From contig DYPD01000006.1 of NCBI GenBank assembly GCA_020720115.1, forward strand, positions 16,516-58,805: a stretch of DNA of 42,290 nucleotides, given 5' to 3'. Position numbers and translations under genes: made by a program. Source of the DNA: Thiomargarita sp. GTDB lineage: Bacteria; Pseudomonadota; Gammaproteobacteria; Beggiatoales; Beggiatoaceae. Of the stretch, positions 1-42,290 are shown one piece after another. How positions within the stretch are numbered: position 1 is the stretch's first letter; each line of letters starts with the position of its first letter. Under the pieces are notes generated by a model. It saw nothing but the letters and a program-made list of their open reading frames with translations, was not told where the DNA came from and ran no database searches.

Positions 1-2216
1 GCTTGCAGATTCAGGCGGATTTGTCCTTGGGGTTTGATGTCCAGTTGCGTATCTAGCGCAAGATTATCTAAGTGGTTATTTTCAAAGGCTAATTTTTTGC
101 CTGTCAACTGGGCTTGTAAAATCGGACGGTATAATTCACCCGTCAGACTGCCCTGCCCGCGCACACTGCCCTGCGCTTGCGGATAAAGTTCCGCCAACTG
201 TGGCGCTTCCAATTGCCAATCCAGTTTGACTTGCTGATTGATGCGCCCGCGCACCTGCATGTGTGCTTGTCCAGATTGCAGATTTAATTCTTTGATTTCA
301 TAGGATTGTCCCTGCATTTTTGCCGACAACAGTAGGCTCAAAGGATAGTCACGCAAGCGCCCCTTAAGCGAAAAATCCTCAAGCGTCGCCTGGAGTTCGC
401 CCTTGACCAGTTGTCCGCTGCTGTGTAGCGCCAGCGCCAAACGCCCAGGAAAATCCGCCCACTGTTTGCCCGGATTTAAGTCTTGACTGCGCAAGTGCAA
501 ATCCCAGCGTGGCTGCGGCAGCCAACTCAAATCGCCGCTTAATTGTCCCCAGCCATCCAGCAAATCAGCGCGTAACTGCTGGATTTTTAAGAATTTAGTA
601 TCGCCGCTCGCGTGTAATTGCCAACGGCTGTCTGGTAGCGACTCAGCCGCCAGGCGCGTATCCAGATCAATGGCGTAAGCCGCTGGCGTACCGGCAAATT
701 TTAGCTCACCTTGCGGACTGACCAAGGGTTTTTCGTCTGCTGCTACGGGCACACGCACGCCTTGCCAGCGCACTTGCGCCTCCACTTGCGGCTGCGCTTG
801 GCGCAAATCCAGGCTGCCGTGCGCATCCACTTGCAAAGGCGCATCTGCTTGGCGCACTTGCAACTCAGATACGCGCCACTGTTGCCAGTTGTGCGCGAGA
901 TTTTCCGCCGCCAAATGCAGGCTAAAAGCGCCAAAACCGGCAATTTGTGCGCTCAGGTTTTGCTGAAACTGTACTTGCTGCCAATCCCCTTGCGCCTGAA
1001 TCTGGGTTTCTCCCTGAAAATCGGGCGTGTCTGGCAACCAGGTTTTCAGCAGCGGATGCTGCGCATCCACGCCCTGCACTTGCGCTTGCGCCTGCCAACG
1101 CAGTGCGCCGCCCAACAGGTTTTGCGCATGGGCGTTCAAGCGCACCGCTAAAGGCGTTGCGTCACCCGGCAAACTCAGGTGCGCGTCTAAGTGCGCGTCC
1201 TGCGGCGTACCTTGCGCTTGGATTTCCAGACTTAAAGCGCCGCTGTGCGGATGCTGCGCTTGAGCGGCGAAGTTCAATTGCAGCGCGTGCGGGGCGCGCA
1301 AATCCAGTTGTCCTTGCAAGTCGGCTTGTGCCACCTGCGCCGCTTGCACTGCCAAGTGTTGCAGGCTGAGTTCGCTCATCAATAGCTTTCCGTCCTGTGT
1401 GTGTGCTGCCAGCGTTAAGGCTTTGAAAGATAATGGGTTAGGCTGTTGCTGTAAGAGGAAATCCTGCACCCTCATTTGTTCTAGCGCGATCTCTAGCGGC
1501 AATTGCAACTCAGGTAAAGTGAGGGTCTTGGGTTGATGAGCAAGCGGGGGCGGCGCAACCGGCGCATCGGTCGCGGGCGGTGGAGTCACTGTGAGTTGTT
1601 GCAAAAACAGCTTTTTAACGCGCAACAGATGCGGTGACAGCAATGAAATATCTGCTTGTATTTCAGCGTGTTGCAGACTTAGCAGCGGTTCAATTTGCAG
1701 CCCTTGGCTGGTGAGACTGCGCAAAAAAACATGCCCCGCGTCTGTGTGGGCGCTCAGTTGTAGATGCGCAATTTGCACTTGTTGCGTTCCTTGCTGAATC
1801 TGTAAGTCTTTGAATTGCAAATCATCTAGCAATACTTGGAGCGGCAGTTGTAGGGCTGGTAACGTCGGCGCTGCTGGTGTTGTGGATGCGGCGGGAACGG
1901 GCGCGGACGCGGGTAGCTGCAAGCGCAAACCTTCCATATGCAGGCGGCTCAGATGCAGGCGACGCTGCAAGAGTTCGGTGATTTTCCATTGAAAATCAAG
2001 TTTTTGTAACTTGGCGTTGAGCGCCGCTTGCTGATAGTTCACATCCTGTAAAACAAAACCCCTGACCAGCGAGCCTTGCACGTCTGACACATGCAGCCCT
2101 GGCACCTGGCTCAGCAGCAAGCGCAAACCGGCAGACGTGGCGAGGATAAACACCAGGCTGCCAAGCAGCAGCGTCAAAATCAGCAAGGCACTGAACAAGC
2201 GCCAATGATGTCGCAT
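1..2216 (-). CDS. tamB: TamB-like translocation and assembly module protein (N-terminal part, 3' end outside the window)
   Basis: The frame is open from an ATG at 2216 to the window edge, giving about 738 residues with no stop. The product starts with a single hydrophobic anchor (MRHHWRLFSALLILTLLLGS) and then a long, Gln/Leu-rich, repetitive beta-strand sequence of the AsmA/TamB type, including a GLHVSDVQGSLVRG-like segment just after the anchor. TamB is an inner-membrane-anchored protein that spans the periplasm and works with TamA, or in lipid transport, at the outer membrane. The family is usually about 1200-1300 residues, so roughly half is visible. GGAGA lies a few bases before the ATG. 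It starts 19 bp after the squalene synthase gene on the same strand. The family call is firm on architecture; another AsmA-like protein is the main alternative. Confidence 0.8.
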   Translation of the reverse strand, partial: MRHHWRLFSALLILTLLLGSLVFILATSAGLRLLLSQVPGLHVSDVQGSLVRGFVLQDVNYQQAALNAKLQKLDFQWKITELLQRRLHLSRLHMEGLRLQLPASAPVPAASTTPAAPTLPALQLPLQVLLDDLQFKDLQIQQGTQQVQIAHLQLSAHTDAGHVFLRSLTSQGLQIEPLLSLQHAEIQADISLLSPHLLRVKKLFLQQLTVTPPPATDAPVAPPPLAHQPKTLTLPELQLPLEIALEQMRVQDFLLQQQPNPLSFKALTLAAHTQDGKLLMSELSLQHLAVQAAQVAQADLQGQLDLRAPHALQLNFAAQAQHPHSGALSLEIQAQGTPQDAHLDAHLSLPGDATPLAVRLNAHAQNLLGGALRWQAQAQVQGVDAQHPLLKTWLPDTPDFQGETQIQAQGDWQQVQFQQNLSAQIAGFGAFSLHLAAENLAHNWQQWRVSELQVRQADAPLQVDAHGSLDLRQAQPQVEAQVRWQGVRVPVAADEKPLVSPQGELKFAGTPAAYAIDLDTRLAAESLPDSRWQLHASGDTKFLKIQQLRADLLDGWGQLSGDLSWLPQPRWDLHLRSQDLNPGKQWADFPGRLALALHSSGQLVKGELQATLEDFSLKGRLRDYPLSLLLSAKMQGQSYEIKELNLQSGQAHMQVRGRINQQVKLDWQLEAPQLAELYPQAQGSVRGQGSLTGELYRPILQAQLTGKKLAFENNHLDNLALDTQLDIKPQGQIRLNLQ

Positions 2217-2235
2217 GGGGTTCTCCAGGGGAAAA

Positions 2236-3273
2236 TCAGTCAGTCGGGAGCTTGGGTAAGTCTCGACTGATACGGTGGAACAAGAAACTTAAGGCGCGGT
2301 CGTTTGTGGTCAGGGCGTTGCTGACGGCGATCACGGTTTTGACTGTGAAGCGGGAAATTTTGACGGATTCACCGCTGTGGAAATGCGCATGAGTGCGGTA
2401 GTGGCGCTCGATGTTGCGCAGGGTCAGGAGCGCCATGCCGATAGCCCAGAGACAAAAGCGGCGAATGCCTTTTTCGTTGCGCGGTAGCAGGCTGACATAG
2501 CGCAGGGCGTTGTGTAAATGCCCGTGTGCGATGCCAAGCAATTGGCGCAATCCCAAGACAAATTCAGGGCGGAAGCGGTCGGCGCTGAAGTCTTGTAAGT
2601 CGTAACCGGCTTTTGCAAAGAGGCTGCGCGGCAACCAGCAAACGCCGCGTTCGCGGTCTGCCAGTAGGTCTTTGAGAATATTGGTCATTTGCAGTCCTTG
2701 TCCAAAGGAAACGGCGAGGCGCATGAGTTCTGCTTCGTGCACGGCGATCTGTGGCGAATAGTCGCAAAAGAGCGCGGCTAACATTTCGCCAACGACGCCT
2801 GCGACGTGATAGCAATAAGCATCCAGCGCCGCCATGTCCGGCAATCCGTGCGGGTCGGCGTTGCGCTGGAATTCTGCCATGCCATTGGACATGATGCGCA
2901 CGCAACGCAACAGGGCGCTTTGTTGTGCGGGCGTGAAGCTGTGGGTGAGGCGCAACACTGCGGCGCTGTGGGCGATTAATTCGCGTTCAGCGGCGGGCGT
3001 TTGCGCTGCCAGTAGCGGGGCGAGTTCGCGCCCAAACTGCTCGGCATCCGCACTACCTGCGACTACTTGGATGAAATGTTCAGCGAATTGGGTCTTGCGC
3101 TGTGCATCCAGCGCGGCGTCGTCTTCAATGGTATCGGCAATGCGGCAGAGCAAATAGGCATTGCCGACCACTGTGTAGAGAGGGTCGGGCAGTTGCGGGA
3201 TGGTAAGGGCAAAGGTGCGCGAGACTTGAGGCAGGATGTGGAGTTGGTACTGGTAATCGGCGGTCGCTGGCAT
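2236..3273 (-). CDS. Squalene/phytoene synthase family protein, likely squalene synthase (farnesyl-diphosphate farnesyltransferase)
   Basis: The 345-residue protein carries the trans-isoprenyl synthase head-to-head condensation motifs in order: SRTFALTIPQLP (18-29), the first Asp-rich motif DTIED (47-51), YCYHVAGVVGEM (153-164), and the second Asp-rich motif with DLLADRERG (202-210). Family knowledge: two farnesyl diphosphates are joined to presqualene diphosphate and reduced to squalene, with the Asp motifs binding Mg2+-diphosphate. The length and the SRTFALTIPQLP motif resemble the single-protein eukaryotic-type squalene synthase more than the short HpnC/HpnD pair, but this is a judgement by eye. 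No hopanoid or sterol cyclase gene is visible nearby. It lies 36 bp after the ABC-2 permease gene and 19 bp before tamB. Phytoene synthase is the alternative. Confidence 0.85.
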   Translation of the reverse strand: MPATADYQYQLHILPQVSRTFALTIPQLPDPLYTVVGNAYLLCRIADTIEDDAALDAQRKTQFAEHFIQVVAGSADAEQFGRELAPLLAAQTPAAERELIAHSAAVLRLTHSFTPAQQSALLRCVRIMSNGMAEFQRNADPHGLPDMAALDAYCYHVAGVVGEMLAALFCDYSPQIAVHEAELMRLAVSFGQGLQMTNILKDLLADRERGVCWLPRSLFAKAGYDLQDFSADRFRPEFVLGLRQLLGIAHGHLHNALRYVSLLPRNEKGIRRFCLWAIGMALLTLRNIERHYRTHAHFHSGESVKISRFTVKTVIAVSNALTTNDRALSFLFHRISRDLPKLPTD

Positions 3274-3309
3274 AACAAGGGTTTCAGTGGTGTGCGTCTG
3301 AGAACAGGC

Positions 3310-4095
3310 TTAGACGAGTAGACGCCGCCGCGCCAGCACGAGCGCCAGGTAGTAACCCACGCCGCTATACAGGAACAGAACGCCAAGATGCAGTAGAGGA
3401 TCGGTCAGTGCGTAATTTGCCATCAAAGGACGAACTAAATCAATGGCATGGGACAAGGGGAGTAAATAAACCAGCGATTGTAACGGCGCAGGTAAACTGG
3501 TGACAGGATAAAACACCCCGCTGAGAAGCAGCATGGGCGTGAGCATCAACGAGAAGTAGTAATTAAAGAAATCATAACCCGTTGCTAAACAACTCATGAT
3601 GATAGCGCCCCCGGCAAAAGCAAAGCCAATGAGGAAACAAAGGGGAATGATCAGTAGCGCCCAACTACTATGCACCGCACCTAAAAAATACGCCACCACG
3701 AAGATAGCAGTGGCGGCGAAAGCGCCCTTGCTGGCAGCCCAAAGCATTTCGCCAAGCACTATGTCGTCAATTTCTACTGGCGTGGCTAACATGCTTTCGT
3801 AACTGCGCTGGACTGCAAGGCGGGTAAACACCGAGTAAGTGCCTTCAAATGAAACAACGGTCATAGTCGTAGAAGCGATAATACCGGAGGCAAGAAAAGT
3901 GATATAGGTAACGCCTTGCATGTTTCCAATAAAAAAACCTAAACCATAGCCAAGCCCAAATAAGTAAAGCAACGGCTCAGCAAAATTGAGTGCAACCGCA
4001 GGTCCGAGCAATTTAACCCAGACCAAAAAATTGCGCTTCCAGATAGCCAATGCTAGAGGATGAAATGCAGGGAAACGCCAGAAATTGCTGTGCAT
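3310..4095 (-). CDS. ABC-2 type transporter permease (NodJ/DrrB-like)
   Basis: The 261-residue integral membrane protein has about six hydrophobic segments and typical ABC-2 permease text: a cytoplasmic N-terminus with AIWKRNFLVW, an amphipathic stretch VQRSYESMLATPVEIDDIVLGE around residues 94-115, and LLSGVFYPVTSLPAPLQ followed by LPLSHAIDLVRPL near the C-terminus. Such permeases pair with an ATPase subunit to export lipids, polysaccharides or drugs. No ATP-binding subunit is present in this window, so either it is encoded elsewhere or this is an orphan. Only 2 bp separate it from the upstream channel gene, so it is probably co-transcribed with it. The substrate is unknown. Confidence 0.85.
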   Translation of the reverse strand: MHSNFWRFPAFHPLALAIWKRNFLVWVKLLGPAVALNFAEPLLYLFGLGYGLGFFIGNMQGVTYITFLASGIIASTTMTVVSFEGTYSVFTRLAVQRSYESMLATPVEIDDIVLGEMLWAASKGAFAATAIFVVAYFLGAVHSSWALLIIPLCFLIGFAFAGGAIIMSCLATGYDFFNYYFSLMLTPMLLLSGVFYPVTSLPAPLQSLVYLLPLSHAIDLVRPLMANYALTDPLLHLGVLFLYSGVGYYLALVLARRRLLV

Positions 4096-4097
4096 GG

Positions 4098-6404
4098 TTA
4101 AAGGTGCGGAAACACTAAAATCAGCAATACCGCAACGATAATCGCGGGATAAGTTAACATCCCAATGAAATCAATACGTTCTACCCAGATTTGATCCTGC
4201 TCATTACCGCTGGCTTTAAGCTGTCTGAAAACAGTAAAGAGCATATTAAAGATCGCCAGCATATAAACCATGTAAAACACATATTCAATCAGTATCAGAT
4301 AATCAATATCCGGCATACTGGATGCCATGCGAATATGGAATAAAGAAGTGGAAAGAATCATGTTGACGCTTAAGGTAATGCGCACCGCGAAACCTGCCCC
4401 CGCGACTGGAATATAAAACACAAAGTAACCCAGCATCACCACAAAAATCACCGGCAACAAATTCTTCAATACAAAACTCAGAAAATTACGCGATATTTCC
4501 AACTCTGCATTGAACTGTGAATACTCAATACGCTGCTCCGCGCCAAAGAGTTCTGGAAGCCCTAAAGTTGAATCAGTTTTACTGCTGCTTTGATAAAAAC
4601 TAATATGGTTAAGCCGCCAGCCACCCGCATTAAAAATGTTGTTGCGCTTGAATTTTTCTAGCAATCCTTGCAAAGTGGTATTAAAACCCAGAGTATCTAC
4701 CACATAAATCAGATGATCACGGGTCAAATCCTTATGCCGAAATTTGATCTGTAATTGTTGTTTATCCAGTGGATAATCAGCAAAATCAAAATTTACTTTG
4801 AATTGACTGTTTACCCGATAAGTGTGTGTGATAACGCCTGAGCCGCCTACCGAGGAAGCTTGTGCCAGCACGGGTTCCATAGCCAGCTTCAGAGGATCAG
4901 CGCTGTTAATAAATTCTAAGGCTTTGTCTTCATAATTTTTTAGATAACGGAACCAAAGATAGAAATCTGCTGAATAATGACCTTTTATAGCGTTGATTTC
5001 GCTGATTTCGTTAAAATCAATCCCAACATACACCACTTGAGCGCGACGCATGAATTTTTCATTCACGAAAATAATCTGGTTATTTACAGCTTCTTCTAAC
5101 AAGTTGGGGATATTATTCAAATCAGCTATGGATTGAAATTGCTCCTGTGCGGCAATCGCTTTACCATTTTTAAATACTGCAATTGGGATGTTTTTAACCG
5201 CATCACCATTGCGATCAAAATAAATAAAGCCACTCACACCTTCTACACCACTTTTTACATCTGATATATTCCATAAACCCTCTTGTAGTTGCTTGCGTTG
5301 TTTAGCCAGAGGGTCCTGTGTATTGATAGCAGTCAATGCTCTGGTGACAGTCAAAGCTGCATCATAGTACATAGTGCCTGCACTACTAGGTTCTTCGCCA
5401 TAAGCTTGGATAAAATTCTGGTAAAATCTTTGTGCCTGTTGTCCGGCGATGTCGGGTAAAAAGGGCATTGTAGCCAGTATGCCATTTGTATAATAGCCAG
5501 GTTTAGCTCGTTCTTGTGGTAATTCTGCTAGGCGCTTACGGAAGCTGGTGCTGGCAAGCGAATCGGCACCGACTACAGCCACGCGATTGCCTAAACTGCG
5601 TAAAGCGGTGATGATGGAAGCGGCTTGAGCCGAATGGGTAGCTACAAAGAGGACGCTATCTTCTTTAGCATCTCCATAATATTTCAATAATTTATCTATG
5701 GCATCATTGAAGCTGGCGTCATCATCTTGGACAAATTTCCAATGTTGTTTGACTTCTAAGCCGATGCTTTTGGCTGTGCGGTGAAAATTTTCTGCCAGCG
5801 AAGTGCCATACACTGTGTCGGTAGAAATCAGTGTGGCGCTGTTTTTGTTCAGCACTTTATAAATGTAATTTGCTAACAGCGCAGCCTGATCGCTGTTATT
5901 AAAGATCACGCGAAAATACCAGTCATTGCCCCGCGTAATGCTGTCTGTGGTGGCGCTACCTGTTACTGCTGCCAAACCTTGTTCTTGATAAATCGGCGCA
6001 GCCGCTGCTGAGGCGGTGCTGCTGTAGTGTCCGATGACGGCTAAAGCGGCGGTTTGTTTAGCGATGGTTTCTGCATTGGTTGCAGCTAAATCCGCTTTGT
6101 TTTGATCGTCATAGACCAGTAACTCGACTCTGTGCCCATGAATGCCACCTTTTTGATTGACTTCGTTGAGGTGCAAACGAATGGCTTGCACCATTGCTTG
6201 CCCGTCGCTGGCGGAACTACCGCTCATGGGACCTGAGACGGCAATGTAATAAGGCGCTGGTCTGCTAAACAGGTGCAATCCTAACAGGCTGGCAAGCACG
6301 CCTGCCAGGAGTAGCAAGGTCCATAGCCAGCGGTGTATTTTTTTCTGGCTAACAGTGTTGGTTATTTCTTCAGACTTGTTGCTGGGTGCTAAGGCTTCAC
6401 TCAT
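4098..6404 (-). CDS. Periplasmic-binding-domain / pentameric ligand-gated ion channel fusion protein
   Basis: The 768-residue protein has four parts. Residues 26-46 form a signal anchor. Residues about 51-430 form a LivK/ANF-type (Peripla_BP_6) domain, with SGPMSG at the start and a GHYSST ligand-site segment at 125-130. Residues about 455-640 resemble the extracellular beta-sandwich of pentameric ligand-gated channels: VGIDFNEISEINAIKGHYSADFYLW-type text, then FDFADYPLDKQQL with the Pro-loop YPLDKQ at 544-549. Four membrane helices follow: M1 about 643-665, M2 672-692 (RITLSVNMILSTSLFHI), M3 702-725 and M4 746-765, with the short M3-M4 loop typical of prokaryotic members. In this family, ligand binding outside opens an ion pore lined by M2. 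The binding domain may be an added sensor for amino-acid-like ligands (inference). The start codon overlaps the stop of the upstream lipoprotein gene (ATGA). Confidence 0.8.
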   Translation of the reverse strand: MSEALAPSNKSEEITNTVSQKKIHRWLWTLLLLAGVLASLLGLHLFSRPAPYYIAVSGPMSGSSASDGQAMVQAIRLHLNEVNQKGGIHGHRVELLVYDDQNKADLAATNAETIAKQTAALAVIGHYSSTASAAAAPIYQEQGLAAVTGSATTDSITRGNDWYFRVIFNNSDQAALLANYIYKVLNKNSATLISTDTVYGTSLAENFHRTAKSIGLEVKQHWKFVQDDDASFNDAIDKLLKYYGDAKEDSVLFVATHSAQAASIITALRSLGNRVAVVGADSLASTSFRKRLAELPQERAKPGYYTNGILATMPFLPDIAGQQAQRFYQNFIQAYGEEPSSAGTMYYDAALTVTRALTAINTQDPLAKQRKQLQEGLWNISDVKSGVEGVSGFIYFDRNGDAVKNIPIAVFKNGKAIAAQEQFQSIADLNNIPNLLEEAVNNQIIFVNEKFMRRAQVVYVGIDFNEISEINAIKGHYSADFYLWFRYLKNYEDKALEFINSADPLKLAMEPVLAQASSVGGSGVITHTYRVNSQFKVNFDFADYPLDKQQLQIKFRHKDLTRDHLIYVVDTLGFNTTLQGLLEKFKRNNIFNAGGWRLNHISFYQSSSKTDSTLGLPELFGAEQRIEYSQFNAELEISRNFLSFVLKNLLPVIFVVMLGYFVFYIPVAGAGFAVRITLSVNMILSTSLFHIRMASSMPDIDYLILIEYVFYMVYMLAIFNMLFTVFRQLKASGNEQDQIWVERIDFIGMLTYPAIIVAVLLILVFPHL

Positions 6405-8047
6405 TGTTCTAATGCCCAGTTGCGAATTTGTTGTCCGCCAAATGCCATGGCATACCAGTTTTTAATACGCGGTTTTACCAAATAAGTTGCGGAAGAAAAA
6501 TACAGTGGCAAAATCACAGTTTCGTCCTGATTTAAGATAATTTCTGCAAGTTGATATAATTGCTGGCGTTTTTGCTCATTAGATTCTTGCTGCGCTTGCT
6601 CGGTAATTTGCGCATAACGCTGGTTTTTCCAGCGCACAAAATTGGAGCCCTGCTCAGGATGAAAGCCATCGTATAAGAAATTATTGGCGTCGGGATAGTC
6701 TGCACACCAGCCCATGCGAAACAAGTGCACGTCTTTAGGGTCGTACAGGGTATCTGTATAGCGGTCAAAATCCAGTTCGCGTACTTGTAAATTGATATTG
6801 ACATAGTGGTTGAGCATGGTGCGCAAAGCGTTGGAAATGGCATGGTGGGTTTCTGAAACATTATGCACTAACACAATATTGGGCAGACCTTTGTCATCAG
6901 GATAACCAGCTTCCGCTAACCAGGCTTGCGCTTGCTGGGGATTGAAATGAATGCCAATTTCTTGACTGGGGTCTACTGAGCCAAAAATCGGTGGGCGGGT
7001 AAAGGTGGTGGCGGGTTCTTGTCCGCTGCGCAGCACAAAATCTAGTAAGAGTTCTTTGTTAATTGCTGCCACAATGGCTTTGCGCACTAAGGGGTTGTCA
7101 GTGGGCGGGAGCTTGGTATTAAAACCGTAAATTTCGGTGCAAAACAACGGGGCGCTATGCAGATCACGGCGTAATTTGGGATCAACCTGCAAACCGGACA
7201 TTTCGGTCTGCGGAATACGCAAATACGCCTCTCCTAGCACGTCAAGCTCACCGCTTTTGTACAGTGTCAAACCCAGCGAGCTTTCCTGCACAATGTAATA
7301 ATGCACTTCATTAATAGCCACTGAATCAGCCGCATAGTAATCAGGATTTTTTTTCAAAATCAAAACATTACCTTTATCCCATTGATGCAGACGATAAGAG
7401 CCGTTGGTTTGGATATGATCAGGACGAGTCCAGGTGTCGCCATACTGCTCAATGGCTTTATGTGGCAAGGGGCGATATACCCACAAACCGGCTAAAGCGG
7501 GGAAATAGCTGGCGGGATTTTTCAGGTAAAACTCTAGGGTGTAGGCATCCAGTGCCTTGACGCCAATTTGTTCGGCGTCTTTTAATTCACCCTTGTTATA
7601 GCTCTCTGCATTTTTCAATATATACAATAAATTAGCATAGGGTGATTTGGTTTCTGGGCGCAAATTGCGGCGAATTGCCCACACAATATCCTCTGCCGTA
7701 ACGGGTTCGCCGTTGCTCCACTGCACCTCTTTGCGTAAGAAAAAACGATAGGTTGCACCCTGGTCATGAACTTCCCAATGGGTTGCCAGTTCAGGCAAGA
7801 CTTTGTAGGTTTTAGGATCGAAATCTGTTAAGCCTAGAAACAATTGTTCGGCTAATTCTATCGCATCGGTGAATTGCGTTAGACCTGGATCGAGCGTGGA
7901 AATGGGACCATCCAGCGGCAAACGCAAATAAGGCGGTGGTGTGGCTTCGCTGGCAGCAGATACAACGGGCGGCGGTGGCGGCGCGGAACAACCAACGAGG
8001 CTGATAAACAATAGTGCACTACAGAGGCGCAATAAAACATGCAACAT
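6401..8047 (-). CDS. Peptide-type solute-binding lipoprotein (SBP_bac_5 / OppA-DppA family)
   Basis: From the ATG at 8047 the product is 548 residues and begins with a lipoprotein signal (MLHVLLRLCSALLFISLVGC, lipobox LVGC). It continues with family landmarks: LDPGLTQFTDAIELAEQLFLGL, the WSNGEPVTAEDIVWAIRR segment, NPDYYA, and FRMGWCADYPDANNFL near the C-terminus. Members bind oligopeptides or other solutes and normally deliver them to an Opp/Dpp permease; no such permease is present here. The frame can be extended to a GTG at 8119, but that adds 24 residues ahead of the signal peptide, so the internal ATG is preferred even though it lacks a strong ribosome site. The stop overlaps the channel gene start by 4 bp, suggesting translational coupling to a channel that has its own binding domain. 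Confidence 0.85.
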   Translation of the reverse strand: MLHVLLRLCSALLFISLVGCSAPPPPPVVSAASEATPPPYLRLPLDGPISTLDPGLTQFTDAIELAEQLFLGLTDFDPKTYKVLPELATHWEVHDQGATYRFFLRKEVQWSNGEPVTAEDIVWAIRRNLRPETKSPYANLLYILKNAESYNKGELKDAEQIGVKALDAYTLEFYLKNPASYFPALAGLWVYRPLPHKAIEQYGDTWTRPDHIQTNGSYRLHQWDKGNVLILKKNPDYYAADSVAINEVHYYIVQESSLGLTLYKSGELDVLGEAYLRIPQTEMSGLQVDPKLRRDLHSAPLFCTEIYGFNTKLPPTDNPLVRKAIVAAINKELLLDFVLRSGQEPATTFTRPPIFGSVDPSQEIGIHFNPQQAQAWLAEAGYPDDKGLPNIVLVHNVSETHHAISNALRTMLNHYVNINLQVRELDFDRYTDTLYDPKDVHLFRMGWCADYPDANNFLYDGFHPEQGSNFVRWKNQRYAQITEQAQQESNEQKRQQLYQLAEIILNQDETVILPLYFSSATYLVKPRIKNWYAMAFGGQQIRNWALEQ

Positions 8048-8211
8048 TGAGTTAGGAGTCTGTATCTCTGGGAGTTTTCGTTGAAATCTGCAATAGGATA
8101 AAAAAATTCTAAGCATCACATTCTATCCAAGTAAAGCCTGGTAACGCATGACGTAAAGGCAAAAAATTTAGCAGTTGCCAAGGAATTTAGAGCTGCCAAA
8201 TCTTTAATTCA

Positions 8212-8673
8212 TTAGGAAGTCGTTTTTTTCGCTGTGTCTTCGCTTGATTCTGGTGACGGTAGGCTGCTGCGTTTGGTGTCTTTGGGCTTCACATTTTGCT
8301 GCGGATGAGCAGGATCAACATGCACTAGGCTGCCATTGACCGCAGCGCCCATCGCCATTTCAATCAAGTTGTAATACACATTGCCATTTACCCGTGCATT
8401 CAAGGCTAATTCAATGTGTTCACTGACGTGAACATCACCTTCTACACGACCGTTTAAGATCACGTTCGGTACTCGGATTTCGCCTTCAATAGCGCCTTGC
8501 TCACTTAAAGTCAATACTGAGGAGGGTTCCTGCGAGGCAACTGCCACTATGTTGCCTTTGACTTTACCGTCAATGTGCAATCCACCGTTAAAATGAATGT
8601 CGCCACGAACCTCAGTTTCTTTTCCAATCAGAGAATCAATGCGGGTTACGCGCTTGCTTTTTTTTCCAAACAT
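8212..8673 (-). CDS. Bactofilin family polymer-forming cytoskeletal protein
   Basis: The 153-residue protein has the bactofilin (DUF583) pattern: a short basic start, then IDSLIGKETEVRGDIHFNGGLHIDGKVKGNI followed by repeated beta-helix turns such as EGEIRVPNVILNGRVEGDVHVSEHIEL and VNGNVYYNLIEMAMGAAVNGSL, ending in a polar Ser/Lys tail. Bactofilins polymerise into filaments without nucleotide and position cell-wall or envelope enzymes. A GGGAG ribosome site lies about 9 bp before the ATG. The gene follows the proline-rich protein gene after 17 bp on the same strand, so the two are probably one transcript. The family call is secure; the specific role is not known. Confidence 0.92.
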   Translation of the reverse strand: MFGKKSKRVTRIDSLIGKETEVRGDIHFNGGLHIDGKVKGNIVAVASQEPSSVLTLSEQGAIEGEIRVPNVILNGRVEGDVHVSEHIELALNARVNGNVYYNLIEMAMGAAVNGSLVHVDPAHPQQNVKPKDTKRSSLPSPESSEDTAKKTTS

Positions 8674-8690
8674 AAAATGAACTCCCAGTT

Positions 8691-9389
8691 TTATTTTTTA
8701 ATCGGTACTAAACGATCACCAAAAGGGGTTTTAACAATACGCATACCAGGTGGCACTGCGTCCGGGTTGATTGTATTTGCCATCGCGCCCTGAAAGGCTT
8801 GTCTAGCCCGCTCTCGTGCTGCTTCGGCTTGGGCTTCGTCTACTGGCGGCGGCGGTGATTGCGGGCTGTTGGACATGACAGGTTGCACCAATTGCGCAAC
8901 CGGAGCAGCCTTAGGCGGTGTCGGCTTGCCTAGCACTAATCCCAGTGTAGCTGTCTTACCATCAGGACTACAGTCTACCCCTTTTTCCTGCCGATCTTCA
9001 CGACAAGGGGAAGCTTCTGGATAAGCCACAGTTAAGGTGCGCGGGGTGACGTGCAGTAAACGAAAGCCGTAGCCTAATTCCAGGCTGTCAGTCCCCGCTG
9101 TCCATTTGATTTTCGCCGTTTGATTTTCTGGTGTAGTGAGCAGTATATGAAACATAGCACCTAATTGCGAAGTACCCTGCAAACTAAAATCCTGTTGCGG
9201 CGGCGGTGGTGGCGGAATAGGCGGCGGTGGCGCGGGCGGCGGCGGAGTAGGCGGCGGTGGCGCGGGCGGTGGCTCAGGTTGCTTACCGCGATCTTGGTTG
9301 AATAAGTCAAACGCATAAGCGGTCGGTGCGAGGCTCAGAGCCGCACACACGCATAAACAGAGCATAAAAGCATGGATGAACAATTTCAC
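8691..9389 (-). CDS. Exported proline-rich protein of unknown function (possible PilP/GspC-like core)
   Basis: The 232-residue product starts at a GTG with TTGGAG about 7 bp upstream. A signal peptide (about 1-26, ending AYA) precedes a poly-proline stretch at 38-64 built from PPPPTPPPPAP-like units. A compact domain (about 67-125) begins DFSLQGTSQLGAMFHILL and contains SLELGYGFRLLHVTPRTLTVAY, which faintly recalls the beta-sheet domain of PilP/GspC. A second Pro-rich linker and a short C-terminal segment (TPFGDRLVPI) follow. Its position directly upstream of the bactofilin suggests an envelope role, perhaps spanning peptidoglycan. The PilP/GspC resemblance is weak and not used to name it. 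Confidence 0.75.
   Translation of the reverse strand: MKLFIHAFMLCLCVCAALSLAPTAYAFDLFNQDRGKQPEPPPAPPPPTPPPPAPPPPIPPPPPPQQDFSLQGTSQLGAMFHILLTTPENQTAKIKWTAGTDSLELGYGFRLLHVTPRTLTVAYPEASPCREDRQEKGVDCSPDGKTATLGLVLGKPTPPKAAPVAQLVQPVMSNSPQSPPPPVDEAQAEAARERARQAFQGAMANTINPDAVPPGMRIVKTPFGDRLVPIKK
9211..9270. repeat. Two 30-bp tandem repeat units inside the proline-rich gene
   Basis: Positions 9211-9240 and 9241-9270 are two tandem 30-bp units differing at two positions. They encode the central poly-proline run of the exported protein. Such in-frame repeats can change in copy number without breaking the gene. Confidence 0.85.
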
Positions 9390-9481
9390 TACAAAGCTCC
9401 AAGTTTAGAAGGGTAGCCGCTAAGCAATCAGGCATTAGGGTAAAAATAGGATAACTGGCTGCGCTCTTTTCGGACAGACTT

Positions 9482-12421
9482 TTATTTTAAGTAGCCGATA
9501 ACTGTTTTGACCAGTGCCCGCAGCACTTCGGGTAAATCTTCAGTGATGCCGTCAAACACTTCTTTTTGTAAAAACAAAATCATACCGTCGGTACGCGCCA
9601 CTGCATCTGCCATGCGCGGTGAGTCGTCAAATAAGCCGAGTTCGCCAAAGAAATCGTGTTCGCCGAGTTCACTTAAAAGCTTGTCACCGCGCTGGATACC
9701 CACGCGCCCAGTGGCGACAATGTACATGCCGTCTGGTGCGTCGCCCATCGAAAACAGCTTTTCATCTTTAATCATTTCCCGATCTTCACAGGTTTCGGCG
9801 ATGGTCAGCAAGACCTCTCCAGGCAAATCGGCAAATAATCTTACCCGTCTGAGCAACATGACTTTTTCTGTAATATCCACTGAACCTCCTTTGGGTTCTA
9901 GTAGGGGAGTATCCAGCAATCGATCTAGCCAACTATCTTTTAAGGTTCTTAATAGCTGCACCGTGTTCTTATCGTTGCTGATTTCAGGATTCTCTTCAAA
10001 TACCGCAATAGCGCGGCGCAATTCTTTGTCTTTCGTTTGGCTTTCGAGAAACTCCAGCGCGGTGGCGTGGCGCGAGGCGACCTCTTGCGAAGTATTTTCG
10101 TGTAGTAAAGTGGGAATCACGCCGCTCAACTCAACGGATTGAGTGGTGACATCAAACCAATACAGCAAACGCGCTTCTGCCATACGGCGGCGCTGGATGA
10201 CTTCTAAGCGCACCGATGGGCTTAAGCATTTGCTTTGGCTCGCGGCTTTTAACAGGCGTATTGTGTGTGCCTCGTCTAGTACGCATTGACGCGCTTGCTG
10301 CGCTAATGAATGACTGTTTGGCTGACGTTTAGAACGCATCGCGCAGGCTTTTGCCAAAAAAGTGCGGGTGATGACAGTACCATCGCGTGCGACTTCGGCA
10401 ATGGCTAAATCTGCTGTTGCGCCGCTAATCGCACTGAGAATACGCACCGCCGCCCGCGCCGCATTTTGTGAAGCGTTAGCGATTAACTCGCTGATATAGG
10501 GTACAACAGGTTCGCCGAGTTGGATCAGCGTGCGGCTGGCGTAGAGAGAAACCCGCCCTTTACCGAGCTTACTCAACAGCGCCGGAATCAAATGGATGTT
10601 TTTCTGATCGGCTATCGCCCACATAGCAGCGATGCTGACGGTTTCGTTTACATCGTGCAAGAGGGCATCTAATTCTGCTTCCAGATTGCCAGTGCGTAAC
10701 GCGCTGATGGCATAAGCAGCCCCGCGCCGCAAGTAAGGATCATTACTAGACACCATGATTTTCAAGGTGTTGGCTGCTGCAATCAGGTTATCCAAAGTGC
10801 CGTAGCGCATGAGCACCACGATAGCACCCGCCCGCGCCAGCGGTAACGGGCTGTCTAACCAACGCGACGCTAAAGGCGCAACCTGTTGCGGTGCCAACAC
10901 GCTGAGGGTTTTGAGTATCCACCAGAGCACCTTGCCATCTTCTTCCACTTCCAGACGTTGCAGTAGCAGGGGCACTACCTGTTGATCACGCAATTGATGA
11001 GCAGCGCGAACGAAGTCTACCCGCACATCAAAATAAGCCGAATTGAGATGGCTATAAGCCACCTGTGGCAAGCGTTCAAGCTGGGATTTTTCCAGTAAAG
11101 CAAAGCTAAAGCGCACCACATCCGTGTCTTTATCTTGGAACGCCATTTCTGTAATGTTCAAAATATTATTGCGGTTGCTCAAATCCGCACCGCTGGCAAA
11201 TTCTTCAGAATCCAACGAGGACAGGCTAAAGCGTTTGATTTTAATCGCTTCTTCCAAGGTATCCTGATAAGTGCCCGTTACCCGCTGCGCAACCCACAGC
11301 CACACGCCGCAAGACAACAGCATCAGCACAGCAATGGCGGGCAACCCCATAGAACCAGACAACAACCAGAGCAAAATGGCGCCTAAGCCCGCCCCCAAAT
11401 ACCCAGCCGCAGTGATTAAAAACTTGCCTTCACGACGGATTTGCGCCGGTAGCGGCTTCATGGCGATTTCTCGTCCAACCGAGAAAAAGCTAAAGCGAAA
11501 AACATTTTCGCCCAGACGAATCAGCGCCGCTGTCCACAGCCCAGGCAAGAGCATCAGCCCCACGCTGGAAATGCCGCAAAACCAAGGAATGACCGACAGC
11601 AAACCTGCCACTCCAACCAGTTTGAGCAAGGTCTGAGTGCCGGCCACTTGGAATATCAACATTAACACATTCGACAAACCATAAAAGGGACCCATAAAAG
11701 AACCAATCGCCGCCGCGCCTTGGTAGGTTTTGCTGAGTTCCGATTTGAGCGCGTAATCAGCAAAAGTATCCACAATCATGAGCAAAAAAGTGCAGAGCGC
11801 AATATAACGAAACAGCGGGTAATTAAAGGGCGATTGTCCCTTGGCGCTACGCTTGGCAGGCACGGGCACTGGGCGCAAGAAAAAAAAGCACACTGACGCC
11901 AGGCAAACCATCAACGCCAGTAAATATAAAGGCGCTTGGCTATTGGTGTTGGCAATGATCAGCGGAATTGCCAAGCCAGTGAGCAGTCCGCCTAAATTGC
12001 CGGCGACGTTAATCCACACCATCAGGCGCTTAAAACGTCGCACATCAAAGGCATCTGCAATCGCATTCAAAGAGACCACAATCAAAATCACCGGAATCGC
12101 AGATAGCCATAGGCTAAACACGAACGGGAACCAACTCCAACCCACTTGCAGTATCTCGTGCCCAAACAAAACGCTGATACCCGCAAATAGAAAAATACCC
12201 GCATTAATAGTGGCAGAACCCCGCGAAGCCAGCGGCGTGATAGACAAGGTAATGAAAAGGATCACCACTGTTTGCGCCAGAAAAAAATGCGGTAGCAGAT
12301 GGGCAGGGTAATTAGACAGCAGCAGGACATCAATATAGGTGCGGCTGATGGTAATACCCGCCCAAGCCGCAATATTCAGCAAAACAGCAAGCAGAAAGGG
12401 AGAAGCAGACGCGGTTTGCAT
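9482..12421 (-). CDS. Nucleotide-transporter/MFS-like membrane protein with HEAT repeats and C-terminal cyclic-nucleotide-binding domain
   Basis: The 979-residue protein has three parts. Residues 1 to about 390 form some 11-12 membrane helices with an NTT/MFS-like pattern (AWAGITISRTYIDVLLL; then IADAFDVRRFKRLMVWINVAGNLGGLLTG). Residues about 420-720 form alpha-helical HEAT-like repeats (for example LRRGAAYAISALRTGNLEAELDALLHDVNETV and SIAAMWAIADQ). Residues about 856-979 form a CAP-type cNMP-binding domain with the phosphate-binding cassette around FFGELGLFDDSPRMADA (G926, E927, R936). Family knowledge suggests a membrane carrier or sensor gated by a cytoplasmic nucleotide-binding tail; the ligand is unknown. 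A CpdA-like cAMP phosphodiesterase gene lies about 4 kb away. The AGGAGG-like sequence is 15 bp from the ATG, unusually far, so the start is slightly uncertain. Confidence 0.8.
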   Translation of the reverse strand: MQTASASPFLLAVLLNIAAWAGITISRTYIDVLLLSNYPAHLLPHFFLAQTVVILFITLSITPLASRGSATINAGIFLFAGISVLFGHEILQVGWSWFPFVFSLWLSAIPVILIVVSLNAIADAFDVRRFKRLMVWINVAGNLGGLLTGLAIPLIIANTNSQAPLYLLALMVCLASVCFFFLRPVPVPAKRSAKGQSPFNYPLFRYIALCTFLLMIVDTFADYALKSELSKTYQGAAAIGSFMGPFYGLSNVLMLIFQVAGTQTLLKLVGVAGLLSVIPWFCGISSVGLMLLPGLWTAALIRLGENVFRFSFFSVGREIAMKPLPAQIRREGKFLITAAGYLGAGLGAILLWLLSGSMGLPAIAVLMLLSCGVWLWVAQRVTGTYQDTLEEAIKIKRFSLSSLDSEEFASGADLSNRNNILNITEMAFQDKDTDVVRFSFALLEKSQLERLPQVAYSHLNSAYFDVRVDFVRAAHQLRDQQVVPLLLQRLEVEEDGKVLWWILKTLSVLAPQQVAPLASRWLDSPLPLARAGAIVVLMRYGTLDNLIAAANTLKIMVSSNDPYLRRGAAYAISALRTGNLEAELDALLHDVNETVSIAAMWAIADQKNIHLIPALLSKLGKGRVSLYASRTLIQLGEPVVPYISELIANASQNAARAAVRILSAISGATADLAIAEVARDGTVITRTFLAKACAMRSKRQPNSHSLAQQARQCVLDEAHTIRLLKAASQSKCLSPSVRLEVIQRRRMAEARLLYWFDVTTQSVELSGVIPTLLHENTSQEVASRHATALEFLESQTKDKELRRAIAVFEENPEISNDKNTVQLLRTLKDSWLDRLLDTPLLEPKGGSVDITEKVMLLRRVRLFADLPGEVLLTIAETCEDREMIKDEKLFSMGDAPDGMYIVATGRVGIQRGDKLLSELGEHDFFGELGLFDDSPRMADAVARTDGMILFLQKEVFDGITEDLPEVLRALVKTVIGYLK

Positions 12422-12906
12422 AGGCTATTTGAGCAGCCTCCTGTGACAGAGCGGCGACTCAGAAAATCCGGGAAGTTAATGGCAATCAGATTAGGAAAAG
12501 CGGCTAAGTGGATAAAAAACCAGCGGCTTTTGAGTTTGGAGAAAATCAACACTCCATGCCTTGATATTATTTAGGTGGCATAAGAACTTGATATTTTAAT
12601 CAGATGTTAGAGAGATTGCACACACATTCTGACCAGGCTGTCAGAATCGCTCAAAGCGAAAGCTTCACTTTAGGGTGTCAAAACGTGCAAGCTTTTGCAC
12701 TCAGTATTTATTGATGGAATTGTTAGCATTTTTCTCAATCTGCCAAAATGTAACAGAATCTAGTAGTTAGAGCTTGCAGATTAGTAAGAAAAAAGTAATT
12801 AAAATCAATAAATTGAAAATAAAGCGACAATATTAAGCCCCTAAAATTCGACAGATTTTGCAAATCTGTCGAATTTTAGGGGCTTATAAACTATTGGGAT
12901 TGATAT
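12422..12906. other. AT-rich intergenic stretch with several hairpins
   Basis: No convincing gene is seen. The region upstream of the 979-residue membrane protein contains an 8-bp stem with a 6-base loop (12626-12647), a 6-bp stem with a GCTT loop (12685-12700), and the long palindrome listed separately. It may be a long 5' leader, a small RNA locus or remnants of mobile elements; the sequence does not decide between these. Confidence 0.5.
12834..12886. repeat. Perfect 25-bp inverted repeat with 3-base loop
   Basis: The arms 12834-12858 and 12862-12886 are exact reverse complements (TAAGCCCCTAAAATTCGACA... and its complement) around a TGC loop. There is no run of T after the stem on either strand, so it is not a classical intrinsic terminator, although it could stop transcription of the transglycosylase gene that ends at 12970. 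A stem this long and perfect is more typical of a small palindromic mobile element. Confidence 0.9.
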
Positions 12907-12999
12907 TATAGTAGGATTACTCAATAATTATATTTTTATAATTATTAAGCATATGATTTTATATATCTTTTATTTTAAAGATTCAGTAATCCGACTATA
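12907..12999 (+). mobile_element. 93-bp MITE-like element, copy 1
   Basis: This 93-bp AT-rich sequence is identical to the reverse complement of 14431-14523. Its own ends form an imperfect terminal inverted repeat of about 19 bp: TATAGTAGGATTACTCAAT at one end against the complement of ATTCAGTAATCCGACTATA at the other, with two mismatches. The TA at the outer ends is compatible with a TA target duplication, as made by IS630/mariner-type transposases. No transposase is encoded within it. It contains the last nine codons and stop of the transglycosylase gene. Confidence 0.85.
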
Positions 13000-14199
13000 C
13001 ATACGACTGGTCAGTAGGGCACCCTGTTCTTGCGCTAAAGCCCGTTCCAACTTACGCATTTTCGATACAATGCTACGCACATAGCGGCGAGTTTCTTGAA
13101 GCTCTTGGCAGCGTCCTTCTAACACAGTACCAGGTCCGGCATTGTAGGCGCACAGCGCGGATTCTATGCTTTTATAACTTTTCAGTTGTTTAGCCAGATA
13201 ACGCGCACCACAGGAAAGATTTTTGCGTGGATTGTGTAAATCTATTTCATCCAAATTGCACTCAGATTTCGCCGTTGCAGGCATGAGTTGAGTGAGTCCT
13301 ACCGCGCCTTGGTGGGAGACTGCTGAAGCCCGCCAGTTGGATTCCTGCTGTACTAACGCACGAAATAGGTGTGGGTCTAAACCGTGCAGATTGGCTTGCA
13401 TATCCGCTATTTTTTGAAAAGCAGTTTCAGCACTGGCATTTTTATCTTTCAATTCATCGCGGAATTGCACAGATAAAGCGTAAAATTCAATAGGATAAAC
13501 CACCAGTGATTTGCAGCTTGTGCCGGCTATTGCGCCTGCGCTGGCTTGGGCATCGCGTTCATGTACTAGCTCGGTGAGCTTTTTGCCATATTTGTTGGCA
13601 ATTTTGTCAGGTTGCTTATCTAGCAGTTCTGCCAACATTTGCGGTTGAGCAGCATTTTTGCCAGGGGTAAACAGGGTGTCTATTAAACCCTTTTTAACTT
13701 GGGCGACTTCTTTTTGCAGTATGTCGGGGTCGTAGCTACAGATGCGCCCAATTTCCACTGGCACAAACCGCTGCCGATACTCGGCACTTATTTTTGCTTC
13801 AGTTAAAACCACGCAAGGCGTTAAGACGCCTTCGCTAACGCGATCAACTTTACCGTATTCGACAATGTGTTGCAGAGCACTGTAGAGTTCTTCTTGGCTT
13901 AACAAAGCACCGCTAAACTGCTGTAATTCTGTTGCCAACAATTCCTGTAGGGCTTTGGTTTGGGCTTTGATGGTGAAATCTGCAAATAATTCTTCGCTAT
14001 TGGCGTAAAGATGCAGTTTTTCACTGATATTATCGCAATATTTGATGGATTGCGTTTTCCCCGGTTGCGTAGGTGGAGTGGCAGGAGAAGCAATCGGCGG
14101 TTCGGCGGCTAAATTTGTTACCGCACAAGATAGGCTAAAAGCCAAACAGGAAATGCGCCAATGCCGTAAATAAAAGTGCTGGTGGTGTCGTCTCTTCAT
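12970..14199 (-). CDS. Lytic transglycosylase (SLT domain) with long N-terminal region
   Basis: The 409-residue protein has an N-terminal signal or anchor (about 11-32), a helical region of unknown type (about 50-265), and an SLT lysozyme-like domain (about 272-380). The catalytic Glu is in QQESNW (E286), followed by the GAVGLTQLMPATA motif and the ALCAYNAGPG motif. Such enzymes cleave the MurNAc-GlcNAc bond of peptidoglycan with 1,6-anhydro formation in the periplasm. The last nine residues, YSRITESLK, and the stop are encoded inside the 93-bp MITE-like element, so the original C-terminus has probably been replaced. The gene stands alone between two inverted copies of the element. Confidence 0.9.
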   Translation of the reverse strand: MKRRHHQHFYLRHWRISCLAFSLSCAVTNLAAEPPIASPATPPTQPGKTQSIKYCDNISEKLHLYANSEELFADFTIKAQTKALQELLATELQQFSGALLSQEELYSALQHIVEYGKVDRVSEGVLTPCVVLTEAKISAEYRQRFVPVEIGRICSYDPDILQKEVAQVKKGLIDTLFTPGKNAAQPQMLAELLDKQPDKIANKYGKKLTELVHERDAQASAGAIAGTSCKSLVVYPIEFYALSVQFRDELKDKNASAETAFQKIADMQANLHGLDPHLFRALVQQESNWRASAVSHQGAVGLTQLMPATAKSECNLDEIDLHNPRKNLSCGARYLAKQLKSYKSIESALCAYNAGPGTVLEGRCQELQETRRYVRSIVSKMRKLERALAQEQGALLTSRMYSRITESLK

Positions 14200-14430
14200 T
14201 GGTTTTTACCTCAAATTGGGTGTGCAACTGCTATAGTCCCTTACCGCGCTATATAATCCTTTATGCAAGTCACGATGTTTTCAGGAATTAAAATCCAATA
14301 AAAACATAAATATATGGATTTAAGTCAATAGCCAAAAAACCTTTGGCTCTCTAATGTTTCACTGCTTCTGTACTTATGCGGACATGAGTCCGCCTGCTCA
14401 ATTCTAAGCGAATAGAACTAAATTATAATA
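14200..14430. other. Upstream region of the transglycosylase gene with two short hairpins
   Basis: No gene is seen. Two perfect 6-bp hairpins occur: GCCAAA/TTTGGC at 14331-14347 and GCGGAC/GTCCGC at 14378-14393 with an ATGA loop. The region probably holds the transglycosylase promoter on the minus strand and perhaps a terminator or leader structure. Confidence 0.4.
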
Positions 14431-14523
14431 TATAGTCGGATTACTGAATCTTTAAAATAAAAGATATATAAAATCATATGCTTAATAATTATAAAAATAT
14501 AATTATTGAGTAATCCTACTATA
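14431..14523 (-). mobile_element. 93-bp MITE-like element, copy 2 (inverted relative to copy 1)
   Basis: The sequence is an exact reverse complement of 12907-12999 over all 93 bases. Identity over AT-rich non-coding DNA implies recent transposition or gene conversion. It lies in the divergent gap between the transglycosylase gene and the thioredoxin gene and ends about 150 bp before the latter, so it may affect that promoter. Confidence 0.85.
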
Positions 14524-14671
14524 CTTATGGAGCGTTTTTCAACCCCTCTTGATTTTTTGCTGAACACCCCGACTGTGAAAACCTTATTTTATCCAGCTTT
14601 CGCTAAGGTGACGCGGGCTTGTATTGACGCAAATATTTTTTCCCAATCCACCACTCATAAAGGAAAAAGCG

Positions 14672-15532
14672 ATGCAACAGGCTACTTTCGTAAGCATTGT
14701 TACAACCCAGAATTTTGCCCAAGAGGTTTTGGCTAAATCTCACCAGGTACCAGTGTTGGCAGACTTTTGGGCAGCTTGGTGTGCGCCCTGCCAAATGCTC
14801 ATGCCGATTCTAACCAAGTTGGCAAACGAGTATGCGGGTAAATTTATATTGGCAAAAATTAATTCAGACGAACAACAACAATTGGCTATACAGTATGCTG
14901 TGCGTAGCCTGCCAACCTTAAAAGTATTTCGTGATGGTGTGGTGGTGGATGAAATCATGGGCGCCCAACCTGAGCCGGTGCTGCGTGAATTGTTAGAGCG
15001 TCACATTGAACGCCCTGGCGATGCTTTCCGCGCCCAAGCCGAGGCATTGAGTGCAGCCGGACAACACACAGCCGCTATTGAATTGATGCAACGGCTTAAA
15101 CAAGAAGATGCCACCTATCCACATTGGGATGAAATCTTTGTCAATATTCTCTTACACGCGGGAGAATATGCGCAGGCGGAAAGCCTCTTGAAAGCCTTGC
15201 CTGCCAATGTGCAAGCGCAAGCCCCCGTTCAACAAGCCTTAGCCCGTTTGAGTTTTGCGCATGTACTGCAAAATGCGCCAGAGGTTAAGACATTGGAAGC
15301 CGCTCTAGCGGCTGATGCGAAGGATTTGACAGCGCGTTACCAACTCAGTGCTTATCAGGTTTTGCAGGGCAATTACGCCGAGGCATTAGAAAACTTGCTG
15401 TTCATCATGCGTAGCAGTCGCCCATTTCAAGATGATGCAGGACGCAAAGGGCTGGTTGCAGTGTTTGATTTGTTGGGTAATGATCCTTTGGTTTCCCGTT
15501 ATCGCAGCAAAATGTCATCACTGCTGTACTGA
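14672..15532 (+). CDS. cnoX: Thioredoxin-TPR protein of the CnoX/YbbN type
   Basis: From the ATG at 14672 (AAGGA ribosome site about 8 bp before) the protein is 286 residues. An N-terminal thioredoxin fold has the active site WCAPC (C37, C40) and the cis-Pro segment VRSLPTLKVF. It is followed by a tetratricopeptide-like helical region beginning RPGDAFRAQAEALSAAGQHTAAIELMQRL and ending in a conserved-looking DDAGRKGLVAVFDLLGNDPLVSRYR tail. This layout is that of CnoX, a chaperedoxin linked to GroEL. The E. coli protein has SxxC instead of CxxC, whereas this one keeps both Cys and so could be redox active. An upstream in-frame TTG at 14624 lacks a ribosome site and is not preferred. Confidence 0.88.
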   Translation: MQQATFVSIVTTQNFAQEVLAKSHQVPVLADFWAAWCAPCQMLMPILTKLANEYAGKFILAKINSDEQQQLAIQYAVRSLPTLKVFRDGVVVDEIMGAQPEPVLRELLERHIERPGDAFRAQAEALSAAGQHTAAIELMQRLKQEDATYPHWDEIFVNILLHAGEYAQAESLLKALPANVQAQAPVQQALARLSFAHVLQNAPEVKTLEAALAADAKDLTARYQLSAYQVLQGNYAEALENLLFIMRSSRPFQDDAGRKGLVAVFDLLGNDPLVSRYRSKMSSLLY

Positions 15533-15567
15533 GGCTGAATTACTTTTATTGCACAGGTTCATTGTTC

Positions 15568-15906
15568 ATGTTCGTTAAAGAAATCGAAGTATCAGAATTA
15601 TCTGATTTATTGAAGCAAACGCCGCCTAATCTGCATTTGGTGGATGTGCGCACGCCAGCGGAAATTGCAGCGGGCATTATTCCTGGCACTCAAGCCATGC
15701 CGCTGACCACACTGCCTTTGCGGATAACTGAGATTCCCAAGGATAAACAGGTGGTTTTTTACTGTCGCACCGGCGCACGGTCAGCCCAAGCCTGTCTGTT
15801 TTTAGCACAACAAGGCTTTGATAATGTTTATAATTTACGCGGTGGGATTATTAATTGGGCAAGGCATAGTTTGCCGATTGAACCAGGTCAACACCTGTTG
15901 GGATGA
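15568..15906 (+). CDS. Single-domain rhodanese-like sulfurtransferase
   Basis: The 112-residue cytoplasmic protein has the rhodanese motifs VDVRTPAEIAAGIIPGT and the active-site loop CRTGARS (Cys66), followed by GFDNVYNLRGGIINW. Such proteins transfer sulfur as a Cys-persulfide from thiosulfate, polysulfide or other donors. It follows the thioredoxin gene by 35 bp on the same strand, which suggests a shared transcript and a role in thiol or sulfur handling. The ATG at 15568 is chosen over a TTG two codons upstream. Confidence 0.88.
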   Translation: MFVKEIEVSELSDLLKQTPPNLHLVDVRTPAEIAAGIIPGTQAMPLTTLPLRITEIPKDKQVVFYCRTGARSAQACLFLAQQGFDNVYNLRGGIINWARHSLPIEPGQHLLG

Positions 15907-15916
15907 GTGCGCTAAG

Positions 15917-15958
15917 TTTTTGTTTGAGCTTGCTAATCGGGGCCGGCTCAAACAAAAA
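15917..15958. terminator. Bidirectional intrinsic terminator between convergent genes
   Basis: The 13-bp arms TTTTTGTTTGAGC (15917-15929) and GCTCAAACAAAAA (15946-15958) pair perfectly around a 16-base loop. The outer A/T runs provide a U-tract in both directions. It sits between the rhodanese gene and the convergent esterase gene. Confidence 0.75.
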
Positions 15959-15976
15959 CAAAGCTATGTGCTACCG

Positions 15977-16615
15977 TTAGGTTGATTCGGGTAATAAAAA
16001 AGGTTTAGCCCGCAACCAGATGCCATCTAGCACATTAACCAAGCCGTGATCGGATTCCAGTGGATAGAGTTTTAAATGTGGGCGGATGGCACAAAAGGTT
16101 TTGGAATGTTCAAAAGGCACCGCATCATCCGCAAGCCCGTGAAACACTAATCCAGGCAAGGGGCAACGAAACTCTACTTCGCCAAAATCTTGTAAATCCC
16201 GTAAAAAATCATAATGCAACAGACGCTTTTCGCCATAGGCATGGTGCATTAAAGGTAAGTACCCGGTTTTTTGCCACTGCGCATGTTGTGCTTCAGTCAA
16301 AAATTGCATGGCTTGAGGATAAAAAATAATACCAGGCGCTAAGAGCACTAAACCCTTTATCTGCTGATAACTTTCCGCCAGTATCAGAGCTAACATAGCG
16401 CCCATGCTGGCACCGATAATCATGACTTCTCCGGCTTCTTCAATTAAGTCGCTGACTTGACGAAGCTGACGGCTGAGGGTAAGGGTTTGAAAATCTGGGA
16501 AATTTAAGTCCGGCGCCAGCAGTTCGTGACGGTATTCAGCGAAGCGGTGGCTAAAAAAACGCGCTTTAGCGGATTGCGTACCTGAGCACCAGCCATGTAA
16601 ATAGATGTAGCGCAT
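15977..16615 (-). CDS. yqiA: YqiA-like alpha/beta hydrolase (esterase)
   Basis: The 212-residue alpha/beta hydrolase starts MRYIYLHGWCSG (oxyanion region). It has the nucleophile elbow GASMGA (Ser70), an acidic residue in HGLADDAVP (Asp163/164) and the catalytic His in ESDHGLVN (His190). The size and the HGWCSG/PDLNFP features match the YqiA/UPF0227-type esterases. Only 3 bp separate it from the upstream CpdA-like gene, the same order as cpdA-yqiA in enterobacteria, which supports both names. Its physiological substrate is unknown. Confidence 0.82.
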   Translation of the reverse strand: MRYIYLHGWCSGTQSAKARFFSHRFAEYRHELLAPDLNFPDFQTLTLSRQLRQVSDLIEEAGEVMIIGASMGAMLALILAESYQQIKGLVLLAPGIIFYPQAMQFLTEAQHAQWQKTGYLPLMHHAYGEKRLLHYDFLRDLQDFGEVEFRCPLPGLVFHGLADDAVPFEHSKTFCAIRPHLKLYPLESDHGLVNVLDGIWLRAKPFLLPEST

Positions 16616-16618
16616 AGC

Positions 16619-17365
16619 TTAGCTCCTGCAATAATGCGTATGTGTCGTAAGCTGCACGCCATCCCAGGCTATCATGCGCCAACCAGGGCTAATATGTTCT
16701 AGGCTGAATTTTTCCCCGCTCGTGCCCAATTGCATCATGGTGGAAGGCGTGAGATAAACCTGCTTACCATCGCGGCTAAGGTTCCGGTCAGTGTGATAAT
16801 GTCCGCAAAAAATATGCTGAATGTTGGGGATGTCTTGCAACACTGCCCAGACTGCTTCGCGGTTATGCAAATAATAGTGGTTGTCCATATAGTCACAGCC
16901 ACAATGCAGCGGCGGATGGTGCATAAACAGCAGGCAATTTTCCTGATACTGTACACAGGTTTCGCGTAGCCAGTGCATTTGCGCTTCACTGAGATTGTTG
17001 TCGCCCGTGTCTAAAAACAACAACGGGTGCTGCTCAAGCGAATACGCAAAACAATACACGCCTGGCACAGCACTCGGCACAGGTAGATTCAAATGCTGCT
17101 GCATGACCTCCAGGCGATCATGATTGCCAACCATATAGAGCACAGGCACAGGAAAATCTTGCACATTTTCCTGTATCCACTGATAAGCCCCCGCTTCGCC
17201 GTCATGCGCTGCCAAATCACCAGACAGCACCAGCAAATCCAGCGTTTCTGTGCGCAATTTGTTCAATACACAAAGCAACTGCTTGCGCACATCTACACCG
17301 CGTACCGGTGCCCCATCAGGACTAATATGAACATCTGAAACTTGGGCGATACGAATAGGTTTCAT
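16619..17365 (-). CDS. cpdA: CpdA-like 3',5'-cyclic AMP phosphodiesterase
   Basis: The 248-residue class III metallophosphodiesterase has the full di-metal signature: D11-x-H13 in QVSDVH, GD (49-50), GNHD (80-83), the HHPP segment and GHYH in the C-terminal half. Family members hydrolyse cAMP to AMP in the cytoplasm. The adjacent yqiA-like gene, 3 bp downstream, is the arrangement known for cpdA. It may control levels of the ligand for cNMP-binding proteins such as the 979-residue membrane protein at 9.5-12.4 kb (inference). Confidence 0.88.
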   Translation of the reverse strand: MKPIRIAQVSDVHISPDGAPVRGVDVRKQLLCVLNKLRTETLDLLVLSGDLAAHDGEAGAYQWIQENVQDFPVPVLYMVGNHDRLEVMQQHLNLPVPSAVPGVYCFAYSLEQHPLLFLDTGDNNLSEAQMHWLRETCVQYQENCLLFMHHPPLHCGCDYMDNHYYLHNREAVWAVLQDIPNIQHIFCGHYHTDRNLSRDGKQVYLTPSTMMQLGTSGEKFSLEHISPGWRMIAWDGVQLTTHTHYCRS

Positions 17366-17522
17366 AAAAATTTATCCAGTTTTAAATTCTTAGCAGCACT
17401 CTTAAGGCAGCCTATGTTTGCCAAATGACGGGCTAAATATCGCTGATTTGCTAAGAATTGGCAACTGTCACAGGAGCATTGCAATGCTATTGTAAAAATG
17501 CCGCATTGCAATGTCTTTTACA

Positions 17523-18824
17523 TTACAACCGCTGTGCTACTGGTACATAATCACGTTGTGCTGCGCCTATATACAATTGACGCGGACGTCCAATTTTCAT
17601 GTCCGGGTCTTCTATCATTTCTTTCCACTGAGCAATCCAACCCGCAGTGCGGGCAACAGCAAAGAGCACGGTAAACATCTTCGTTGGAATACCCAAAGCA
17701 CTGAGAATGATGCCAGAATAAAAATCTACATTAGGATAGAGTTTGCGTTCAATGAAATATTCATCTTCTAATGCGATACGTTCCAGTTCCATAGCGATTT
17801 CAAACATCGGCTGTTGTTCACCACTGGCGTCTAATTCCCCCAACAATTGGTGGCAAGCGGTGCGAATAATGGTAGCGCGTGGGTCGAAATTTTTATAAAC
17901 CCGATGCCCAAAGCCCATCAAGCGCGTAGGATTGTTTTTGTCCTTCACTAATTCGATATATGCCGGAATATTTTTCACGTCGCCAATTTCTTGCAACATG
18001 TTGATAACGGCTTCGTTCGCGCCACCGTGCGCAGGTCCCCACAGGGTAGCGATGCCCGCTGCAACACAGGCATAAGGATTAGCTTGCGAACTCCCCGCCA
18101 GGCGCACGGTAGAAGTGCTGGCATTTTGCTCATGATCAGCGTGCAAAATCAGCATAATTTCGAGTGCTTTCACTGCCGTTGGGTTCATTGGCATTTCCCG
18201 ATTTGGCAAGTAAAACATCATGTTAAAAAAGTTTTCTACATAACCCAAATTGTGCTGAGGGTACACATAAGGGCGTCCTAACAAATAGCGGAAACTTTTC
18301 GCGGCAATAGTCGGCATTTTACCGATCAAGCGAATAGCGCACATATCTCGGTGTGCCGGATTATAAATATCCATTTCTTCGTGATAATAGCTTGACATAC
18401 CTGCAACGACCCCAGCCAGCATCGCCATTGGGTGCGCATTGTGTTGAAAACCATTGAAAAAACTCAGCAAGCCTTCGTGTAGTATAGATAAACGCCGAAT
18501 ACTAAAGGTAAAAGTATCCATTTGTTGCTGCGTGGGAAGTTCACCGTTGAGCAACAGATAGCACACTTCCAGATAAGAACTTTTCTCCGCCAATTGCTCA
18601 ATTGGATAGCCTCGGTGCAATAAGATACCCCGATCACCGTCAATAAAAGTAATGGCGCTTTTACAACTGGCAGTAGTAACAAACGCCGGATCAAAGGTAA
18701 ACATCCCCAGTTCTTTGCTCAACGCACGAGTATCTATCACTGGCTCACCATGCGTACCTTCCATGATTGGGCACTCAATGCTTTTACCCGTTGAATTATC
18801 AGTAATTGTGACGGTTTTATTCAT
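17523..18824 (-). CDS. gltA: Citrate synthase
   Basis: From the ATG at 18824, preceded by AGGGGG at good spacing, the protein is 433 residues, close to the 427 of the E. coli enzyme. It has the hexameric type II pattern: an N-terminal beta domain ([33 protein letters not shown]), the first active-site His in [11 protein letters not shown], the second in [15 protein letters not shown], and the Asp in [10 protein letters not shown]. It condenses acetyl-CoA and oxaloacetate at the entry of the TCA cycle. The frame extends 34 codons upstream, but those residues are not family-like. It stands as a single gene with a 5' leader. Confidence 0.95.
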
Positions 18825-18848
18825 ACTACCCCCTTTCAGGTCTTTTAG

Positions 18849-18875
18849 AAAAAACGCGGCTGCGCAGTCACAGCC
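18849..18875 (-). promoter_or_regulatory. Possible leader hairpin/attenuator before citrate synthase
   Basis: Read on the minus strand, the gltA leader has GGCTG...CAGCC with an internal self-complementary CTGCGCAG, followed by GCG and six T, about 25-50 bases before the ATG. This resembles a short intrinsic terminator within the leader. The stem is only 5 bp, so the call is tentative. Confidence 0.25.
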
Positions 18876-19013
18876 CAGAGGCTTTTTTTGAGAAAACCTA
18901 TGCTTAAAGAAAGAAACTATAGACAAACTCTATAATGCAATGCAACAAAAGAATGCTGTTGGGCACAGCATTATTGTTAATACTCAGGCGTGCCAGACGA
19001 CAATACTGATGGC

Positions 19014-19628
19014 TTAACGAGACGGATACAGGCGCATTGCTAATGGCGGATAGCGTACAGCCAGCAGCACGCTGAGCCATACGGCATAGAGGAAGGGTTC
19101 AGAAATATCCAATTTCATTTTCCACCAAAAATGAATCACAGCAGCAATAGCGACTAAGTACACCAATTGATGCACCTCCTGCCACCGCCGCCCGCCCAGA
19201 CGCTTTAGCATGTACTGATTAGAAGTCAGCGCCAGCGGCAGCATGAACAGCATAGCGCCAAGTCCCACACTAATATAGGGTCGTTTCAAAATGTCTGCGA
19301 AGATTGCCTGCCAATCAAAAAAGTGCTCAAACACCAACCACAGGCTCACATGCGCCAGCGCATAAAAAAACGCAGACAAGCCCAACAAACGGCGTAATTT
19401 CAGCAGCCCATGCCAGCCGCTCAAGCGGCGCAACGGCGTAACACAGAGTGTCAGCAACAACAGGCGCAACGCCCAGTCGCCCGTTCCGTGCAGCAAAGCC
19501 TCCAAAGGATTCGCGCCTAAATTATCGCTAAATGCCTGCCACAAAAGCCAAACTGCTGGCAACAGGCACAACACAAACAACAGCGGCTTCACCACTTTTT
19601 GCGTCATTTCAGGACTAGGGACTCTCAT
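19014..19628 (-). CDS. msrQ: MsrQ-like heme-binding membrane subunit (protein-methionine-sulfoxide reductase)
   Basis: The 204-residue protein has about six membrane helices and MsrQ/YedZ hallmarks: LCVTPLRRLSGW, LRRLLGLSAFFYALAHVSLWL, an RPYISVG segment, LALTSNQYMLKRLGGRRWQEVHQLVYL and IHFWW. The His residues in ALAHVS, VHQLVY and VIHFWW are expected heme ligands. MsrQ passes electrons from the quinone pool or flavin to periplasmic MsrP, which repairs oxidised methionine. msrP normally lies directly upstream, but here that place is taken by a small Cys-rich gene whose stop overlaps the msrQ start. Confidence 0.88.
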   Translation of the reverse strand: MRVPSPEMTQKVVKPLLFVLCLLPAVWLLWQAFSDNLGANPLEALLHGTGDWALRLLLLTLCVTPLRRLSGWHGLLKLRRLLGLSAFFYALAHVSLWLVFEHFFDWQAIFADILKRPYISVGLGAMLFMLPLALTSNQYMLKRLGGRRWQEVHQLVYLVAIAAVIHFWWKMKLDISEPFLYAVWLSVLLAVRYPPLAMRLYPSR

Positions 19629-19825
19629 AACTGCTCCTCAACTATATGTCTGGGCGCAACATTTTTAGGTTTACCACAAATACAAGTGGTTAAGCGCATT
19701 CCACAGGTACAGAGATTTTCCGCATGACGGCGTGTTGCACAGTGCAACCAAGATTTACAGGGAATTTGGCATTTTGCCGCGCATTCACCTGGGCGCGGCG
19801 GCGTGGCTACAAAAGTATTCTGCAT
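19625..19825 (-). CDS. Small cysteine-rich protein upstream of and overlapping msrQ
   Basis: The 66-residue open frame has eight Cys (15, 19, 23, 29, 39, 41, 48, 50) spaced C-x3-C-x3-C-x5-C-x9-C-x-C-x6-C-x-C. The second half reads NLCTCGMRLTTCICGKP. No signal peptide is visible. The density and pairing of Cys suggest metal binding, such as zinc or a metallothionein-like site. The last codon and stop overlap the msrQ ATG by 4 bp (ATGA), a sign of translational coupling, but the ribosome site before its own ATG is weak. I do not recognise the family. Confidence 0.6.
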   Translation of the reverse strand: MQNTFVATPPRPGECAAKCQIPCKSWLHCATRRHAENLCTCGMRLTTCICGKPKNVAPRHIVEEQL

Positions 19826-19968
19826 AAGATTTAACCCATTGAATAAAAATGAAAAATAGAAAAATACGGGAAACTACCTGATGCTGGCAACGTCACAGGC
19901 TTTTCATACAATTGCTTTATAATCAGCCAACTAGGGCGTTGCGTGGTCAACACACAAATTTTCTGTGT

Positions 19969-19998
19969 AAGACAGCAAAAAGGTTTTGGGATTATAAT
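19969..19998 (+). promoter_or_regulatory. Possible sigma-70 promoter for cytochrome c peroxidase
   Basis: A perfect TATAAT at 19993-19998 is preceded at 18 bp by AAGACA (19969-19974), a weak match to TTGACA. It lies about 100 bp before the peroxidase ATG. No clear FNR or OxyR site was seen. Confidence 0.35.
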
Positions 19999-20096
19999 GA
20001 AGTTACATTTTTTTATGCACCCAACCAGATCGTACTGGCGCACGCACTTTATATAGGGAATTTTGTTTAATCTAACAACTCTTAAGGAGAAGCCGT

Positions 20097-21146
20097 ATGA
20101 TTTTTCGTAAAAGCCTATTAGCCAGCAGTTTAATGGCAGTTTGTTTGTCTGCCGCAGCACAATGGGAAACCCTGCCTGATGCAGCGCCTTCCCCCGAAAA
20201 CAACCCCATGAGCGAAGCCAAGGTAGAGTTAGGCAAAGCCTTATTCATGGACCCTCGGTTTTCTAAAGACGGCAATATTTCTTGCAATTCTTGCCACAAT
20301 ATCATGGCAGGTGGCGATGATAACCGCCCTAATTCTATTGGTTTTCATGATCAACGCGGCGGACGCGGTGCGCCTACCGTGTGGAATGCCGCCTTCCAAT
20401 CTGTACAATTTTGGGACGGGCGCGCCGCAACCCTAGAAGACCAAGCCAAAGGACCGGTCGCCAATCCCATTGAAATGGGCATGGAAAGCGTAGATGCCGC
20501 CATGTTGCGCGTCAAAGCCATTCCTGGTTATGCGCAACTATTCAAATTAGCCTTCCCAGATGACAAAGAAGCCATGATGGTGGATAACGCCGCTAAAGCG
20601 GTAGGCGCTTTTGAACGCACGCTGATCACGCCCAACTCTCCCTATGACAAATATGTCAAAGGCGATAAAGCTGCCCTGACCGAACAACAAGTCAAAGGCA
20701 TGAATACTTTTTCTGAACTGGGCTGCACCGCCTGTCACAGCGGCGTAAATTTTAGTGGTCCGAAAATGGAAATTGGGCAAGGTTTCTTCATGAAATTCCC
20801 CACTTTCCCTGATACTGAATATGATAAAAAATACCAGTTCAGCAAAGACTTAGGACGCTATGAAGTGAGCAAAAACGATGCGGATAAAAATATGTTCCGC
20901 GTGCCTACGTTGCGCAACATCGCACTCACTGCACCCTATTTTCACAATGGTGCAGTAGCGACTCTGCAAGAAGCCATCAAAGTCATGGCAAAAACCCAGT
21001 TAAACAAAGACCTCACTGATGAGCAAGTGGCTGATTTAGAAGCCTTTTTGAATGCGCTGACAGGTGAGTTCCCGACCATCACCATGCCGCGTTTGCCTGC
21101 AACACCTGGCTTTAGCGTGATTGGTATAGAAGGGGCTGGTAAGTAA
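20097..21146 (+). CDS. Di-heme cytochrome c peroxidase
   Basis: The 349-residue periplasmic protein has a signal peptide (1 to about 21, ending SAAA) and two c-type heme sites, CNSCH (63-67) and CTACH (210-214), the spacing expected for bacterial CcpA/MauG-type di-heme peroxidases. Other family landmarks are LGKALFMDPRFS, the GRGAPTVWNAAF segment, FWDGRA, and FRVPTLRNIALTAPYFHNG. It reduces hydrogen peroxide using electrons from small cytochromes or cupredoxins. AAGGAGA stands 6-7 bp before the ATG. It is monocistronic and ends at a convergent terminator. Confidence 0.93.
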   Translation: MIFRKSLLASSLMAVCLSAAAQWETLPDAAPSPENNPMSEAKVELGKALFMDPRFSKDGNISCNSCHNIMAGGDDNRPNSIGFHDQRGGRGAPTVWNAAFQSVQFWDGRAATLEDQAKGPVANPIEMGMESVDAAMLRVKAIPGYAQLFKLAFPDDKEAMMVDNAAKAVGAFERTLITPNSPYDKYVKGDKAALTEQQVKGMNTFSELGCTACHSGVNFSGPKMEIGQGFFMKFPTFPDTEYDKKYQFSKDLGRYEVSKNDADKNMFRVPTLRNIALTAPYFHNGAVATLQEAIKVMAKTQLNKDLTDEQVADLEAFLNALTGEFPTITMPRLPATPGFSVIGIEGAGK

Positions 21147-21161
21147 GTTCGTTGCATTGAG

Positions 21162-21191
21162 CACTGGCAACTTTCTATAAAGTTGCCAGTG
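21162..21191. terminator. Hairpin terminator between convergent genes
   Basis: The 12-bp arms CACTGGCAACTT (21162-21173) and AAGTTGCCAGTG (21180-21191) are perfect, with a 6-base loop. They sit between the peroxidase gene and the convergent binding-protein gene. The following T content is low. Confidence 0.65.
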
Positions 21192-21195
21192 TATT

Positions 21196-22152
21196 CTATC
21201 GGTTTTCTAAGGGCACACCCGCTCCCAGCGTTTTACTTAATTGAATACCCAAACGATCTGCCAAACGCTGATTAAGGATTAAACGATGGAGTTTGTTTTT
21301 AGTCATAGGAATACTGTCTGGTATTGCACCAGCAAGAATATCTAATGCCGCACGCGCCGCCCAAATGCCCTGTTCTTTGGGTACTTTGACAATTCCAAAC
21401 AGAGCAAATTTAGCAATTTCTTCTTGAGTTGCCGCTGCCGGAATACGGGTATTGTTTAATACCAGTTGTTCTGCTTCTTGTGCATTCCAACCATCAATGC
21501 TGGACAGTTCTGGCATAATCAATAAATCCGTGTTTTGTTGTGCATCCAAAAAATCTGTTTTCCAAGCCTCGAAATTACTCGAAAAATAAGCCTTATGATA
21601 ATGAATGCCCAGCATTTCGGTATGATACAGGTAGCTTTTGCGATCGGTAGTTGAATCAGTACCCAGAAAACCAATTCTATTGCCTTTAGCGTAATCTTTT
21701 AGACGTTCAATCGCACCTAGCTCCAAACCTACTTCAAGCATCCCAGTGGTATTGCGATAAGGTAATCTGTACACAGAAGCATCCCAATTCACCCCACAAA
21801 AGACGAAGGGTAGCTTTGCGTTGCGATAGTATTTCATCAGCACATGTTCGACCGCGTTATCATCTGCAACAATGACTATATCGGGTTGAAAGGCTTCAAT
21901 TTCTGCTTTGGCTTTTAATCCCGCCGCTGCCATAAAGTCCGGGCTATTATTGCGATTGGTATCCATGCGATGAAATTTTAAGTTGATCTTTTCTGGCAAG
22001 AGAATGGCTTTTACACCTTCTTCAATCCCATCACTCCACGCATACCCGGCATGATAAGAATTGATGTGCAACACTTTTTTGCCGGTAAAATCAACTGCCT
22101 GAACCGGCACAATGCAGAACAACAAGAAGATAAATAAGAAGAAGTTTTGCAT
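21196..22152 (-). CDS. Orphan ABC-type periplasmic substrate-binding protein (ABC_sub_bind type)
   Basis: The 318-residue protein has a signal peptide (1 to about 19, ending VQA) and then a two-lobed periplasmic binding fold: KKVLHINSYHAGYAWSDGI at the start, FQPDIVIVADDNAVEHVL, LPFVFCGVNWD and FGIVKVPKEQGIWAARAALDILAG. This is the PF04392-like family of lone binding proteins, often found beside sensor kinases or transporters. No permease, ATPase or sensor gene adjoins it here. The ligand is unknown. Confidence 0.8.
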   Translation of the reverse strand: MQNFFLFIFLLFCIVPVQAVDFTGKKVLHINSYHAGYAWSDGIEEGVKAILLPEKINLKFHRMDTNRNNSPDFMAAAGLKAKAEIEAFQPDIVIVADDNAVEHVLMKYYRNAKLPFVFCGVNWDASVYRLPYRNTTGMLEVGLELGAIERLKDYAKGNRIGFLGTDSTTDRKSYLYHTEMLGIHYHKAYFSSNFEAWKTDFLDAQQNTDLLIMPELSSIDGWNAQEAEQLVLNNTRIPAAATQEEIAKFALFGIVKVPKEQGIWAARAALDILAGAIPDSIPMTKNKLHRLILNQRLADRLGIQLSKTLGAGVPLENR

Positions 22153-22381
22153 ATTTAATCCTAAACAATATCCACTTAATGGGTAGATTTAGTGCTTTAA
22201 CGGCTATCCTCATAAAGAGGGCGTCTGGTTGTGATTCTGTTCTAAAACTATGCTAAGAAAACCGTCAATCCCTTACTTCATAAATCAATGTGCTATACAA
22301 CTGATTCTCTGTTCCCATAGAACATTTGGATTTTGCAGGGTATAATCAAATATCAATCAGCTTTTTATTGGAGGGATATTC

Positions 22382-23719
22382 ATGAAATACAGATCGCGTA
22401 TTCTGCTGGTTTGCCTAGGTTGGCTGTTGTTTAGTGCGGCGTGGGCAAACAGCGTTTGGGTATTTGATATTAACGGTGCTATAGGTCCGGCAACGGCGGA
22501 TTTTATTGTACGCGGTTTAGAAGACGCGCAACAACAGGGCGAGGTTAAATTGGTGGTGTTGCGCATGGATACCCCTGGCGGCTTGGATGCTTCCATGCGC
22601 GACATTATAAAGGCGATTATCGCTTCGTCTGTGCCAGTGGCGACCTATGTTGCGCCTTCTGGCGCACGCGCTGCAAGTGCGGGCACTTACATCTTGTATG
22701 CCAGTCATGTGGCGGCTATGTCTCCAGGGACGAATTTGGGCGCTGCAACGCCGGTGCAAATTGGCGGTATTGGCGGTGACAATGCGGCGGATGAAAAAGA
22801 CAGTAAAACGGCGGAAGCCGACGCGCATGGCGATAGTATGCAGAAAAAAATGGTCAATGACGCGCAAGCCTATTTGCGCTCTTTGGCGCAATTGCGTGGG
22901 CGCAATGTGGCGTGGGCGGAGCTTGCAGTGCGCGAAGCAGCCAGCCTGTCTGCCAGCGAAGCTTTAGATAAACAAGTGATTGATTTAGTTGCAAATGATT
23001 TGGATGACTTATTGCAAAAAGTGCAGGGACGCGAACTGGAAGTGCAGGGCGCAAAAATCACTTTAGATACCCGCAATGCGCACCTTGAGCTGCAAGAACA
23101 AGACTGGCACAGTCAATTGCTGTCTATCATTACCGATCCCAATATCGCCTATTTGCTCTTGCTGTTAGGCATTTACGGGCTGTTTTTTGAATTGTATAAC
23201 CCAGGCGTGGTGTTGCCTGGCGTGTTGGGCGGGATTGCGCTCTTGCTTGCCTTGTTTGCTTTTCAAGTGCTGCCGGTGAATTATGCGGGTTTAGGCTTGA
23301 TTTTACTCGGTATTATTTTCATGGCGGCAGAAGCCTGGATGCCCGGTTTTGGCGTGCTGGGCATCGGTGGCATAGTCGCTTTTATTATTGGCTCGGTGAT
23401 TTTGATGGACACCGACAATCCGGCATTTCAGGTGTCTTACAGTTTAATCGGCATTTTCGCGCTCGCCAGCGCCGCCCTGTTTATCTGGGTCATCAGCACC
23501 CTCGTGGGGCTGCGCGAAAAACCCGCCATTACCGGCAAAGAGCAAATGCTGGGCGAAACCGGCGAATGCTTGGCGGCGGACAAGGGCGTGTTGAGCGTGT
23601 TTGTGCATAGTGAAACCTGGAGCGCACACAGCGACGTTCCTATCCATCCAGGGCGGCGCGTCAAGGTCGTGGCGATGGACGGCTTAAAATTGCGCGTCGA
23701 GCCGCTCCAACCCGATTAA
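22382..23719 (+). CDS. nfeD: NfeD-type membrane-bound ClpP-class serine protease
   Basis: The 445-residue long-form NfeD has a signal peptide (1-22), a ClpP-like protease domain with VLRMDTPGGLDASMRDI (59-75), the catalytic Ser in SGARAASAGTYI (Ser99) and a likely catalytic Lys in QKKMVNDA (Lys155/156). Four or so membrane helices (about 255-380) and a C-terminal OB-fold-like domain (ITGKEQMLGETGECL to VEPL) follow. Relatives cleave stomatin-type membrane proteins. The usual stomatin partner is not in the window. A GGAGG-like ribosome site lies 5-7 bp before the ATG. The stop is only 5 bp before hypF. Confidence 0.9.
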   Translation: MKYRSRILLVCLGWLLFSAAWANSVWVFDINGAIGPATADFIVRGLEDAQQQGEVKLVVLRMDTPGGLDASMRDIIKAIIASSVPVATYVAPSGARAASAGTYILYASHVAAMSPGTNLGAATPVQIGGIGGDNAADEKDSKTAEADAHGDSMQKKMVNDAQAYLRSLAQLRGRNVAWAELAVREAASLSASEALDKQVIDLVANDLDDLLQKVQGRELEVQGAKITLDTRNAHLELQEQDWHSQLLSIITDPNIAYLLLLLGIYGLFFELYNPGVVLPGVLGGIALLLALFAFQVLPVNYAGLGLILLGIIFMAAEAWMPGFGVLGIGGIVAFIIGSVILMDTDNPAFQVSYSLIGIFALASAALFIWVISTLVGLREKPAITGKEQMLGETGECLAADKGVLSVFVHSETWSAHSDVPIHPGRRVKVVAMDGLKLRVEPLQPD

Positions 23720-23724
23720 CCGCT

Positions 23725-26010
23725 TTGGCAAATCCTCAATTAGAACTGCATTGGCGAGTAACAGGACAGGTGCAAGGGGTGGGTTTCCGCCCCTTTGTTT
23801 ACCGTCTAGCGCAAGAATTTGCCCTGTGCGGTTGGGTGCAAAATCACAGCGGGCAAGTGGAAATTTTAGCCCAAGGTGAAGCGGCTGCGTTGCTGGCGTT
23901 TGAACAAGCTCTGTGCGCCCAAGCGCCGCCGCTGGCAAAGCCACATTTGGAGCGATTGAGCACCTTGCAGCCAGTGATAGCCGCTGCGACCGCTTTTCAG
24001 ATTCGCCACAGCCTTGCCTCACTTGTCGCGCAAGTGCATGTACCGCCTGATTATTTTGTCTGTGATGACTGTCTGCGCGAATTGTACGCCCCGCAAGATC
24101 GGCGCTACCGCTATCCTTTCATCAACTGCACCCAATGCGGACCCCGTTATACCTTCATACAGCGCCTACCTTATGACCGTCCACACACCAGCATGGCGGC
24201 TTTTCCGCTGTGTTTGGCGTGCGAACGCGAATACCTTGATCCCGCCAACCGCCGTTTTCATGCACAACCCATCGCTTGTCCTGAGTGCGGTCCGCAATTG
24301 GAATGGCACGACCTGTCCGTGTCACCCGCCGCGCCTGTGCTGGGTGAGCAGGCGCTACAAAGCGCTGCCCGAGCCTTGCAAGCGGGCGCTATCGTCGCGG
24401 TCAAAGGCATTGGCGGCTACCATCTGCTGTGCGACGCCCGCAACGACGACGCTGTGCAGCAGTTGCGGACGCGCAAATCACGCCCGCACAAACCCCTGGC
24501 AGTCCTGTTTCCAGCCCCGATCACCGACACCTTAGCCGCAGTGCGCCAGCAGGTTGAACTCGACGCACAAGCCGCCGCTGTTCTGCAAAGTCCCATGCGC
24601 CCTATCCTGTTGTTGCGCAAAAGCCCTGGCTACACCCTAGCGCCGCACATTGCGCCACATTTGCAAGAAATCGGCGTATTCCTCCCCTACAGCCCGCTGC
24701 ACCATCTGTTGCTCAACGACTTTGCCGCGCCCTTAGTCGCAACTTCCGCCAACCTCAGCGGCGAACCCATGTTCACCGAAGCACAGCAAGTAGAAACCAA
24801 GCTGGCGCATGTAACCCCCTATTTTTTGCACCACAATCGCCCGATACTGCGCCCCGCTGACGATCCCGTGTTCCGCATCATTGCCGGCAAGCCGCGACCG
24901 CTCCGTTTAGGACGCGGTTGTGCGCCTTTAGAATGGCAAGGCTTATTGCCCGCCGTGCAGTCCCCGCTGTTAGCCACCGGAGCGCAACAAAAAAACACCC
25001 TGGCACTGGCATGGGGCGAGCGCCTGGTGCTATCGCCACCTATTGGCAGCCTTGACAGCCTACGCAGTTACCAGGTTTTTCAACAGGTTGCGCAAGATTT
25101 ATCCAGCCTATACCAAACCACCGCACAACAACTCGCCTGCGACGCGCACCCCGGCTATGCAACTCGGCGCTGGGCGCGGCAATCCGGTTTGCCCACCCAC
25201 AACATCTGGCATCACCACGCTCACGCCTCGGCGCTCTATGGCGAATACCGCGGCACAGGCGATTGGCTCGTCTTTACCTGGGACGGCGTAGGACTGGGCG
25301 CAGACGGCACACTCTGGGGCGGCGAAACCTTTTTCGGCGCCCCCGGACGCTGGCAACGGGTCGCACACCTGCGCCCCTTTCGCCCGCCAGGTGGCGATAA
25401 AGCCGGACGCCAACCCTGGCGCAGCGCCCTGGCAGTCTGTTGGGAAGTCGGGTTAGAAGTGCCACCTTGGATACAAACACAAGGCGACATGGCACTGCTT
25501 CACGCCGCTTGGCAGCAAAATCTCAACTGCCCACCGACCAGCGCCGCCGGACGCCTGTTTGACGCCGCTGCCAGCCTGTGCGGACTCTTACAAAATGCGA
25601 GTTTCGAGGGACAAGCGCCCATGTATTTGGAAGCCCGGTGCGACCAGCCCTTAGCAAAGGCAAGCATAGCAATACCTTGGCAAAAAAACGCCCAAGGGCT
25701 GTGGGAAGCACAATGGCAAGACTTAATCGCAGCACTGCTAACACCAAGCCAATCCGCCGCACAAAAAGCGGCGCTATTTCATCAAAGTCTGGCACAGGCA
25801 ATATTGAAGTTGAGCCAGCAACTACAGGCTCATTACGCATTCAGCGCGGTGGGTTTATGCGGCGGCGTATTTCAAAATCGCTTATTGAGCGAACGCGCCC
25901 TAGAATTACTACAACAGGCGGGTTTTACCGCTTATCTTCCTGAACAACTGCCCGCCAACGATGCAGCAATCAGCTTCGGGCAGGTAGTGGAAGTCGCAGC
26001 GCAAATCTAA
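23725..26010 (+). CDS. hypF: HypF carbamoyltransferase for [NiFe]-hydrogenase maturation
   Basis: The 761-residue protein has every HypF domain: acylphosphatase (VQGVGFRPFVYRL, 16-28), two zinc-finger-like CxxC pairs (C113/C116 with C135/C138, and C163/C166 with C185/C188), a YrdC-like domain (AIVAVKGIGGYHLLCDA to ATSANLSGEP), and the C-terminal Kae1-like domain (HPGYATRRWA, HHHAHA, WDGVGLG, GLCGGVFQN). It activates carbamoyl phosphate and passes the carbamoyl group to HypE for the cyanide ligands of [NiFe] hydrogenases. Translation appears to start at TTG 23725, 5 bp after nfeD; no other in-frame start precedes the acylphosphatase motif. No other hyp or hydrogenase gene is present here. Confidence 0.93.
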   Translation: MANPQLELHWRVTGQVQGVGFRPFVYRLAQEFALCGWVQNHSGQVEILAQGEAAALLAFEQALCAQAPPLAKPHLERLSTLQPVIAAATAFQIRHSLASLVAQVHVPPDYFVCDDCLRELYAPQDRRYRYPFINCTQCGPRYTFIQRLPYDRPHTSMAAFPLCLACEREYLDPANRRFHAQPIACPECGPQLEWHDLSVSPAAPVLGEQALQSAARALQAGAIVAVKGIGGYHLLCDARNDDAVQQLRTRKSRPHKPLAVLFPAPITDTLAAVRQQVELDAQAAAVLQSPMRPILLLRKSPGYTLAPHIAPHLQEIGVFLPYSPLHHLLLNDFAAPLVATSANLSGEPMFTEAQQVETKLAHVTPYFLHHNRPILRPADDPVFRIIAGKPRPLRLGRGCAPLEWQGLLPAVQSPLLATGAQQKNTLALAWGERLVLSPPIGSLDSLRSYQVFQQVAQDLSSLYQTTAQQLACDAHPGYATRRWARQSGLPTHNIWHHHAHASALYGEYRGTGDWLVFTWDGVGLGADGTLWGGETFFGAPGRWQRVAHLRPFRPPGGDKAGRQPWRSALAVCWEVGLEVPPWIQTQGDMALLHAAWQQNLNCPPTSAAGRLFDAAASLCGLLQNASFEGQAPMYLEARCDQPLAKASIAIPWQKNAQGLWEAQWQDLIAALLTPSQSAAQKAALFHQSLAQAILKLSQQLQAHYAFSAVGLCGGVFQNRLLSERALELLQQAGFTAYLPEQLPANDAAISFGQVVEVAAQI

Positions 26011-26148
26011 AAAATTTTGTTTAGGTAGGGATGGCTTTACAATGTAAACACCTGTGAATCATCTGAATCATGATGTTATTGCGCTATCTTAGATTTTGGA
26101 GGATAAAAACAGTTGCAATTCAACCACTACCTAAATTCACATAGACTC

Positions 26149-26736
26149 TCAAGCATCAATGCCAAGAATTAAAACAGGCACATCTATATTTGAAGTACCT
26201 CTGTGTTCTAAATCCCAAGCAAACTGCTCAAAATAGGAGACACCCGTACTCATTTCATCAGCAAAGTTTTTGACAGGTACGATTTCTATGCCTGTATCAA
26301 TGACACCCATTTTGCTAAAAATGGTCATTTTGGCGCAAACGTTGTAAACCATAAAAGCATACTTGCCAAACTGAACCTCAATGCCAAGTTTTGTGTTTGG
26401 TTTTACGAAATCCATGTCTCTAAAAGGCTGACCCCGTGTATTTTGTGATTTGATGTAATCTGCCGTGTATTCTCCGTAGATGTAATCACACAAAATTTTA
26501 TGATTTGACCAGCCGCCATTTTCTACTTTAGCAAACTCACGTTTGAATGCCTTATTTAATTCCATTGGAGAAAATAGCATTTTCCCCATCATGGTTTTTT
26601 CTGTGCTTTCTTTGGTTTTATAGAGGCTTGCATCAATTGCATTAATTACTGATTGAATCTGTGCAAATTCTGCGGCGTACTTTTGCTGAACTGCTGTTTT
26701 TCCGCCGTTAAAGTCATAGGTGGCTACGATTTTCAA
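26149..26736 (-). CDS. Type II restriction endonuclease, BglII/BstYI-like
   Basis: The 195-residue protein has a C-terminal half resembling BglII: DMDFVKPNTKLGIEVQFGKY (107-126) contains Asp109, Glu120 and Gln122, matching the D...E-x-Q active-site order of BglII. It is followed by IDTGIEIVPVK and STGVSYFEQ. Such enzymes cut palindromic DNA as dimers, and family members recognise sites around GATC; the site here cannot be read from sequence. Its ATG overlaps the methyltransferase stop by 4 bp, so the protective enzyme is made first. The gene is AT-rich compared with hypF next door. It is shorter than BglII itself (223 residues), but the core appears complete. Confidence 0.8.
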   Translation of the reverse strand: MKIVATYDFNGGKTAVQQKYAAEFAQIQSVINAIDASLYKTKESTEKTMMGKMLFSPMELNKAFKREFAKVENGGWSNHKILCDYIYGEYTADYIKSQNTRGQPFRDMDFVKPNTKLGIEVQFGKYAFMVYNVCAKMTIFSKMGVIDTGIEIVPVKNFADEMSTGVSYFEQFAWDLEHRGTSNIDVPVLILGIDA

Positions 26737-27683
26737 AGCAATTTTTCCTGTTTTTCATTGAGCCACTCAGATGGCATTTGCGCGACCTTTTCTTTGCCGG
26801 TTGGTTTGTGTACTGGTTTTCCCAGCGGTCTCATTTTTAGAAACCCCTCTTGAAATGCAAAAATCCTTTCTTTGGTAATGGCGATATACTGTGGATCACG
26901 ATCAATCACCATTCCTCGACGACCGTTTTTTAGAGCCGCAATCAAACTTGAACCAACTCCGCCAAACGGATCCAAAACCCAATCATTCTCATTAGTGAGA
27001 GCTAGGACACACCGTTCAATTAATTCAATTGGAAATTGACATGGATGCGAAGTTTTTTCTGGATGATTTGATTTAACATTGGGAATTTCAATAATGCCAT
27101 TTTCCCACTCTTGGCTAATGATTACCCAATAGTCAGATGGGTTTTTTCCAAGTGGATTCCCGCTGGGCTGTCCTTTTTTGTCGCCTTTGTAATGCAGCTT
27201 GCCTGGATATTTGGAAGGAACTCTAACCGAATCGAGATTAAAGGTGTAATTCTTTGATTTTGTAAACCACAACAAAACCTCGTAGCGACCAGAAAATCTC
27301 TTGGTGGCGTGCAGCCCGTGATCGAAATGCCAAACAATTCTATTTCTTAATTGCAAGCCAAGCGCTTTGATGATTGGATAGAAGTAAATATCAAGTGGAA
27401 AAACTTCTCCATTATCAATGAAATTTCCAACTTGCCAAACAATGCTGCCTTCTTCTGAAACGACCCGCGCAAGTTCTTTTAGAATCTCGGCTTGCCAGTC
27501 AAGATAATGTTGTAGCCCAATTTGTTTCTCGTACTCTTTGCCAATATTGTACGGGGGTGATGAAACTGCCAGTTTGAATGATGAAGCGGGCAGTTTTTTC
27601 AATGCTTCCAAGGTATCGCTTTCAGTAACGACAATATGCTCATTAGCATTAAATACTTCGGAAACACTGTGTTTATCTATCAT
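26733..27683 (-). CDS. Type II DNA methyltransferase (beta class, N4-cytosine or N6-adenine)
   Basis: The 316-residue amino-methyltransferase has motif IV SPPY (42-45, in SSPPYNIGKEY) before motif I DPFGGVGSS (238-246), the beta-class order. The SPPY form is frequent in N4-cytosine enzymes, but NIGKEY is also seen in adenine enzymes, so the target base is open. It uses S-adenosylmethionine to protect host DNA from the partner nuclease. The gene is first in the two-gene unit, 97 bp after the RND permease gene on the same strand. The ATG at 27683 is the first in frame. Confidence 0.88.
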   Translation of the reverse strand: MIDKHSVSEVFNANEHIVVTESDTLEALKKLPASSFKLAVSSPPYNIGKEYEKQIGLQHYLDWQAEILKELARVVSEEGSIVWQVGNFIDNGEVFPLDIYFYPIIKALGLQLRNRIVWHFDHGLHATKRFSGRYEVLLWFTKSKNYTFNLDSVRVPSKYPGKLHYKGDKKGQPSGNPLGKNPSDYWVIISQEWENGIIEIPNVKSNHPEKTSHPCQFPIELIERCVLALTNENDWVLDPFGGVGSSLIAALKNGRRGMVIDRDPQYIAITKERIFAFQEGFLKMRPLGKPVHKPTGKEKVAQMPSEWLNEKQEKLL

Positions 27684-27733
27684 TTTTTAGCCTAATTTAG
27701 CGATAGATGAATAATTTTTCATCATGTCATTCT

Positions 27734-27762
27734 ACCTTGTCTTTTTGAAACACAGACAAGGT
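27734..27762. promoter_or_regulatory. 8-bp inverted repeat upstream of the methyltransferase gene
   Basis: ACCTTGTC (27734-27741) and GACAAGGT (27755-27762) form a perfect 8-bp inverted repeat with a 13-base spacer, about 50 bp before the methyltransferase start. It may be an operator for the restriction-modification unit or a weak terminator for the RND gene. No separate controller gene was found. Confidence 0.4.
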
Positions 27763-27780
27763 GTTTCTGCTGAATGTGTT

Positions 27781-30700
27781 TCAAGTTTCATTTTCTAGCA
27801 AATCAACGGCAGTTAGGTGTTCATGTCCGCTGAGTGTGTAGTAGAGGTCTTCGTACACTGAGAGTAAGGCGGGGACGACGAGAAGCACTAAAACGGTGGA
27901 GAAGGCTAATCCGAAAGAAAGAGAAACTGCCATCGGAATTAAGAATTGTGCTTGTAGGGAGGTTTCAAATAGCAAGGGCATTAAGCCGCCGATGGTGGTG
28001 AGGGAGGTAAGGAGCACAGCGCGCAGGCGTTGGCAAGAGGCTTCGATCAGTGCCTCGCGCACGCTCATGCCGGAGTTGGAGTCGCGGAGGTCGCGGTAGA
28101 AAGTGACTAGGACGATGGAGTCGTTGATGACGATGCCGGATAAGCCGAAGAAGCCAAACAGCGAGAGTAGGGTGAGGTCTAAGCCTAACATCCAGTGTCC
28201 TGCCAGTGCGCCAATCAAGCCGAAGGGGATGGCGGTCATGACGACGAGGGGCCAGCCGTAGGAGGAGAATACCCAGGCTAATACTAGATAAATCAATAGG
28301 ATGCCGAAAATCAGTCCTTGTTTCATGTCTGTCAGCGTTTCGCGTTGATCGGCGGCACGTCCTTCGTAGTTGTAGCTGATGCCGTATTTTTGGCTCAGTT
28401 GCGGCAGTATGCCTTGTTCTAGGGTGGCGGTGATTTTGTTGGCGTTGTTGACGGCGGCGTCTACGTCGGCGGAGATTTGTACGGAGAGTTCGCCTTTGAA
28501 ATGGCGCAGGGCTTCAAAGCCTTGGCGGGATTGGAGTTCGACGGCATTGAGCAGGGGTAGGCTGTCGCCGTTGGGTAAGCGTATGGTGAATTTTTCGAGC
28601 GCCGAGAGGCTGTAGCGTTCGCTGTCTGGCAGCATGACGCGCACCTCGATTTCGTCGCGTCCGTCGAGGAAAATCTGCGCACGAAAGCCGTCAAAGGCGG
28701 CGCGTAATTGTTGCCCAACGCTGGCGACATTCAAGCCGAGTGCCACTGCTTCGGGGCGTAGTTTGTAGATAAGCTGTTCGCGTCCGTAGGGCATGTCGTC
28801 TTCAACGGCTAATACCCCTTCTTGGCTTTCCAGGACGGTTGCTAATTCAAGCGCAGCGGCTTTGATGCGCTCTGGCGTGCCGCCGCTTAAGCGTATGTCC
28901 AGATCGCGTCCTGGCGGTCCGCCGCGGCGTTCAGAAACGATGAATTTTTCCAAGCCAGGCATGGGCTGGACTTTGCCTTTCCAGGTTTCAATGAATTGGC
29001 GGTTGCGCACCTTGCGCTCGTCGGGCTGAATGAGTTCAACGATGATGGAGGCGAATTGATCGCCGGTTTGTGCGGCTTGCCCTTCGGCGCTGGTGCTGAT
29101 GTTATAGCGCACCACTGCGGCTCGTAGAATGGATTTATCCGGCGGGCTGAGTTCTTTAACGGCGGCGTCTAGGGCGTGCTCAACTGTGTGTAAGAAAGTC
29201 GCCACGCGCTCTGGCGGTGTGCCTGCTGCGAAGCTGATGTTGGCGCTGAGGATGGGCGATTCTGGCGTGGGGAAAAAGGTGAAGTTGATGCGTCCGCTGG
29301 CGAGTAAACCGATGCCCAAAGCCAATAGACTAAACACTAATGCGATCATGACCCAGCGCCAGCTAAGTGTTGCTGTGACCAGCGGGCGAAAGAAACCTTC
29401 CTTAAAGCTTTCAAAGGCTTGGTCGAGTTTTTGGCGCATCGCAGACGGCGGTGCATGGTGCAGCGTGAGAAAGCTGTGGCGCAAATGTCCGGGCAAAATA
29501 AAGAAACTTTCGATCAATGAAGCGATGAGTACGCAAATCACCACCAGCGGGATGCTAAACAGAATATTGCCCATCGTACCGCCGATTAACATCAGCGGTA
29601 AAAAGGCGGCGATGGTGGTTAAGGAGGCTGCGACAACGGGCGACAACATGCGCCGAGCGCCGCCTTCTGCAGCTTCCAGCGATTTTTCGCCGCTTTGGTA
29701 ATGCGTTAGCGCATCCTCGCCGACCACGATGGCATCGTCTACGATAATCCCTAGCGTCATGATCATGGCAAACAGGCTCACCATGTTGATGCTGCCGCCC
29801 ATCAAATAAAGCACCGCAAGGGATGCCATGAGCGATACCGGAATGCCCATTGCCACCCACCAAGCCACTTTACCGTTCAAAAACAGGAACAGAATCACGA
29901 TTACCACCAGCAAGCCGCTGGCGCCATTGTTGACCAGCAACATGATGCGATCACGAATGTAAGTCCAGCTTTCGTCGTATAGGTTGATTTCAATGTTGGC
30001 GGACAAGGTGGGGCGCACTTCTGTCAAGTATTTTTGCAAAACCTCGGCGGCTTTCAGGGCGTCGTTATGTTCAGCGCGTAAGATGGTCAGTTGTACTGCG
30101 GCTTTGCCTTGGTACGTCAGCGCCGTTTGCCCTTGCATTGGGCGGTGCTTGATGGTTGCCACATCGTCTAGGCGCAACAAGCGCCCTTGGCTATCTGCGG
30201 TTAACGGAATATCTTCAAAACCCTGCGCCGTGCGGCGTTGTTCCAAACTGCGAATTTGTCGCGCCACGTCATCACGTCCGACCATGCCAGCGGGAATGTC
30301 GCGGCTAAAAGCCACCACGCGATCCGCTACCTGGTTTAAGCTCAAGCCCAGGTTTTCCAGCGTGGCGCTGGGGATTTGAATGGCAATTTCTTCTTCCGGC
30401 AGCCCTTGAATGGTCACCTTATCAATGCCGCGATTGAGTAGCGCCTGTTCCATTTGGTAAGCTAAATGGCGCAAATCATTGACTTCTTCGGGTACTGTTA
30501 GCAGCACATTGGCAATGGCTTCATAACGCACCACTTTGCTGACCTCCGGCTTTTCAGCAGTGCTGGGTAAATTGCGTAGCAGCGAGACTTTTTCGTTGAC
30601 CTGATCCAGCGCCACGCTCATATTCGTGCCTTCGTAATATTCCAGGCTGATATTGGAGATGCCGTTTGCCGACGTAGAAGTCATCTTTTTCACGTTATCC

Positions 30701-30939
30701 AGATTGCGCAATTCTTGCTCAATTGGACTGGTAATGGAGGTTTCCACATCTTCTGCGCTTGCGCCGCTCCACACCACTCGTACCGTAATGAAATCTAAAG
30801 AAAAATTGGGCAGAAATTGGGTGTTTAACTTAGACAGCGCCCAAACGCCAGCAAGCAGCATAATGAGCATCAGCAAATTGGCAGCAACTGCGTGTTGGGC
30901 GAAGCGCCCGATAAAGTCTTGTTGATGTTTGAAGGTCAT
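27781..30939 (-). CDS. RND-family efflux permease (AcrB/HAE1-like)
   Basis: The 1052-residue protein has the duplicated RND layout: TM1 near 20-36, a periplasmic porter loop (about 37-330), TM2-6, a second loop and TM8-12. The proton-relay Asp pair is in TM4 within LGIIVDDAIVVGED (D401, D402), and the GFFGLSGIVINDSIVL segment is in TM10. Such pumps export hydrophobic compounds with a periplasmic adaptor and an outer-membrane channel. Neither partner gene is adjacent, so the permease is an orphan in this window. It lies 102 bp after the small DUF6812-like gene on the same strand. Confidence 0.93.
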   Translation of the reverse strand: MTFKHQQDFIGRFAQHAVAANLLMLIMLLAGVWALSKLNTQFLPNFSLDFITVRVVWSGASAEDVETSITSPIEQELRNLDNVKKMTSTSANGISNISLEYYEGTNMSVALDQVNEKVSLLRNLPSTAEKPEVSKVVRYEAIANVLLTVPEEVNDLRHLAYQMEQALLNRGIDKVTIQGLPEEEIAIQIPSATLENLGLSLNQVADRVVAFSRDIPAGMVGRDDVARQIRSLEQRRTAQGFEDIPLTADSQGRLLRLDDVATIKHRPMQGQTALTYQGKAAVQLTILRAEHNDALKAAEVLQKYLTEVRPTLSANIEINLYDESWTYIRDRIMLLVNNGASGLLVVIVILFLFLNGKVAWWVAMGIPVSLMASLAVLYLMGGSINMVSLFAMIMTLGIIVDDAIVVGEDALTHYQSGEKSLEAAEGGARRMLSPVVAASLTTIAAFLPLMLIGGTMGNILFSIPLVVICVLIASLIESFFILPGHLRHSFLTLHHAPPSAMRQKLDQAFESFKEGFFRPLVTATLSWRWVMIALVFSLLALGIGLLASGRINFTFFPTPESPILSANISFAAGTPPERVATFLHTVEHALDAAVKELSPPDKSILRAAVVRYNISTSAEGQAAQTGDQFASIIVELIQPDERKVRNRQFIETWKGKVQPMPGLEKFIVSERRGGPPGRDLDIRLSGGTPERIKAAALELATVLESQEGVLAVEDDMPYGREQLIYKLRPEAVALGLNVASVGQQLRAAFDGFRAQIFLDGRDEIEVRVMLPDSERYSLSALEKFTIRLPNGDSLPLLNAVELQSRQGFEALRHFKGELSVQISADVDAAVNNANKITATLEQGILPQLSQKYGISYNYEGRAADQRETLTDMKQGLIFGILLIYLVLAWVFSSYGWPLVVMTAIPFGLIGALAGHWMLGLDLTLLSLFGFFGLSGIVINDSIVLVTFYRDLRDSNSGMSVREALIEASCQRLRAVLLTSLTTIGGLMPLLFETSLQAQFLIPMAVSLSFGLAFSTVLVLLVVPALLSVYEDLYYTLSGHEHLTAVDLLENET

Positions 30940-31041
30940 GGTTTTTACTTTAACGGATATGAAAAAAGCATCACATAATCAAAGCGATGCTTTATAGGAA
31001 TGAGGGTTTAAAACGACTGCTTGACAAGTATGAGCAGTAGC

Positions 31042-31263
31042 TTAATCACTTTTAATTTCAGTCGCACGAACTATGTGTACTTTATTCAGCAGGTGCGTGG
31101 TTTTTTCTTTATCAATCAGCGCGACAAACTGCTTTTTAGGGTTATTCAAGAAATCCGACAAGCGATTATCCCGCGCCATTACGAAAAGTCCTTCCAACAC
31201 TGTGCCGTCGTGTAGTTCCACGCGCACCTCGACTTTTTTCCAAGCACTGACAGTTCCAAGCAT
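31042..31263 (-). CDS. Small DUF6812-like protein
   Basis: The 73-residue cytoplasmic protein has a beta-rich sequence with VEVRVELHDGTVLEGLFVMARDNRLSDFLNNPKKQFVALIDKE and a C-terminal KVHIVRATEI. The RLSDFLN...F..L pattern matches my memory of the DUF6812 family of small barrel-like proteins. No function is known to me. It lies just upstream of the RND permease gene on the same strand and could be co-transcribed. GGGGAA stands before the ATG. Confidence 0.7.
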   Translation of the reverse strand: MLGTVSAWKKVEVRVELHDGTVLEGLFVMARDNRLSDFLNNPKKQFVALIDKEKTTHLLNKVHIVRATEIKSD

Positions 31264-31596
31264 GATGTTCCCCTTGCGACCGGTTTGTGACCGGAATTTT
31301 TATAGACTGGTTTGGTTGTAACGAATGCCTGTTAAGATAGCCTAACGCATTTAATAATATGGTGTTTTGTTTTTATGAATGGCACGCGGCGGTGTCTTAA
31401 AATGGCAAAAAATGCCGCTAATCAAACAGTAAATGTGGTTCAAATAGTACAATATCAGCGTGCGCTGATGCTAGATTTTCCGCAATCCATTAGAACTAAG
31501 CCTATAAACGCTGCAAAACAGGCGCGGAGTGTAAAAAACAAGCGCACTTCATGCCATCCAGCCCACTTAAAAGAAACCAGACGTAAGGATACGTTC
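31264..31596. other. Divergent intergenic region before the TonB-dependent receptor
   Basis: The reading frame of the receptor is open from 31375, but its signal peptide and ribosome site mark the true start at 31597. The remaining 330 bases hold no gene I can support. No cobalamin or other riboswitch pattern was recognised by eye. The region presumably carries promoters for both divergent genes. Confidence 0.4.
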
Positions 31597-33735
31597 ATGA
31601 AGAAAATGCTCTCTCTTTGGTGTGTGAGCTTATTGTGTTGCGGCACAGAAGCCCTGGCAATCAGCCAAGACCGCGCTGACTCGCTGACGCATTTAGCGCA
31701 GTTGGATTTGACTGGATTGCAAGAAGTGGAAGTCAAGCTAGATGATGTATTTGATCTGTTTGATGGCTTAGTGAAAGCGCGAAAAGTGTCAGTTGCCAGC
31801 GGCGTAGCGCAAGATACCGCCAGCGCCCCAGCGGTGACGACACTCATTACCGCGCAAGATATTGAAGCAGTGGGTGCGCGTAGTTTGAATGAGGCGCTAG
31901 CAATGGTGCCGGGGCTACATGTTGGGCGGCGCGGCATCGGTTATGACCACATCTACACGCTGCGCGGTATTCACACCAATCCCAGCCCCGAAGTGCTGGT
32001 GTTGCTCAACGGCATCCCAATCAAAAAAGCCCACGACGGACGTAGTGAAACCGATGCGCTGCCGGCAAGTTTGATCCAGCGCATTGAGGTAATTCGCGGT
32101 CCCGGCTCAGCACTGTACGGTGCAGATGCTTTTGCTGGCGTAATCAATATCATCAGCAAAACCGCAGCCGATATTCAGGGCACAGAACTCGGCGTGCGTG
32201 GCGGCAGTTTCAATCAAGGTGAATTATGGATTGCACAGGGACAGCAATACGGCGCTTTTGATTTGGCGCTGATGTTGAACTGGTATCGTAGCGACGGACA
32301 CGATGGCTGGGTTGAAGAAGATGCGCAAACCCAGCTTGATCGGCTGTTTGGTAGCCAGGCATCGTTAGCCCCTGGTGCGCTGGATGCGCAACGTGACCTG
32401 TTGCACTTGCACCTAGACCTGGGCATTGGCGACTATTGGCGCTGGCGTGGCAGCCTGCGGCGCAATCAGAACGCTGGCGTCGGGCTGGGGTTTGGACAGG
32501 CGCTTGATCACCAAGCACAACCAGATACAGACAGCTTTCTCACCGACCTGACCTACGAAAATCGCAACCTCTCGCCAAATTGGGAACTCAAAGCACAACT
32601 CAGCTACCAAACCTTCGACTCTAGCGGCAACTATAGCCTCTATCCGCCTGGGGCTTTCGGTGGCGCTTTTCCCGACGGCTTCCTGTGGGACATTGGCTTG
32701 CAAGGCGACCAAACCCGTGTGGAGAGCAACGCGCTCTATCGCGGCTTTGCAAACCACGCAGTGCGCTTTGGCGCGGGTTGGCAAGCAGCGCGTTTAAGCG
32801 AAGTCAGTGAAAGCCGCAACTGGGGCGTGGATTTAGCCAGCGGCTTTCCCTATCCGCTAGGCAGCCTGGTGGATGTCAGCAACAGCGGCGAAGTCTTTTT
32901 ACCCACCGCCACCCGCCGCAACCTGTTTGCTTACGCGCAAGATTCCTGGGGCTTTAGCAACAACTGGGAACTCACCGCTGGCGTGCGCTATGACGATTTT
33001 TCCGATTTCGGCAACACCCTCAACCCGCGTCTAGCCCTGGTCTGGAAAAGCACGCCTCACTTGACCAGCAAACTGCTATTTGGTTCAGCTTTCCGCGCAC
33101 CCACACTCGCCGAGTTAGGCTTCAAAAACCCACTCATCGGCTTAGGCAACCAAAGCCTCAAAGCCGAAACCATAGACACCTGGGAACTCGCCTGGGACTG
33201 GCTGGTCACTAGCGACGTGCATATGGCGCTCAATCTGTTTCATTACCAAATCAAAGATAAAATCGGCTTTCCGGGTGGACAAATACAATACGCCAACTAC
33301 GGACAATGGCGCGGGCAAGGTTTTGAATGGGAAGCTCGTTGGAAATTCTCCACCCGCGCCGCGCTCTTGTTCAACTACGCCTACCAAAACGGCGAAGACG
33401 AAAACCACCAAGCCATTGCCGATGCCCTGCAACAGTTTGCCTATGTCCGCCTTGATTGGATGTTTTTGCCCAATTGGTTTTTTGACTTCAATACCCGCTG
33501 GATTGCCGACCGCCCGCGAGCCAGCAACGATGCGCGTTCAGCATTGGATGATTACCTGATTAGCGATGTCACCCTACGCCACAAAGACCGCAAAAGCCCC
33601 TGGAACGCCGCTGTCGGCATTCGCAACCTATGGGATACCGATGCCCGCGAACCCACCACCGTCAATATCGGCGTTACCAACGACTTACCGCTCCCGGGAC
33701 GCGAATGGTTCGTAGAACTGCGGTATTTGTTCTAA
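31597..33735 (+). CDS. TonB-dependent outer-membrane receptor
   Basis: From the ATG at 31597 (AAGGA ribosome site 7 bp before) the protein is 712 residues. A signal peptide (about 1-20) is followed by a plug domain with APAVTTLITAQDIEAVGARSLNEAL, RIEVIRGPGSALYGADAFAGVINII and a 22-strand barrel that ends in the classic aromatic C-terminus (FVELRYLF). Such receptors import siderophores, cobalamin or other large ligands using TonB energy. The region before the plug (TGLQEVEVKLDD) contains acidic beta-strand text that may include a TonB box. The substrate cannot be read. No TonB/ExbBD or transporter genes adjoin it. Confidence 0.9.
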   Translation: MKKMLSLWCVSLLCCGTEALAISQDRADSLTHLAQLDLTGLQEVEVKLDDVFDLFDGLVKARKVSVASGVAQDTASAPAVTTLITAQDIEAVGARSLNEALAMVPGLHVGRRGIGYDHIYTLRGIHTNPSPEVLVLLNGIPIKKAHDGRSETDALPASLIQRIEVIRGPGSALYGADAFAGVINIISKTAADIQGTELGVRGGSFNQGELWIAQGQQYGAFDLALMLNWYRSDGHDGWVEEDAQTQLDRLFGSQASLAPGALDAQRDLLHLHLDLGIGDYWRWRGSLRRNQNAGVGLGFGQALDHQAQPDTDSFLTDLTYENRNLSPNWELKAQLSYQTFDSSGNYSLYPPGAFGGAFPDGFLWDIGLQGDQTRVESNALYRGFANHAVRFGAGWQAARLSEVSESRNWGVDLASGFPYPLGSLVDVSNSGEVFLPTATRRNLFAYAQDSWGFSNNWELTAGVRYDDFSDFGNTLNPRLALVWKSTPHLTSKLLFGSAFRAPTLAELGFKNPLIGLGNQSLKAETIDTWELAWDWLVTSDVHMALNLFHYQIKDKIGFPGGQIQYANYGQWRGQGFEWEARWKFSTRAALLFNYAYQNGEDENHQAIADALQQFAYVRLDWMFLPNWFFDFNTRWIADRPRASNDARSALDDYLISDVTLRHKDRKSPWNAAVGIRNLWDTDAREPTTVNIGVTNDLPLPGREWFVELRYLF

Positions 33736-33831
33736 GCATTTGCCGCACAGTTTCCCAAGTTATTTCTGGCACATCCTCTTCACCCTCTCGCGCCAAACCT
33801 GAGAGATGTGAGAGGAATTTTTACGGGCTTT

Positions 33832-34414
33832 TTACTGGCGAATGCCTTCAATGGATAAATAGAGTTCGACGGTTTGTGAAGCAGGTCCGAGGTCACTCTG
33901 AATACCAAAGTCTTTCAAGGTCAATTGTGTGTGTCCTTCAAAGCCGCTGCGATACCCGCCCCAAGGGTCATCACCAGCACCTATGTGGTTGACATCAATA
34001 GTGATTTCTTTAGTTACGCCGTGCAAGGTTAAGTTGCCCTTCAAAAGGGCTTTGCCGTTGCCTTGGTCGCTAAAAGAAGTGCTGACGAAGGCTGCTTCTG
34101 GGTATTGATCAACGTCTAAAAAACCTTTGCTACGCAAGTGTTTATCGCGCTCGGCATGGTTTGAGTCAATGCTGGCGGGATCAATTTTTACGGATACCTT
34201 AGCAGCGGCGGGATTGGTTTCATCGTAGCTAAAGCTGCCACTGAATTTGTCAAAACGTCCAAGCAGCCAGCTATAGCCTAAATGCTTGATTTTGAATTGA
34301 ATAAAAGCGTGAGCGCCGGTCGTATCAATGACATAATCAGCCGCTGATAAATGGGGGGAAACCAGCGCCAAAGTAGCAGCAAAAGCAGTGGATTAAGAGG
34401 GTTTTACGCAACAT
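33832..34414 (-). pseudogene. yceI: YceI family periplasmic protein gene with an apparent frameshift in the signal peptide
   Basis: The main frame (33832-34371) encodes a YceI lipocalin-like domain: [31 protein letters not shown], then [48 protein letters not shown] and FGIQSDLG. YceI proteins bind isoprenoid-type lipids in the periplasm. The strong ribosome site AAGGAG precedes an ATG at 34414 that begins MLRKTLL in a different frame, which then ends prematurely. Removing one base near 34393 joins it to [21 protein letters not shown], a perfect signal peptide. So one extra base disrupts the gene, or the base is a sequencing error. It lies just after cytochrome b561, the usual yceJ-yceI pairing. 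Confidence 0.75.
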
Positions 34415-34451
34415 AGAATGCTCCTTAAATGACTGAAGAGAATCGCAAAAA

Positions 34452-35000
34452 TTAGTTTAGTTTAAGTCCTAACATGCGACGCAAGGTATTGTCTTTCAAC
34501 ACAAAATGATGTTTCAGCGCGGCTGCTGCATGGAGTAGCATTAAACCCATGAGGACAAAAGCCAGAATTTCGTGGACTTCTCCAGCAATGTCGGCTTGGT
34601 GTTCAATCTGCCAAGGCAGGGCGGGTACTTCAAACCAGCCAAACACGGCAATCCCATGTCCTTCGCCGGTCGCAATCATATAGCCACTGAACATCACGCC
34701 AAATAGCAGTAAGTAGAGTAAGCCATGTATTGCAGCAACGAAGATATGTTCGCCGCGTGAGGCGGGCAAGGGCTGTGGTTTGGGGCTGATTCTGAGCCAG
34801 ATAATACGCACCAGGGTGAGCAATAATAAGGATAAACCTATGCTTTTGTGCAAATCTGGCGCACGGTTGTACCAGGCATCTTGGTGCTCCAAACCGCTCA
34901 TCCACAGCCCCAGCGCAAACAAACCCACCACACACAAAGCCGTTACCCAATGTAGCAGCATGGACAGGAGTCCATAATGGGTTTCAGTATTTTTCAGCAT
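34452..35000 (-). CDS. Cytochrome b561 family protein (YceJ/CybB-like)
   Basis: The 182-residue protein has four membrane helices with conserved His: THYGLLSMLLHWVTA (helix 1), LHKSIGLSLLLLTLVRIIWL (helix 2), EHIFVAAIHGLLYLLLFGVMFSGYMIA (helix 3) and VHEILAFVLMGLMLLHAAAALKHH (helix 4). These His ligate two b hemes. The family moves electrons between ubiquinol and periplasmic acceptors. Placement directly upstream of yceI, as in E. coli yceJ-yceI, supports the assignment and suggests one transcript. The gene is divergent from the histidine phosphatase gene. Confidence 0.9.
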   Translation of the reverse strand: MLKNTETHYGLLSMLLHWVTALCVVGLFALGLWMSGLEHQDAWYNRAPDLHKSIGLSLLLLTLVRIIWLRISPKPQPLPASRGEHIFVAAIHGLLYLLLFGVMFSGYMIATGEGHGIAVFGWFEVPALPWQIEHQADIAGEVHEILAFVLMGLMLLHAAAALKHHFVLKDNTLRRMLGLKLN

Positions 35001-35015
35001 AGAGTCTCCAATAAG

Positions 35016-35045
35016 TTGTTAAAAAAGCAAGAAGGCTAGAATAAT
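35016..35045 (+). promoter_or_regulatory. Possible promoter for the histidine phosphatase gene
   Basis: TTGTTA (35016-35021) is followed by TAGAAT (35037-35042), with AATAAT overlapping at 35040-35045, within the 98-bp divergent gap. The spacing is 15 or 18 bp depending on the -10 chosen, so the call is weak. Confidence 0.25.
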
Positions 35046-35098
35046 GCTAAAAGTTGCACAAAAACACGGCAAAATTTTGCATTTGGATAGGATTACGC

Positions 35099-35740
35099 AT
35101 GACAAAAACTCATCTTTACTTGGTGCGTCACGGAGAAACTGACTGGAACCGCCATAGCCGCATCCAGGGTCATCTGGACACACCGCTCAATGCGCTGGGT
35201 GTCGCACAGGCAAAAGCACTGGCTAAACAGCTTGCGCCCCTGCATTGCCAAGCTCTGTATAGCAGCGATTTGCGTCGTGCAGTGCAAACGGCAGAATTTC
35301 TTGCCCAGCAGACCGGGCTTAAAATTCAACCACAAAGCTGTTTGCGTGAGCGCGATCTGGGGATTTTGCAGGGATTAAGCAAGGTAGAAGCAGAACAACA
35401 ACAGCCAGAAGCTTGGCAGCATTATCACCAGGATGTGGATTATGTGATTCCACACGGCGAAAGTTCGCGGCAATTCATGCAGCGTTGTGTGTCTTGTTTG
35501 ACCCATTTGGCAGAGCAAAACGCTGGGGAAAAAATTTTAGTGGTGACACATGGCGGGGTCTTGGGCAATTTGCTCAAGCACACGCTCGGCATCTCGCTCC
35601 AGCAAGCTCGCCGCTTTCGTGCATTAAATACTTGTTTTAACTGGTTTGTTTATGAAAAGGGAGAATGGCTGCTGCACACTTGGGGCGAAGTCCAACACCT
35701 GCGGCAATTGGAAGGATTAGACGATGTGGATACTTGGTAA
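35099..35740 (+). CDS. Histidine phosphatase family protein (phosphoglycerate mutase-like)
   Basis: From the ATG at 35099, with TAGGA 6-7 bp upstream, the protein is 213 residues. It shows the branch-1 histidine phosphatase core: LVRHGETDWN with the phospho-accepting His near residue 11, YSSDLRRAVQTAEFL, LRERDLGILQGL and the second catalytic His in VVTHGGVLGNLL. The size and SKVEAEQ region resemble GpmB/CobC-type phosphatases rather than true cofactor-dependent mutase. The substrate is not predictable. The frame is open 15 codons upstream but lacks a ribosome site there. Confidence 0.87.
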   Translation: MTKTHLYLVRHGETDWNRHSRIQGHLDTPLNALGVAQAKALAKQLAPLHCQALYSSDLRRAVQTAEFLAQQTGLKIQPQSCLRERDLGILQGLSKVEAEQQQPEAWQHYHQDVDYVIPHGESSRQFMQRCVSCLTHLAEQNAGEKILVVTHGGVLGNLLKHTLGISLQQARRFRALNTCFNWFVYEKGEWLLHTWGEVQHLRQLEGLDDVDTW

Positions 35741-35819
35741 AGCTGAGGATGTCTCTATCGAAAAAGCTTTGGCACTTGGGTTAAACTCAGGAAAATCGCG
35801 TTTATTAGGAGTCTGCAAC

Positions 35820-36881
35820 ATGAATTTACTCGGCAAAGCTGTGATTTTATCGGCGTTTTGCCTTTGCTTGCCGCGGGTGGCTTTGGCAGATTCGCCGGTC
35901 AATCCGCTACAAGCCCCTGCCAACAGTACGGCAAGTTATCAAGGACTGTTTGGTGACGGGCAGTTGCGCCTCGAATTGCAAGCGCAAGCGCCTTATTACA
36001 TGGGCACTATTGAGTTTAATGGACAACAGTATCCGTTGCAGGCGCAAGCGCAAGAAGACGGCTTGAGCGGTTATTTCCAAGATTTGCAGGGCAATCGTTT
36101 TGCTTTTTCGGCGCAGTACGAAGGGGCGGTTTTATCTTTTACGACAGATAATCGGCGTTTTCAGCTTCAGCCGTTGGCAACTCAGCCGCCCAATCCGCTG
36201 ACGCCGCCGTTAGCTGGTGCTGGTTTGAATGGCAATAGCGCGCCGCTGTTGATACAGCCAACGCCGCAGTTTATCCCGCAAACGCCGCAAGCCACTTTGA
36301 GCGAATTTCATTCGTTAAACACGCAAATTGGCTATGATTTTCAATTATTTTTGACGCGCTTGCGGCAATGGTTAAGCGACGCGGTAGAGCCAGAACAAAG
36401 CAAGGCTTTGCTAACCCAACAACTGCTGCCCACTGCGTTGCAATTACAGCACAAGCTTGCGCATTTAGGCGTATTAACCAGTCAAATGGGTTCTTTAATG
36501 CAGTTAAATCCAGAAGAAACCAAGCTTATGCGGCAATTTGTGGCGCTCAGTAGCAAGGGATCGCGGTTTTTTGAACAATGGTATCTGTTGTTCAAATATA
36601 TGCTGGAATTGCACGACAAGGGTGATCAGCAAGGGCTTTACCAGGTCGCGCAAGAGCAACTGCCTGGTGCGGTGAAAAACGCCATTGCCTTTGCCCGCAC
36701 TTTTGTCACCCTGATGCACGCTGCCGATGCGCTACAATACCGTCCGCTTGACGCGCCGCAAGTAGTGATTGAAGGGCAGCCGAGTTTGAACCCTCGGCAA
36801 ATGTTCAAATGGGAAACCTTGCGTAACATGAGCCAGATGATGCGCGATGCGATGCGCATGATGAGTGCGGGCGCCCGCTGA
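35820..36881 (+). CDS. Exported protein of unknown function
   Basis: From the ATG at 35820 (AGGAG 8 bp before) the 353-residue product has a signal peptide (1 to about 24, ending ALA). A beta-rich domain follows (about 35-120: ASYQGLFGDGQLRLELQAQ, MGTIEFNGQQYPLQAQ, FAFSAQYEGAVLSFTTDNRRFQLQP), then a Pro-rich linker and a mostly helical C-terminal region (about 165-353) with LFLTRLRQWLSDAVEP and a Met-rich end (MSQMMRDAMRMM). I do not recognise the family. It precedes the hydrolase-like/TlpA fusion gene by 24 bp on the same strand, so the two are probably co-expressed in the envelope. Confidence 0.8.
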   Translation: MNLLGKAVILSAFCLCLPRVALADSPVNPLQAPANSTASYQGLFGDGQLRLELQAQAPYYMGTIEFNGQQYPLQAQAQEDGLSGYFQDLQGNRFAFSAQYEGAVLSFTTDNRRFQLQPLATQPPNPLTPPLAGAGLNGNSAPLLIQPTPQFIPQTPQATLSEFHSLNTQIGYDFQLFLTRLRQWLSDAVEPEQSKALLTQQLLPTALQLQHKLAHLGVLTSQMGSLMQLNPEETKLMRQFVALSSKGSRFFEQWYLLFKYMLELHDKGDQQGLYQVAQEQLPGAVKNAIAFARTFVTLMHAADALQYRPLDAPQVVIEGQPSLNPRQMFKWETLRNMSQMMRDAMRMMSAGAR

Positions 36882-36905
36882 AAACCGATACGAAAGTGAC
36901 ATTTT

Positions 36906-38171
36906 ATGCGTTTATTACTGATTTTCTTTATGAGTTCTTGGTTTGCTTCCTGTTACGTCAAAGCAGACGAAGTGCGTTCTTATACGCTCAGCGAAGACAA
37001 TGAATTCATTGTGCGTCAGTTTAACGCAGCGCACGGCGACACCCTGCTGCTGTGGATTGCCAGTGCGTATGGCTTTGATGAACCGCACAGCCGCGCCGCC
37101 GAAACGCTGGCAAAAAACGGCTTTACGGTGTGGCAAACGGATTTGCTGGAATCCTTATTTTTAACCCGCAGCGTACAGAATATGCGCACTTTAAGCGGAC
37201 ACTGGGTCGCAGAATTAGTCGAACAAGCCAGCGCAGAAACCGGTAAACAAGTGTTTTTGCTCGGCGACCAATCCGCAACCATGCCGATGTTACACGGCGC
37301 TCATGCTTGGCAAATCAAACACCCCCAGCAACGCGATTTAGGCGGGTTGCTGCTGTTTTCTCCGTCGCTCTACCAACAAGTACCGCAACTCGGCGAAGAC
37401 GCGCAGTATTTGCCTGTGGTCAGCGCCAACCGCTTGCCCGTGTTCATTTTTCAAGCCGAAAGCGACGGCAACCGTTGGTACTTGCCGGCGTTACTAAAAA
37501 CCCTGTACGCCAGCGGCAGCGCCGTCTACGCCGAACTGCTACCTGGTGTGCGCAACCCCTTCTCACACGAACAAGTCTTACCCGCCGAAACTCGCCTGCT
37601 ACAAAAGCTGCCAAACCTGCTCAATGCACGATTGCCGTTGCTGCGCAACGCCGCGTTAGCGCCCCTCACACAAAATTCGCTTAAATTGCCAGCGATCAAC
37701 CAGGATTCAGGCATAGATCAACAACTTAAGCCATATCAGGGCAAAATTCAGCCAATGCCCATTGAATTGCCAGACATCCACGGGCAGACATACAGCCTGA
37801 TTGATTACCGAGGGCGTGTCACCTTGGTTAATTTTTGGGCAAGTTGGTGTCCGCCTTGTGTGCAAGAAATTCCCTCACTCAATCGCTTGCGCGAGCAAAT
37901 GCGCGATCAACCCTTTAGCCTCATTTCCATCAATTACGCTGAATCTCGGCTAGAAATCGAGCAATTCATGCAGCGCGTAGCAGTGCATTTTCCCGTATTA
38001 ATGGACAGCGCCGGACAAGTCGCTGCCCAGTGGAAGGTGTTTGCTTTCCCCTCCACCTTTATCATTGATTCGCAAGGACAAATTGCTTATGGTGTGAATG
38101 CCGGACTAGAATGGGATACGCCAGAAGTCGTCAATACTTTGCAAGGCTTATTAAAATCCCAGAAGAGATAG
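36906..38171 (+). CDS. Exported alpha/beta-hydrolase-like domain fused to a TlpA-type thioredoxin
   Basis: The 421-residue protein has a signal peptide (1 to about 20). The N-terminal domain (about 25-235) resembles a DUF3530-type alpha/beta hydrolase fold (DTLLLWIASAYGFDEPHSRAAETLAKNGFTVWQTDLLES) but shows no clear GxSxG; the elbow position reads LLGDQSATMP. The C-terminal domain (about 275-421) is a TlpA/ResA thioredoxin with the active site WASWCPPCVQEIPSL and VFAFPSTFIIDSQG. TlpA-type proteins reduce disulfides in the periplasm, for example on apocytochromes or copper proteins. The combination suggests a targeted redox protein whose N-domain is a binding module. Both halves are in one open frame. 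Confidence 0.85.
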   Translation: MRLLLIFFMSSWFASCYVKADEVRSYTLSEDNEFIVRQFNAAHGDTLLLWIASAYGFDEPHSRAAETLAKNGFTVWQTDLLESLFLTRSVQNMRTLSGHWVAELVEQASAETGKQVFLLGDQSATMPMLHGAHAWQIKHPQQRDLGGLLLFSPSLYQQVPQLGEDAQYLPVVSANRLPVFIFQAESDGNRWYLPALLKTLYASGSAVYAELLPGVRNPFSHEQVLPAETRLLQKLPNLLNARLPLLRNAALAPLTQNSLKLPAINQDSGIDQQLKPYQGKIQPMPIELPDIHGQTYSLIDYRGRVTLVNFWASWCPPCVQEIPSLNRLREQMRDQPFSLISINYAESRLEIEQFMQRVAVHFPVLMDSAGQVAAQWKVFAFPSTFIIDSQGQIAYGVNAGLEWDTPEVVNTLQGLLKSQKR

Positions 38172-38413
38172 AAACGCCCCAGCCGATTGATGATAATGCG
38201 GCATCAGCGGATAAAACGCGAAATCTGCGTGTGGAGTTTATTTGCCTGGGGTATTTGGATTACACTGCACCCCGCTTTAAAATCGCTCGCAGGGATGCCG
38301 ATTAAGTGATTAAAATTCAATCAGTTGTATCAGATTGGATAGGGCAAAAAATGCCGTTTCTGGCGGGTATGAGTATAACGTGTGATTATGATTAATTTAA
38401 GGGTAATACGCTC

Positions 38414-39181
38414 ATGAAAATCCTCATTGCAGACGATGAACCTCTGGCGCGCTTACGCCTGCGTGCCTTACTCAACGAAATCGGACAGTGCGAGGTGTTG
38501 GAGGCTGAAGCCACCAACGGCAAAGAGGCGCTGGATATGGCGCGGGCTTATCAGCCGGATTTGCTCATGTTAGACATAGGAATGCCAGGGCTGAGCGGTA
38601 TGGAAGCGGCGCGGCGTTTGCCCGAACTGGCAAATCCGCCAGCGGTGATTTTTACCACTGCCTACAGCGAGTACGCCTTAGAAGCCTTTGATCAGCAAGC
38701 GGTAGATTATCTGCTTAAGCCGATTCGCAAGGATCGCTTAAAACAAGCGCTGCAACGGGCGCAAAATTTATTGAACGAACCCCCGCACGCTGAAAAACCC
38801 AGTCCTGAAGAGATCTCTAACAAACCGGCTCGCACCCATATTGGCGTCACTTTACAAACTGAAGTGAGACTAATTCCAATAGACAAAATCTATTTTTTCC
38901 GTGCTGATCAAAAATATGTCACGCTACGCTGGACGGGCGGCGAAGCGTTAACGGATGAACCTTTAAAGAACTTAGAAAAAGAATTTGCTGGGCAATTTTT
39001 GCGTATTCATCGCAATGCACTGGTTTCAGTGGCGTATTTAAGTGGTTGGAAAAAAGAGTTTAATGGAAAATGCTATATTTCTTTTAGCGGCATCAAAGAG
39101 CGCCTGGAAATTAGTCGTCGGCATTTGCAGAGCGTGAAACAAACCATTAAAGATATGTCATTGAAAACGCGAGAAAATTAA
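38414..39181 (+). CDS. LytTR-type response regulator (AlgR/LytR family)
   Basis: The 255-residue protein has a receiver domain (1 to about 118) with acidic pocket DDE (7-9), phospho-acceptor Asp54 in LMLDIGMPG, FTTAYSEYALEAFDQQAVDYLLKPI with the conserved Lys, and then a linker. A LytTR DNA-binding domain follows (about 145-245: LIPIDKIYFFRADQKYVTLRW, FLRIHRNALVSVAYLSG, ISRRHLQSVK). It is expected to bind promoter repeats when phosphorylated. No histidine kinase gene is in the window. An AAGGG ribosome site precedes the ATG by about 10 bp. It may form one transcript with the next genes, 31 bp downstream. Confidence 0.92.
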   Translation: MKILIADDEPLARLRLRALLNEIGQCEVLEAEATNGKEALDMARAYQPDLLMLDIGMPGLSGMEAARRLPELANPPAVIFTTAYSEYALEAFDQQAVDYLLKPIRKDRLKQALQRAQNLLNEPPHAEKPSPEEISNKPARTHIGVTLQTEVRLIPIDKIYFFRADQKYVTLRWTGGEALTDEPLKNLEKEFAGQFLRIHRNALVSVAYLSGWKKEFNGKCYISFSGIKERLEISRRHLQSVKQTIKDMSLKTREN

Positions 39182-39212
39182 CCAGACTCTAGGGCTTTTT
39201 TAGGAGACACTC

Positions 39213-39788
39213 TTGTTTAACTTAAAAGTTATCCACAGCCGCTATTGTGCCCATAGCCTGTTTTTTTGCGGCGCGGCTTTTAGCTTGTTGGCTGCGGCGA
39301 AAATCCCCCAAGATAGCAGCAGCTTGAGCCTTTTTGCGCTGGGTTTTTTGCTCAGTGCCTTGGGGGTGTGGCGGTTGCGCTCGGCGGGCGGTAGCACACT
39401 GTCAGCAATGGGAACTGTAGCCGCAAGCAAAACCTCACCATTTGCTCATTTAGACTTGGATTTACAGGCTTTAGCGCCGTTGGTGCAAGCCGCGCACCTG
39501 CATAAAAAGCCATTGGCGGCAAGCTTAGAGCAACTCCACAGCAATACGGTGCTTGTTGCCTTGGCACAACAAGAACAGCTTGATCAACAATTAGGGCGGG
39601 CGGCTTGCGCGGAAATTTACCTTGCCTTAGCGCAAGGCGAGCGGCTACTCAACCGGATGCGCTCGGCGTTGAGCGATGATTGTACCGCCGAAGTGCAAAA
39701 CGTATTTCCGCACATGCAGGCAGCTTTGCGCTTGACTCAGAGCCGCTGGCAAGCTCAGGAAAATGCACTTAACGCAACGAATCAATAA
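39213..39788 (+). CDS. Small membrane protein of unknown function upstream of the CbbO/NorD-like gene
   Basis: The 191-residue product starts at TTG 39213, supported by AGGAG 6 bp upstream (39202-39206); no ATG precedes the membrane segments. Two hydrophobic helices (about 14-30 and 39-54) lead to a cytoplasmic-type helical domain (75-191) rich in Ala, Leu and Gln (LDLDLQALAPLVQAAHLHKKPLAASLEQL...). It is not a family I know. The 17-bp gap to the next gene suggests joint expression with the CbbO/NorD-like protein. Confidence 0.7.
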   Translation: MFNLKVIHSRYCAHSLFFCGAAFSLLAAAKIPQDSSSLSLFALGFLLSALGVWRLRSAGGSTLSAMGTVAASKTSPFAHLDLDLQALAPLVQAAHLHKKPLAASLEQLHSNTVLVALAQQEQLDQQLGRAACAEIYLALAQGERLLNRMRSALSDDCTAEVQNVFPHMQAALRLTQSRWQAQENALNATNQ

Positions 39789-39805
39789 ACCAACAGGGGA
39801 AAACT

Positions 39806-42139
39806 ATGCCTATTGATTTCAAAGAATATACTGATACCTGTTTAAGCAAGGTAGACGCCGAAGTGCGCATCTCGCTGGAAGGCACTTTCCAAGAAGCTGC
39901 CCGCGTTATGTCGCCCACCGGCTTACAGGAATATCTGGAAGGTGGCAAAGGCTTGTGCAATCTAGGGCGCGGCACGGATTTGGTGGTGTCCTATTTGGAA
40001 GAAATGCCGCAAGTGGTGAAGGAATGCGGCGATGACGTGATTCAAGACTGCATTTTAGCAGCCATGAAGTTATCTTCCATGACCTCTGGCGAGGTGATCG
40101 CCCTGCTATTTGCAAGCCTACCGACCGCCGCACGACGCTTGGGCGACGCCGAATTACTGCGCGGCTATTTGAACTTGATGCACCAATTGTCCGCCAAAGC
40201 CTCACGCGGCTTACGTCCAATGCTCAACAACATTGACGAATTACTCTCCAAACTCACGCTCTCTGGCTTGCGCCGCTGGGCGATGTTTGGTGCCGATGCG
40301 TACCGCCGCGACTTACCCAACTTGGTCAAATATTTTGCCCTCGAAACCCAAGACAGCCGCGCCATGCTGCAAAAAGAACGGCGCGGCACCTTGTTTATTG
40401 ACACTCAACGCAAGCTGAATTTTTACCTGCGAGCGTTGTGGGGACGCGACTTCTTCCTGCGCCCCACAGCCGCAGATTACGAAGGCTTCAAACCCTATTT
40501 GGAACATCGCATTCTGCATCTGCCAGATGCCGTTGATCCCATTAAAGAAATCGCCAGCGGTTTAGAACTCTACCGCGCCATGTCTGCGCACATGGCAGCA
40601 CACCTGATCTACACCCACACGCGCCTATCCGCCGAACAACTCAGCCCAGCGCAAATGTTTTTCATCGGATTAGCCGAAGACGCCCGCATTGAATACCAAG
40701 CCGTGCAAGATTTCCCCGGCTTAAAACCGCTGTGGGGCAGCTTGCTGCGGATGCCCTATGCTGGCAACGTACAACACCCGACCATTGAGGCGCTAGAGCA
40801 CTTCGCTCTGATGCTGCTGGACGCCAACGAAACCAGCGCCGATGCTCAACTCAATGCGCTGGCGGAAAAATTCCACAACAACATCGCTACCAACCGCGAC
40901 AACAATCAGTTTTCCTGGCACTTAGGCTTAGAACTCTTCAACCTCTTTGCTGCCCGCCGCGATGTGCCCAGTTTGCGCATATTAGAATCCATTCGCTTCC
41001 CCTACCGCGACGATAACCGCTTTATCTGGAACTTTGAAGAATTTGCTTGGGAAGACGGCGTAGCATTTCTGCCCGGACACCCAACGCAAGTGCGCAAAAC
41101 CGTCAACGTCATGGAAATGGTCAACGAAGTGGACTGCGAACTCGCGGGGGACGACGCACAAGAAATTTGGCGTTTACAAACACCTTTCTGGTTAGACCAA
41201 GAAGGCTGCACCATCAACGAACTAGAAGGCAAAGAGCCGATTTCCGAACCCTATCACTACCAAGAATGGGATTACCAAGTACAACTCTTTCGCCCTGACT
41301 GGGCAACCGTCTACGAACGCCGCGCCGCCAAAGGCAATCCCGAAGACATAGACAACATCCTCAGCGCAAACCGCCCCGTCGCCTTTCGCATCAAACAAAT
41401 CATAGACATGCTCAGTCCCGAAGGCGTACAGCGCGTGCGCGGCATGGAAGATGGCGACGAAATAGACATCAACGCCGCCGTAGATGCCATGATAGCCATT
41501 CGCATGGGCAGCCAACCCAGCCCCCGCATCACCATGCGTAACGTCATTAAAAACCGCGACTTAGCCGTCGTCGTCTTACTCGATTTATCCGAATCCACCA
41601 ACCAAATTGTCGAAGGCTCCGACAAAAGCGTACTACAACTCACCCGCGAAGCCGCTACCCTAGTTGCCACCGCCATCAACGGCATCGGCGACCCCTTTGC
41701 GATTCACGGCTTTGCCTCCGACGGACGGCACGACGTACAATACTACCGCTTCAAAGACTTCAAACAACACTTTGACGACGAAGCCAAAGCCCGTCTAGCC
41801 GGCATGAAAGGCGGCTTATCCACCCGCATGGGAACAGCGATGCGCCACGCCGCCCAACACCTGCTCAAACAACCCGAACGGCGCAAACTGCTGCTACTGG
41901 TGACAGACGGCGAACCCGCCGACATTGACGAGCGCGATCCCCAACACCTGCGCCACGACACCAAAAAAGCCGTAGACGAGCTATACAGCAAAGGCGTACT
42001 GAGCTATTGCTTAACGCTGGATCGCAACGCCGACAACTACGTCAAACGCATTTTTGGTGCAAACAACTACACCATCATTGACCATGTGCAGAAACTCCCG
42101 GAAAAACTGCCCATTCTATTTGCCAGCTTGACGCGCTAA
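39806..42139 (+). CDS. CbbO/NorD-family protein with C-terminal VWA domain
   Basis: The 777-residue protein has a long helical N-terminal part (for example SGEVIALLFASLPTAARRLGDAELLRGYL and LRALWGRDFFLRPTA) and a C-terminal von Willebrand A domain with a complete MIDAS: DLSES (D593, S595, S597), Thr673 in GGLSTRMGTA and D701 in VTDGEPAD. The length fits CbbO, which pairs with the AAA+ protein CbbQ to reactivate RuBisCO; NorD, which helps mature nitric oxide reductase, is usually shorter. No cbbQ/norQ, RuBisCO or nor gene is in the window, so CbbO versus NorD versus a third role stays open. The ribosome site is AGGGG, 6-8 bp before the ATG. Confidence 0.85.
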   Translation: MPIDFKEYTDTCLSKVDAEVRISLEGTFQEAARVMSPTGLQEYLEGGKGLCNLGRGTDLVVSYLEEMPQVVKECGDDVIQDCILAAMKLSSMTSGEVIALLFASLPTAARRLGDAELLRGYLNLMHQLSAKASRGLRPMLNNIDELLSKLTLSGLRRWAMFGADAYRRDLPNLVKYFALETQDSRAMLQKERRGTLFIDTQRKLNFYLRALWGRDFFLRPTAADYEGFKPYLEHRILHLPDAVDPIKEIASGLELYRAMSAHMAAHLIYTHTRLSAEQLSPAQMFFIGLAEDARIEYQAVQDFPGLKPLWGSLLRMPYAGNVQHPTIEALEHFALMLLDANETSADAQLNALAEKFHNNIATNRDNNQFSWHLGLELFNLFAARRDVPSLRILESIRFPYRDDNRFIWNFEEFAWEDGVAFLPGHPTQVRKTVNVMEMVNEVDCELAGDDAQEIWRLQTPFWLDQEGCTINELEGKEPISEPYHYQEWDYQVQLFRPDWATVYERRAAKGNPEDIDNILSANRPVAFRIKQIIDMLSPEGVQRVRGMEDGDEIDINAAVDAMIAIRMGSQPSPRITMRNVIKNRDLAVVVLLDLSESTNQIVEGSDKSVLQLTREAATLVATAINGIGDPFAIHGFASDGRHDVQYYRFKDFKQHFDDEAKARLAGMKGGLSTRMGTAMRHAAQHLLKQPERRKLLLLVTDGEPADIDERDPQHLRHDTKKAVDELYSKGVLSYCLTLDRNADNYVKRIFGANNYTIIDHVQKLPEKLPILFASLTR

Positions 42140-42147
42140 ACAAGGTA

Positions 42148-42176
42148 GAGCGGATTAAGCGGCAGCGTATCCGCTC
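42148..42176. terminator. Possible hairpin after the CbbO/NorD-like gene
   Basis: GAGCGGAT (42148-42155) and ATCCGCTC (42169-42176) form an 8-bp perfect stem with a 13-base loop, 9 bp after the stop codon. It lacks a clear T-run, so termination is uncertain. Confidence 0.4.
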
Positions 42177-42208
42177 ATTTGAACTGAATCAGGTAAAGGA
42201 GAAACACC

Positions 42209-42290
42209 ATGTCCGCAGTTCTAAAACTCACCCCGCAAGCCTATCTGGAACAAGAACGCTTGAGCGACACCAAGCACGAATACTGCAATG
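42209..42290 (+). CDS. Uma2 family (DUF820) putative nuclease, N-terminal fragment
   Basis: A strong AAGGAGA lies 6-8 bp before the ATG at 42209. The 27 visible codons give MSAVLKLTPQAYLEQERLSD and then TKHEYCN, the typical start of Uma2 proteins (LTPEEYL..ER.S..KHEY). These have a PD-(D/E)XK-like fold and occur in large numbers in cyanobacteria and some sulfur bacteria; their function is poorly known. The rest lies outside the window. Confidence 0.75.
   Translation, partial: MSAVLKLTPQAYLEQERLSDTKHEYCN

Follow-up and report, generated by a model that had tools for sequence, protein, structure and literature searches.

Results

The locus and its annotation

The window, i.e., the whole stretch of DNA that was analysed, comprises 42,290 nucleotides of contig DYPD01000006.1 of Thiomargarita sp., of which the source genome is a draft of 3.86 Mb in 185 contigs. 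The gene under study and the features of its product are collected in Table 1. An earlier reading of the letters alone, here called the original prediction, had placed a single frame of 768 residues at 4098-6404, which is exact, and had joined in it a LivK-like binding domain to a pentameric ligand-gated ion channel (pLGIC), which is confirmed by significant matches for both halves (Pfam, NCBIfam, PDB, and hhalign). That prediction gave no strand, which is minus, and mentioned neither the N-terminal anchor helix nor the OppA-like gene that overlaps the channel gene.

Table 1. Features of the channel gene, its product, and the gene directly upstream.
Feature	Position in window	Strand	Basis
LivK-type PBP-I plus pentameric ligand-gated channel subunit, 768 aa	4098..6404	minus	ORF call, Pfam, NCBIfam, PDB sequence matches
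N-terminal hydrophobic helix, residues 27-45	6270..6326	minus	hydropathy; helix 20-46 in AF2 model
PBP-I (LivK/LivJ) clamshell, residues 52-412	5169..6251	minus	Pfam, Foldseek, LivJ 4gnr alignment
Pro-loop (pLGIC) beta-sandwich, residues 441-640	4485..5084	minus	AF2 model, hhalign, GLIC alignment
Pro-loop FADYPLDKQ, residues 541-549 (P545, D547)	4758..4784	minus	sequence
R639, basic residue immediately ahead of M1	4488..4490	minus	sequence
M1 helix, residues 641-664	4413..4484	minus	AF2 model
M2 helix, residues 672-696	4317..4391	minus	AF2 model; gapless alignment with GLIC
M3 helix, residues 703-730	4215..4298	minus	AF2 model
M4 helix, residues 735-765	4110..4202	minus	AF2 model
OppA-like solute-binding protein (SBP_bac_5, E 1e-77), directly upstream of channel gene	6401..8119	minus	Pfam, NCBIfam
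4-base overlap, OppA-like gene end / channel ATG	6401..6404	minus	coordinates

The OppA-like protein carries the motif LVGC, which we take to be lipobox-like, and downstream of the channel gene an ABC-2 permease gene begins after 2 bases. Compared with its orthologue from the same genus (approximately 69-70% identical), the channel gene gave a pS of 0.78 and a pN of 0.19, and no dN/dS value is derived from these because the synonymous changes are saturated. The repeats of the window are short two-copy families, promoter-like sites are fewer than in shuffled sequence (6 versus 8.8), and terminator-like sites (7 versus 5.0 in shuffles, sd 2.3) lie within one standard deviation.

Domain architecture of the encoded protein

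Pfam placed Peripla_BP_6 at residues 52-412 (E 3.5e-43, 149 bits, cut-off 31.7) and also matched ANF_receptor (E 1e-19), so that the clamshell half of the HMM comparison that had been proposed came out strongly; its channel half did not, with Neur_chan_memb at residues 649-720 (E 8e-5, 23.4 bits) under its cut-off of 28.1 and Neur_chan_LBD at best at E 0.015, obtained with a 709-aa part of the gene. The NCBIfam models LIC (residues 521-723, E 8e-14) and LGIC_1 (E 6e-9) were likewise under their curated cut-offs. Among the PDB entries matched, LivJ/LivK proteins are nearest to the clamshell in sequence as well as in fold, with LivJ 4gnr at E 1e-24 by sequence, and GLIC was aligned over residues 518-765 with an E-value of approximately 1e-8 for the full protein and of 7e-9 at best for the channel half alone. 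Profile-profile comparison by hhalign of 15 plain pLGICs (without a clamshell) with the channel part of 78 family members gave a probability of 100 (E 3e-40), and with the family sandwich a probability of 99.4 (E 2e-21). Significant channel matches are thus available for residues 453-768, the part that had been assigned to the channel, yet the Pfam channel models stay below their cut-offs.

The AF2 model of the protein (mean pLDDT 81, pTM 0.75) consists of an anchor helix (residues 20-46), the clamshell, ten strands between residues 444 and 639, and then four helices, with lower confidence in the pore blocks (pLDDT approximately 54-76) and at the Pro-loop tip (residues 543-546, below 50). The complete channel with four helices and a short M3-M4 loop that had been foreseen holds in this model, and the predicted YPLDKQ Pro-loop is present within a beta-sandwich that matches plain pLGICs by hhalign. 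The best of the Foldseek matches listed was LivJ 4gnr (TM 0.91 on target); as the 50 matches listed for this model and for that of the Desulfonema magnum relative L126 all bear a clamshell, the fold search speaks for the clamshell and not for the sandwich or the pore. The N-terminal helix is probably an uncleaved, N-in membrane anchor, and in one relative (L045) it is preceded by DUF697.

The protein combines the pLGIC hallmarks (a Pro-loop sandwich, a four-helix pore with an M2 that aligns to GLIC, D547, and R639) with the two-lobe LivK/LivJ-type clamshell that marks PBP-I proteins, and its order, i.e., PBP-I N-terminal to sandwich and four transmembrane helices in one protein, is that of the PBP-I-fused ART-LGICs of Tasneem et al. 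2005 (PMC549065). The identity of an ionotropic glutamate receptor was considered as well and was rejected, the pore half being a pLGIC by NCBIfam, PDB, hhalign, and the GLIC alignment.

Relatives and architectures

A scan of genome contigs yielded 162 relatives. The best 80 of these 162 include giant and filamentous sulfur bacteria (Parabeggiatoa, Thiomargarita, Thioploca, Halobeggiatoa), Desulfobacterota (Desulfonema magnum), SAR324, a Leptospiraceae bacterium, and cyanobacteria (Moorena, Okeania, Symploca, Spirulina, Xenococcus). Thiotrichales bacterium BB31 (L050) encodes an orthologue of 70% identity on its contig JADGEH010000047.1. Matches to at least a part of the protein were obtained in 44 of 57 related genomes, often the clamshell alone, and the channel half in 44 of 398 genomes drawn from the phylum; one genome (G033) contained 14 matches spanning clamshell and sandwich, as counted by hand. 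Relatives with the architecture described by Tasneem et al. were found within the phylum of the Magnetospirillum and Bradyrhizobium proteins. That filamentous gliding bacteria exchange genes has been proposed earlier, in a text of which the available part leaves ion channels unmentioned (PMC6390638).

Architectures were surveyed over 129 loci, in which 141 ORFs matched both clamshell and sandwich; after removal of three ORFs with short sandwiches and subsequent deduplication, with two partial copies of the window gene also taken out, 114 fusions were retained. These comprise 73 proteins with a pLGIC pore, 8 in which the pLGIC is followed behind M4 by a C-terminal SBP_bac_1 domain, 27 with an MscS pore, and 6 others, numbers that do not represent natural frequencies since the loci were gathered with pLGIC-type queries. 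The SBP_bac_1 type is supported by Pfam (E 1e-34 in L032). The MscS type spans three phyla and is exemplified by a Desulfonema magnum protein (L126:5998-9444) with matches to MS_channel_2nd (E 4e-19) and cNMP_binding (E 7e-21), and a cNMP match is present in 19 of the 27 MscS forms (hand count). Four of the six other fusions are cut short by the end of their contig, the pore queries left the C-terminal part of one (L117:3799-5979) unmatched, and one (L118) appears to carry an AAA/NACHT-like ATPase, weakly supported by a sub-cut-off match (AAA_22, E 3e-4). Twelve further regions that had been picked for unusual matches comprised ten MscS forms, one of which is the gene encountered before as L183, and two proteins with neither pore.

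The same sensor half on an MscS pore

The larger point lies beyond what the single window can convey, namely that relatives combine this sensor half with an MscS pore. In hhalign, the sandwiches of the MscS-type proteins matched those of the window type at E 1e-70 and, independently, the 15 plain pLGICs with a probability of 98.4 (E 6e-15). In control comparisons with the plain pLGICs no probability exceeded 0.4, whether for three column-shuffled profiles, for the clamshells of the MscS type, or for the MscS pores; against the window-type channel part the MscS pores reached a probability of 2.4. The fold of the MscS-type sandwich is deduced from sequence, because a PDB search with a profile of 19 such sandwiches returned nothing at E-values up to 10 and the AF2 model of L126 was poor (pLDDT 63.5, pTM 0.38) and was not counted as evidence.

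The two groups differ in residues that might couple binding to the pore. According to Tasneem et al. (PMC549065), the acid of the Pro-loop and the basic residue before the membrane are universal features that might act in gating. In a first sample, P545 and R639 are each kept in 72/73 LivK-pLGIC proteins and D or E at 547 in 67/73, and all three positions are kept in 8/8 proteins with SBP_bac_1, whereas the MscS-pore proteins have D or E at 547 in 6/27 and R639 in 1/27 (K in 6/27). The second sample gave the same picture, with proline, aspartate, and arginine all kept in 12/12 pLGIC-pore proteins and D in 0/9 and R in 1/9 MscS-pore proteins (K in 3/9); a basic residue of either kind at 639 thus occurs in 7/27 and 4/9 MscS rows. 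The acid and the arginine therefore track the type of pore: they persist alongside the pLGIC pore and are mostly absent alongside MscS, a result that both samples gave. Loss of the Pro-loop proline with MscS was considered as a further mark and was dropped, since P545 is kept in 0/27 MscS-pore proteins of the first sample but a proline occupies the aligned column in 7/9 of the second.

A quick ML tree was built from 100 rows that cover the clamshell and the sandwich. One of its branches, with a support of 100, holds 21 MscS forms together with the ATPase form, and a separate long branch holds three MscS forms from the genus to which the window belongs (G001). The architecture labels require 7 changes in all on this tree, compared with 30 in shuffles; the tree is rooted at its midpoint and so gives these changes no direction. 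We consider it on balance probable that LivK clamshell and Pro-loop sandwich constitute a self-contained head that is mounted on two unrelated pores, namely pLGIC and MscS (the latter often with a cyclic-nucleotide domain), and once on an ATPase of AAA/NACHT-like type. Under this reading the MscS forms would be ligand-gated, and the head would drive assemblies of different symmetry, MscS being a heptamer and pLGICs being pentamers.

Ligand pocket and M2 pore

In the alignment with LivJ 4gnr, S129, T152, H257, and D281 coincide with S, T, Y, and D, so that histidine replaces tyrosine at one of the LIVBP pocket positions, which we take to bind the alpha-carboxyl and alpha-amino groups of the ligand. 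Conservation was counted over 106 clamshells, eight shorter ones being left out, and is given for three classes. S129 is kept in 68/69 pLGIC-pore rows, in 8/8 rows with SBP_bac_1, and in 25/25 MscS rows. Within the pLGIC-pore class, T152 is kept in 60/69 rows and position 281 is acidic in 62/69 (D 57, E 5). Aspartate at 281 is found in 5/8 rows with SBP_bac_1 and in just 8/25 MscS rows, which suggests other ligands for the latter. Homology and these pocket residues are the grounds on which the window channel may be called amino-acid-gated.

M2 aligns without gaps to that of GLIC, which places A673 at -2', V674 at -1', R675 at 0', and L684 at 9' in the prime numbering that we presume for this protein; GLIC has an acid at the position of A673. 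No acid is present from -5' to 2' of the window M2 in this alignment, and acidic rings at the cytoplasmic mouth are described for all known cation-selective pLGICs (PMC9897478). As the ring at -2'/-1' is missing, an anion-permeable or unselective pore is likelier than a cation-selective one, and the pore is perhaps anion-permeable. Since D or E occurs somewhere between -5' and 2' in 49/78 family members, the charge of M2 varies and selectivity cannot be generalised across the family. Cation selectivity by way of an acidic ring was rejected for the window channel, the ring being absent there and variable in the family.

A second binding protein

Among pLGIC-pore loci without a second binding domain, 37/56 have an OppA-like gene on the same strand within 600 nt upstream, in a count that omits loci with less than 1300 bases upstream and in which the loci are related and hence not independent. 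By group these are 23/28 in Pseudomonadota, 12/16 in Thermodesulfobacteriota, and 2/2 in loci recorded as Myxococcota, with 0/9 in cyanobacteria and 0/1 in SAR324. Within the same distance such a gene was found at 0/10 MscS loci and at 0/5 loci with a fused SBP_bac_1; it is present at 5/6 loci of other architecture, L118 being the exception. At L117, counted among the misses, the OppA-like gene precedes the first of two channel genes. With 19/56 pLGIC-pore loci, including 9/9 cyanobacterial ones, having no such gene within 600 nt upstream, the family does not depend on the partner. Except in cyanobacteria, a second binding protein usually accompanies the pLGIC form, either adjacent or fused behind M4. 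All four Desulfobacterota partners that were run through Pfam are LivK+OppA fusions, and the partner in L063 (Thiotrichaceae) is OppA alone. Moreover, eleven Desulfobacterota loci have two channel-type genes in tandem, and the genome of the window contains five SBP_bac_5 matches, apparently representing four genes.

Discussion

Proposed mechanism and its alternatives

The domains observed and the order in which they occur, the retention of the coupling residues, and the recurrent OppA-like neighbour are best explained, in our judgement with fair probability, by a ligand-gated channel of the inner membrane that is driven by the clamshell or the OppA-like protein and signals by ion flux; the pentamer, the ligand, the docking, the conductance, the selectivity, and the role we infer. 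The gene product would be one subunit of a homopentamer, in which each subunit is held by its N-terminal anchor helix and carries the LivK-type clamshell above the Pro-loop sandwich, and the sandwich above the four-helix pore. An amino acid would close the clamshell, or the ligand-loaded OppA-like lipoprotein encoded by the overlapping upstream gene would dock onto it. The resulting movement would be passed to the sandwich and, through D547 of the Pro-loop and R639 ahead of M1, would open the M2 pore, after which the ions would carry the signal as a change of membrane potential, probably for taxis or for setting transport. It is likely, as judged from the sequence, that the channel in this manner reports amino acids or peptides as ion flux. 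Counted against this explanation are H257 in place of the tyrosine of LivJ, the channel HMM scores below cut-off, the 19/56 pLGIC-pore loci with no OppA-like gene within 600 nt upstream, the varying charge of M2 in the family, the Foldseek matches listed, which all bear a clamshell, and the modest confidence of the pore model.

A rather unlikely alternative assigns the clamshell a part in assembly or modulation, like that of the ATD in glutamate receptors, and places the agonist site in the beta-sandwich at the interface of two subunits, where it lies in animal receptors. Such a role would fit the pLGIC form that the sandwich retains by hhalign, the retention of the clamshell on MscS-pore relatives in which the acid at 281 is often gone (Asp in 8/25, as given above), and the N-terminal domain (NTD) of DeCLIC, which, according to the available parts of the two reports, appears to speed gating rather than to open the channel (PMC12664993, PMC9897478). 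For a domain with a structural role only, however, there is no obvious need for S129 and an acid at 281, the positions that are so well kept in the pLGIC-pore rows.

It appears distinctly improbable that the protein serves above all for docking of the OppA-like lipoprotein and acts in uptake or in the control of transport, with little or no ion conduction. The recurrence of the OppA-like neighbour would agree with it, as would the ABC-2 permease gene so close downstream, but no homologue of the latter was found in the loci of the 80 relatives, Pfam gave no oligopeptide permease for the 18 window proteins analysed with it (from a list of 58 ORFs), and the coupling residues of pLGICs are strictly conserved. 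An artefact, in which two separate genes were fused by an assembly or sequencing error, might be entertained for a draft in 185 contigs and has a negligible probability, having been refuted by the relatives: 81 deduplicated ORFs in the loci examined, the window's own included, from several phyla and in part from the complete genome of Desulfonema magnum, share this join, in which a single frame runs through clamshell, sandwich, and pLGIC pore.

The family bears on a central question about neurotransmitter receptors, i.e., how binding in an outer domain opens a pore. With a natural series of one head on two unrelated pores, and coupling residues that are kept on the one and mostly lost on the other, this coupling would become testable by comparison and by chimeras. 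If the reading of the MscS-type relatives is true, the MscS family gains ligand-gated members. Moreover, the findings suggest that ion channels may serve filamentous sulfur bacteria, and gliding bacteria beyond these, in the sensing of amino acids or peptides.

Comparison with known systems

The proton-gated GLIC of Gloeobacter and other plain pLGICs share with the window protein the sandwich, the Pro-loop, and M1-M4, with an M2 that in GLIC aligns gap-free; they differ by having neither a clamshell nor an anchor helix, and GLIC has its acid where the window protein has A673. DeCLIC also is a pLGIC with a large N-terminal periplasmic domain, and is presented as the only one with an NTD that has been partially characterised or solved. 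Its NTD lobes have been described as homologues of regulatory regions, calcium-binding domains for example, rather than as a LivK clamshell, and it is activated by calcium depletion, as far as the available parts of these reports describe it (PMC12664993, PMC9897478).

Animal NMDA, AMPA, and metabotropic glutamate receptors likewise carry a PBP-I domain outside the membrane, which the original prediction had rightly set on a pore unrelated to the pLGIC pore of the window protein. mGluR7 is a weak sequence match to the protein (E 9e-4), and several mGluRs are among the Foldseek matches listed. The metabotropic receptors have a seven-helix domain instead of a channel, and the pore of the ionotropic receptors is unrelated, their PBP-II ligand domain being interrupted by a K+-channel-like pore. 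The latter is in part also stated in the available text of Tasneem et al. (PMC549065).

For the MscS-pore relatives, the nearest known system is bCNG, the cyclic-nucleotide-gated channels of the MscS family, which share the MscS beta-domain and the cNMP domain; a LivK clamshell or Pro-loop sandwich goes unmentioned in the brief description to which the comparison is confined.

The closest precedent is that of Tasneem et al. 2005 (PMC549065), who described ART-LGICs of Magnetospirillum magnetotacticum and Bradyrhizobium japonicum that bear an N-terminal PBP-I domain and compared the fusion with NMDA and metabotropic glutamate receptors. The original prediction, which had left open whether the combination was described, was thus right about the halves and did not concern a new arrangement: the window gene is a further member of a kind of fusion known since 2005. 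The later survey by Jaiteh et al. 2016 (PMC4795631) discarded terminal domains, and in its available text such associations are known at the genome level only. The Tasneem fusions have the same PBP-I domain N-terminal to the sandwich and four helices, stand-alone PBP-II genes adjoin some ART-LGIC genes, and ART-LGICs were predicted to be chemoreceptors with cation as well as anion selectivity. They differ in that the available text mentions neither a PBP-I fusion and an OppA partner in one operon, nor a C-terminal SBP domain or a LivK+OppA partner, and its main text contains the words 'MscS' and 'mechanosensitive' 0 times each. A literature search over titles and abstract openings, with subscription journals and preprints mostly outside its reach, likewise found no recognised fusion of a pLGIC sandwich to MscS. 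New in these data are the LivK-plus-sandwich head on an MscS pore, the C-terminal SBP_bac_1 domain, and the OppA-like gene that overlaps the channel gene in the window and recurs directly upstream in relatives, and among these the MscS form is the part worth following.

Architecture of related channel proteins

The sensor head, consisting of a LivK clamshell and a Pro-loop beta-sandwich, was also found on an MscS pore, in the three loci of relatives listed in the table as well as in further loci. These proteins frequently carry an additional cNMP-binding domain, and their hosts are Pseudomonadota, Thermodesulfobacteriota, and one Leptospiraceae bacterium. The single ATPase form is positioned inside the MscS branch of the tree. 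Among forms with a pLGIC pore, the SBP_bac_1 domain of the three proteins in the table gives each channel subunit two binding proteins. The DUF697 domain of the LivK-channel in L045, whose gene is also the one present in L018 and L068, points to a cytoplasmic N-terminus. In L022 and L113 the channel genes are divided between two ORFs.

Features of the window and of loci of relatives (L-numbers)
Locus	Position	Strand	Feature
Window	8212-8673	-	Bactofilin
Window	8691-9389	-	Proline-rich protein
Window	9482-12421	-	979-aa protein; Pfam: cNMP-binding and HEAT, weak MFS
L036	864-4253		Head + MscS pore
L126 (Desulfonema magnum)	5998-9444		Head + MscS pore
L128	5989-9435		Head + MscS pore
L118 (Candidatus Parabeggiatoa HSG14)	5843-9154		Head + AAA/NACHT-like ATPase; weak Pfam support
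L032	7959-11552		pLGIC pore, SBP_bac_1 behind M4
L033	1807-5367		pLGIC pore, SBP_bac_1 behind M4
L081	5782-9549		pLGIC pore, SBP_bac_1 behind M4
L045	1831-4704		DUF697 ahead of LivK-channel anchor helix

Gene neighborhoods

Bactofilin and the proline-rich protein, the latter without a match in the Pfam search, both have homologues close to the same-genus channel orthologue (L050). In eleven Desulfobacterota loci, two LivK-channel-type genes occur in tandem (L088, L091, L092, L095, L096, L101, L106, L107, L116, L117, and L121), preceded in most of these loci by a long OppA-like binding-protein gene; such tandem genes could encode heteromeric channels.
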